Shown here one piece after another: positions 1 to 64,000 of a stretch of 64,000 bases of DNA. Source of the stretch: Taiwanofungus camphoratus. Its lineage: Eukaryota > Basidiomycota > Agaricomycetes > Polyporales > Taiwanofungaceae. Both the position numbers and the translations under genes were made by a program. A model generated the notes under the pieces. The model had not been told where the DNA came from and ran no database searches. It was given only the letters and a program-made list of their open reading frames with translations. The DNA is taken from NCBI GenBank assembly GCA_003999685.1, contig CP021223.1, positions 2,728,001 to 2,792,000 of the forward strand, given 5' to 3'. Position 1 is the stretch's first letter, and each line of letters begins with the position of its first letter.

Positions 1-3000
1 TGTCATAAAAGACATGAGTACTACCCATGATACTGGTGGCAGTATTGCCTATAATTGACATGACATCGACTGACACAGTTTGTGCGTCTGCATCTGGCAC
101 AAAGGCGGCCGGTTCGGCTTTGAGCAGAGCGTCAAAGTCGACGTGAGGGAAAGGTTCGTCAGCGCATTCTTACCGCACATAGTTAGCATGTTATGTGAGC
201 CTCGAGAACAACATGCATACCAATGTGAATGAATGTACTTTCGTCCACGGGAGCCGTCTTGCTTGATAGAGGGCTAAAGCTGCCGGATTTCAAGTTCTCT
301 TGATCATCTTGTACCTCTGCTTTTAATGAGACTTCTGTCGACATGGGCACAACCCTCGTTCGTGGCAATGTTGCAGCCGGAGAGGGTACTGGTGTCCTCT
401 CTTCCTCCAATGGCGGCATTACGATGGCAGAATACCTATCATTACTCGGCTTGCGTTTGTCAGCTTGTACAGAAGGCTGTACTGTGGCGCTGTTTGGTCC
501 CCAATTTACGGCGATGGACTTAACGTCTTGTCGGGGAACTGAGTCTTCATCTTCCAACTCATGGCGATTAAGACTCGCAGTCAGGTCTGTGGCATCCAAA
601 TCTGTCGTCGAGGACTCGCGAGATACAGTGTCCTGGAACGCTTGGGCAACATCCATGACAGTCGCCCTGTTTCCCGTGCTTGGAATCCGGCCATGACGGA
701 TGGGCGACTTCGGTGGCTTCTCTCTGCTTCGCACGAGAGGTGGTGTTATAGCCAGATGAGACGAGTTGGTTCCATTGGAGGTGGCCAATGGACGAGTTGT
801 ATCGGGTAGCGATGTTGAAGGAGGCTCCGATATAAGAGGTTTTATGTCGGAAGCTGAGGGGAAGAAGTCATCTTCAAATTTGTTCTCGAGAGATGAGGCT
901 TTCAGGACAGTCGGTGAATTTCTGTCACGAGAGCTGGATATGTCTGAAGTGGACAAAGTTTCATCTCGCACTGCAATGACCGTAGCTAATTGAGGCTGAG
1001 CCACTTCAGTATTCAAGACCTTCAGCACGCTTGCATGGGTTATGGAAGTCGAAGGACTCGCAGCGTTCTGTGCGTTCGTAATAGTGTCTTGTGCACTTCG
1101 GGCCTTCCGAGGCTTCTTAGCCCTGTCTTTAGTCAACTAGAGATAAATTCACGGTCGTGAACACAAGCCCACGATTCACGCATGAAGTAAAAAAACGGGA
1201 TCAACCATATGCACACAATACAACCGGGTTACCAAAGGGAACCTACATGGTTCAGAGGCTTTCTCGATGGTGACGGCAATTCTGCAAACTCTCTGCTGAC
1301 CCGCTCTCGAACTGCATCTCTGCTCCTTGCCCGTACTTGTATCCCTAGTTCATCTACCTCGGGCGACTCTGCACGGCCGCGGGCAGGTGGCGAAACCGCA
1401 ACAACAGCCTTATCGCCCGTCTTTACGGGTTTAATGTAGGAAATGAGGGTGGTCGAAGAGCCGAGCCCCGCCGGGCGTGAAGAGTCATCCTGTCCCACAT
1501 CGCTGGCCGCCGAAGAACGCACTTGCGCTATGGACGACAAAGAGACCGCAGACTTCAAAGATCTACCAGTATGGTCTGACCTCACTATTTTGGGAGGCGT
1601 GAATTCCAACGTCGGCGAGGACGGATCCTCAGTGCGTGACTTGCGCAAAGGCGCAGGCTTGGGCGAGATGAGAGGCGGGGAGGGTGATGATGCCGTAGCA
1701 CCAAACTGCCACCGCTCTAGTACAGGTGCTTGCTTTCTACCGCCAGAATCCTTTCTATCGGGTAGTGGCGAAGTAGGGGGAGAACCAGCCTGAAGCTGGC
1801 TGCTCGCTTGAACTATGCTTTTCACGAACCCACGCCCCTGCAGTCGGCTAATGCTTGGTGTAGGTTCCTTTTGTGGAGGTGTGCGTAGGAAGGCCGGCGA
1901 GGGATTCTGTGACAGAGGAATTTGTGGGCCAAGTGACGTGCGCGGCGACGGCTGGATGGGCCGAGCAAGTAAAGGGGTCGTGATAGGTGGTTTTTGAGAA
2001 GATGTCAGTGATGAAGGAGAACTCTGGAATGAAGGGATCGAACGCGGTGTAGGCGATGATGAATGTGGTGGTGTGCCTTGTCCATTAGTAGGGATATACC
2101 GACTCTGCTGCGGCGTGGTAGACCGCAGGCCAGGCGAATAAGAAGCAGGCCTAGGGCCAGACTCAAATTTAGATTCCGGATGATTAGCAGGAAACTGAAC
2201 CGATGGGGTGCTCCTGACTGGCGAGACACTAGAAGGTGTGCTGATGGTGCGCTGCCGCTGTGAGGTCCCCGTCCTTTGTGCAACCAAAGCTTGTTCTTCC
2301 CTCTTTTCAACCACCGTCTTTACAGTTGTCGGAGTACTGATTTTGCGGTCGCGGACGCCAATCTGATTCGAAACGGTGACTAATTTCTCTCTTGCCTCAG
2401 ATGCTTTCAAAGGAGAAGTAGATGATGTCTCTCTGTGTGTCATGCCAGGCATAGCAACTCCACCCCGTCCAAATATAGGGTGAGGAACTGTGATAGTGGT
2501 TCGCTGTTCAAACTGAGTGGAATCGTGCGCATCTTGCTGGGGCGCATGTTTGGTCAGTTTGGGACCAGTCGCACGGCCCCCGATGAAAGCTGCTAATGAC
2601 ATTGGTTCTTTAGGCGGTTTGGTTGATGTTTGAGACGTCATGGATGTTCGTCCAGTCGTACGACGGTTCTCGCCCGTGAGCTTGCGCAATGCATCTTCCT
2701 GGCTCTTCTGCTTGTCCAGCGTCGATGCCGCATCGCCTGGCCAAGAGATCTGAGGTTCATCCATAGTTGACGCAAGACCGTTTTCTCTCTCAGCTTCAGT
2801 ACAATATCGTTTGGTGAGTTGCAAGACCTTGAAAGGGCAAAGACTAACATAGATCAGGGCTATTTGCTTGGCTGAAGCCCGTACTTCTGCGAATCCGTGC
2901 AAGCCTGGAGGCAGCAATCTCCTGTTCTAATCGCCTATGCTCCACCTCTTCATCCTCGTCAACCTGACGCTGCAAAGCCTTGATCTTGCTTGTCCATTCT

Positions 3001-3071
3001 GCAAGACCTGCTTCTGGTTTCGCGGGAAGATCGAGCGTACGTCGACGAGCTATACTGTCAGGGCGATCCAT
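1..3071 (-). CDS. DUF4045/gelsolin-like low-complexity protein, 5' part (runs off left edge)
   Basis: Exons on the minus strand: 3071-2849, 2793-1247, 1136-221 and 168-<1. The introns (2794-2848, 1137-1246, 169-220) have GT/AG ends and keep the frame, giving at least 951 residues. The first ~70 residues are charged and helical (EWTSKIKALQRQVDEDEEVE), like the DUF4045 region at the start of fungal gelsolin-type proteins. Next comes a long Ser/Pro/Thr-rich stretch with a conserved-looking island, SLAAFIGGRATGPKL, near residue 140. The last exon in the window reads FPHVDFDALLKAEP followed by SVDVMSI and THVFYD, which resembles the entry into the gelsolin-like repeats. The actin-binding repeats themselves would lie outside the window. 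By family analogy it would be an actin-severing or actin-capping factor. That identity rests on remembered family patterns, not on a search. ATG 3071 is the only in-frame start consistent with the charged N terminus. Confidence 0.6.
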
Positions 3072-3906
3072 CTTGAGCAGAGAATAAATTCAAGAATCGC
3101 AGAAGCCAGACGTTCCCTGGACATGCAGAAAGGAGCCCAGACTTGGGGCGCCGCACGCCTTGTTCACTGCGGTAGGCTCTTCCGCTGCTGCACTAAGTAG
3201 CAGTACCGAGCAAGGGCGTTTGATTCACGTGATATCTTCTACGGTCACGTGAAACAGGCACTGGTCTGCGAAATGGTTGACTGACACAAGTAAAAGTGGT
3301 TTCAAGGTTCGAGAACCCAGCAAACTCGCTTATGGACAGTAGTTGTTCCGCTAATGAAATCTGTCGTGTGCTGAGGCTCAATGGAAAGAACAATCATGAC
3401 CGGCATGGAGTGAACCGTCGTTTGCGCCGTGAAAGCAGGAAATCAGAAACAAGGAGGGGGCGACTTCACCCTGTGCTGAATCGACTCCGAGAAGTACTCG
3501 ATTGCAGCCTACCCATTGCGGATTCTCGAAATCCATAGGTAGACACGAAAAGCATCCACATAACGGCCGAACTGCTCAGCATGAAACAATGTAAGGACAC
3601 TTTGAGGAGAGTATAGAGTGGAAATGAGTGGACTGTCTGTAGCCATCTAGAGAGCAGGGCACCAGCAGCAGAAAAGAACTACAAGGCTCGTTAGCGGTAA
3701 CACCACGACACCTATACACGAGAAGAGGTTGAGCAACAAATGATATACTAATTCAGCAGTACACCCGGTACGGCAAGGTGGCACAAGTGATATTTGCGAT
3801 GACAGGGAATGTCGAAGTTCCTGTAATATTATTGCAAGCAACGCAAGTGAGAAATGACCATGTTGCTTTAGCCAACATGCCTCCAAAATACGTTCCTATA
3901 GCCTGC
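3072..3906. other. Intergenic region
   Basis: About 835 bp between the divergent-side promoter of the gelsolin-like gene and the 3' end of the NDUFB2-like gene. Apart from the two TCACGTGA sites I see no ORF with coding character, no tRNA and no repeat. Confidence 0.5.
3225..3252. promoter_or_regulatory. Paired TCACGTGA palindromes upstream of the gelsolin-like gene
   Basis: Two identical 8-bp palindromes TCACGTGA lie at 3225-3232 and 3245-3252, exactly 20 bp apart start to start (about two helical turns) and 154-181 bp upstream of the ATG at 3071. CACGTG cores are bHLH sites (Cbf1/Pho4 type in yeasts). The factor here is unknown. Confidence 0.4.
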
Positions 3907-4259
3907 TCAATGATGCTCCTTATGCGCTGCGTCGTGTCCATGCCCATGCCCATGACTCTCCCAAGGGTGGCTAAGACCCTGTAGACAGATGAGTGGGCGA
4001 CATAGTCGAATACGGACAACACGTACGAGAAGTTTGGGCCCATCTTTCCTGCAGGGCAAGTAAGTGCATGTCAGAGGGATTGAGGACGGACGTACCGAGC
4101 GCGGTAGAAGATGAAGAACCACATCATGGCACCCAGCGACGTCGCCAGAAACTTGTGCCGAAAACCAGGCAGATGAGGATTGAACCCTGAAGCTGCAGCA
4201 CATATATTAGGACGGTACAATGCCAGTACGACTAGGTGCATACCATGAGGCTGGGCCAT
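3907..4259 (-). CDS. NADH:ubiquinone oxidoreductase subunit, NDUFB2 (AGGG) type
   Basis: Exons 4259-4244, 4192-4096, 4048-4027 and 3978-3907 join to 207 nt, 68 residues. The protein starts MAQPHASGFNPHLPGF. It has one membrane segment (ATSLGAMMWFFIFYRAR), followed by KDGPKLLG and a HPWESHGHGHGH tail. The order 'MWFF/W-IFYRAK-DGP..LG..HPWE-GHGHGH' is what I know from plant and fungal NDUFB2-type accessory subunits of respiratory complex I, so it should sit in the mitochondrial inner membrane arm. The first coding exon is only 16 nt, and all three introns are 47-51 nt. The start is 160 bp from the oppositely oriented gene at 4420, implying a shared promoter. The His-rich tail could bind metal, but this tail is normal for the family. 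Confidence 0.8.
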
Positions 4260-4419
4260 GTTGGAGGGAGATTCGAGGAGTGTATTTGCTCGTGTTATGG
4301 GATGTGGTAGTTTTCCCAGAAAAGGAATTTGACTTTTCCACTTGCAGCTGCGACGCGGGATTGCGACCGTGTAACCTGGTCTTAAGAGTTTTCCACTGTC
4401 CACTGGCGTTTACTCATCC
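4260..4419. promoter_or_regulatory. Shared bidirectional promoter (160 bp)
   Basis: The start codons at 4259 (-) and 4420 (+) face away from each other with only 160 bp between them, so the core promoters of the NDUFB2-like gene and the large Lys-rich gene must overlap here. No clear TATA box is visible. Confidence 0.5.
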
Positions 4420-7400
4420 ATGGATGAGGAAAAGCCAGACGTGCAGCAGGGCGGGCCCATCATCACATTTCATGCGCGTGGCAAGACATTCCGGAGGGTG
4501 TTCAAAGGTACGCGTCGATCACTGCCGGGCATGAGGAGACTGCAGGCTCAGGTAACATTCATTATGGTCACAAGATCAGTCTTTCGACAAGACGAAAGAT
4601 GCGGTCCGGAAGAAACTTGGCCTACCTAGCGAATCACCCATCCGCCTGGTACAGTTACAAGGAGGAGAACGAATCGAGCTTGAGGACGGTAAGCGCGTGT
4701 ACTCATCTCCTTTCCTTGTGAATACGTGATTCGAGCCTATTTTGTCCAGACGATGATTTTGAAGCATTTCGCATCGCCGCGCGATCCAACCTCTCCATGG
4801 AGGTATTTGTTGCTATCGAACAGTCCGAATACCAGACAGTCTCGACGCCTAAGCTTCCCACTGAAGACTCATCTGGCAATCTTGTATGGAGATTGTTCAT
4901 TTCATTTTTATATTCTATACTCAGCCGTTTCAGGGGAATACACGGAAGCGGAAAAGGAAGAACAAGGCGACATTGGCTTATGACGATATAGAACCATCTG
5001 CCTCGGCTGCAGGCCTGACTGCAAGGGCTCGGGGGACTGGAAGTATGTCCAAGCAGGTGCAACATATTTCAAATGTCGGAGTTGTCTCAGGTGGTTCCAG
5101 TGCTTCACCGGTCACTGACACAACCCGTGGGCCTCCCGCGAAGAGGAAGAAAAAGAACAGCGGTGGAGTCGCTTCGCCAGAGACGCCGGATCCAACGCAA
5201 GTAAGAATAATTTCCTCCCAAGATAGAGCATATGGACAGAGCTCTGGCGAACTTGGGAACCCAAACGAGCACGTTGCTATTTCCACTGCTAGGCCTTTGC
5301 AGCAGGCCGGTATCACTGTTTCAGCACCTGCCTTGCCCAATGGTGCATCGAACAACTCGACGAGGAAGGCTGACTCATCACAAGATCGGCTTACTGAGGT
5401 TGATCCTGCCACTAAAAGTGTCCCCATAACTGCGCTTCCCAAACTATCGGATTCGGTAGATGCCAAAAGCACACCGGTTCCTTCTCGAGAGGTTTCTGCT
5501 GTACCTAAATCAAGGAAGAGGAAGCGGAAGAGCATGGCCAACGGTGACCTTTCTGTTGATGGGGCTCGCGCTTTTGCAACTGAGCCAATACCGATACCGA
5601 CTGCCTTGGCAACTATGGAAGGCCCCATCGATGAACCACCACGCAAAAAGAAGTCCAAGAAGGTCAAATCGCCTGCTGAGCTCGAAGACCATTTTTCTCC
5701 ATTAAGAGCGGATCCAGCCAGTGTGGACAGTTCCGTTCAGGATGGGCTTGCTGCACACCAGAAACGAAAGCACCACAGAAAAGATGATACTCCACAGCTT
5801 CGAGACGTTGACTCTTCTATGCAGCGAACCCCGAGCGCAGTCTTGCCCTCCGTGATAACAGCTGAAGTTTCATCGAAGGAGGCTGGATCGTCAAAAAGGC
5901 GCGATAGCCGCACTGCAGAGCCTGGGCCGGCGGAAGTGGACGAATCTTCCATGATTCCGACACCTTTATCTGACTCAACGAAATCGTCTGTAGAAGAGCG
6001 CGAGAAAATATCATTCAAACTTGCGAAGTCGAAAGCTAATGGAGTGGTCATCTCAGAGTTTCCATCAGACGAACAGTCACGAGGTTTGTGCTTTGGCACT
6101 TAAAGACGTCTGCGAAACATAGTTCATCTCCTATTACTTAGATATCAGCCAGACAAAACATATTGATGATTCCAAAGGTAGCTGAGATGCACTCGCTTTA
6201 TGACATCGGCAGCACTGACAAGAGAGCACAAAGGTACCCGGAAAAGAAAGAAGTCTAGCACTACTGTAACAGGGCATTCACCGAATGATACCAGAGGTTC
6301 TCTGTTTCTACTATGCTTAGAAATGACCAGGTCGGCTAACAGAGCATACAGGAGCTGAGCCTTTGCAAGTGTCGTCTCAGAAGCAGACACTTCCGGCGAG
6401 ATCAAAGAGGAAGCGAAAGTCAGATCAAAGTGCTGTTAACGTAGAGCAGCCCACCGGACCTTCTGAGGGTAAGCATACTATTAGGACTCCTCATAAGTAT
6501 TTCACCCCCTGGACAGGAATTCGAGAGAGAGCAATGGAAACAAAGCCTGCTGCTTCATCCTCAGACTTGTTGGCAATAGTAGAAGCTGCTGTTCATGCCG
6601 TTACTGCAAGAGGGCTAACCTCAAGGTCTGCATCGGCTGATCCTGGGGGAGCAGACCTAAGTAAAATAAAGCCTACTTCTGGGACGGCGTCGACTCGTCG
6701 CAAGGAGAAGCTTGGCAAATCGAAATTAAGCGTATCATGGGTTCCCGAGGGTCACACAGAACAGAGTATCGCCATGCCTCAGGATGATGGCGCTCCTATG
6801 AAGAGATTGCAGTCGCCTCGGACAACATCGGTAACCGCACCTCTCGAGCAGGTAGCTGCTATCAGTGATAAGGTGAGCAAGCGGTCCAAGAAGGGTAGCA
6901 CATCAGGCAGCCAACAATGCCCGGTATGTCATCAAACACCTTTCCATCTGCGTTTTAAGTGCCCAGTGGTTGTTGCTGGAGCGGACTCGATCGAAAGGCG
7001 AATTACAGAGCTTGCGCAGGGTGGTCAAGATATTCAGTTGGTGGAAGAACTAAAGACGCTTCTAGCGAGGGCTCGGCGGAAGGGCGTGTCGCAAGGTGGA
7101 GGGGCCGATCTCCTTGCTGAAGCCGGATCCTCGACTGCGCCAATGTCGGAACTCGCGCCTACAAATACGATTACCCAATCCTCTGAAATCTTAAACAAGC
7201 CACAGGATATAGCGCAATCATCAGAGCCACCGTCATCACTCATGAGTCCATCTCGACGCGCTTCATTGACTCCCAGGATTCCTGCCGGCTCTGAGATTGC
7301 AGAAGTAGTTGTCGAAGGTCAAGATGAAGGCAGCAGTAACGAAAGTTCAAGCAGCGACGACGAAAATGACAAAGAAGACGATGTGCCTCCAGCGTCAAAC

Positions 7401-9624
7401 ACGAATACTGACCTCGCAAACATCGACGTAGATGCTCTCTTACACGGGCCTAAACTCTCCCGGGAGGATGTTTTCGCGAATCTTTCTTCGGATGCTAGTA
7501 GTGACGAAGAGGCAGATCAGGAAGTACACGACTTCGAGGATGAAGATGCTGAAGACAGGAAATTCCGTCGACTGTCGCGGAAATTTGAACGAGCTGATTC
7601 ATCGGATGATGATGTACAAGGTGATGCAGGTAGTGACGACATTGCCTCCCCGGCATTCATGGAGGTTGATCCTAACGATACTCTGGATGAGCAGGTGGGT
7701 CCATATCACCCATGTTGTATGAAACTTCGCAAAACCGTGCTTTCAGAATCATACTCATCAAGGTAGACGCTCAACTCCTGTCTCCATGGCGCCTGAGGAT
7801 AGGGTCGTCAATATTGACATGGATCAGTCTAGGAATTCAGATGGAATTCAGCCTATGGCTCTAGCAAAAGATACTAAGGAAAAACCAAAGACACTTGCCG
7901 AGACAGAAGCGACGAGTGATGCAAAAATGGATGTCTCCCATGAGACTGCGCGGGTAGACGCTCTGATATCTCCAGTTCCCGAAATTGCAATCGTGAACCC
8001 CATCGCTGACGAAGGAGGTCCACCTTTAGAAGGCCAGAATACGTCATCCATCGCCCCATTCTCTGAGCTTAGTGTTGCAGCTGAAACTATCGTGTCGAGT
8101 ACACCGATAACCAAAGAACTTCAACCGGGACAAGAGGACCTGGCAGATCCCATCGAATCTGCGGATGACCTCATGCGACCTGATCAACAGAGTAGAAACG
8201 ATGATGATCCTATTGAAGGCGATTATACTCAACCACAAGGTGAGCGCCAACGGAGCACACCCCCGCCGCTCAGCACGCCGAAGTCGGGGACGGCGAAGCG
8301 TATGAAGGACAGACATGGAAAGCTTCCAGGCAGTGATTCACTTCCTGTTCTAGCGTCCGTATTTTCAGAGGCATTGGCGCAATCAACACCTGCACCGACT
8401 AGCAAGCGAGGTCAATCACCTACAACCCAGGACGTTTCAGCTGCTTTTCAGAATAAGTTTAGCGAAGAAGGGGTCGCCAGACGCACGCGGATGGCTACCA
8501 GGAAGTCTACGCCTATTACTTCCATGCCGCCGCCTCCAACCCCCCTTCCTGCCCCCGCTCCTAAACGCAAGGGGCGTCAGTCAGAAGAAGAAAAAGCGCG
8601 GAAAGCCGCGGAGAGGAAAGCAGAGAAAGACAGGAAAGCTGCGGAGAGGAAGGCGGAAAGAGAAAAGGTTGCTGCAGAAAAGAAGGCGGAAAAAGAAAAA
8701 ATTGCGGCCGAGAAAAAGGCAAAAAGAGACGCGGAGAAGGCGGAGAAAGTGTTGGCAAAGAAGGGAGGAAAGGGAGGGAAGTCTGCGTTATCGGTAGCAC
8801 CAGACAGCAAGTCCACTGCTTATGTCGCTCCTCCAATTCTCGATGACACTCGGAATGTTGTTCCTGGCACACCACAACCAGCAGCCTCAGAGCCGCGACC
8901 TTTGGTTCAATCAGTGGTGAAGTGGACCGTCTTGACACAGGATTCCTCTTTGATGGATGCAGACTCTTCGGCGTTCGATGAATTGCATCCGAGCAGTCCA
9001 CCTCATAGCCTCCCGCAGGCTAGCTCGTCATTGGTGGATGAACCGTTACATGATGTTGCTGGGAACATGGCCGAAGATACGATCAATGAAGGTGATCGGA
9101 CGGTCGAGGTACAGGTATCTGAGTCGAGGAAAGGGATTCAAAACAAAGACGACACGCAGATGTCTGATCCTCTTTTCTTACCGGACAGCAGTCAATATCC
9201 TCAGGTGTCCCTCATTGATCGGGAGTCTCCAATAACAGGTGCTCGAGATGCGTCTCCGGCGCATTCAGCTTCTGGGTCGGATGAGGAAGATTTGAGGCTC
9301 TCCAAAACCCCAGCTCCTCCGCGGTCCTGGGCGTCCCTCGCCCCCTTCCGCCGCCTGTCAGACCTCGCGAGCCAGCAATTATTCACTCCTTTGCCCGTCA
9401 CTCCCGACACCTCCTTCGCGCTCAAACCTGCGGCGGCAATTCAGAATGCGGACAGACGACATGAAGATGATGACGAGGAAGACGACGATGAAGATGACGA
9501 GACAGACGGGCTTGGGTCCGACTCTGACGCAAACCCCCAGTCGCATATACCGCAAGAGAGGAGGGCAGGCGCTGGCGTGCAGAAAAAGAAGACATCTGGA
9601 CTTCTAGCCTATTTCGCGAAGTAA
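4420..9624 (+). CDS. Unrecognised large Lys/Ser-rich nuclear-type protein with ubiquitin-like N terminus and CxxC motif
   Basis: Exons 4420-4507, 4575-4688, 4750-4883, 4934-6083, 6213-6296, 6370-6468, 6517-7694 and 7747-9624 sum to 4,725 nt, 1,574 residues. All phases agree. The first ~100 residues are compact (GKTFRRVFK; KDAVRKKLGLP; IRLVQLQGGERIELED; DFEAFRIAARSN) and read like a PB1/ubiquitin-like fold. The rest is mostly disordered, with several basic clusters (RKRKRK, PPRKKKSKK, KRKRKS) that look like nuclear localisation signals. A QCPVCHQTPFHLRFKCP segment near residue 705 could be a small zinc knuckle. Acidic runs occur around codons 830-920. An AEKKAEKEK-type charged helix of ~90 residues starts at about base 8580. 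The C terminus ends in KKKTSGLLAYFAK. I do not recognise the family, and no enzyme motif is visible. A role in the nucleolus or chromatin is only inferred from composition. Confidence 0.7.
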
Positions 9625-9882
9625 TTATGATTGGTGTATCCTTGGATGCTAGTCGTAGGTGTGCTACTGCCTTTCAGGTTTGGGCTCCTACACCTAACTT
9701 ACAATTGGACAACACATGAAGCACGGTGAACACTCAAATCTGTTACCGATCTAGTAACTCCATTATGATTTAAGTCCGTTCGTCACTACACAATATTCCA
9801 CTATGGTACACTTTACAGCAGAGCAAGGAATGATCCTAGCGCACATGGAAACTTTACGCCTGAACCGATACAGGCAGACCAA

Positions 9883-11386
9883 TCAAGCCACTGCAGCAAT
9901 ACGCTGAGGAACAACTTGCGTCGGTGATGGAACTTTTCCCACGGCATCCATCACATTGTCTGTGTGCAGACCAACTTGTACCTTGTGCGCGCGGCACTCC
10001 GCCAAGAAATCGGCGAACATCTATGTCAACCAAAATTTCACATCAACATTTGAGATATCAAGGATGTTGAAGTGAGACGTACCTCAATAGTATCAAGCGG
10101 ACCACCTGCACTCTCAGGGTGGAACTGAACACCCCAAACCCTCTTGCCTGATTGGGGGGACGACTTGATGCCCTCGACGGACGAGTCATTACAGTTAATG
10201 AAGAAGGGTTCCCATCCTGCTGGAAACGGATCCTGCAGCTTCAATGCATACTGATGATTCTGGCTACAGAGAACAGAGTATCGTCAGCTCTCCATCGAGC
10301 CAAGAACAAATATGAAGGAAGACACACCTAGTCACGTAGACACGGCCGGCTTTGATGGAGCCCGAGGATGCAAGGGCAAGCACCGGCTGATTATGCCCGC
10401 GGTTCCCGAATGTCATACGGTATGCATCCAAGCCTGCTGCCATCCCGATGATTTGATGGCCCATGCAAATGCCAAATACTGGTCTGTCCCACTCCCTCAG
10501 AGTCCGACGTAAGGTCAACGCCGCAGGCATGCAGTGATTCGGATCACCGGGGCCATTGCTCAAAAACAAACCGTCGAATCGATCCCGAATCGCGTTAAAG
10601 TCGTAATTCCATGGCAAGACGGTCACAGCAGCCCCGCGACGCACAAGCGAGCGGAGGATGTTCGCCTTAGCGCCGAAGTCTAACACTGCAATCTTGACAT
10701 CGCCAGTGGGATTCAACTCGTATGGTGTCTTCGTTGATACCTGATCGACGAGGTTCTCTTTAGTCGGGTCCCAATATTCCTTTGCTTTAGGAGGGGGAAG
10801 AGAGGCGTCGGGCCCTACAGCAAGCCGACCTAGCGTCGTGCCCTGGTCACGCAAAAGGCAGGTTATAGCACGCGTGTCGACACCAGTGATGCCAGGAACA
10901 CCATTGCGCTGGCACCATGATGCGAGTGACTCGACAGCGGTGTAGTGCGAGAAACGCTCCGCCACGTCTGCAACAACGACTGCAGTGCATTGTATACGCG
11001 ATGATTCAAGGACAACACCGACATCACGAGCATCGGTGGGCGCTTGGTTAGTAGGCACGCCGTAGTTCCCAATGAGGGGTGTAGTAAAGACGAGGATTTG
11101 ACCACGGTAGGATGGATCTGTCATCGATTCGGTGTCTTAAGGGCGAGAAGTCAGCTGCCAACGTATACAGCGATGATGGATTTCCTAACGTACAGGATGT
11201 AATTGATGTAGAAAACACGGTCTCTCCGTAGATACTATGAGGAGCACCAAACGATCGGCCAGCAAACGACTGGCCTGTTTTCAGGTGTAGAACGGCTGGT
11301 GGCGAAGACCCGACAGGAATGTGTTTCGCATGTGTAGCCAAACCTCGGTACAGACGCGGAGTACGAGATAGATTTCGAGCAATCAT
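9883..11386 (-). CDS. CPA1: Carbamoyl-phosphate synthase, arginine-specific small (glutaminase) chain
   Basis: Exons 11386-11194, 11135-10328, 10263-10083 and 10020-9883 give 1,320 nt, 439 residues, the usual length for the family. The N terminus MIARNLSRTPRLYRGLATHA is a typical mitochondrial presequence. The CPSase small-chain N domain follows (YTESMTDPSYRGQILVFT, then GITGVDTRAI). The class I glutamine amidotransferase domain has FGICMGHQ with the nucleophile at Cys288, and the His/Glu pair in QFHPESAGGP. The enzyme releases ammonia from glutamine for the large chain (CPA2, not in this window) in arginine synthesis. The ATG lies only 10 nt after the stop of a spliced upstream ORF (11397-11529), and a TGACTCA site lies upstream, so both translational and general amino-acid control are likely. 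It converges with the gene ending at 9624. Confidence 0.95.
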
Positions 11387-11396
11387 GTTGTGATTT

Positions 11397-11529
11397 TTAA
11401 TGAGCGAGAAGAGAGAAAACGAGATCGCTGAGGTAACTGTTGAAGGAAATATTCTCAGTACGTACACAGGAGATCTTTTTCTACTATGCCATTGACTTAC
11501 TCGTCGCGAGTGTTCTGCGTGAAAATCAT
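11397..11529 (-). CDS. Upstream ORF: arginine-attenuator-peptide-like leader peptide, interrupted by an intron
   Basis: An ATG at 11529 opens 29 nt of reading frame (11529-11501) that ends exactly at a GTAAGT donor. The intron 11437-11500 ends in CAACAG. The second exon, 11436-11397, continues the frame to TAA at 11399-11397. The spliced peptide is 22 residues long and contains FT followed by RDDYLSDL. Ascomycete arginine attenuator peptides are 24-25 residues with FTSQDYLSDHLW (Neurospora arg-2) or QDYISDHIW (yeast CPA1). The shared D-Y-(L/I)-S-D core includes the Asp known to be needed for ribosome stalling in response to arginine. The stop is 10 nt before the CPA1 ATG, as expected for a regulatory uORF. 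The same intron removes in-frame stops, so only spliced mRNA encodes the peptide. What I see is the splice signals and the core; stalling activity is inferred. Confidence 0.8.
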
Positions 11530-11604
11530 GTACGAGCGAAGGCGCTCAGAGGATGATGTTCTTGCGAGAGATGTCGTATAAGTAGGAGCACGGTGTGTCG
11601 ACGG

Positions 11605-11611
11605 TGACTCA
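11605..11611. promoter_or_regulatory. Gcn4/CPC1-type site TGACTCA
   Basis: A perfect TGACTCA heptamer lies 76 bp upstream of the uORF start and about 220 bp upstream of the CPA1 ATG. Gcn4/CPC1 bZIP activators bind this sequence in amino-acid biosynthetic promoters. An E-box CACGTG lies at 11662-11667, also between CPA1 and the divergent BSD gene. Confidence 0.55.
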
Positions 11612-11936
11612 AAAAACGCGAAAAAAATTGCGATGGCTCCTTGTGCTTACGTGATCAAGAGCACGTGTCGCGCATTTTAGCACCGCAATTTGCCGGACTC
11701 TTTGAGATGGGTAAATAAGGCTCATTGCGGAGAACATATGTTCATTAGAGTTCAATTGAAGGCTCCATATACTTTCTCTTTATAGTCGTAAGAAGGCATA
11801 ACAATCGCTTCTAGAAGCTGTAAGCACCTGAGCACTATCACTTGATAGAGACAGGTGTTGCTCTGCTGCGGTAGCCTGGCGAACTTGGCAGGAACACCTG
11901 CAAACTATCACATTCACATCTTTATGATCATACGGC

Positions 11937-13597
11937 ATGAATTTCATCGATGCATTTGAGGCTGCTGGTGTAGCGACCCCTGCAGCAGGCGAGCAGCCCG
12001 AGACCAGCCTCAATGAGGAGGTGTCGCAAGTCGTAGGACAGCTTAGTCGGTTTTGGGGCGGCTTCAAGAAGCAGGTATGTCCACTTATGCCTCATCTGAC
12101 TACTTGCATATGGGGAACTGAGATGCTGTATCTCTTAGAGCCAAACTGCGTTTCAAGCTGCGCGGAAGGATTTCGGCGAAGTGGTCTCACAGGCGCAGAA
12201 GGAGATCAGCAAGCTCACTTCGGAAGTCTCAGCGTCTACCACGACGGCGGATGCGTCAGAAGGCCCTGCGGAGCAGCCCACAGCAAGGTCGCCCACAGTG
12301 GTAGACAGCGACAGCACTGCATCCGTCTCTGCGAGCACCAGTACCATATCCGCAAGCGATTCCAGTACAACTCATACACAGGCGCAATCATCGCAACCTC
12401 AGGAACAAACACTCCTCTCGCGCCTCCAAGCTTCACTCCCGCCTAATCTCGTTTCGTCTGTCCAGAAGCAGCTCCCCGACTCGATCAAGCATGCACGTGC
12501 GGGTAGCCTTTCCGCACTCGACTTCGCACAGCTGCGCAGCACGCTCGAGCGCGTGCAGGGCGCAACTGGCGAGTATGTCCAGCGGAGCGAGGGCTTCCTT
12601 CGTGATGCAGGCGAATTCCTCCGAGATGCCGTGCGCGTCATCCCGCCCGAAGCGGCGGAAGGCGGGACGCCCGGCGTGATTTGGGATGGCAGCGACGTGT
12701 GGATGCTCCCAACAGAGGGGGCGGGGAGCGCAAAGGGTAAGGGAAAGGAACGAGAAGACAGAACTTCTTCGAGCTCTGGCTCACGGCGGCCATCTGTGGA
12801 CACTTTAAGGGCAGTTGCCACGCGTGCAGAGTCGCTTTTGAAACAGTTAAGGCACGACCCTGAGGTGATTAAAGCGGACCCTGAGGCCGACGAACGCGCA
12901 GGAGAGTTATACAACACCTGGGTGGCATCGGAAGTCGAGACAAGGGAGGGTGGAATTGAGAGCCAGGAGTGGCAGCATAGGGTTGAGGAGGCCCTGAATG
13001 ACCCTGTGGATGGCTGGGCACTACGGAATATGGTCGACACTCTTGGTAAGTGGCATCTTTCATACTTGTGTTTGCCCGGTGTGCTCAGTGCCACATCTTC
13101 CAGTACCCGCGGTGATGTCTGCAGGGACATTCTGGACACGCTACTTCTTCCGTGTGTACCAGGTTGAACGGGAAGAAGAAAGGCGGAAGGCACTCATCCA
13201 AGGTATTTACATACCTGGTAAATTTAGAATCCGTTGGCTCATTATCTACATAGGCACTATTGAGAACGAAGAAGATTTCAGCTGGGAGGATGATGAAGAG
13301 GATACTACCTTGCTTGCCGCCAAAGCTCGATCGCAACCTGATGTCTCGACGAGCGATCCAGCCCCCGAACGTCCCTCCCGCCTCACCGCCGTCAACACGA
13401 CCATTAAGTCTCGCGTTTCAACGCCAGGGGACGGAAGTCCGCGCGTGAGCAGCGAGGATAGCTACGACGTTGTGTCATCGCAAGTGAGCAACATCGGGAG
13501 TGCGAGCGGCACGGAGGTGAAGATCGAGAAAGAGGATGCGGCGGGCGCTGAAGAGAAGTCGGCTGCCGATGACGATGCAGACAGTGATTGGGAGTAA
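11937..13597 (+). CDS. BSD-domain protein
   Basis: Exons 11937-12074, 12139-13045, 13104-13202 and 13254-13597 give 1,488 nt, 495 residues. An N-terminal helical segment (SQVVGQLSRFWGGFKKQ, then AFQAARKDFGEVVSQAQ) leads into a Ser/Thr-rich linker. The BSD domain lies around residues 300-375, from the DPEADERAGELYNTWV helix to SAGTFWTRYFFRVYQ, which holds the family's characteristic F-W-x-R-Y-F block. The C terminus is acidic, with EDFSWEDDEED and a final DADSDWE; such tails occur in the synapse-associated/BSDC1-like branch rather than in the TFIIH p62 branch. The function is not known in fungi, and trafficking or signalling roles are only inferred. It is divergent from CPA1, with about 400 bp between coding starts. 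Confidence 0.85.
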
Positions 13598-14229
13598 GCA
13601 CCTTACGATTGTATCCGACTGCAGGCGAATTTGTACAATAACAGGTGCTGTTGTGGTGCATGTATATCTATCGGACAGACTTTCTAGACGGCGTGACGGC
13701 TGACTTGCAGACCTCTGATTTTGAATGGCTCCTCATGAATTCTCCAATAGTTGGGCGACTTTTCAGGCTGGCAGTTCATTGTGTCGGCCTCAGTGGTGTT
13801 CTGCTCATTGGCTTGCTTAACGCAACGAGGCAACTCCCACGTGACTTACTTAGTTTGATCCCGATCAGATCGGATTGTCAGAGTCGCACGGTAGCCATGT
13901 GTTTCTGTTTTCAGTTGCAGTCTTCAGTCAGTATCTTCAGTGTTTGGTTATGACTTGTCAGACGAACAGGAGCTATTCTATTAGCGGTCGACTATCTTCT
14001 CCAACGAAATTGTGAACCTCCAAGAGCCATCCTCCCTTGTTACCTTGCATCAGCTCGGATAACCGCCGCATCTGTCATACTTACTCATTCGCATCAGACT
14101 TTGGCTTGTTTATACCATACGTTGCTCATCCCATCCTTTCTGCCTTCTGGCCATACTTGTCCATATTTCCTTCGTTATAACATTCTTAACTAGCACAACT
14201 CACTCACACTGTATCTCCCTCCGAAAGAC
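13598..14229. other. Intergenic region
   Basis: About 630 bp between the BSD gene and the first metallophosphoesterase gene. It is pyrimidine-rich near the right end (CT-rich tract before 14220), which is common before fungal start sites. I see no gene, RNA or repeat. Confidence 0.5.
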
Positions 14230-16466
14230 ATGTTGCAAGTAGCCAGACAAGTATTGGGACCCAGTCGTGGGCGCCGTCTGCGAACTGTATTATCGAGCAT
14301 AAAGCTCGTCCACTGGCTTAGACTTGTCTGGTGCTTGACTGTGCTCTGGTGCGAATTTGGTGCATTCCATTTGAGTCTCACATCCTGTCAGTGGTCAGAC
14401 AATGCTCTCTCCGTGGTACGTGTTACATCAGCGCTAATGTCTCAGATTGAACTAACGTAGACTTGCATAGCAGCAACAATCTCTTTCCTCGACCCATGTT
14501 CTTCTCATTGCAGATCCTCAGATACGCTTCACTCCGTCCTCGCAGCGTACTTGGACGTCCGTGCTTCGCCAATTCTTCTACAACCTTACGCTAAGAAAAA
14601 ATTGGCACTTTGCATCTCGTCTGCATCCAGATATCGTCATCTTCCTTGGTGATATGGCGGCTGCAGGGAGACTGAGCAGGACTGAGCAGGAGTATGTTCG
14701 CTATCTCATCTTGTTATACGTCTCACCTTCCAATCTCTGCTTGTGCTTGTCAGCTTTCAGGCATACGTCCAGAAGTTTAGAGGTATCTTTCGCATGAATT
14801 CGGCCGTACCGGTATATTTCATTCCTGGGAATATTGATACAGGGTAGGTGCATGCTGATTGCCCTACTTCCCATGCCTTACGGAAAGTAATTGACTTTAC
14901 GCGTAGCCTCAACCTCGACCCGGCATACTCCACTCAGTTGCGCCGCTGGTACTTCAACCATTTTGGACGAGCTAATAGGCAAATTCCTGTTCAGAACACA
15001 ACCTTTGTACTACTCGACGCAACAAGCCTAGTAGAGGAGGACTATCAGCGCGCCTGGAACGGTATGGACTACGATCAGTGGCCCTCGTCTGAAGGAGGAG
15101 TGCTGCAGTTTGTCAGAGCTCTCGGAGAAGGTAGGGTATCGGTGTCCTCTGCGTGTTTCCACTGGTTACAGCTTAGAAGGCGGCCTCTTAACAGAATCTC
15201 GGACCGATCCACTCATCTTGTTCACACATATCCCGCTTTATCGCCCGGACAGTGCTTCATGTGGATCGCTGCGTGAAGCGGGCACGATCAGCCGCGGTGC
15301 CGGTCCTGGGTATCAAAACATGCTCGGGAAAAAGACCACAAATTTCCTTCTCGAGACCTTGCGCCCATCTCTCGTCTTCAGGTGAGACGAGGTACTGCCA
15401 TACTATACCCATATCATCATGTAGCGCTGAGGGCTACTCATACATTTTCCTTCGCAGTGCTGACGACAGAGATTATTGTGAGTACACACACGTCGTGCCT
15501 TCGCGGTTCGCGGACGATGCAGGGGAAAGACAGGGTTTGATTGATATCAGAGAAATCACCGTCAAATCTTTTTCTCCTGCTTCGGATATCCGTTGGCCAG
15601 GCTTCCATCTGCTTTCTATTCCACCTCCGCCATCATCTACACCACAATCCAGTGCCTCGTCAGCATCACAGTTGTTCCTGCATACATATTCGGACCGGCC
15701 TTGTCTCCTTCCGAACTACCTCGGTGTATACACGCGATTGTATTTGCCGCTGGTTATCATCTCTGCACTTGTCCTGTTTCTAGAAAAGCTCCGTACTCGG
15801 CGTGGTCCCACTCTACCTGTCTCCCTGGACTTACACAGTTCATCTTCATCACCTATGTCAAGCGCTAGCTCTGGCACGTTCCCCTGGCACATGCACTTAC
15901 CTGCAGCGCCTGAACCAGAGTCAATGGTCTCTACGTCGAAACAGGACACAAGTCCGCGTGGTACACTTCCGATAACGCTACGCACACCGTTAATAGATAG
16001 TAGCGGGGCCGATACTAGCACGATTGCAAGAGAAGGGTGCACGAGAGGTGCTCCCATGTTCCGCGCATCGACGCGCGCGGGAACGCCGCTACTTTCCGCT
16101 CTGCCTTCACCCTTTATCAGCGCGAACATGCAATTACCTGTGCCAGAAGACGAGGCATTTGTCTATCGGCCAAGGTCATATGCGTCTGGTCCAGTCCCCA
16201 CGCCATTTGGAACGCCTTCATCTTCGAAGCGCAGGTGTCGTCTTTTCCCTCGGGAATGGCGATTGGGCTGCTTCGTTGGCCGTGATAAGCTTCTCTCTCT
16301 ACCAGATATCTTCAGACCCCTGACGCTTACAAGACGAAAGGACATTGCTATGCGCAGAGCGCGACCGGGTGCGCTGACTGCGGTGGCGGTGGACTTGTGC
16401 TCCGTCGCATGGCCCGCAGTGATATTGTGGTGTATACTTGCATGGAGGGTATTACAGGCAGAATAG
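14230..16466 (+). CDS. Cdc1/Ted1/MPPE1-type metallophosphoesterase paralog with altered metal-site residues
   Basis: Exons 14230-14415, ~14471-14691, 14754-14843, 14907-15130, 15177-15381 and 15458-16466 sum to 1,935 nt, 644 residues. An N-terminal membrane segment (LRLVWCLTVLWCEFGAF) precedes the phosphoesterase core: HVLLIADPQI, FLGDM, PGNID, LILFTHIPLYRPD and SADDRDYCEY. Two membrane segments follow, near YLPLVIISALVLFLE and at the C-terminal end. This is the layout of the Cdc1/Ted1/PGAP5 family, which trims ethanolamine phosphate from GPI anchors in the ER. Compared with the paralog at 24053-25850 it reads GNID instead of GNHD, and SADDRDYC instead of SGDDHDYC, so two catalytic or metal-binding histidines are missing. 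It also carries a ~250-residue Ser/Pro-rich insert before the last membrane segment. It may be a pseudoenzyme. The second exon could start 3 nt later. Confidence 0.85.
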
Positions 16467-16597
16467 GCACTGCAGGCAGTAGAACAACTCAGATTTCTAA
16501 ATGGACCCGAGATCTCCATTTGTCATATGAACTTTTCGATATGTGAAATGTCTCGCGAGATCAGGGTGACTTTTTTAGGTAATTAGTGGCCGCGGCT

Positions 16598-16619
16598 GTC
16601 ACGGTGTGACGCGACGCGT
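16598..16619 (+). promoter_or_regulatory. Composite element: GTCACGGTGTGAC + 3 nt + ACGCGT
   Basis: A near-palindrome GTCACGGTGTGAC (16598-16610) is followed after three bases by ACGCGT (16614-16619), the MluI cell-cycle box core. The same arrangement, 19 of 22 bases identical, occurs on the other strand at 23905-23926. Here it lies about 310 bp upstream of the F-box gene. Confidence 0.5.
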
Positions 16620-16926
16620 TTGATCACTCTAAATTCGAATGTCTTGTTGCTCCGAATCTCAAACTCTCCTCGAAATTAGGTATCCGATTTGTATGTGACT
16701 GGTGAGCAAGATGTGTATTTAAATTTGTTTTCATCAATGAAGACCTTCTGAACATTCGTTGTCTGAAATGCCCTCTCCTTTCAGGCTGCTCCCGTGTTCA
16801 AGTTGAGAATCATTACCTCTCGTGTAGTAAACTGAGTGACGAAATTACTTCAGGTCTGGAAAATCCCTGTGCTTGATGGACTTTGTTTCTCACTGAATAT
16901 TGGTGGTCTAGTTCGTCAATCGATCA

Positions 16927-18199
16927 ATGTCAGGAAGATTTCCCTTGCCATTTGAAGTCGTAGGACATACAGCCAGCTTTCTGCTGGACGACCCTGACGC
17001 CTTACAAGCGTGTACGCTCACGTGCCGTTCATGGCACTCAGCGTGTCGCCGGTACATATATCGCACCATCACGCTAAAAACTGACAGTCAGCTTGACAAA
17101 CTGGAGAGGCTGTTGGTTACCCTTCCCGTATCTGCTCACTGGATTCGCAAACTTCGCATACTTGCAGGTATCCAAACACCTGGCACGCTCGCTTCTCATG
17201 AAGATATATCGCATAAACCAAGCGGTCTGTGGGTCCATGAAATTCCGCTCATATTGCCGCAGAAGTTGAAGAAGCTAGAAGCCATCGAGTTCATTGGCTT
17301 GACTAGGTTCATCAGATATCAAATGACGAACTTCTTTCCAATGCTTAGCTCGTTTTCGTCTGTCAAGTCGCTGAGTTTGGTCGACTGTAGATTGTCACTC
17401 CAGGCACTCAGACTCTTCCTGTTCGCCCTTCCTGCAATGACAGAATTACACGTACATAATGTCGGATGGGACCAGTCACAAGATGTCGACGATGATCAGT
17501 CAAGTGAATTCGAAGCAGATATGCCTCACTTGACAACATTTCACTTCCACAGAGTGGATAACCTGTCTCCCTCTATCACTCAGTTCTACAAGTGGCTTCG
17601 GTATACGGGATCCAAGTCCACATTGCGGTCCATCGGGGTTCATATCTACGATCCGTCGTTTGTCGTAAGCACTGGGCGTGTCCTGGGAAAGCTCGGCGAT
17701 TCCATCGAACATCTAGAGCTTTTTCTGATAAACCGTAATTTCTGGACTACTACCCGAGGTACTGTTGGTGAGTTTGACCAATAGAAGCGCCAGTGTTGCT
17801 TGTTGAAGTTGGCCACCATGCACAGAGTTCATGCAATACATTGACTTGGCACGCCTTACAAGGCTACGGAGTCTCCACTTATGCCATCCAGGTCTCCCAC
17901 TCATGCCTTTTCTTCTACCCAGGCTTGCTTCGCGCAACCTAGAGGAAATTACGTTCACTCTTCCCCTCGAAGATATTCAGGAGTTGAATAAGCCTGCTTA
18001 TAGTCGACTTGACGAGCTTTTAGCGGGTCCCGCTTTCAGTCACCTCAGTAGGATCTACTTCATCTGTGAGGGTGAATTGGGGCAAGACCTGGTGACAAGA
18101 GAAGTTCGCAGGGTATTTCATCGCTCGACTTTGCGAGATGTTTTGCGCGTTACTGTCACGAAAAACAGTATATGTTGGCCAGTACCCTTGCCTTCATAA
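16927..18199 (+). CDS. F-box protein
   Basis: Exons 16927-17767 and 17826-18199 give 404 residues. Residues 5-50 (LPFEVVGHTASFLLDDPDAL, then CTLTCRSWHSACRRYIYRTI) match the F-box pattern of large mushroom families: L-P-x-E-(V/I), then a C-x-L-V/T-C-R-x-W motif. The remainder is leucine-rich and aperiodic (KLRILAG, SLVDCRLSLQALRLF, LTTFHFHRVDNLSP), as in their degenerate LRR substrate-binding region. It would act as the substrate adaptor of an SCF ubiquitin ligase. The substrate cannot be predicted. It converges with the RAD5-type gene (stop codons ~270 bp apart). Confidence 0.85.
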
Positions 18200-18470
18200 A
18201 TCTGTCACCTTACTACCAGATCATAGTTGTACATACTAAGGTACTAATTGATTACTAGCAGATATGTTGGCCATGTGTAATTTCTACAGTTAGAATAGCT
18301 CGTCCTTATGATATATCAATCACTGCATTTCATTGAGGACAAGGCAGATCTTAGCCACCGACGAAGCTATTCTGTCTGCCAAGGTTGTTATAGCCACAGA
18401 AAACGAAATGACGAACGAAGAAAATTGTGTACGGGTAAGTGAGGATACTCATTACAGGCTTGTTCATACG

Positions 18471-21400
18471 TTAGGAGCGCCATCCGTCCAAAGTGCTTTG
18501 AGTGGCGCCTCCGTTCTGTGCTGCAGCCTCTCGTCTAACACCGAACAGTTCAACGAGCTCTGTAGGCCAGGGGTGTAAGCCGACAGCAAATAAAAGAGAA
18601 GAACACATACCTTGCAGTCGAGCTTCCTTCTTCTGGCGCTGTGTTTCCTTGCTTTTGATGCCAGAAAAGGCCTGCATAGGGATAGAAACCGGTTTTCATC
18701 GGGACAAGTCACAAACTCAAGATATGCGCACCTCTTTGATCAACTTCTTCTTTTTCTCCTGTATGTCAACGACCTACGCGCACAACGATGTCAAAACACT
18801 ATTTTAAGACAAACGGAGAAGACTGACCTTTGATTCTACAGTGTCTTCTGCAATTAGCTGATAGACATGCACTGGCTTCGTCTGTCCTATGCTGCTAGAG
18901 ATGTCAGACCGAAATTTCAACGTGCTTGCGTTGCACGTACCGGTTGCATCTATCGATAGCTTGAGATTCGATTCCTTCCTGTAGTTGAAACGAATTGAAG
19001 CTCAGATACTCCACTAGGAGTTCATGATTCATACCTGCCACCAACTGGTAGGGTCGGTACGCAGTATGAACAAGTATTTTGACAGAATTCAAGGATTGAC
19101 GTACGGGTCCATTCTGGAACGTAAAATGACTATGAGCCGCAGATCAATACAGCTGATATTTGGGGTGCTTACAGATACACATTGTTAGCGACGGTCAAGT
19201 TGAGGCCTAAAGCGCCGGCCTTGAGTGAGATGAGCATTACTTTCGGGTTCACACCTGCGAAGTCAGAACCATCCAAGCTGGATTGCAAGACGGTGATATT
19301 TGCCCCTGCTCTCCTCTTGCCTTTACCTATCTTCGACTTGCCCTTCTTCGAGACCTCTTCATGTTCATCGTCGATGAAGTCGCTGTCGTCATCTCCGTTA
19401 TCGTCACGAGGTACCGGATCGTCATCATATAAGGGGGCCTGACTCAGACGACCACGTCGACGAGAGGGGCGTGAAGATATTTCCTGACTTTGCGGAACTG
19501 CTTCTAGTCTAAATGTTTCCTCTAAGGGAACTGAGAAGCGTGCGATCGTTTCCTGCCGTCGTCGAGCAGACATCTTGCCGTCAAAACGCACGTAAGGGAT
19601 ACTAATCAATGATCAGATATGGCTTTGGAATGGCTTTCGAAATCAGAAATTCACCCTTCCTTATCAAGAGTCTCTGCAATCTGTTAGATTTGTGTCTAAT
19701 GCGTGAAACGACGAACTCAAATTCAATCAATGAACCCACTTTGTCCAAGAAAGACGTGAATTGGGAGAAGACCAAAGATTTCTCCGTCTCAGGCGTTAGT
19801 CTGAGCAGATGAACCAATTGATCAATTTTAGCAGACGATCCAGAACGTATACTACTATGGTCTTCCTCGTTGTCTTCACTGCGCCTGATAGGTGCTTGGG
19901 TGAGGTCCGTTGGCGGGGCTGGTTCTACTAAGTCACCCGGCCCTATGGGACGTCGATCCTGTCATAGAGTTCACTATTAGAGCCTTCAAGCACACACAAA
20001 GACATACCATTGGACATTTGGAGTCACGTGCTATGACTTCGGAGATGCTAAAAGTGAGACAAGTCAAACATAGCATCGCACACGTTTGTTCTGCACGCAC
20101 CAAGCAAGGCAGAACATGTGCGCACAGCTCGTGATTCTAGGCTCATTTGAGATACTGAAGCATATAGGACACTCCTCATTGTCTTCAATACCCTGAGCTA
20201 GGATATCTTGTAAGCGGACTTTATCCTCCGGAGTGAGACGAATAGCTGAGGCGGTGGCATCTTCGTCTTTGTCAGCTGCACGGAGCTGATCTAAATAGTT
20301 TGGAGGTACAAGACCAGGATGAAGGGCCAGCTGCCGCAGACGGGTCAACATACTGAGCACATTGGACTGCATCTAGAATATATGCCATTCAGAGCCGTCG
20401 GGCTCTCAGGATTGAATCTGTTCGTCTACACTTACAGCAGCCGAATGTATCCCTCCGTGGCGTTCGATGAGATTATCAAACCGTTGTTTGGATACCTGTT
20501 CTACGGCATCGTAGAATTCCTAAGGAGAAGTTGAGGACTCTGCTGAGAATAGTCGATGCGGTACACACTCTTGCTTCGGCAGTGAGTGCAACAGGCACCA
20601 ATGTCATGTCGATCTAACATGTCGTATTGAGTGCGAATCGAAATAGCCAATACAGAAACACATACGGGAGGCAGTGGAACTAGATGATTCCCTGCACTAT
20701 CTTGCATCTACAGAGAAAAAGAATTGATTTTGGTCGTGAACTGATTCAGTTATCCTACTGCTAACCTCTTTGGTCCGACGAATGCATATTTGGCTCATCA
20801 ATGCCTAGATATCAATCGTAAAATGAGATAGATAGTGTATGGTAATTTTCGTGATACAAACCCGCATGAGTTCTGCACCAGATGGGTCACCATCTTTGAG
20901 GGGACGAAGGACCATCCGCTTGTAAAAATCTTCGTTGTCCAGAGGGTGACAAATCTGGAGGAAGGTGAGAATAGATCCAAGGTCCTACAAAACGAGCAAC
21001 CTCGTGAGCATAATTGGCCAGCTACAACCTCCGAGACATGCCTTGGGGGAGTTGATCTGAGGATGGACGTAAGTCAGGTAACATATAGTTCATAATGAGT
21101 CACTCACTATAGGGGTTCCCGTCAATACCCAGCGCCGCTGCGCATTGAGAATACAGACCGCTTTCGCCATCTTCGTCCTGGGGTTGCGGATATTGTGGCC
21201 CTCATCAAGGATGATTCGCTATAAATGAGGTTGTACATTGAGACAAAGCCTGATAATCAACAGGTTTCATCTCGCATGAAACTCTGACCTTCCATTGTAT
21301 ATCAAACAGGCCTCTCTGGACTTTCTTTTTCTTCTTAACAGGCTCATCTCCGACATCACCGTGCTCCTTTGTAACAGTCTGGTAAGTGGTAATCACGACA

Positions 21401-23827
21401 TCGTATTTCTTGAGTTCCTCAGGGGTCATGGAACGTGTTGCTCCATAATATACACAGGATGTGAGGACACCCTCTCGCACGTGGTCTTGTATCTGCTTCT
21501 CCCAGTTGGATAAAACCGAAAGCGGCACGACTGCAAGCCGTACCATGTTGGAGTCAGGCCGGAGGAGGCAACGTGTGGCGCACCTATTAATGTCGATCTG
21601 GAATAGTCCGGAGGTATATCCGCTTTCGTGGCTAAAATAAGGGCGAGCATAGTCAAAGTTTTACCCTAGAAGCGCGCGAGAATGAGTGATTGTGAAAAGA
21701 ATATTCTGCTCGAGTGCACATACTAAGCCCATGCTATCTGCACACAGTGCACCCCTACCAAGGACCGGAGGTGCCTGCTGAGGCGTTTTGGTGGCAACTG
21801 AATACAAACAGCATCAGCAGTCACACATACAGTAAGGCCAATATGGGGACACAGACTGTTGAAGTAGTATGTCTGACGTGCTCAGTGTAAGTCAGTCAGC
21901 GAATGTCCGTGGAGAACCGAAGCATGCCTACCTTGCCTCCGACCTTCCGCAACTGCCAGAACTGAACAGGCTTGTCGCTCTCCTTCTTGGGAAGAACGGG
22001 GTACTCATGCTCAACACACCATTGCAAGGCTTGACTCTATACACGGCAGTTCACATACCCTGACAAGCCTCTCGAAAGCATTCGACTATGCAGACATACC
22101 TGATGCTTCAGCAAGTTAACTCTCAGATCTCCGCTCTGTACACTAGGCGGGCTCGGATGTTCAGGTAACTGGAGCACGTCGTCGACCGAGCAAAGTGTAT
22201 CAAGCAAGGAGCTACGGCGGCCCTCGTCGTCCACTTTTTCAAGGGTGTTCAATATTTGCCTGAGCTCTGCGGCCTTCTGCAATGCCTCTTGCTGCTTCCG
22301 GACCATCTCTTGTTGTGCCGCTATCTGAGCAGCCGTCATGCCCGTCACGCGTTGCTGATGCTGGCTCGACGAGTAGGCGGGTGGCACAGAACTTGGGCCT
22401 GCTACGGGCTGTGATGCTGATGGTCTCGGCGCATTGCGAACAGGAGGAGCGCCCGGAACTTGGCTTTTGTTGCCGCTTCGCGGGGAAAAACCTCGCTGGC
22501 CCGGCGTTGCCCAGATGAGCATAGGCTCTAGTTGTGCTCTCTTGTCCGGAGATCCGTATATTTTTAGAGTCCTGAACAGCGATGATGTATAGATACTGCA
22601 TGATTGCGTGATGAAAGTATGCTTACATCGAGAGTGAGTAGCTGAAGCCGGTCACTAAATAGTAGTTAGCACTAGCACGAAGGCCGAAAGTTTCAGCCAT
22701 ACAGTTTCCTTCATGCATGACACCTTCGACGGCCACCAAGCTTCTGTCCATGAGTGGGGCTAGCTTGGCTGCAATTTGTCGTGGGATGTGACCGACTTGA
22801 GTGCCTCCTATGTTCTTCACTTGGATCGCATTCCTAGAGAGGCAGATATTGTGTATCAACAGAGCATTTAAGTAAATGTAGTGAAGAAAATCATTACCTG
22901 TCGTACTTGTTTTCGGGCTGCCTTACAAGTCTGACTTCTTCACCAGGGCCAACAAGCCCTGGAGTGAGAAGTGCCACGTCAGTCTTATATGAACACCCTC
23001 CAATGTATTAGTTCACCATTGTAGTATTGAACGCCGACGATACTGGTCTTCAGCATGACATATAGCTCATCTCTAGTGTCTTCAACCTCGACAACATCCT
23101 CATCGTCGTCTTCCTCTAACATTTGAGAGGTAGACAGCTGAGATGGACGATGAAGAGCCTGTGATGAGCGAGGTTGGGACGAGCCTGGTTGTGAAGAAGC
23201 CGGCGTGGTTGGTTGGGACGAGGCGATTGCAGCAGCCTTCCGCTTTGTCTGGCTCGAGCCTGGAGTTGTTGGTGCTTTCACATTAGATTTAGCCGTTTTC
23301 CCTTGAGAATTCTGCAACTTTGCGGTATCAGGGACATCCGCGGGGTCTATCCGATGCAAGCCAACTGCCATCCGAATCTTCCCTTGGTCTTCAGGTCTTC
23401 AATATGCATATCATAGTCATGTACGCGTTCATTGTAGATGTAAAGGAAAGAGTAACTATACCGAAGGTTGTTGAAGCCAGGAACGCGCTCCAACTTGACT
23501 TCAGCAAGTCGTCCCAGGATGTCAGGAGTTACACATCCCCTACAATGCACAAAGACGCGTGTGGCATCAAGTTCAATGACTAAGATCAACGTATCAAAAG
23601 CGTACAGACCAGTGCCGCCATTCGACAGTCTCTCCGTAGGGACCAAAATTTGTCTGGCCATAGCGCAGAACTCCTAACTGAATCGGCGAGCCTTTACATG
23701 GCGGAGGCCCATGGCATACCGCGCGGCTGCTTTTGCTGTACTACATGGTCCAAAAGATGAATGAGGGAACATTTATGTGAAGACGATGGAGGTATAAATG
23801 CACCTCAAATATATGAGAGGTTGACAT
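18471..23827 (-). CDS. RAD5: RAD5/HLTF-type SNF2 helicase and RING ubiquitin ligase with N-terminal PARP-type zinc finger
   Basis: Thirty-two exons: 23827-23804, 23740-23610, 23539-23462, 23396-23017, 22958-22898, 22833-22703, 22654-22627, 22571-22100, 22036-21932, 21872-21857, 21797-21724, 21665-21584, 21530-21289, 21218-21109, 21056-21042, 20984-20862, 20804-20766, 20707-20666, 20613-20569, 20519-20436, 20372-20101, 20047-20008, 19958-~19713, ~19671-19655, 19601-19173, 19113-19105, 19044-19035, 18978-18941, 18891-18828, 18773-18732, 18671-18611 and 18559-18471. Domains: PARP-type zinc finger (Cys17, Cys23, His51, Cys54), HIRAN (~193-275), SNF2 ATPase (MGLGKT ~498, DEGH ~613), RING (~829-870) inside the ATPase, and helicase C ([33 protein letters not shown]), ending TLDGWRS. 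Rad5/HLTF remodels stalled forks and polyubiquitinates PCNA. The exons sum to 3,599 nt. The missing base lies in exon 21218-21109, where the expected TGTP motif is out of frame (see findings). The RING ends CPMD rather than CPxC. Confidence 0.9.
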
Positions 23828-23904
23828 GATGGTCGACTACTAGCTCGACGGTTATGGTGGTCAATGTAGAAAATCCTGCCGCGATTACTAAATATGGGGG
23901 CCCG

Positions 23905-23926
23905 ACGCGTCCCGTCACAGTGTGAC
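23905..23926 (-). promoter_or_regulatory. Composite element: ACGCGT + 3 nt + GTCACAGTGTGAC
   Basis: ACGCGT (23905-23910), three bases, then GTCACAGTGTGAC (23914-23926). Read on the minus strand it matches the element at 16598-16619 in 19 of 22 positions. It lies in the ~225-bp interval between the divergent starts of the RAD5-type gene (23827) and the metallophosphoesterase (24053). ACGCGT is the MBF/MluI box of G1/S-regulated genes in yeasts. Confidence 0.5.
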
Positions 23927-24052
23927 CGTCAATGTGCGATCACAAGCGCTGAGGTATTGAGCGTCCCCGCAATTACAGTAGCTGCGGCGGCTCCGCCTCG
24001 CAACACCTCCGTGGATCGCATTCGCATTAACGTCCCTCGCCTATTCCATGCA

Positions 24053-25850
24053 ATGTTCCAAAGGGTAGGCATCTTACATCCGTATGGCCTTCTCGTCAAT
24101 GTATTCCGCATTATCTGGGTCGCTGTCATTTCCTTTTGCGAATCTGGCACATTCTTCAGTCATGTAAACCATTGTAAATGGCCTGGGGCATCGACGACCG
24201 ATAATAACCGCATCGTGCGTGATATCCATGTTGTCTGGTTATTGTGAGGCTCATCATATCAGCGCCTGGCGTCTAGTATAGTACTGGTACTCGGCCCACG
24301 CACGTCCTGGTGATCGCCGACCCGCAAATTCTCGACTCGCGCTCGTATCCAGGACGAAATTCATGGCTGATGTGGTTGAGCCAAGTTATGGTTGACTTAA
24401 ACCTCCGCAAAAGTTGGCGAGCTGCCTTGCGCCTGCAGCCGGATATGATTGTCTTCTTAGGAGACATGATGGACGGCGGGCGCGCCTCTGTGTCTGATGA
24501 AGAGTAAGTGCATTTTACTTCTAGTGCAATTTGAATAGCGGGGCCGGTTGTACTGCAGAGGCGTTCAATAAAAGTTCAGGCACTGACTGTCGTGCACGGG
24601 TGATATAGATATGAGGCGTACTATCAGCGCTTCAAGCGGATATTCCGGCCCAATTCGAAAGAACCACTCCAGATGTACTACCTTCCAGGGAACCACGACG
24701 TAGGGTATGCCATCTCATCTGCACTCTCCCTCCGCGCTTCTTCGTCTTACTCCTTCACTAAGACTAGGTATTTCAACCGAATTCTCAGAGCACGCTATGG
24801 AGCGCTACATATCCCATTTCGGTGCCCTGAATCATGAGGTTGAGGTAGGCGAACACAGACTCGTGCTCATCGATGCACCGGGGCTTGTCGATGAGGAGGC
24901 TCAGCGTGTGGCGAGCGGGATGGACTATCCACGCTGGGCAGAGATCCGCCCCAAAGGGACGATCGCCTTCGTGCACTCTCTCGCTGCGAGTAGGTATTTC
25001 TATGAGTTTGATTTTCCCTGCTCCGTCTCTTCAGCTCACGAGAAATAGGTAATCGTCACAAACCAACTGTACTCCTGACGCACATACCACTCGCTCGGCC
25101 GGACGGAGCGCCCTGTGGGTCGGCCCGCGAACGAGGAACAATTCGCAGCGGCCACGGTTTTGGATACCAGAACACACTCAGTATCCAGACTTCACAATTC
25201 TTGCTACAGAGCACATACCCTGAGCTCGTTCTTAGGCACGCGCTCTTTGCCTCATTCTCACCTGTCTGCATGTCGACTGAGATATGTACTTGTACAGTGG
25301 AGACGATCACGACTACTGTGAATATGTGCACACCATTCCAACGACAAACAACGGTGACGCTTCAGCTTCCGCCCACGTGAAGGAAGTGTCCGTGAAGTCC
25401 TTCTCAATGGCCATGGGCATTCGTGAGCCTGGCTTCCAGCTCCTATCTCTCTTTCCCCCCTCCTCCCGTCCATCAACGACCGTAGCGGACATCCCATGCC
25501 TGCTCCCAGACCAACTCGGCATCTACCTCTCCATTTATGTGCCCTTGTTCATCTTCAGCCTCTCCGTGCTCCTGCTCGCCAACGCGCACCGCGTGCGCAC
25601 GCGCAGCCGGTTTGTGTCGTGGATGCCACTCTCCGCTCGGTTCCAGAACTGGCAGTTCTCTCGGATCGTTATGTGTTGCGGGCGCCGATTGCGTCTTAAG
25701 CTCCCATGGTTCGAGCATGACAACGCTCTTGCGGGTATGGACATAAAACGGAGTCGCCCGGGCCTGCTCGAAGGTTGGGCGAGAGATATTCTGGCTGTGT
25801 CGTGGGTGTCGCTCCTTTTTTTTGCGTGGCTTGCATGGCAGGCCTATTGA
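24053..25850 (+). CDS. Cdc1/Ted1/MPPE1-type metallophosphoesterase (canonical metal site)
   Basis: Exons 24053-24214, 24277-24503, 24609-24704, 24763-24989, 25049-25235 and 25298-25850 give 1,452 nt, 483 residues. Intron positions and phases match the paralog at 14230-16466, which shows a common ancestor. The core is complete: HVLVIADPQI, FLGDM, PGNHDVG, LLTHIPLARPD and SGDDHDYCEY. There is one N-terminal membrane segment (FRIIWVAVISFCESGTF) and two C-terminal ones (SIYVPLFIFSLSVLLLA, ILAVSWVSLLFFAWLAW). The family acts in the ER/Golgi on GPI-anchor ethanolamine phosphate. The fifth intron (25236-25297) has a GC donor; no GT donor gives the right phase. An in-frame ATG at 23894 would leave only 66 bp to the RAD5 start and would swallow the composite promoter element, so ATG 24053 is preferred. 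Confidence 0.85.
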
Positions 25851-25981
25851 TCTGTTGAGGCGGGCGAGTGAGTTTCCCCGCGCAGCGGTCGGGCATGCTA
25901 GTGATGGCGTGGACGAATTTGGAAGCTTTTATACATCGGATATTCCTCATCGCGTTTTTGTATTTGTGTCTTGTTATACTC

Positions 25982-26004
25982 CTGTCTGTCTGTCTGTCTG
26001 TCTG
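25982..26004. repeat. (CTGT)n microsatellite
   Basis: Five perfect CTGT units plus a partial sixth, about 130 bp after the metallophosphoesterase stop, probably within its 3' UTR. Confidence 0.9.
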
Positions 26005-26324
26005 CATAATATTTGACCTATTCTCTCCTGTTGCTTTCTAATTTATACTGAACATGTATTCAACTTATGAACGTTACTTGCACTGATGCACGCAAAGCAG
26101 TGCAAAGAGACTGGTTCTTGCATAGACTGTACCCGCGAATTCCGTGTTTATCTTGATAATGTGGGGAAGGATGGAAAATCTTCAGGGAATAGTTGCTCTT
26201 TTGCTGCTCTCTGAGCCGTGTGGAGTCCCCGGTGAGAAGGTCCAGGTAGAGAAGCGACTTGTCATTGATATAGCAGAGTGTGCACATATCGGAAACACTA
26301 TCGTAAGTAAATTAGTATGTATTT

Positions 26325-26606
26325 CTAGGCTAGGAACTCTTCAATCGCCTTCAGAGTAGCGTCAATCTTGGGAATATCGAATGAAAACAGGAGGTGATCA
26401 TGCAAGGCATCTTTCACTTCATAGTATTCAACCTGGCCCTCACCCAGGTCTTCAGCCATCTTCGTCATCCATGCGAGATGCGCTATACTTCCGAACCCAT
26501 CGGGGCGATCAGTAGTGATGAGCATGTGATGGAACAACATCAATAAAACGTCACACACGTCTGACAAGGTCGGAAACATTAACCATCTGACTTCCCTGAA
26601 AGGCAT
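26325..26606 (-). pseudogene. Fragment resembling the C terminus of an alpha/beta-hydrolase
   Basis: An open stretch of up to 93 residues contains HMLITTDRPDGFGSIAHLAW, then MAEDLGEGQVEYYEVKDALH and DHLLFSFDIPKIDATLKAIE, ending EEFLA. The layout (strand with ITTD, helix, YYEVKDALHDH, C-terminal helix) fits the last third of a fungal alpha/beta-hydrolase, in which the His of the HDH motif would complete the catalytic triad. I find no nucleophile elbow (GxSxG) or upstream exons in the 700 bp upstream on the minus strand, so it looks like a gene relic. Family identity is by pattern only. Confidence 0.4.
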
Positions 26607-27581
26607 CTGGTCCAGAAGTGGACCTCATGGATCCAGACGGTCATTTCTAACCAACACCCTTACAGGAAATTAGACCTCAACTCGTGCATACAGGCTAAAT
26701 AAGAGCAAGCAAAAAACACAGGATGTTCATGAGTCTGTCATGCAAGTTCTCTGATAAGACGTGTTCAGACACATCAGACAACCAGACCGTGACAATTTCC
26801 CGATGAAGACTTGCTACTTGTATTTTTGAACGAGACTAAAGAGCACACATCGAGGAACGTTCCGCAAACGCTATAGGCTTTCGCAAGTCGTGATTAAGTT
26901 TATCGGTCTTAACAATGTCGAGAAGACCACAGATGCAGTAAGTTCAAGTCACACCACAAAAATCCATCTCACGCAACAGCCAACCTGGTTCATCCACGTA
27001 GACTTGACACCACCTGCAGGATGAGATTTTAAATAAGATGAGCATGTGTCCTGTATGGTCATTGAGACATAGCGAAGAGGATCGAAAAAACGCCATCGTT
27101 TCGGATGTGATATTCGAGTGTATACTCGGATTGTTCTGGATGATTGTTTGCAAGCCTTATTGATAAATGTGTGTCATCTGGACTAGGTCAGTACTTCGCT
27201 GGCCATTGATACTTAGCGCCTTATGATAAGCAATTCAATAGTGTTCCGTCACATCGCGATCAATGTCAGGAAAATGTATCACGCACGTAGCAGGATTGTT
27301 ATAATTGTTACAAGCGTGTCGTGATGAACGCGGAGTTTGTTTTTACCGAGTCCGGGCTTTTCGGAATCGACTCTGCCAGCTGCCCCCCAGGCTGAATTCG
27401 GGTTTTATGGACCGTGCTCGTTGTCCATAACATCCCGCTGTTGGGCTGTGCAGCCGTAGATGGACATCAATAGACCTAGAATATTATCTTCTATGCGATC
27501 CTGTGATTGCGAAGGAACCCGAAACATATGCGTATACAATGACCCTGAGAAGGCTGAATATTCGAATCTGGCTCGATCTCA

Positions 27582-27744
27582 GAGGGTTGACCCTCGTCTG
27601 TGGTGGGAAAGAAAGGAGTATGTGTAGGGAGAAGACGTGAGCTAATGGTTAGGGAAAGGCCTGGTGTTAGCCAGGACCGGATGCAGCGCAAGTAGATAGC
27701 CGCCCGGGTGGGCGGGAATCTAGCTGTGTGGCGATTTTTGCTCA
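27582..27744 (-). repeat. Inverted repeat, left arm
   Basis: Read on the minus strand from TGAGCAA at 27744, this ~160-bp segment matches 28178-28334 on the plus strand at roughly 75-80 % by eye. The best blocks are CGGCTATCT and TCCTGGCTAA followed by CACCAGG. The spacer between the arms is 433 bp. Confidence 0.6.
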
Positions 27745-28177
27745 TGTCAACATCGCGGACTGGGTTGTGTACCACAATCGATCCTACCAACAAATTATGA
27801 ATTCTGTAAACTACCCCTTACATGTGATGTAACTTCAAAAGGCTGAACCACGATGCTGTGCGCTGCCCGAGTGGCACTGCGGGAGAGGAAGGGGGGAATT
27901 AGGTCTCATCTGCTATGGGAGGTGAAGAGACACGGCCTGTGCAACTAGGGCTTCCCTCTGCAACCACTTTCGTTTGCATCGTTTCGGGCTCGTTCTATCA
28001 CACTCACCTCAATCAGTCTCCGGTTTTATTTCCCCTGCTGCACCCACAGTAGCACATATGCCGTTCTCACTTCCATATCACCTAATCATTCATCCGAACA
28101 CAGTCCATGTAAACCGTAGTTTAAAGAATGCACGCTGTGTGGCGTTTATCATGCACGGATTGAACACTAACATTCTG

Positions 28178-28334
28178 TGAGCAATTCGCGCAGCAAGGCT
28201 TTCCCGCCCTCCCGAGCGGCTATCTCCTTGCTTCGCGTCTCGTCCTGGCTAATCACCAGGCTCTCCCAACCCTGTAGCTCACAGTTTGCTGGACATCCCT
28301 GTTCCCGTCTCCCGCAGACAAGGGCGGATCACCC
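28178..28334 (+). repeat. Inverted repeat, right arm
   Basis: Plus-strand partner of 27582-27744, starting TGAGCAA and ending near CAGACAAGGG. I see no transposase and no target-site duplication, so the origin (a small non-autonomous element or a local inverted duplication) is open. Confidence 0.6.
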
Positions 28335-29429
28335 AGGTTCACCTTACTATGGGTACTATCATTTGACCAGTGTTTGAAGATTTCCGTCATTCGATTTTTA
28401 GCTCCACAACGACTGAATGGATTGCTCTCGGAGCAGTGTCATTTTGTGGTTATGGATCCTGGCTACATGGCCATATACTTACACTTCTAATTATTTTCAT
28501 AGTGAGGTGCCCAAGGATGTTCCGGTGGAGGGGACTAGTGTTTGACGATTTTTCCGAGGAATGTCACGAAGAGTCACCATACCAGGACAGTGCCACAATG
28601 AAGCTCCGACGTGGCTTTTGGGCATCCGCCTGCAGCATCGCAACGACAACGAAGTGCGTCTGGTGGCTGGGTTCAAATCCAGATTGAGAAAGTGTCACTC
28701 TTGCTCATGGATTGTAACGCACAGCGACACATTTACTGCTGTACACTCATTGCTCCCACAATAAGCTTCGGAAAAATTGGGAGAGTGCATGTTATGGTGT
28801 GCTTGAGTTAGACACAAGTGCAGGAACTAAGCGGCCATGGTTTGGGATGAGGCGAGAGGGTAGAAGAACGGCGATCGGCCTAATTAATAGATTTTCTGAC
28901 ACTTATATTGAACTTGTTCTCTACACACTCCCTCTCTTTAAAATCGGAGAACACAGTTGTGTTGCATGATTTTCTAGACTATTTTAGACACCATCTGATC
29001 TTGAGAATATCCCAAGGAGAGTTTGCGATAAGCCATTCTCAAACACTGGGTCCTTCTCAAAGTGGTGTCACACGATAGTACTGTCCAGCTTTCTATCAAA
29101 TAGTGACACATATATATATTGTATTCACCATGTATCTGCTAGGTTTAATACCGTACAGAGCCGCAGCTCCGGTTGGGCAGGCACCCGCCGTAGTGACAAT
29201 GACCGAGTTCATCAAAAATGTGAGTTAGGCGCCAGTAAGGCGCCAATTGAATCCCCTCAATACACGCTGGCGAGCATCTTCGCTCGGCCAGACGCTGGGG
29301 CCGGTCTCTCACGGCTGCGCGAGGGATCGGCCCTGTCACAAACATAATAGGATCGTTCAAGATCATTCAACTTTTGAACGTTTGAACTGTCGGGTGATCT
29401 ACTCGAGATAGACATCGGTATCCGCAATC

Positions 29430-29640
29430 AATATTTCAATCCTGGTTCAACATCAACAGTTCGCCTGGCCTTTATCATGATGATTCCGCTACTTCGTCGT
29501 CCCCGGTTGTTAAATCCAATTATGATGATGGATTAATATTTCAATCCTGGTTTAACATCGTCGCCTGGCCTCTATCATGATGATTGCCGCTACTTCGTCG
29601 TCCCCGGTTGTTTAGATCCCGTTGTAATGATGATGATGAA
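29430..29640. repeat. Tandem duplication, two ~105-bp units
   Basis: Both units begin AATATTTCAATCCTGG (29430 and 29535). They share CGCCTGGCC, ATCATGATGATT and CTACTTCGTCGTCCCCGG, with a few small indels. The pair lies 215-425 bp upstream of the aldo/keto reductase start. Confidence 0.8.
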
Positions 29641-29811
29641 TTTAACCATTCTTATTCAAGCAATTCCCTTGTGAGATTCACATTATCTCAGAAGCCGCGC
29701 ATGTCTCTAGTGATTTGGCATCTCAGTAGGTGTGCCGCAGGGATTGCGCGTTCTCGGCGGCATCCTCTGCCTCTGAGTAAGGATTTGTCCTGGGACACAT
29801 ATCCCCCGGCC

Positions 29812-29819
29812 TATATAAA
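29812..29819 (+). promoter_or_regulatory. TATA box of the aldo/keto reductase gene
   Basis: TATATAAA lies 36-43 bp before the ATG at 29855. This is one of the few clean TATA boxes in the window and implies a short leader. Confidence 0.55.
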
Positions 29820-29854
29820 GTCCGCGCAAATGCAGCCGCATCTGCATATCGACG

Positions 29855-31187
29855 ATGCCCACCATGAAAGTTTATCCTACCCGCCAGCTTGGTACGAATG
29901 GCCCAATCGTCAGTGCTATTGGTCTGGGAGTTATGGGCAAGTCGCCATGCCCGCCAGGTTCTATATTCTCTGACACATTGAGACAGGGATGGGTGCCTTT
30001 TACGGCAAAGGTGACGAAGAAAAGGCTTTCGCGACTCTTACTCGTGCTGCTGATAGGGGTGTCACATTTTGGGACACCGCTGACATATACGGTACAAGTA
30101 CGGCCATATAACACGCCTGCGATGGTGTACGCGCCGACCTTACTTGCCTCCAGACGAGGCCCTCCTTGGTCGATGGTTCGCCGAAACCGGGAGACGTTCA
30201 GAGATCTTTTTGGCGACCAAGTTCGGCTCCATAGACACCACCCCAGGTGTAGCCGACAAATACAAACCCAACAGCAAACCGTCGTACATACGGCGTCAGG
30301 TCGAGAACTCATTGAAGACCATGGGAACCGACTGGATTGACCTGTATTACCAACACCGCGTCGACCCCGAGGTTCCTACCGAAGGTAATATCCACCTCTG
30401 CTTTGACTGCGGCTGTCTTGCCTGAATTCGCGCGCTGTGTCGTCCCAGTCGTTATGCAGACTCTTCTCCCCTACATCCAAAGCGGGAAGATCAAATACGT
30501 CGGCCTGAGTGAGTGCAGCGTCGATGTGCTGAGACGCGCCAAGGCCGTTCCGGGTGTGGGCGAACGAGTGATAGCCTGCCAGATGGAGTTTAGCCCCTTC
30601 GCGCTGCAAATCGAAAGTTCCGGGTTCGTTGCCGCCGCCCGGGAGCTCGGTGTCGCCATCGTTGCTTACTCTCCCCTGGGAAGAGGTGCGCCCCTGGCCG
30701 CCCTCAGTCTGAATGCTCCTGACTAACTATTTCTGAAGGCTTGATTACCGGGAAGCAAGTGCGCTTCGCCTACTTACCTTCTGTCCGGCTAACGAACGCA
30801 TTTAGGTACAAGTCGCGCAAGGATTTCGACGCAGATGATATCCGCCAGATGCTCCCTCAATTTTCTGACGAGAACTTCCCCAAGAACCTTGTTCTGGTCG
30901 AGAAGTTCCGGGCCGTTGCCAACAGGTACGGGATGACGACCGGACAGCTCGCTCTCGCCTGGATCATCCAGGCGTATCCGGACTTTGTGCCTATTCCAGG
31001 ATCGCGAACAGTCGAGCGGCTCGAGGAGAATGCAAAGGCGGCAGAAATCACGATCTCTGCTGAAGACCTGAAGGCGATCCGTGCTGCTATCGATTCTACA
31101 GGTGTATACGGCGATCGCTACCCTGAACAATTTGTAGCTTTAGCGAATACTGACTGTATTCCCCTGGACGAATGGAAGGAAGAATGA
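29855..31187 (+). CDS. Aldo/keto reductase (AKR13-like)
   Basis: Exons 29855-29936, 29987-30097, 30154-30384, 30449-30685, 30739-30754 and 30806-31187 give 1,059 nt, 352 residues. The protein starts MPTMKVYPTRQLG and folds as a TIM barrel. The catalytic tetrad is visible: Asp and Tyr in FWDTADIYGT, Lys in LATKFG and His in YYQHRVD. NADPH-binding segments follow (LGVAIVAYSPLGRG, then IPGSRTVERLEENAKA). This is the YakC/AKR13-like branch of fungal reductases acting on aldehydes, ketones or pyridoxal; the substrate is unknown. Introns 1 (29937-29986) and 5 (30755-30805) both begin GCAAGT, the classic GC-AG donor, and no GT donor restores the frame at either place. ATG 29864 (context ACCATGA) is an alternative start three codons in. 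Confidence 0.9.
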
Positions 31188-31572
31188 ACACACATCGACA
31201 TTGTGATCATGTGATGCTTTGTGGTAGCGTCCAATAGCTGTACTTCCCAGAGCCTTGCGGTGCCACCTTGTTCCGTCACAGCTACTACATGACAACCAAT
31301 TCCGTCCGTCTCCCTTCTGCACGTACTCGAGTATATGTATTGATATGTAACAGTAAAACAGGTATACATGAGACACATTCTTTGATTCCGTGCTACGCGC
31401 AAAATGTCCAGTCCGTGTTTCTCGTCTAGTGATAGGAAGGTAGGTGAAGGTAGGTAATAGGCTCATGCATACCCAGAACGCAAAAGAGACGCGACAAAAA
31501 GCACCCAGATGAAGTCCGTGAGACGTTGCAAAGTGAGTATGTATGAGACATGGTATATAGCAGGGAGCATGA

Positions 31573-34622
<3,050 letters not shown>

Positions 34623-35084
34623 GGCGGGGCTGAATGGGGGCTGAGTGGGAGGGACACGGGCGAGAACACCGAGCTGGGCGTACCTGCTGTCGTGGTGGTG
34701 GTTGATGTAGACGGGCTGGGTGGTGGCGGTGGAGATGAGCTGGGGGGCAGAGTGGGTTCTCGTGAGCTGGGCACGCGGTCGGTGATGACGTTTATATATC
34801 TGGGCGAATTCTATAGCGGCAGGGTCCGGATATGGCGCAGAGGACGATACGGCTGAAGTGGTCGACGACTCTTCGCTGATGGGCTCGCAGATGGATCTGC
34901 GCTTGAGCACGGACGGGCGAGTGACCGTCGAATCCGGGGAGCCTGCGGGGGTGAGGACGGGACCACCAGCCAAGGACAGGCGGGCGATGGCGAGCGATAG
35001 CGGCGACGCGGCCGAGTGCGGCGCAGACCTCACTCGCGTTCGCGCCTTCTGCTCAACCTGGTGGCACGACAAACGTGCGTGCAT
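34623..35084 (-). other. Open, in-frame 5' extension of UGP copy A
   Basis: From ATG 35084 the frame runs 154 codons without a stop straight into the UGP ATG at 34622. The sequence is Ser/Pro/Arg-rich (SAPHSAASPLSLAIARLSLA, EPISEESSTTSAVSSS, AQLTRTHSAPQLIS). Copy B has no counterpart and UGPs do not usually carry it. It could encode an alternative longer isoform or be untranslated leader in GC-rich sequence. Confidence 0.35.
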
Positions 35085-38000
35085 TCACCGCGGACAGGCC
35101 AGCGACAACTCTCTGCGATGTTCATCCTGTCGCCCGCAGCCACCGGGCCTTTTGTAGTCGCACTCTCCCGTAGCAGATGGCTGCCCCTCGAGTATATCGG
35201 TCCTCCGCCAAGCCAGTCTGCTTCTGGGCTCCCGATCTCCGATCTCCTGATGGCTCGCCGCCCTTATGGGTCCCTTTCCCAGATAGGCCACCTTGTTTAA
35301 ACTCCGAATTGTCAGCTTCAAGTCCAGAAAACAATTGTACTGATGCGGAGCTTCAATGATATCGGGTTCTAACTTCCCCTACTAAGAGTAAGGAGGAGCC
35401 TGAAATGTTCGTAACAGACATCGTTTCAGAGATGGAACATGAAAGGTATTGACCCAGTGATGGCTGCTTCCACTAAATACCACCTGTGCAATTCCTGCGG
35501 GTCCGACATCTTTCAGCCTGCCTCGACATCCTGGACTAGACAACGTCCTGCTTTTACTCGCAGACAATACGGTTTCCGGGACCTTTCTCCGACGCCTGTG
35601 GCAGGCAGTTCTGCGGGTCTGATACTCAGATACTGAGCAGGTTCCTCTCGCCGTCAGCTTCCGCTCCACTCGCCGTCCCGCGTTTCTCACATCTCGCCCG
35701 GCAGCCCTCTGAGAGCTTACTTCCGTCCGGATTTTTGAGATACTCCATGATACTACTCGAAAACGTGCACTGTGATAGCCGACCACGAGGCCGCCCGAAC
35801 GGCGCCTCCACAAACCAGAGAACTAGAAAGAGTTAGGGACTGGTGACTAGAAATTGGCCTGTTCTGATTCTCGTATCATGTTCGCTAGCTGGGTGATCCT
35901 TCCGGTAGGCTGCCTAGCCCCCTCAGACCTTGAGACATCCTCTCCCGCCGAACAGGAAGGTCATCCGTTCCTGGACGAACCGCCCATGCAAACTCGAACT
36001 CCCGGCTGCGAAGTTGATTGGGCGGGAATGAGGAGGGGGCAGAGCGGCCGGACGTTGTGGAAGTCGTTTGAATGGGACGTGCATGTAGCCTTCTCGGGGT
36101 TTATCTTCTGGAGCAGGTACCCATCTTATCACCTGTGTGTGCTGACGGTGCCTCTTGCTCTTCAGGGCATCTGATTTCAAGGGGGGCCGTGACACGAACA
36201 TGCAACGCAGATGACTCACAAATTCTCGTCCGCACCGTGAGCGCCCATCTTGCTCAGCGATCCTGCGAGGAGGCGCCCGCGGGCCCGCAACGCATCATAT
36301 ATCTGTGTCATACATTGGCGCCGGCACGCCACACGATCATTCTGTGTGCTCTTGTAAATCTTTCGTGGTGCCTGCCAGGGAGTACATCCCTCTCGGCCCC
36401 GCGTGCGCACACGAACATCTGGCCAGGGGTGCATAGCTCCCGAGCCCTAAGCCCTACAAGTCTGCAGAAATGCATGCAACGTTACAGGTCTTGGCGATGC
36501 GATACGTTGGAGAGGAGGGATCAGCGTACGTGTCCGCTCCTCTCTCGCCTGCACGAGAACAAGTGATATAGACGTAAAAGTGCACCGACGAAGCCCGGTA
36601 TAGTATATCTCATCTGTTTAGCATCGTGAAGATGCTACGCGCCTCGAGGTGAGCATCGTGGGGTACCTTGATTCTGTGCGGGGCACCCTGGAGCACGCTC
36701 TCAGGACCGGCTCGCGCCGGGGGGGGAGACAGACAGGGCAGCATCATTCCAGCACGATGTATCGACTTCGGAACGCGAAGAACTTCGTACACACGCATGC
36801 AGACAGGATAGCAGTGGAGATGCGATGCGCACGACACTTACGAAACTGGCGATCGCCTCGCAGCACACAGCGCTCGGAGAGAAGTCGAGCGTCAGTAGGT
36901 ATCAGTTTACCAGTTCGCCCCAGCCGGGCCCGCCTCGACACGAACACAACGCCTTCCTTTGGGAGACATTGACAGTGGATCAGTCCGTCACTGGAGCTCG
37001 ACCAGGCACAGCGTCAGTATTGAATGTATCCGAGACTTACCTCCGCATCCTAGAAACTGCTCACGCTGTCATATCGCGGCATCGTTCGACCCATGTTAAG
37101 AGTGCGGAACTGTTGTGTACCGGTCTGAAGAATCCCAAAGTGTCAGCTGAAACCGGCTGTCTGAGCGGCATGCACACGTTATCTAGAATAACGAGCTCGA
37201 GACGCCCCAAGACCTTCAGTTTTCCCTCTGTCTTACCGCCGTGTTCAAAATGAAACATTGCCTCTGCACAGTCGTCGTTAAACTAGAGTCTGCTTTTGCA
37301 TCAACGCCCGCCTTTCGCCGCGCATGGCATGTAGTAAGTACATTTGTCACGCTCGGATGGCTGCCACTTAACTGGCAACTTGATTCGACATCGTTCGGGC
37401 GAAAAAAGTATATTTCACGAGATGAGACCCGCGGATTGTTTGATGGTAGCATTATGCATTGTATGACATACTTAGACGTATACCTGGTGTCGGCATCTGT
37501 TGAGTCCAAAGGTTAGAGACTTGGTCGTTTCCTCCATCGAATTTTCCTATATCAAACACTGCCCAAGATTAGTTCGCTATTGGTTCTCTCTGAAATGGGT
37601 GATGCCTAGACAATCATCGATAATATGTGAACGTATTGCTAGTGGTAAGTAATATGCAGCATATAGCACTTATTGACAGTTACTTGAAAGCGTATTTTCG
37701 GAAAATTGAAAAGTTTGACATGTCAATTATGGCCGCTGGCCCTCCCTGTTCCGCAAGTTGGATCCCTTGCGGTCGATAGAGGGAAATTTGCGGGGATCAC
37801 GATAACTTGAACTTATGCGTACCTGTACGATTTCTAGTACGAACCCATGCTCACTACCAGCGCTGTTTCTGTCCATTGTTACATGTGCCTGAGTATCTTC
37901 CGTATGTTTGTCTTTGTTCACATTGGAATCCAGGTACAACTGGCACTCGACATCGACTTGCAATTGACGCATACATGGGCACTCAGGTGCCACTTTAGAT

Positions 38001-38259
38001 GAAGGAGTTTCGTCCGCCTTTTGTCCGACTCGACAGGCGTTCGAAGTTGAAACAAACGTTTGCTCCTTGGAAAAAGTAACCGTGCCTTTAACAAACAAAC
38101 GACAAGCAAAGACCGCCAGAGTTCTCGACCGCGTCGGTAGATATAAGACCGCGCGCCTACTTCCATCTCATTTGTCGATCTCGCAAGTAGCTCGCTGCGA
38201 ACGTTCTTGCTTTCCTCCTGCAAATAGTCCTCCAAACACCCGCGGAACGCCCTCTCTTC
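35085..38259. other. Intergenic region between the two UGP genes
   Basis: About 3.2 kb between the head-to-head UGP genes. Only short scattered open frames are present, on both strands. I could not join any of them into a gene, and I see no tRNA, repeat or mobile-element remnant. Both UGP promoters must lie here. Confidence 0.5.
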
Positions 38260-40511
<2,252 letters not shown>

Positions 40512-41880
40512 GCATTCTGGGTGCACGCAAGACACGCCTTTATACCTAGCCGATACCCCGTCCCGCGCCGATCCGCTCTTTTCTCCTACATCTTACCATT
40601 CCTTCGTTCGCTTTTCCTTCGGTTTCTAAGGTACACACTGCATCAACGAACAAGTAATTTCTATATAATGTCTGCTTAGACAATATCTCTCCTTACTGAC
40701 ATTTCGCTCAATGGATTCACTCATAGCGCCTACATATATCTCATAGCTGTGATATACCGTGCCTCGCATACATTTGATCTGTGAAACTCATTCTTAGATT
40801 GGAAGTAATAAACACTGTAGGCAAGTTGTATATACTTCTGACAAGGCCGATGAAAGTTAGATCAGGAAAAGAGTTAGAAATTGGTGTTTTGGAACAGTGA
40901 AGCAAAAGGAAGTGGTGGTCAAGCGATTATGCAGTAGATCACTGGCACAACTGCCAACATCACAGTAGCCATGAACGGACTACGAAATATATTCAGTGAA
41001 GCAGAAATACAGCTTGCAGAAGTGCTTGTAAGTCTAAGTCCATCTCTGTAAAAAAAAATGAAAGTCAGTCTTAATCGCCTTTCTGACACCAGAAGTGCAC
41101 AACTTGACTACGTAGTCAAGTTTCTTGCCTCTTAGTGGCTGAATATAGAGCAGTCAGTCACAGGACAGTTGCACACCAATCAACCTATAGTCAGCTTGTG
41201 CAACTAGTGCATGACTGCCCTGCAATTTTTGCATCAACGTTGACTACACTTTTTTACAGAGGGTCCATTGTCATGGAACACCGCACGTGTCCTCATAGCT
41301 TCTCGGAGCCCGATGGTAGTTGACCAGACAATTGACATCTCCTAGCAAACAGGAAGAACTCGAAAATAGAAACAAGCCGGCGGAGAGGACGCTGAATACT
41401 AAACCCAAGCCGTCAGGCCGACATCTTGTCACTGTCAGAACCCTCGCAACTGCACACCCACAAAGCGCAGTCTCCGAGATGGGCGGTTACCTGGAAAAGA
41501 GCCTCATGGTATAATGTGGAAAGCGCAGCCAGATGTTCTTAGTAGAGTAGGTGCGGCCTGCGGCAAGGCAGAGCAGTGCATGTGCACACGGCATGGAAGG
41601 CGTGCGAGCAGGAGCTATACAAGCACGATGCGTTCCCTGCATCGGTGTCCCAGAGAAACTGCGTGGTATTCCACACAGGTATCAGCCTGGCCTAGCAGTC
41701 CCAAACACCTGCGAGGGCAAGCTAGTCGAGATGCGCGCGGGGCGGTCGGAGTTCCGAGCTGTGGCGCTCCGGTGGCTAGCAGAGAGTCGGAATTCTAAAT
41801 ATGCAAACCTTGTATGTAGAACTGTAATCACATATCCACAGCGCAAGCGGTCTTCACCCTCAAGCTTCAAGACATCCGAC
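40512..41880. other. Intergenic region
   Basis: About 1.4 kb between UGP copy B and the RPS8 start. A few short frames without splice support are present. I see no gene or repeat. Confidence 0.5.
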
Positions 41881-42910
41881 ATGGGTCAGTGCTGCTCGTC
41901 CGTTTAAAGTCACTTTCAGTCCTTGCTAACATAGCTCTTCATCCCCTATGCTGAATTCCGCCCTATGCCATCCATCGCACTGCCTTCTCAACGAAATGAA
42001 AAACTTAATGTACAGGTATATCCCGCAGCTCCCGACACAAACGCTCGCACACGGGTGCCCAGCGCCCGCACTACCGCAAGAAGAGAAAATTCGAGCTCGG
42101 CCGCCAGCCCGCGAGCACGAAGCTGGGCCCCAAGCGTATCCACACCGTCCGAGTACGCGGCGGGAATTCGAAATACCGCGCGCTGCGTCTCGACTCGGGC
42201 AACTTTGCATGGGCAAGCGAGCATGCGACGCGGAAGACAAGGATCATTGGTGTTGTGAGTGTGGGATTTTTCTGGCGGGCTTGTCTTTCTAGGGTGCTGC
42301 CCCATTGTAGGAATCACAATGCTGATCGCACTAACGTAGGTTTACAATGCCTCGAACAACGAGCTTGTCCGGACGAACACCCTTGTCAAGAACGCTATCA
42401 TCCAAGTCGATGCTACGCCCTTCCGCCAGTGGTATGAGGCTCACGTACGTACACATCACTTCTGAGTCGGATCCCCGCTCACGTGTGTCCCCTCGGCTAC
42501 ACAGTACGCCCAACCCGTGACGAAGAGGGGCGCCAAGAAGGAAGCATCTGAAGCGACAGAGGAGGAGAAAAAGCTGTCGAATCACACGCAGCGCAAGTAC
42601 GAGGAGAGGAAAAAGGGTCAGTGGGTCTTATCTGCATGACAGGCTTGGCACCGACTGACGTGCCCTTGTGCTGCAGACGGGAAGATCGATCCTCTGCTCG
42701 AGACGCAGTTCGCGGCGGGTCGTCTGTACGCTGCCATCAGCAGCCGGCCAGGGCAATCCGGCCGCGCAGACGGGTACATCCTTGAAGGCAAGGAGCTTGA
42801 AGTAAGTTCCTATCGGGGATTGTTGGGCTTTTGTGCTGATCTGATCGTTGTCGCAGTTCTACCTGAGGAAGATCAGGACCGGCAAGCAGAAGCACGCGCA
42901 CGCGGCATAG
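41881..42910 (+). CDS. RPS8: 40S ribosomal protein S8 (eS8)
   Basis: Exons 41881-41884 (ATGG only), 42016-42254, 42340-42444, 42505-42616, 42677-42801 and 42857-42910 give 639 nt, 212 residues. The protein reads [18 protein letters not shown], then [59 protein letters not shown] and [19 protein letters not shown], the S8e family throughout. It is a component of the small ribosomal subunit body. The four-base first coding exon is placed by phase: ATGG followed by a GTCAGT donor is the only nearby option that gives Met-Gly before the ISR motif. The 131-nt first intron is long for this region, as is common in ribosomal protein genes. Confidence 0.93.
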
Positions 42911-43557
42911 TCGGTTGGGTGACGTATTTGCTTCTACTTCCGCCCGGGCGTAGGAGGGGTGGCTACGACACATGGGTACAATAAAATATCTGCAGCTATG
43001 ACCGTCCCGCTTTTTTCATTCGCATCTATTGTATGACAACATGTCCATTTTGCCCATGCACACGTTGTCGAGTGTAGCCACGTACGCCACGAGAGGGTTT
43101 GCTGTTCGCATGAGTACGCGCCCGGACAGATGCCAGGCCCGAATTGGCGCGCTGCAGAAGGTTTCTGTTGCGAGCGGCGACAGATGGAAAGACGGAGGAG
43201 CCGTGATTGCAAGCGCAACAGCCACGCACGGCCACCGCCTTGGGCCACAGGCATTGCAACTTGTATATATAAGTAAATAAGCGTGTGTAACGTTGTTGTC
43301 CACTTTGGCCTCGGCGAGAACTACAAAAGCCGCGGCACGCGACGACAGCCTTGAAATTCCTGCAGGCGTCTGCCTGTCCTGTCGCGCAAGCTCACGCTCT
43401 AAGGGCGTTCCGCACACGTCGCGCATTATATTGCGCCCTCCTGCCTTCACCCGCGTCTTGCACGCGCTCCCTCTCACCTTATCACCATCTCCTAGTATCA
43501 TAGCCTGTACATCATTTTCTTTTTTCCAGATTTCGTTTCTTTCCGGTTCTCAAAACC
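42911..43557. other. Intergenic region
   Basis: About 650 bp between RPS8 and SET9. A TATATATAA run lies at 43264-43272, about 290 bp before the SET9 ATG. A CT-rich tract and TTTTCTTTTTTCC precede the start. I see no gene. Confidence 0.45.
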
Positions 43558-46500
43558 ATGCCACAGGCCACCGCGAGCGCGAGCTCGTCAGCTCTCAAGG
43601 GCGTATGGCGCCCCACCAAGATCATGAATATGCGCGATCTCGCGCGCGACGACGACTTTCTTAGCCATCTCCTCGTCGAGAAGCTCGGCACAGGCGCAGT
43701 CCCCCTCGTCGTCCACAAGATGGACCCAACTCGTAGGCTCCCAAAGACGGACGCGGGCGAGCTTCTGCAGATTGTTCGACGTGTGAGCGCCTCATTTTTT
43801 CATTCTCTGCTCTTCACCTGCGTCTAAAGAATGGGCCTGTCTCATGCTGTGCACTCCTGCTAGCTCGTTGCCGCCAGAGGATCTCCACAAAGCGCGATCC
43901 GCGAGGCTGTTGACGACCTCCTGTCGTGAGTTGCCATGCTTGCGTCTTCCGCTTGCCCTCCTAATCGTGTATCATATAGTTTGAATTCAGTGCGCTACTT
44001 CCTGCAATCCTACGCCCAGAGGCAAATCAACGCGTTTGCCACGTACGCTACTACCTCCTATTCTCGCTGACCCGCACTCACGTCCAGCCCAGCCACGCCT
44101 CGCGCTATTTTGAGCTCTACTTGCCCACGGGCTCCATTGAGATTGCGCATACATGCCGCTACTCGCACGCCACGGGGAAATCGGAGCTCTGTATCCTCGC
44201 GACGCGCCCGCTCATGCCCGGCATGGTCATTACCGAGCTCAAGGGCTCGATGGCGGACCTCACAGAGGAAGAAGACAAGGAGCTCAAGCGCACGGATGCA
44301 CTGTATGCGGACGGCGTGGGCATCCGCCGCGACTTCAGCGTCATTCACTCGAAACAGCTCAAGAAGAACCATCTTTTCTTGGGCCCTGCGCGTTTCGTCA
44401 ATGTAAGTGTTTCAGATCCGACTCCGTGATAGATCAGAGGGACCGATGGTGTCTGTGCGCGGTTGATAGCATGACTGTGATCACAACGTCGAGCTTTTTC
44501 GGGAGGGGCGGTACATCACGTTTCGCGTCATCAAGCCGATCGCCGTCGGCGAAGAGGTGACAGCACATTATGGAGATGGATATTGTAAGCATTCATTCGA
44601 TCACGCTTGATTCACGGTCCCATTAACGTTTCTCGCAGTTGGACGGAAGAATCGCCACTGCCTTTGCGAGACGTGCGAAAAGCTCAAGCGAGGCGGTTAT
44701 GCCACTGCGACGCCTACATCTTCTGAGGCACAATCTGGATCCGCTTCTGGATCTGGCGAGGATGTGCATTCCGACAATGGCGCATTACCGTTGTCCCCGT
44801 CGAGCGACTCGGATGACTCGGACTCGGACGAAGCCATCGACGTCAACCAACGCAGCACGCGCAGGGGCGTCTATGCCGTCGTGAAGAATCGCGCAAGCAA
44901 AGCCAGCGGGATCGGACAGATGGAACTCGACGCAGAGGTTGAGCCTGATAATGCGTCAGACCTCACGTCTCTCCCGCCGTCTCGCTCGTCGGTGGCCGCC
45001 GCCGGCCCGTCGAAGGGAAATGGACTGATGACGCCCGATCCGGAGCCTGCGGCAATGCGCACATGGTCTCGCGATCGCGAGGGAACCGCCTCTGTTGCGT
45101 CCTCCCCTCGCAAGAACACCCCGAGCACTGCGTCCACACCAGTGGGATTTAAGTCCTTGATCTCGACGCGCTCTCAGAAGGCGAAGGAGGCTACGTTGGA
45201 GCCACCAGAAAGTATCAGTGCGCACCTCACGAACAAGTTGCGCAAGCGCACGTCCGCGAGGCAGCTTGTTACCCCGCCGCTGACGGCGGAGAGCGGCTCC
45301 GCGTCTGCGGCGACGAGCGTGCGTTCGTCTTCACGCATGCGCACGCGCGCCGCGGACAAGGAGAGGAGTACGTCTCGTCTTCCTACACCCTTGAACTTTT
45401 CGGGCGCGTCTGCCGCAGAGGAGAAGCGCAAGGACAAGGCCGGGGATGACCGCGAGGCGCGCACGCTGCGCCCGCGGGGGTTCATACCTGGCGTAGAACA
45501 GAGCAGCGCCGTGGCAAGGAAGCCTCGCGACGAGCCGCGCGGCCTCGATGGCCAACCACTCCCGACGTGCGTGACGTGCAAGGAGTTAATACCGATTATA
45601 TCGGTTGACTCTGAAATCGTGTGGGGAGATAAACTCGGTCGCACGGGAAAGAGAGGCAGGCCACGTAAGCATGTGAATGTCGAATGCCCGAGGTGAGTTC
45701 CCTGTGATAGATCGGTGCAAATGTTCTATCGGAGGGGTTACTGACTGGCTTGATTCTGTTCATTCTGTTCAGATGCATGCGACACTTTGCTATATACAAT
45801 CTCAAGTGGCCGGAGCGTGTCCCGAGCGAGGGTGGCACCGCGTTCGTGCCCACCCCGCGCGAGATCCGCAACAGCACCCCAATTACCCACGGTACGCTCG
45901 CTGCGCTCAACCGCAAGCTAGCTGTCGCAGCCTCCGATGCTGCCACTCCGAAGCGACAGTACAACAAACGCAAACGCGATGTAGAGGACGATGGCGAACA
46001 ACCTGGCAAAAGAAAGAAGCCCACGGGGCGTCCGCGCGGTCGGCCGCCAAAGAACCGCGTTGGCATGTCCAGTAAGGCCAAGGAAATATTGAATGTGAAG
46101 ACAGCCAGCGAGAAAGGACGCCGCAGTGGACGTGCGCGTATGCCTAGCCTGAAGATGCGCGAGAGCGAGCCGCCAAAGCCGCATTCTCGGGTATCATTGA
46201 GGTCAAGACCGCCGGAGTCGACGGCGTCCTCGTCTTCAGCGCTGTCAGGGGCTGACAGCGACGACGGAGTACCTACACGAGATGAAGAGGATGGGAGCCC
46301 GAAGCTTCCCACGCCGAAGTCATTAGCGGTTGCTGCGCAGCCGAGGGAGGCAAATGGACGATTTGGCAAAAAGGCGAGCACGAATGGGCGCTATATGCGG
46401 AAGAACTTTACGTTCACGGCGGGTGGTCGACGATCCCGTGCACAGAGGGCGTTGCACAGAAGTAAAATTCGGTCGCGGTTGGAGAAGAAAAAGGTTGGGA

Positions 46501-47648
46501 GCGAGACGGAGGACATCTCATCATCAGATCCGTCTCTGGATGATGATCCTGGTGATCACATAGTAAACGTGTTGCGCAAGCGCCTTAATCAAGAAGTTGA
46601 AGAGGGTGACGATGGCGAGATGCAAAACGTTAAGAGGCCTCGTCTAATTGACGGTGAAGAAGAGGGGGACGATTCACATGACGAGGACGCCTCGTTTCGG
46701 CGCCCTTTGTCCATGAGAACCAAGCTTAGTATCGGTTTGCTTTGTGCTCCAAACCCTCTGACATTTGCACGTCGCAAATGGGCACCTACTCCTGATGACT
46801 CTCCAACTAGGCCGGAAGCTGCCGATGATAGGCAGTCGTCGACTGACGACGACGCGGACCTCCCCGTCACACCTGAAGACAATGAAGATCAGCCTACGGT
46901 GGACATAGATCAGATTGGTGAACAGCTCGAGCAGGCGGCAGACAATGAGGGAGACGGGCAGCCTATCACGTCCGTGTCCCGCTCTCTTCTGTCTGCTCCA
47001 TCGTATATAGGCAAGCTGACCTTAAGGCCTTCGCCTGTCAACCTTGCTAGGCGCCGGTGGGCGCCGCCACCCTCGAAAATTCAGGACAAGGTTGACGATA
47101 ATTATGCTGAGGAACAACCCAAAATGCATAGAGACAACGGCCAGGATGACTTAGGGCAAAAAAGTCTGATACGGGATATTTTTTCCAAGCGTTTCGACCC
47201 AGCCAGTACCAAGCTGAATACAGTCCCTCGCTCTCTCGACCATGCATCATCTTCGGATGTCCTTGACACGGACACTTCTTTCACGGAAGATAGCGACGCT
47301 CTTTACCCTATCGAGTCCATCGAGCAGTCCCCGCCTTATCGCCGAGCATCTTTTGCGTCGTTTAATACCATCGATTCTGCCGATGACTCTGAGCAGGTTG
47401 TTGAACGTCTTGTCAACGAACCTCATTCTGGCCCCTCCGATCACTCAGACTCCTCCAGGCCTGTTTCATCTCGGTCGATTCTTTCATCGGACAGGTCTCC
47501 TGGCCTGGCCTGGAAGCAAATAGTGCTATTACCTACAGATATACCCTATCTGAATAATCCGTCAGCTTCATTTTCAGCGAACTTTCCCAGCTCACCAGTG
47601 AAGTTAGTGAGTGCCGGGTGGGACACTGCGTCTGATACGGACTCCTGA
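43558..47648 (+). CDS. SET9: Histone H4 lysine-20 methyltransferase, SET9/Suv4-20 type
   Basis: Exons 43558-43782, 43864-43925, 43980-44042, 44093-44402, 44470-44584, 44639-45692 and 45773-47648 give 3,705 nt, 1,234 residues. The N-terminal helical region (DDDFLSHLLVEKLG) and the SET domain (GKSELCILATRPLMPG, HSKQLKKNHLFLGPARFVN, NHDCDHNVEL, GEEVTAHYGDGYFG) match the KMT5/SET9 family. The post-SET zinc site follows as CLCETC. NHDC and the HYGDGY tyrosines form the SAM and lysine channel. In fission yeast Set9 methylates H4K20 to recruit the checkpoint protein Crb2. The ~900-residue tail is long: a second Cys pair set (CVTCKELI, ECPRCMRHFA), a KKPTGRPRGRPPK AT-hook-like stretch, and two copies of an ARR(K/R)WAP motif at 46758-46793 and 47037-47072. 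Confidence 0.9.
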
Positions 47649-47907
47649 TAGTAACGATGCTCTTGTACGACGAACAGTATTACCATGCTCGAACGCTTTT
47701 CTGCATGTTTTTCTTATTGATCCTTATTGTACAACGTATTGCGCACGTAACTTAGCTTATTCGGCTGTTATAAGTCTGTATGTACGTTACTCTACCTGTG
47801 TACCTTGTGGCAGCTAATAGTCAAAACCATAACCCGGGACGTGTCCCACGATAGATACCATGTTAGGATCAGCGTTAGGTAGAAGGTTAGCTATACATGT
47901 TGAAATT

Positions 47908-50019
47908 CTACTGCTGTCCTTCAGGTTTTAACGAGCTACGGCCTGCGCGCAAAATCTCGTCTGTCGAAAGCAAATTCACAGCGATGACAGAACTAAAGTC
48001 ATTAATGTCAGTAAAAGCAATGAGGGCTGCCTAATGAGTGACCTCACCATGAATGAAGCATCTGCCTCTTTACTCGGTAGTTGTCCCAAATGCCCTCCAC
48101 AGTTGGATCAAACGGCTCGCCAGATTGCAGATCAATACCGACAACGTTACCCTCAGCCTGCTCGTCCTATTTTTTTTGCCAATTACGCCATCAGTCTCGA
48201 AAGCGTAATCGAGGGAGAATGCTCCTAACCTGTAGGGCAACGACTACATCCTGCACGTCAAACCCTCCATTCGCTACCAGCGTCTTTGGAATAACCAACA
48301 ATGCCTCAGCAAATGCCTGTACACCCATCTTCACACGGCCCTTCGCGCTCTTCTTCACTGGGCCTGTGAGATGTGCCGCACATGCTACCTCGAACGCACC
48401 CGCACCAGGCACGAGTGCCTCATCTTCTACCGCGTTCTTCACCGCACGCAGCCCATCGCGAAGCGCATCCTGCGTTTGCTGGATCGTGTGCGGATTCGGG
48501 CCTTTGATGAGGAGCGTCACACTCTTAGGGTCCTTCACATCTTCTACGAAGGTATATTTTTCTTCGCCAAGAGTGTGTTCGTAGACGAGGCCAGCCCAGC
48601 CAAGTACATCTGGTGTAAGGTCGTCCACAGAATTTTGAGCGACACCGCCGCATACGAGTTGCAGTCTAAATAGGCGAAGCAGATAGTGAACTATTGTGAA
48701 TGCGTAACTCTATCTAAAATTACGCACCGCTCCATGTTGCGCCGTTTCGCTCTTCGAAGAGCAAAAATGCCATTTTTGGCGAGAATATCAAGACTGAGCG
48801 GATCGATACCCTTCTGGTTGATGACAACAAAATTTTTCTTCTTGCCACTCGCACCCACCGCCTGATCGCATACCAGATTCTTCAGCTCGACAATCTTTTT
48901 GCACTTTGCGTCCGTGAAGCGCCGTTCTGATTCTACTAGCTTTTCCCGCTGTTCCGCAGATGAGTAGAAAAATCCCGAGTTGACTTCGCTGTAAGTAACC
49001 ACCTCAGTCACCGAGATATCACTGAGAGGTAGGTACGCACGTCTTTTCGTATTCTAAGCTGACGTTCAAGGTGAGGATGAAAGCATTCTCGACGCGTTTG
49101 GGCATGTCAGGGTGCCTAGCACCATGATCAAGAACCAGTCCACGAATCAGCTGTGTCTCGGAAGCAGTCCGATGTTGCATTTTCATGATTTCGACCATAT
49201 GCAAGTCGATAGGTTCACGGAACTCGTTTGTACCTTCTGTCGATTTGTGAGTAATTTTCTTAACAAACCCGTTGAAGTTCGAAGACTCACGTTTGGGTGG
49301 TGGTGGTGGTCGAATTGTCAGCACAGCGTCAACAACGTCTGCTGCAAGCTGTTTCGCAAGGCTCGAGTGGAGCTTTGTTGCAAGAGACGTATGCGCTACA
49401 TTGATCAGAGTTGCGCGATCCAACTTCGAAGGCCGTTTGAATTTATCCAGGAACTGGAAGAATGATATCCGTAAAAATTCGATACGAACAGAAGTGAAAT
49501 CTTTCTACACACAGCCAAAGCTTCCTTCTTGGCGAGATCGAAACCTTCCGCGATCACAGTAGGGTGGACACCCTCTGAGATGTACCGATCCGCCTGCTTG
49601 AGTAACTCTCCAACAAGTAAAACTACTGATGTGGTTCCATCTCCCACTTGATCATCTTGTGCAACAGCTGTCCGCGCAATCATTGCCGCTGTCGGATTTT
49701 GTATCTGCATTTCAGAGAGTAGAACCTTGCCGTCCTTGGTCATCTTAATCTGGCCCGCGCCATCCACGAGCATTTTAAGGGTACCTCGAGGGCCTTGTAT
49801 TTCGGGACTCATAAGTCTATATTTATAATTTGAGGAAGGTTGTAAAAACAGACCTAGGTTGCCCTTGACTACATTCGCGAGACCCATGGCGCCAGTCGTA
49901 TTGACCTATCAAGGAGATCAACGACTTGCAAACCGGGCATTTGCAATCCTTACCTGAAGCGCAGCAGCGCGACGTACGCTTTCCGCCTTTGGATTGATAA
50001 GTTCGATGCTCGAAGACAT
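47908..50019 (-). CDS. CCT6: T-complex protein 1 subunit zeta (CCT6)
   Basis: Exons 50019-49954, 49905-49854, 49793-49513, 49453-49291, 49236-49041, 48988-48724, 48667-48230, 48166-48048 and 47992-47908 give 1,665 nt, 554 residues. Group II chaperonin ATPase motifs are plain: [59 protein letters not shown], and C-terminal [15 protein letters not shown] and GWAGLVYEH. The equatorial, intermediate and apical order is intact. CCT6 is part of the ring that folds actin, tubulin and WD40 proteins. The intron 49237-49290 is a multiple of three and stop-free. The donor of the intron at 48723 is best read as GTAATT, because the stronger-looking GTGCGT four bases earlier breaks the frame. It converges with SET9. 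Confidence 0.93.
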
Positions 50020-50337
50020 TGCTGTGGAGTTGGTTGAGAAATACCAACGAGACTCAAAAGTACGAAACCTTGCACAGTGAAAGCGCACGAGCGCGTGTGG
50101 GTTACGTAATCACACGCGTCCGGACGCGACGGGCGCGAGTCGAAAGCCAACTTGAAACGACATAAGCGACCGACATACTAAATACGTGCTTGGCCTCCGA
50201 TTTTTCGGTCGAGCGACTGCTCAACTGGCGTTGACTATGCTCTCCTATTACTTGTTATCCAAACTTGAAGCTTGATTTTTGCGTCATAACCGTTTCAAAT
50301 CATTGCACTTCACCTCTAATAAAGTTGCAGTTCGAAG
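50020..50337. promoter_or_regulatory. Bidirectional CCT6-APC1 promoter
   Basis: 318 bp between divergent ATGs. It holds a palindromic TTACGTAA (50102-50109, bZIP-type) and an ACGCGT MluI box (50114-50119) five bases later. Confidence 0.5.
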
Positions 50338-53300
50338 ATGACTCTGACGCAGCCAATTTCGGTCCGTCATAACTCACGTGTAATATCTTCTGCACGACGC
50401 TATCTCTCTGAAACTTCATCCACGAACCATGTTTCGGAAAATCAAGAATCAGACCTGCTCAGGTCTATCCGTGCCACTCTCCAAGGATCTCGAGGCAATG
50501 CTGATTCTTCGATCCATTCAATTGTATATGCACCAGGTGAAGATGCAGTGGGAGAAGAGGAATTGTGCTGGGATAACTACACTGTCATCCTTTCCTCGGG
50601 CGGGATCATGCGAAAGAAGTGGAGCTTCAAGGAGGAAGGTCAACCCATCCAGTGGGCATGTATCGGCTGGTTTGATCAACCGAGTGCAACGACCTCAGCG
50701 TCCTCGTTACGCCCAGCACACTATACGTATGACTATCATGATCAGTCGACACCTGTCGTGGAGCCGTCGAAGCGTCCCACCTTCGGGCCTTTCACTCGTG
50801 CTCAACAGGAACAGAAACGTGAGCCAGAGCCGGGAATACGAATCAGGGCTCTCTTTGTCTTTCTTCGTAGCATCGGTAAAGTGTATGTCATGAATGGCAC
50901 TGAATACACCTTCCACTTGCCTTTCATTGTACGCAAAGCATGGCCATTGACTCCTCATGGAGTCATGATCCAACGCACGCTGGATGCTGCAGAGATCGAG
51001 GAAGCAAAGACCTCCAATGATCCCCCGTTGCCTACGATCTTTACCTTCACTAGTGCGTTAGCGGAACCAGCTGCTGTTGGTCTTGCGGAGAAGCTCGTAG
51101 GCGGATATCATCAAATCCCTGCAACGCTTAAAGTCGAAGATCCGAAGAAGCTTACGAACTCAGTTCCTGCTGAGGAACATGTCGTGTGGGTTTCCCAGCG
51201 CGGGCCTGATTTGTCGGATGATGTTGTAGTCACTGTTAATCCGAATGAGCGGCGGCTCTCGATCTGGAGGTATGCGTTCATCAGACCCAAAGATGTCCCT
51301 TACCCGCAGAATCATAATCGTCCACGCACAATGGCGAGCAAACGGGCGTCCCTGTCTGGAACGCCTGTCCCTCGGCGGCATCCCACTGCTACCATGGGAG
51401 TTGCGGACCACCCCCCTCGCATAATTCCCCATCCTGCACAAATACCAGATCTACCAACGCTTGGTGGTCTACCCGGAATGCCACCATCCCTCGCCACGAC
51501 GGCGACTATGGCCAATTTGGTAGGCACTGCGCCATCAGGGCCGCAGTGGCCTAGCCTTGGAAGAGGCCGACAAAGTTCCATGAGCAGGCACGAGCTAAGC
51601 ATTACCATGGACAAAATGGTGCTTGGTGCTTACATGAATGCGGGTTCCCCCCTTGATCCCGTGGATGATGACAAGATGAAGCCAACTTACTGGGTAGAAA
51701 GGTTGTGGAGCGAGGACATTTCACAGGCAGAGTAAGTTTCACTTGCTAAAATGTGATTGAGGAGTCTCTGATGTCGATTGTAGTGTAGCTGTCGTACGAG
51801 ACATATCTACAGGTCTGTTCGATCAGAGGTGGGACGGTAAAGAGCGCCGTTCTTTGATAGGTGTATGCCTGCCGGCCACAGAGTCGCTGCTTATATTTCG
51901 TCTCGCTATGCAGGAGGACAACACTATGACCGCTACGTTACAAACTCGCCTTTCGGCCATGTCTGTCACTTCCATTCGCGCGACTCGCTCTACTGTCCGC
52001 GATTTGCTGATAGTGAAACCCACGGGATCGCTGTCTGTTCTCACTCACGGTCTGTTCGAGTTACCTCTGCAGATTGCGCGTGCTGGTACAGACGACGTCA
52101 TTGTCATGGACATCGAGGGGCGATCATCCACGACGCAGACACTGTCAACAGGTACAGCCTTCAATATTACCGCTGTGCAAGACGCAGTCGAGTCATCGGT
52201 TACTGTGACATTTTCTGACGGCGCTAGAGTCCGCACTACAATTGATCTTATACCCCGCGACATGTTGACAGGCCAATGTCTTCTGATGCTGGCAATGACA
52301 CTTCCTGCGCAACCGTATTTCGCTCTTCACAGCCAATTTTTGTGGAAGTGGTCACTGCAGGATTTGGCGATTTCAGATGATATCGAGTTCGCCTCATTCG
52401 CATGGGCATTGTACAAAGTCATCGAAATTGAGCAGCAATCTGACAGCGTATCACAGATGAGTGTAAATGATCCATGGTGCACCCTATCATGTACACCTTC
52501 CGCTTCTCGCTTTCATGAAGATTCTGTACTCAAAAAGCTCAGGCTACCGCCATCTTCTGTGATTTCACCCGGCACCCCAAAGCCTGCTGGCCACCCCCAT
52601 GCTCTGCTTGTCCCCGTTCTTTACGCGTTGCATCATGTAGCGGAAGATCTGCGACTTACGGTCTGCCGATATCATGCACTTCTCAGACTTGTACCGGTTA
52701 TTTGCAGGATTGCTATCGTTGTCCGTCCTGAATGGGCTGACTACTGGAAGCGCTTATGTCCCGACGCAATGGAAGAGTGGCCGTCGTCAGCACTTGCAGG
52801 TAAGTTGCCACGCAACCTCTCCTTATTTAGGCCTGAAAGACCTTCATCCAGTCGCTGACCATGTAGACGACCGTCTTCCTGTATGGCCACCGGATATGTC
52901 TGCCATCCTCTACGGTCGCATTAATAATCCCGACTGGAACGCCCCTTGGGTAGAGAGTTACATGAGTGCCCTTCAGTTCAAACTCAGTGCATCGTTCGCC
53001 TACGGCATCACAGAGCCTCTTGTAAACCTCAGACAACTGACAGCTATATACATGTGCCTGGCGGACAATAAGGTCGCGGAGAGCCGGAAGCGTGCCGAAA
53101 ATGCTCTTCATCTGCTGATCAAGACACAGATGCGGCCTGATGCTATGCGGTATCTACCAGTTGGCATTGCTGCACCGATCAGAGAGGCAGCACGGACTTG
53201 TCAACTATCTCCAGGCGGTGATTGGCCCACGTCTGCTTATCAATTCATTGGGCGAAATGACCTGGCAGAGGGCTTGAGCCCAACTTCTAACTTAATCAAT

Positions 53301-56300
53301 AGTCATGGGTATCGATCAGTGAAAAATTACATTGTGAGTGCGGTAGCGTCTGCCTTACCGTTAGCCCTTAATCCTGATCACCCCCTTTAGCTTCCGCCAG
53401 TCCCGCGCAAGACCATGCACCAGCAAATCAACGAAGTGTGTAAGATGATTGTCGGTGAAATGAGTCCTGTGTCCGGTGTCGAGCTTGATTTAGAAGACTT
53501 CACACAAATACGATTCGGGCAAGATAGACGGTTGGAAGAGGTTGCACGTATGCTTTGTTCATCTTGCATTCCTACAATCAAGGCAATAGAACGGCCCGAA
53601 TTAAGGTATGAATGCGACATCTATTTCATCATGTTGCCGTCCGGTCTGATGGCATGTGTGTCAAGTGAACATGATCAAGCCAAAGAGCATCAGCATCAGG
53701 TCGTTCGACTAGCGGAGAGGACTCTAGCCCTACCCTTAGGAAGGGCTTTGTTTACGTTCGGCTCTGTCCCAACGGTGACTCGCGAAGCATATGCAATACC
53801 CAAAATCGAGTTCACTGTCCGACTTCAACCTCATAATGTGATCATGGCACCTGAGGCCGGCAAAATTCCATACGAGTGCACCAGCTGGGGGGAGTTCCAC
53901 AACGGTGTTGCCGCTGGATTGAGGATTTCCTCTCAATCCAATGCTGTGGACAGCACTTGGATCAAGTTCAATAGACCTTCAGAATTGACTCCAGAGCATG
54001 CTGGTTTTTTGTTTGCCCTTGGATTGACTGGCCACCTAAGAGAGATGTTGACATGGCACACGTTTGGCTATCTCACCCCGAAGCATGATATGACTTCAAT
54101 CGGTGTCCTCCTCGGGCTTTCCGCTGCAAATGCTGGCAGTAGCAATCGCCACGTTACCAAACTTTTGGCTGTGCATACGCCTGCCTTGCTTCCAACACCT
54201 AATGTCGATCTTAATGTCCCGCTAATTACTCAAACCGCTGGACTGATGGGCATTGGATTGTTATATATGGGAACCAAGAACAGGCGTATGGCAGATGTAT
54301 GTCTCAATCAAATCAGTCGCAAGGACCTCTACCAGCCAGACCTTAGTAACGAATATCGTGAAGCGTATACCTTCGCTGCAGCCCTGGCCTGCGGCATGGT
54401 GATGCTTGGTAAAGGGTCTGCCATCCCGGCTGATTTGGCGATTGTCTCTCGCCTACGTGTCCTTGTGCATGGTGAAGGACATGCGGTTCTGAACGGCAAA
54501 CACTCACGTCCTTCCTTTGATATAAACCTAACTTCCCCTGCCGCAACCATTACCTTGGGTCTGATGTATCTAAGGACCGAACGGCAGGATATTGCCGATG
54601 TTCTCACCATTCCAGACACTATTCTTGCACTTAACAGCATTCAGCCAAGTTTCCTACTTCTACGCACCTTGGCTCGAGCCCTCATCATGTGGGACAAGAT
54701 TACTCCCAGCAAGGAGTGGCTTTCTCAGCAAATTCCCAGGGCCATTGCCCTGGCAATGGGAGCGCGATTTCAAGGAAAACTCGTAGACGATGCTTTTGAG
54801 TTGGCTTATTACAATATTCTAGCAGGCTGTTGCTTTGCGGTAGCTCTCAAATATGCTGGTACAGCGAGAGAAGAGGCATACCTGCTGATTATCCACTACT
54901 ACGACATGTTCAGCCAACTTGCATATACGAATAGTAAGTTTTCTTCCATTGGATCGTTTTTCATACTTTCTATCAATTAACATGATGACAGGCCCTGTAT
55001 TCGACCATAGAATAAAACGAGCTGCCATCCGCGACGGTCTTAACCTCATATCCATTTCCCTCAATATGGTTATGGCTGGTACAGGCGAGATAAATTGCCT
55101 GCGCAGACTGCGATATGCCTACGGGATGTACAATCAACCTATCAGGTATGGTACTCACATGGCAACACACATGTCTCTCGGTCTACTATTTCTTGGAGGA
55201 GGACGCTTCACCTTGGGCACTTCCGATGCAGCAATTGCTTGCATGATAACTGCGTTCCTTCCTCGCTATCCTCATGTCTCCTCGGATAATAAAAGTTATC
55301 TCCAAGCTCTGCGCTATCTATGGGTATTGGCGGTGGAACCAAGATGTCTCATAGCACGAGACGTTGACACCAAGGAAGTCGTCTATCTGCCTGTCAAAAT
55401 CAAGGTAAAGGAAGGCAAGGAGGTCGGAACCACTCAGCTAATTTCGCCAACTCTCATTCCTGACCTCGACAAACTTCTCTCAATCCGAGTTGATACCCCT
55501 CGGTATTGGCCATTCTACCTGGACGTTGCAAATTACCCCCGACACAAAGAATCCCTCCTTCGCAGTCAGACGCTGTTTGTGAAGCGCCGAACAGCTTTTT
55601 TGAGCTACATGGAAGATCCTAAAGGTAGCCGTAGCCTGTTTGTTCGGTCCGGCTCTTCCACAAGTGATGCCGCCACTTTGGATTTCCCTCAACTTACGGA
55701 GACGAAGGTTCATCCAGCAAGCGACCTCCATCAGTTCATCTCGTCATTCTCGAATGATGTACTGTTTCTCTCATTTGCAGATCGTTTCTGCCGAGATGAT
55801 GGTGAGACGCCTGAGGAGAAGCTCTTCCATGCGTACTGTCACGCGAGCTTGCTAGACGCCATTCTCCAAGACAAATCCCAGACCATACAATCACACATCA
55901 CCCTATATCGATTCCGCACTATGTCCCCTCAGTCGCGGTACTTCAATCTGAGGTCGCAAGACCTTCGCTTCGCTACCGATTTCTACAACAAAATATATGA
56001 CCGTAGGTTCAGCGGTAGGTCAGAGAACAACCCTCGTCCTTCATTGATCCGCGAAAATACCCTGTCCGGTGCGATCCACGCGCTAGATCGCAAGCTGGAC
56101 GACATCCGCTCAAGTGAGGTATTTCAGAAGCTTTTGGCATGCTATGTCCGTGGTGAAGTGATACCGGCATTCCCCATCCACTCTCCGCAATGGAAGGCGT
56201 CTCGAGACTTGTCATGGTATTTGCAGCGCAACAGTGTGCCGGTGTCTACGTTACTCGTCGTCTTGAGAAAATTAGCTCGTCAGGCCCACGAGAACTGCTT

Positions 56301-56460
56301 GGACGTGCCACCTCCTGAAGGCACTAACAATGCTCTGATCCTGGATCAAGGTATCAAGGAGGTCTTGCATACTACTGGAACCCAGATGACAACAGCGATG
56401 GGATCCGGGTGGTCTATCCGTTCACTAGACGACATCATCGCTGCGTGGAATACACCATAG
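50338..56460 (+). CDS. APC1: Anaphase-promoting complex subunit 1
   Basis: Exons 50338-51731, 51784-52799, 52831-53333, 53391-53605, 53666-54933 and 54992-56460 give 5,865 nt, 1,954 residues, near the usual APC1 length. The N-terminal WD40-like part contains CWDNYTVILSSGGIMRKKWS. Later come KEHQHQVVRLAERTLALPLG and the PC (proteasome/cyclosome) repeats: FLFALGLTGHLREML, IGVLLGLSAANAGS, TAGLMGIGLLYMGTKNRRMA, AAALACGMVMLGKGS and AATITLGLMYLRTERQDIA. The C terminus is GWSIRSLDDIIAAW. APC1 is the scaffold of the APC/C ubiquitin ligase that triggers anaphase. The intron 53606-53665 is exactly 60 nt and has no stop; removing it restores the family sequence PELSEHDQAKEH, whereas retaining it inserts a hydrophobic run that I do not know from the family. 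Confidence 0.92.
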
Positions 56461-56804
56461 ATGTGCCAGATACCGGTGGTTATTATGACCACTTTCCCTC
56501 AGCATGGTTGCCTTTCTCACTTCACGTATTCTTCTGTCACAATGTAGCCGTAAGTATTTATGTATTGGTACAGTCACTACGATCAGTATCCAGGATCAAT
56601 TTGAAGGTCGAGTCAAACTGAGGCATGCTGAAAGTATTAGTAATCCAATTCTCACCAACCTGACAGCAGTATATTGAGTCCCAAAATGCAAAGGATAGCT
56701 TCGTTCAGTGAATGGTATAGAAGTAAATCTAGAGCTACAGGATGCGCACTAAAATACAAATACAACTTGGGGACAAGTGAATCGGTATGCAAACTCTTGC
56801 ACAA

Positions 56805-58417
56805 TCACGCGAGTCTCGCCTTCTTCCTCGCCCCGCTCCCAACACCGCCCGCGCCTCCACTTAGACTTGCAAAGCTTGCTACGCTGCCTGGTTTTCCCGA
56901 CTGCGGGTGTGAGTGTGAGTGCGATAGCTGTTGCGAGAGGTGGGCTTGAGCCTGAGCTTGGACTTGCGCGATCTGCGCCTGCGCTTGCGAGTTGGCTGTA
57001 GGCAGAGGCACCATGGAGGGTGCATCATCGTGCGTAATGCGGCGGTGTGGTGGGATCTGATGGGAGGGCAGAGATTGGAAAGCGCTGGGGAGATGCAATT
57101 AGGTACAGCTGAAACAGATCAAGATGACGGCACTTACTTTTGTGTGGGCTTGGGATCTTCTTGGAACCACCTGTGCTGCAGTGCTTCTTTTGCAGTGAGG
57201 CGGTTGTCGGGATCATATGCGAAGAGTTGACGGAGAAGCTCGTAGCCTTCTTTAGATCGGATGCGGGATTGGCACCACTCAGCTAGACGATTCGAATAGC
57301 TGGTAGGCGGATGTACGCGTGAACGTTGTGCGTGAGTCAAATATGGAGATGTGACACTCACACGTCGAGACGCTTCATGTTCAAATATTCGGGCAGGTCT
57401 TTCACACCAGGCCAATCACGCTCTGTGGGCACAAATGGTGAATCGGATATGAACACCGCCATCGATGAAGTGCTACCTTCTGGGGTACCTAGAACCTCAA
57501 AGATCTTGAGCAATTGGTCCTTCTGGAATGGCACATTCTTCTTAGAATCTAATTTGGCTTCCTCGCCTTTGAATATAGGCCTAAGGCTCGCCAGTTCTGC
57601 CATGACACATCCTACGGCCCAAACGTCAACTGCTTTATTGTAGTGTTTCGCGCCCAGTAAGAGCTCCGGTGCGCGGTACCAAATAGTCACGACAACCTTG
57701 TCACCAGCAAAGAGAGGCTGAAGAGGCTGGTATGTAAGTCGTGCAAGACCAAGATCACCGATCTTGACTACCCCCGGGGAGGTGATCAAGATGTTAGCAG
57801 GCTTGAGGTCGCGGTGGATAATGTGCGCTGTGTGAAGGTAGAGCAGGCCATTGAGGAGTTGGTACGTGAGAGATTTGAGGACAGGGAGAGAAATTTGAGA
57901 GCGAAGCGTTTGTGAATGATGGTGAATGACCTGCTAGAGTGTGTAGACACAATATCATTACAACGAAGGTCTAGACAAAACAGGTGTCTCATACCAGAAA
58001 GTCATGCTCGGCATATTCGAATACCATGTATATTGATTTGTCCTCAAGAATGACCTCCCTGAGAGCGGTAACGTTCTCGTGAGATATCTCCCGGTTGAGC
58101 TACGATCGTGCATTGAGAGAACCGTTGTGATTCAGGAGAATGAAGACACTGACCGCAATCTCTCTGATGGCGCTTTGGCTGATGCCGGTGTATGTGATGA
58201 CATCCCCATCCTTGTCTGGCTTGAACTTTTTGATAGCGTACAGATTATCTCCGCCTTCCTTGCTTTGCGCCTTGTACACTCTGCCATATGTCCCGGAGGA
58301 GATGAAGCCGAGAATCAGATACCTGTCGGTCACTCGTTTCCGGGCAGCATCACGCTTGGCACGATAGATGCGCATCGGGTCATTGAGAAGGATATTGGAA
58401 GACCATTCGTCAAGCAT
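56805..58417 (-). CDS. SSN3: Cyclin-dependent kinase 8 (Mediator kinase, SSN3/SRB10)
   Basis: Exons 58417-58154, 58099-57995, 57933-57477, 57422-57362, 57299-57138 and 57084-56805 give 1,329 nt, 442 residues. Motifs: [12 protein letters not shown] (glycine loop), YAIKKFKPD (Lys), [11 protein letters not shown] (the C helix, CDK8 type rather than PSTAIRE), [13 protein letters not shown] (catalytic loop), [10 protein letters not shown] (DLG in place of DFG), [11 protein letters not shown] and [30 protein letters not shown] closes the lobe. The Gln/Ala/His/Ser-rich tail ends [10 protein letters not shown]. With cyclin C it phosphorylates transcription factors and the Pol II CTD in the Mediator kinase module. 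The 54-nt stop-free intron 57423-57476 is removed to give GTPEERDWPG. It converges with APC1. Confidence 0.93.
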
Positions 58418-59140
58418 TATGGTTCAACTCATAGAAACTCGAGAAGTGCCGTCTTCGCCGGCAGAAACCTTGCTTGACTTCAAACTGTGAAGGACACAAA
58501 GTAAACAGAGGATATGTAAAATTTACAAAATTCATTCTTGTGAATAAATCTGACAGATGCAATAAATACTATCAGTGGAATACAATTCCATGAATTGCAT
58601 CCCTCTCTAAAAATCTAATAAATTCATAATATACACAATACAGTATTCTTAAGAGGTGTGAATATGTATGAGAATTAAATTTGTAAATTCCGGTGGGTAT
58701 ATTCCATTGGGCAGTGCTTACAGCGTGACGTGCACAACAAGCACTGTTGTTGTTGCCAAACATGGCACGCCGGAAGATGCCGGTAAGTCGAAAAGTGTGT
58801 CAATTATGACCGTGGAAGAAACCTTGACAAGCAAGGTAATAATCGAAATGGACCTGGAGAACGCGTCCAACGCGTGCTATGTATCACGCGACCACGTTAA
58901 AGGGCTTTCTCCTTTCAATAAGTATACTCTAGATTGTTTGATCATCACCCAGTGTATATGTGTATCATGATACATACTCTTGCGTGATACTTTGAACAGA
59001 GTTACCAAAGTTGCATGACACGTTGAACACAAGACACATATCCCTTCTCCCGAAGAACCAGGTCTGGGGCTGAGCTGCGGCCCGTCTAAATGCACTGTCT
59101 TGTCTCAGTATTGACACCGAGCTCACCTCATTATTTGATC
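58418..59140. other. Intergenic region
   Basis: About 720 bp between the CDK8 start and the FAD-oxidoreductase start (divergent). AT-rich around 58490-58690. I see no gene, RNA or clear regulatory motif. Confidence 0.45.
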
Positions 59141-60797
59141 ATGAAGGTGAACCAAGACAGTGAGATTCACATTGTTGGCGCGGGGTGCTTTGGTCTATCA
59201 ACAGCATACCATCTCCTCAAACGAGGCTTTAGCAAGGTTACAGTTCTTGATGAATCCGACACACTACCTGCGCCTCATGCGGCTAGCTCTGATCTGAACA
59301 AGAGTGCGTTGTGTCCATCCGATTTTTATTCGTTACTATTGCCAGCTTTATGACTAACTATCTGCGGCCAAGTAGTTGTTCGCAGCTCTTACTCTGACAT
59401 CTTCTACGCTCGTCTAGCCCGTGAAGCTATAGAAGCATGGAAAGACGAGAAAGAATGGGGGGATGTGTACCACGAGTGCGTTATCATCGTTGATCACAAC
59501 AACTATGACTTGAACGCCAATTCTGCGAAGATCCGGAGTGTTTGTCTTTCTATCCAGTGGAGGATCAGGCATGGATCAGGCATACGCCAATGATATGAAC
59601 CTGGGCGCCCGCGTAAAGCTAGTAGAGACACCAGAAGAGCTTCGCGCCGTATGGCCTTCTGGAGTACAGACAGGGTTTCCTACGCACAGTTCTGGGTACC
59701 TCAATCTTGACGGAGGTTGGGTCGACGCATCTAAAAGCATTCGCACTCTGATGTCTAAAGTGACATCAATGGGTGGACGCATTCTTTCTGGAAAACGTGT
59801 GACCAGTTTGGTACAAACAGATGATCAGACGACAGCCGTAAGATGCGCGGATGGTACCGTGTATACCACGGACGTGGTCGTCTTGAGTGTTGGCGCCTGG
59901 ACTGCGTCGGCGTTCCCTGATCTGAGCTTAGGACGGATGTGTCTCGCTAACGGGTATGTCGTATAGTAAGGTGCACCGTCTCATGCCATCTAAGACACCT
60001 TTGTAGGCAGAGCAATGCCATGATTCAGCTTTCTCCAGAGGAGGCCCAATTGTACCACGATTGCCCTGTATACATGGACCTCATCGGTGGTGTCTGTATA
60101 TTTCCCGTAAGTAATGACAACAATCATTATGATTGGGCCAAGGAAACCTACGTCGATTTTCAGCCGAATCATGAGAATATAGTGAAATGTGTGATTCAGA
60201 CAGCTGGATACACTTCGGTGCTTGAGTCGCCCGTTTCTGACGAACCTGTGTCAACTCCAACTTTTGTTTCCAGTAAGCACGGGTCCCGAATTCCTAAGAA
60301 GATGGTAGTGGCCCTGAGGGAGGGCCTTTCGAAGGTCTACCCTGATCTCGCCAGGAAACCATTCTGTGGTACGCGACTCTGCTGGTGAGTTCTCCTCTAT
60401 GTCCAGATGCCTCGGTAACAACTTTGGGACTCATACTCGGTCGCTGCTCAAGGTACACAGACTCACCTGACGATGACTGGGTTATCGGCTTCCACCCATC
60501 ACATCCCAGGGTGATGATTGCAACGTCTGGAAGTGGACATGCCTATAAGGTCAGGCGACGTATTTTGGGAGCCGGTAATCTTCCTACAGTGGCTTACCCT
60601 AATTTATATATCAGTTCCTCCCCGTCATTGGTCGACTGGTAGCTGATGCGATAGAAGGCATATTAGAACCCGCGTTGGTCAGTAAATTCGCTGTCGATCG
60701 CCCGTACGTTGAGCGGAGAGCTTCCCGACCAGGTTTGACACCGCGAGAGTTGGACCACAACGATCTCTGCAATCCAGATGATCTTCTGCCCTCGTAA
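59141..60797 (+). CDS. FAD-dependent oxidoreductase, sarcosine/fructosyl-amino-acid oxidase type
   Basis: Exons 59141-59303, 59376-59475, 59531-59953, 60007-60106, 60164-60384, 60453-60549 and 60615-60797 give 1,287 nt, 428 residues. The N-terminal dinucleotide fold is IHIVGAGCFGLSTAYHLLKR (GxGxxG at about residues 11-16), ending in TVLDE, whose Glu would hold the FAD ribose. SSYSDIFYARLAREAI follows as in the monomeric sarcosine oxidase/fructosyl amino acid oxidase group. The C-terminal FAD segment is SGSGHAYKFLPVIGRLVADA. There the peptide usually has a Cys for covalent FAD in bacterial sarcosine oxidase; here the corresponding motif is WYTDSPDDDWVIGFHP, without an obvious Cys next to it. 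It probably oxidises a secondary amine; the substrate is unknown. An intron at 60107-60163 is a multiple of three and stop-free, and its removal joins FPPNHENIVK. ATG 59090 is a possible upstream start. Confidence 0.88.
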
Positions 60798-61174
60798 CTA
60801 GTTCCTGTCAAAACTCTATCGACTATGCGGTTCTTCATTATGTAGTGTGTTCACTGCTTAGGATTGAAAGTCAAGTATGAATTCAGAAGATCAAATGGCT
60901 AACTCACGTTTCTCACTATCGAGTCATCGCTGGGTCAGTAGTGCCTCCTGTCTATTCGCAGTGCTAATTCACAAGAAATGCATTTGGCTTCACTGGAAAC
61001 TGCAACGATGTATTCTAAGGCTGATCGCAGGACTAGCTCAGTAATGTTCAAGAACGAATCAAACCATTACAACAGAAACTGTTATACATTGTACGAGGGC
61101 GATGGCCTGCATCAGCCAAAACGTTACAAACATTCAACAACGATCATTTCCGCGAGGTAATATGATATATGCAT

Positions 61175-63079
61175 CTAGATAGCGTGACTGTTTGTAATGT
61201 AATCCATCACGGAGTAAGCTCCTGGGGTGGCGATAATAACCCTAAGTTTCCCTGAAAAAGCGATATCTGCAGATCGGCGTACCTCAGGGTCCCTTTCCAG
61301 GGGCTGCAGGACGATTTCGTCATTAAGCAGTCCGAGGCCGTCCTTCAAAGGTTCCTTCACTACTCGCGGGACCTCATAAGACGCATCCCACTCGTCCCCG
61401 TCAGTCTGAGCAAATCGCGACCCGGCTATGCTTGACAGCTCATCAAGGGATGAGATAGAGACTGACAGATCCGCGCCTTCAGAAAAGGCGGGGCCAGTCC
61501 GAAGTGGTGCCCCCATATTCGCAACCACGCCTGAAGCAAAATGAAGGTCCGACACGTGTGAAGATGTCACCAATGTATCTTCCACGGAAGACTTGGGAGA
61601 ATGCACTTGTCGGAGGTTGAGGAAGAATCGTGAGAGCAGAATCGAAGTAATTCTAGGATGGTGGCATGAGTTTGTCAAGGATCTGAAGTGAGGAAGAGAC
61701 GCACAACGTGATAAAGAGAGAGGAATAAGCTAGAGCCTAGAATATACACAAGGATCAGTATGTTGGCATCCAAAAAAAGGGAGGCAGACATCAGTAGTGT
61801 AGAGGATAATCTGAATGACGTTCAAACCGAAAAGCACACTTCAAAAAATGTTTGGTGAATGCTGTCAATTGAATCCATATCGATTTGACGTACCCAAAAT
61901 AAATTGTGCCTTTGATGTATCAGTGAGCAACAAAACATGAATAAACCACGAAACAAGACATGCCATCTCTCAAAAGCAATGTGATCATGGAAACCTTGAC
62001 GTTCATTCTTTCGGCGGTTCGCTTGATGGAATATGTCGCACGCCATGTTGCCAATAACACAAGAGCATCAGAGACAATCGCGGATACTCGCGTGACAATG
62101 GTAACTGCAGACCGACTAGTGTCAATACTTTCTAGAGATGTACGGATCCGTCAGGCCTTACGTCTGTTCCTTGACAGTCAGTACTCAGGATAGCAAAGTA
62201 ACCAAATTTGACGAACTTATCTGAAGTAGCAAGGGACACTTGGGCTACCACTGTACAGCTTGTGTATGAGGGCGGAGGTAATGTGAATGTAACTAACACC
62301 TCTGTGGTAAATCGATACTAATGACGAGAATGATAGATCTGCAAGCAACGTTCCAGAAGAGACGCCTTACAATGTTTGTCGCAAAGGGGACAGAGCCGAA
62401 TAGAAATACAACGGATGAAACCCGCCAATCACGACCACTGATAGCATAAACCCGAAGAGCTGATATTACTAGCCAAAAGAGTTAGCTAGACAACCAGGTT
62501 CAGATAGCCCTCATGTGTATTACCTGCTACGACAAGATAGAATAAACAACCGCAACCATTTGCTATTTGGCCGAGGATATAAAGACTAAATATTGACAGA
62601 ATGTCAGCATACATGTGCACTATCGGTAAAGTTTCAGTGCGGACCTCTGGAAGAGAGTTCAGTCCACCGGACTAAGAAAAACGTAATGGAAGTACATCCG
62701 TACCTTACAGTGGGCACTCAGCATGATTACGAATTGCAGAACCAGATAAGACATTGCAAGGTATCGGTTCAAAACGTATAGGATGTTTGCACTCGTCAGT
62801 CTCCGGTGCCACACAACTTCAAGTTCCTGGCCAATAGTGATGGACCAGTCATACAGCAACAGAGCTTACAGGAATATGGATGAAATCAGAAATGATTACA
62901 GCAGGAACTAATGCGCTACATGGGCGATAGCCTTACCAAAGTTAGCCGCGATACAATAGTTTTGTGCAGTCCTGTAAATAATATGTCAACAACGAAGCTA
63001 ACTCTCGTGATATAAAATCATGTCTGTACGCTTGTTGGACGATGAGTGTAATTTGTTCTAGTGCACTTGCAGACGACAT
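61175..63079 (-). CDS. DUF6533-type multi-pass membrane protein (model partly uncertain)
   Basis: Firm pieces on the minus strand: 63079-63030 (MSSASALEQITLIVQQA), 62971-62937 (TAQNYCIAANF) and 62864 onward (ALLLYDWSITIGQELEVVWH, then RRLTSANILYVLNRY). Then come exons around 62565-62523 (QIANGCGCLFYLVVA), 62460-62371 (ALRVYAISGRDWRVSSVVFL), ~62290-62230 (PSYTSCTVVAQVSLAT) and ~62095-61990 (VSDALVLLATWRATYSIKRT). The final exon is ~61670-61175, with ITSILLSRFFLNLRQVHSPK. The LLYDW...E..WxR..L...LY..NRY block and the late LVLLATWR and SRFFLNLRQV motifs are the DUF6533 layout, a seven-helix-like family expanded in Agaricomycetes with unknown function. Junctions near 62750-62570 and 61990-61670 are unresolved, so I cannot say whether the frame is fully intact. 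Confidence 0.6.
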
Positions 63080-64000
63080 TATACTGAGTTGATCCAGCCA
63101 GACCACTTGCACGGGACTGTGACGCAGGTCAAGTTGTTAGAAGGCAGCTAGTTAGGCAACCATCCAAAATTCATCCCAGGCTCTTATATCGCTCTGAGGC
63201 CTTTTAAGGAAGACAAGGCGCCGAATACACTTACAAGTTCCGGGTCACAATGGATGAATCAAAGTCTGCGATGCTCGGGCTGGAGGTCGTACTTACTCTG
63301 GCATCCCAACGTCGGCCCGGACAAAGTAGACGCCGGTCCGTGATCGGGATAGCCTGATCTATTCAACCGGTTGGAGCATTTACCACCGTGTACCTCCAAT
63401 GTACCTCTACATAAGGTTACGGAAAGTTGGCAATGTAGTTCCTAGTAGACAAATGCAGTCATGCAATGGCAGCATTCGATACCAACTACAGCCCTTCTGT
63501 TTCTTGAGATCTGATAAGGCAAGCGATTCCATGTTCACGACCTAAGGCACCTTTGACAGATGATTGTACACCACTGTTCTGATGAACAAAACAATACAGA
63601 TACAGCATGCTGACACCCAAGTTTCATGTCAAATTGTGAATAGACGCTGGAGTATAGCTACCCTGATTGATGGATAATTGGGGCTGTTTTGCACATCCAA
63701 GTCGGCGAGTTTGGGACAGCGCCCATGAGCCCAGTGCCCTTAAGGCCGCTGAGGTCAGAGAAGGACAAGTCATTAGTTTCTTACACGATTGTGGTAAAAT
63801 AAGAATGAAAGGTATCAGCTTGAATGTCACTGACTGTGTTCACTCCCTCACCTCGTCGGCAAACAAGGAGCTTGTCTGTAGTGAGATGCCCCTGAATTGA
63901 CCATGTTTTCTCTGTTTATTCACTGCGGGCAGTTCAAATCTTGATGCAATGCGGCATCTATTCCCAGAGTCCGACATAACATCGAAGCCTTCCTAATATG
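63080..64000. other. Right-end region without recognised gene
   Basis: About 920 bp upstream of the DUF6533-type gene. Short open frames exist on both strands, but none has recognisable sequence or splice-consistent extension. Confidence 0.45.

Follow-up and report, generated by a model that had tools for sequence, protein, structure and literature searches.

Introduction

The closest described counterparts of the element reported here are the arginine attenuator peptides (AAPs) encoded by uORFs ahead of arg-2 in Neurospora crassa and CPA1 in Saccharomyces cerevisiae. Work by Spevak in 2010 is said to have found that residues 9–20 of the N. crassa AAP suffice and that Asp-12, Tyr-13 and Trp-19 matter, with Trp-19 reported as essential. 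Two papers (PMC11550727, PMC10501990) describe AAP biology as leaky scanning at low arginine and, with arginine, stalling of the ribosome at the uORF stop. For the yeast peptide, PMC7969011 describes the native uORF start context as inefficient and reports that the D13N exchange abolishes arginine regulation. Translation of a primer printed in the same paper gives T-C-Q-(D13)-Y-I-S for residues 10–16.

AAP control is not confined in print to the ascomycetes just named. For the Cryptococcus CPA1 homologue, PMC7049704 describes an AAP uORF that is heavily occupied by ribosomes above a repressed main ORF, and gives this homologue as 5-fold up in upf1 mutants. The locus described below resembles it as an AAP uORF on a basidiomycete CPA1 homologue; in Cryptococcus the uORF is translated, repressive and linked to nonsense-mediated decay (NMD), on the evidence of that paper. 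A more distant parallel is the uORF of Toxoplasma TgApiAT1, which according to PMC8370653 encodes an AAP-like peptide that responds to arginine and has an essential Asp. It differs in belonging to a transporter gene of an apicomplexan, and the authors of that study regard it as convergent.

Introns within a conserved uORF are known from another family, group 8 of PMC2075485. The passages of literature searched describe no AAP uORF that contains an intron, a result of little weight in that the main AAP survey lay outside the search.

A uORF with a predicted intron upstream of CPA1

The DNA analysed is a 64,000-nt stretch from Taiwanofungus camphoratus, referred to as the window. On its minus strand an AAP-type uORF lies upstream of a CPA1 gene, its two parts (11529–11501 and 11436–11397) being joined by a predicted splice. 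The uORF and the coding exons of CPA1 are arranged as follows.

11501..11529, minus strand: uORF exon 1, ATG...GA, codons 1–9 and two bases of codon 10 (MIFTQNTRD + GA)
11437..11500, minus strand: predicted uORF intron, 64 nt, phase 2, GTAAGT...CTGAG...CAACAG
11397..11436, minus strand: uORF exon 2, T-YLSDLVFSLLAH-TAA, remainder of the AAP core and the stop
11387..11396, minus strand: spacer of 10 nt from the uORF stop to the CPA1 ATG
11194..11386, minus strand: CPA1 coding exon 1, start context CACAAC-ATG-A with A at -3
10328..11135, minus strand: CPA1 coding exon 2, between introns 11193–11136 and 10327–10264
10083..10263, minus strand: CPA1 coding exon 3, followed by intron 10082–10021
9883..10020, minus strand: CPA1 coding exon 4, to the stop codon

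The CPA1 frame starts with the ATG at 11386 and, after removal of three predicted introns, the spliced model of 193 + 808 + 181 + 138 nt encodes 439 amino acids with a single stop. This protein scores 387.5 bits against TIGR01368, above the cut-off of 307.35, and also matches PF00988 and PF00117. It is a carbamoyl-phosphate synthase (CPS) small subunit without fusion to the large subunit, and because it is unfused we take it to be probably the arginine-specific form (CPA1/arg-2 type), which would place the uORF in the leader of an arginine-specific CPS small-subunit gene. Upstream of the CPA1 ATG the same frame stays open for a further 53 codons (to 11545, minus strand) that contain no in-frame ATG, and initiation at a near-cognate codon within 11386–11545 may extend the N-terminus of CPA1.

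A search with the CPA1 protein returned 10 pattern stretches in viral_contigs, none of which was confirmed, and 16 in genome_contigs, where the 5 confirmed ones are carA loci of prokaryotic MAGs with 36–42% identity. Two patterns at the DNA level, written for motifs of eukaryotic CPA1, had 0 and 0 matches in viral_contigs, and no fungal CPA1 relatives were present among the matches in viral_contigs and genome_contigs.

Other genes were seen elsewhere in the window. Two UTP-glucose-1-phosphate uridylyltransferase (UDPGP) genes lie in opposite orientation about 5.7 kb apart within 31835–40257; their matching arms reach 407 nt with 89% complementarity, and the 134 residues that align show 92% identity. 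The pair is an inverted duplication. Anaphase-promoting complex subunit 1 (ANAPC1) is represented by ORF pieces at 50323–54977 on the plus strand, with a weak PC_rep match, and a protein kinase piece (Pfam Pkinase) is found at 57361–57933 on the minus strand.

The uORF itself opens with the ATG at 11529 and closes with the TAA at 11399–11397. Given the predicted splice, its product is the 22-residue peptide MIFTQNTRDDYLSDLVFSLLAH, followed by the stop. The original prediction had proposed a 64-nt intron, a peptide of 22 residues and a stop 10 nt ahead of the CPA1 ATG, all of which the coordinates bear out, the splice being a prediction here too. It had also placed the split in the codon preceding the D-Y-L-S-D core, and this was wrong by one codon: the codon divided by the predicted intron (GA/T) is that for the first core Asp. 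The early stop expected in the unspliced leader after ten codons does occur, as the frame reads MIFTQNTRDE and then ends at codon 11 on a TAA that lies within the donor GTAAGT.

The context of the uORF start is TCGTAC-ATG-A. A T at -3 makes a poor start context by general fungal rules, and by the same rules the uORF ATG would be weak enough to permit leaky scanning.

Comparison with known AAPs

Likeness to the family was judged through two members, the N. crassa and yeast AAPs. In a stop-anchored alignment with these references, 7 of 22 positions are shared with the N. crassa peptide and 7 of 22 with the yeast peptide. For the part equivalent to N. crassa residues 9–20, the minimal domain, the identities to the two sequences number 6 of 12 and 5 of 12, respectively. 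Shuffled residues reached the stop-anchored score against the N. crassa reference in 270 of 200,000 cases, and against the yeast reference in 1 of 200,000. The 22-residue peptide had no match in PDB chains (E up to 10) or in Pfam.

The N. crassa arg-2 AAP, 24 residues long, shares with the peptide described here the gene, the position in the leader, the DYLSD core, the 8 residues from core to stop and a Thr placed three residues ahead of the core Asp. The present peptide, however, has 22 residues, carries Phe at the position equivalent to Trp-19, and is encoded by a sequence that the predicted intron splits; Q11, H17 and R20 are changed as well. The AAP of S. cerevisiae CPA1 (25 residues) likewise agrees in the gene, in a DY[I/L]SD core with the essential D13, to which the split Asp codon corresponds, in the stop-anchored spacing and in a C-terminal His. 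It differs in that Leu here replaces Ile in the core, Phe replaces Trp and Leu replaces the His after the core, and in that the T. camphoratus uORF has a predicted intron and a gap of 10 nt to the main AUG. The inefficient start context of the yeast uORF, as described in PMC7969011, is a further point of likeness.

The departures from these references bear on whether the peptide still senses arginine. It is conceivable that the uORF merely lowers CPA1 translation constitutively and that its AAP likeness is a remnant. The Phe in place of Trp-19 and the low identity outside the core would fit such a loss and, together with the changes at Q11, H17 and R20, they count against a plain arginine-sensing AAP. 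The exchange of one aromatic residue for another is a mild change, however, and we treat Trp-19 as important for the family but not as defining it. Moreover, given the predicted splice, the D-Y-[L/I]-S-D core ends 8 residues ahead of the stop, and an exact D-Y-L-S-D with this exact distance, held across an intron, would be unlikely without selection. We therefore regard a remnant that no longer responds to arginine as quite unlikely.

Chance level of the motif

Chance occurrence was assessed with dinucleotide-preserving shuffles of the 552-nt leader, in which uORFs were admitted either unspliced or with any single intron of 45–100 nt (GTRNG, a CTRA branch-like site, YAG). Of 814,553 shuffled leaders, 2 produced a DY[LIV]SD uORF with its core exactly 8 residues ahead of the stop, a frequency to be read with the fact that the leader was not a random pick but the site where an AAP is expected. 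The looser form D[YF][LIVM][ST]D followed by 5–12 residues appeared in 75 of 814,553. Candidate peptides number 14 in the real leader; the mean for the shuffles is 8.0. Searching both strands of the 64-kb window with the looser pattern gave no match beyond the CPA1 uORF.

If the transcript started below the uORF, or if the intron were unreal, the DYLSD would be a coincidence. The weakness of the acceptor described below, and a splice that is itself a prediction, lend this reading something; the two hits among the shuffles, and the position of the motif in the leader of the only gene expected to carry an AAP, make it highly improbable. The AAP identity put forward in the original prediction is upheld by the CPA1 leader, the core motif, the exact core-to-stop distance and the weak start context of the uORF as against the strong one of CPA1.

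Quality of the predicted splice sites

The donor of the uORF intron, GTAAGT, has the top score, which is equalled by 0.58% of the 7,531 GTs in the window. The acceptor is ordinary to weak, its score being equalled by 27% of AGs. The combined score of donor and acceptor is reached by 149 of 15,357 GT–AG pairs spaced 50–80 nt. A branch-site-like CTGAG within the intron agrees with CTRAY at 4 of 5 positions, and the 64-nt length and GTAAGT donor fit the three CPA1 introns (58, 64 and 62 nt). Introns as short as these also agree with a basidiomycete host.

The acceptor was further scored against 13 comparison introns, all themselves predictions and scored leave-one-out, consisting of the 3 introns of CPA1 and 10 picked by eye. 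The pick was made from 20 ORF-bridging introns, of which 2 were CPA1 introns, one of them with a wrong acceptor; of the remaining 18, 10 were kept and 8 dropped. On the 12-base score the AAP-forming acceptor reaches 2.27, with 3 of the 13 comparison introns as weak or weaker, whereas its 6-base score of 1.77 falls below all 13 (lowest 2.54). This weak 3′ end counts against a plain AAP uORF with an intron.

Candidate tandem 3′ splice sites, CAACAG and CCTCAG, lie 9 nt apart inside the AAP core (11426–11437, minus strand), the second of them as follows.

11426..11428, minus strand: candidate tandem acceptor CCTCAG, intron end at 11428; the bases are the first of the resulting exon and the end of the AG

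The predicted acceptor at 11428 outscores the AAP-forming one on both measures, with 3.18 versus 2.27 over 12 bases and 5.27 versus 1.77 over 6 bases. Its use would yield MIFTQNTRDDDLVFSLLAH, a product without Y-L-S but with frame and stop unchanged. This acceptor may be incidental, since its CAG sits in the Leu-Ser codons of the core (CTC AGC). Another AG, at 11454, would bring the uORF into frame with CPA1; it was rejected, its acceptor GAG scoring lowest of the three.

Splicing as a possible switch

The split codon and the paired acceptors raise the possibility of control at the level of splicing, which the original prediction had proposed. The cell would then set the arginine sensitivity of CPA1 ahead of translation. 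If intron removal or acceptor choice were varied, an arginine-sensitive spliced CPA1 mRNA would exist beside an insensitive one, which would carry either a blunt uORF (MIFTQNTRDE and a stop, with an in-intron MA and a stop) or a core-less peptide. Such a switch is possible, if unlikely. The predicted intron interrupts the codon for the essential Asp, its retention would halt translation at once, and the weak AAP-forming acceptor competes with a higher-scoring tandem acceptor 9 nt downstream. For C. neoformans, PMC3990503 gives alternative forms for 27% of 5′-UTR introns and retention, at a ratio of at least 0.01, for 76% of UTR introns. The donor, however, is the best possible, and the acceptor has its equals or inferiors on the 12-base score among the comparison introns, as noted above. 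The in-frame TAA is automatic in a phase-2 intron beginning with GTAAGT, a donor found in 4 of the 13 comparison introns, so that the in-intron stop needs no special explanation. Also against a switch, the second acceptor is built from codons that the core itself requires, and the leader is devoid of a folding signal. Because the leader folds no better than its shuffles (z 0.07), a riboswitch-like element in it is likewise unsupported; an Rfam search of the window gave no match at gathering score.

Some CPA1 mRNA that lacks the AAP is nevertheless likely by analogy, because low-level retention of UTR introns is common in C. neoformans (PMC3990503). An intron that is removed constitutively would leave a normal AAP.

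A model for CPA1 control and its implications

We hold with good confidence that the locus carries an ordinary AAP uORF in the CPA1 leader, and that the spliceosomal intron interrupting it is an ordinary one, spliced out of most transcripts. In this model, scanning subunits would often bypass the uORF AUG, which is weakly placed, and initiate at the CPA1 AUG, which is well placed with its A at -3, so that at low arginine leaky scanning would feed CPA1. At high arginine, nascent MIFTQNTRDDYLSDLVFSLLAH made from the spliced uORF would stall the ribosome at the uORF stop and block CPA1. As the gap is only 10 nt, a ribosome held with the stop codon in its A site should reach about to or over the CPA1 AUG and occlude it directly. 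Efficient reinitiation across 10 nt is presumably unlikely, and CPA1 output would therefore rest on leaky scanning alone. Termination at the uORF should also mark the mRNA for NMD, because about 200 nt still separate the uORF stop from the next exon junction.

Peptides of this kind are known, and control by an AAP in a basidiomycete, a point that the original prediction had left open, was already in print for Cryptococcus (PMC7049704). The split form is possibly a variant of AAP anatomy. With the intron as predicted, it provides a definite example of a stalling peptide that gains its essential codon only through splicing, and surveys of unspliced leaders miss uORFs of this split kind. If splicing is constitutive, the locus would add one more AAP, probably to those of Basidiomycota, and a marker with which to date introns in AAP uORFs; if splicing varies, two layers of control would be joined on one biosynthetic gene.
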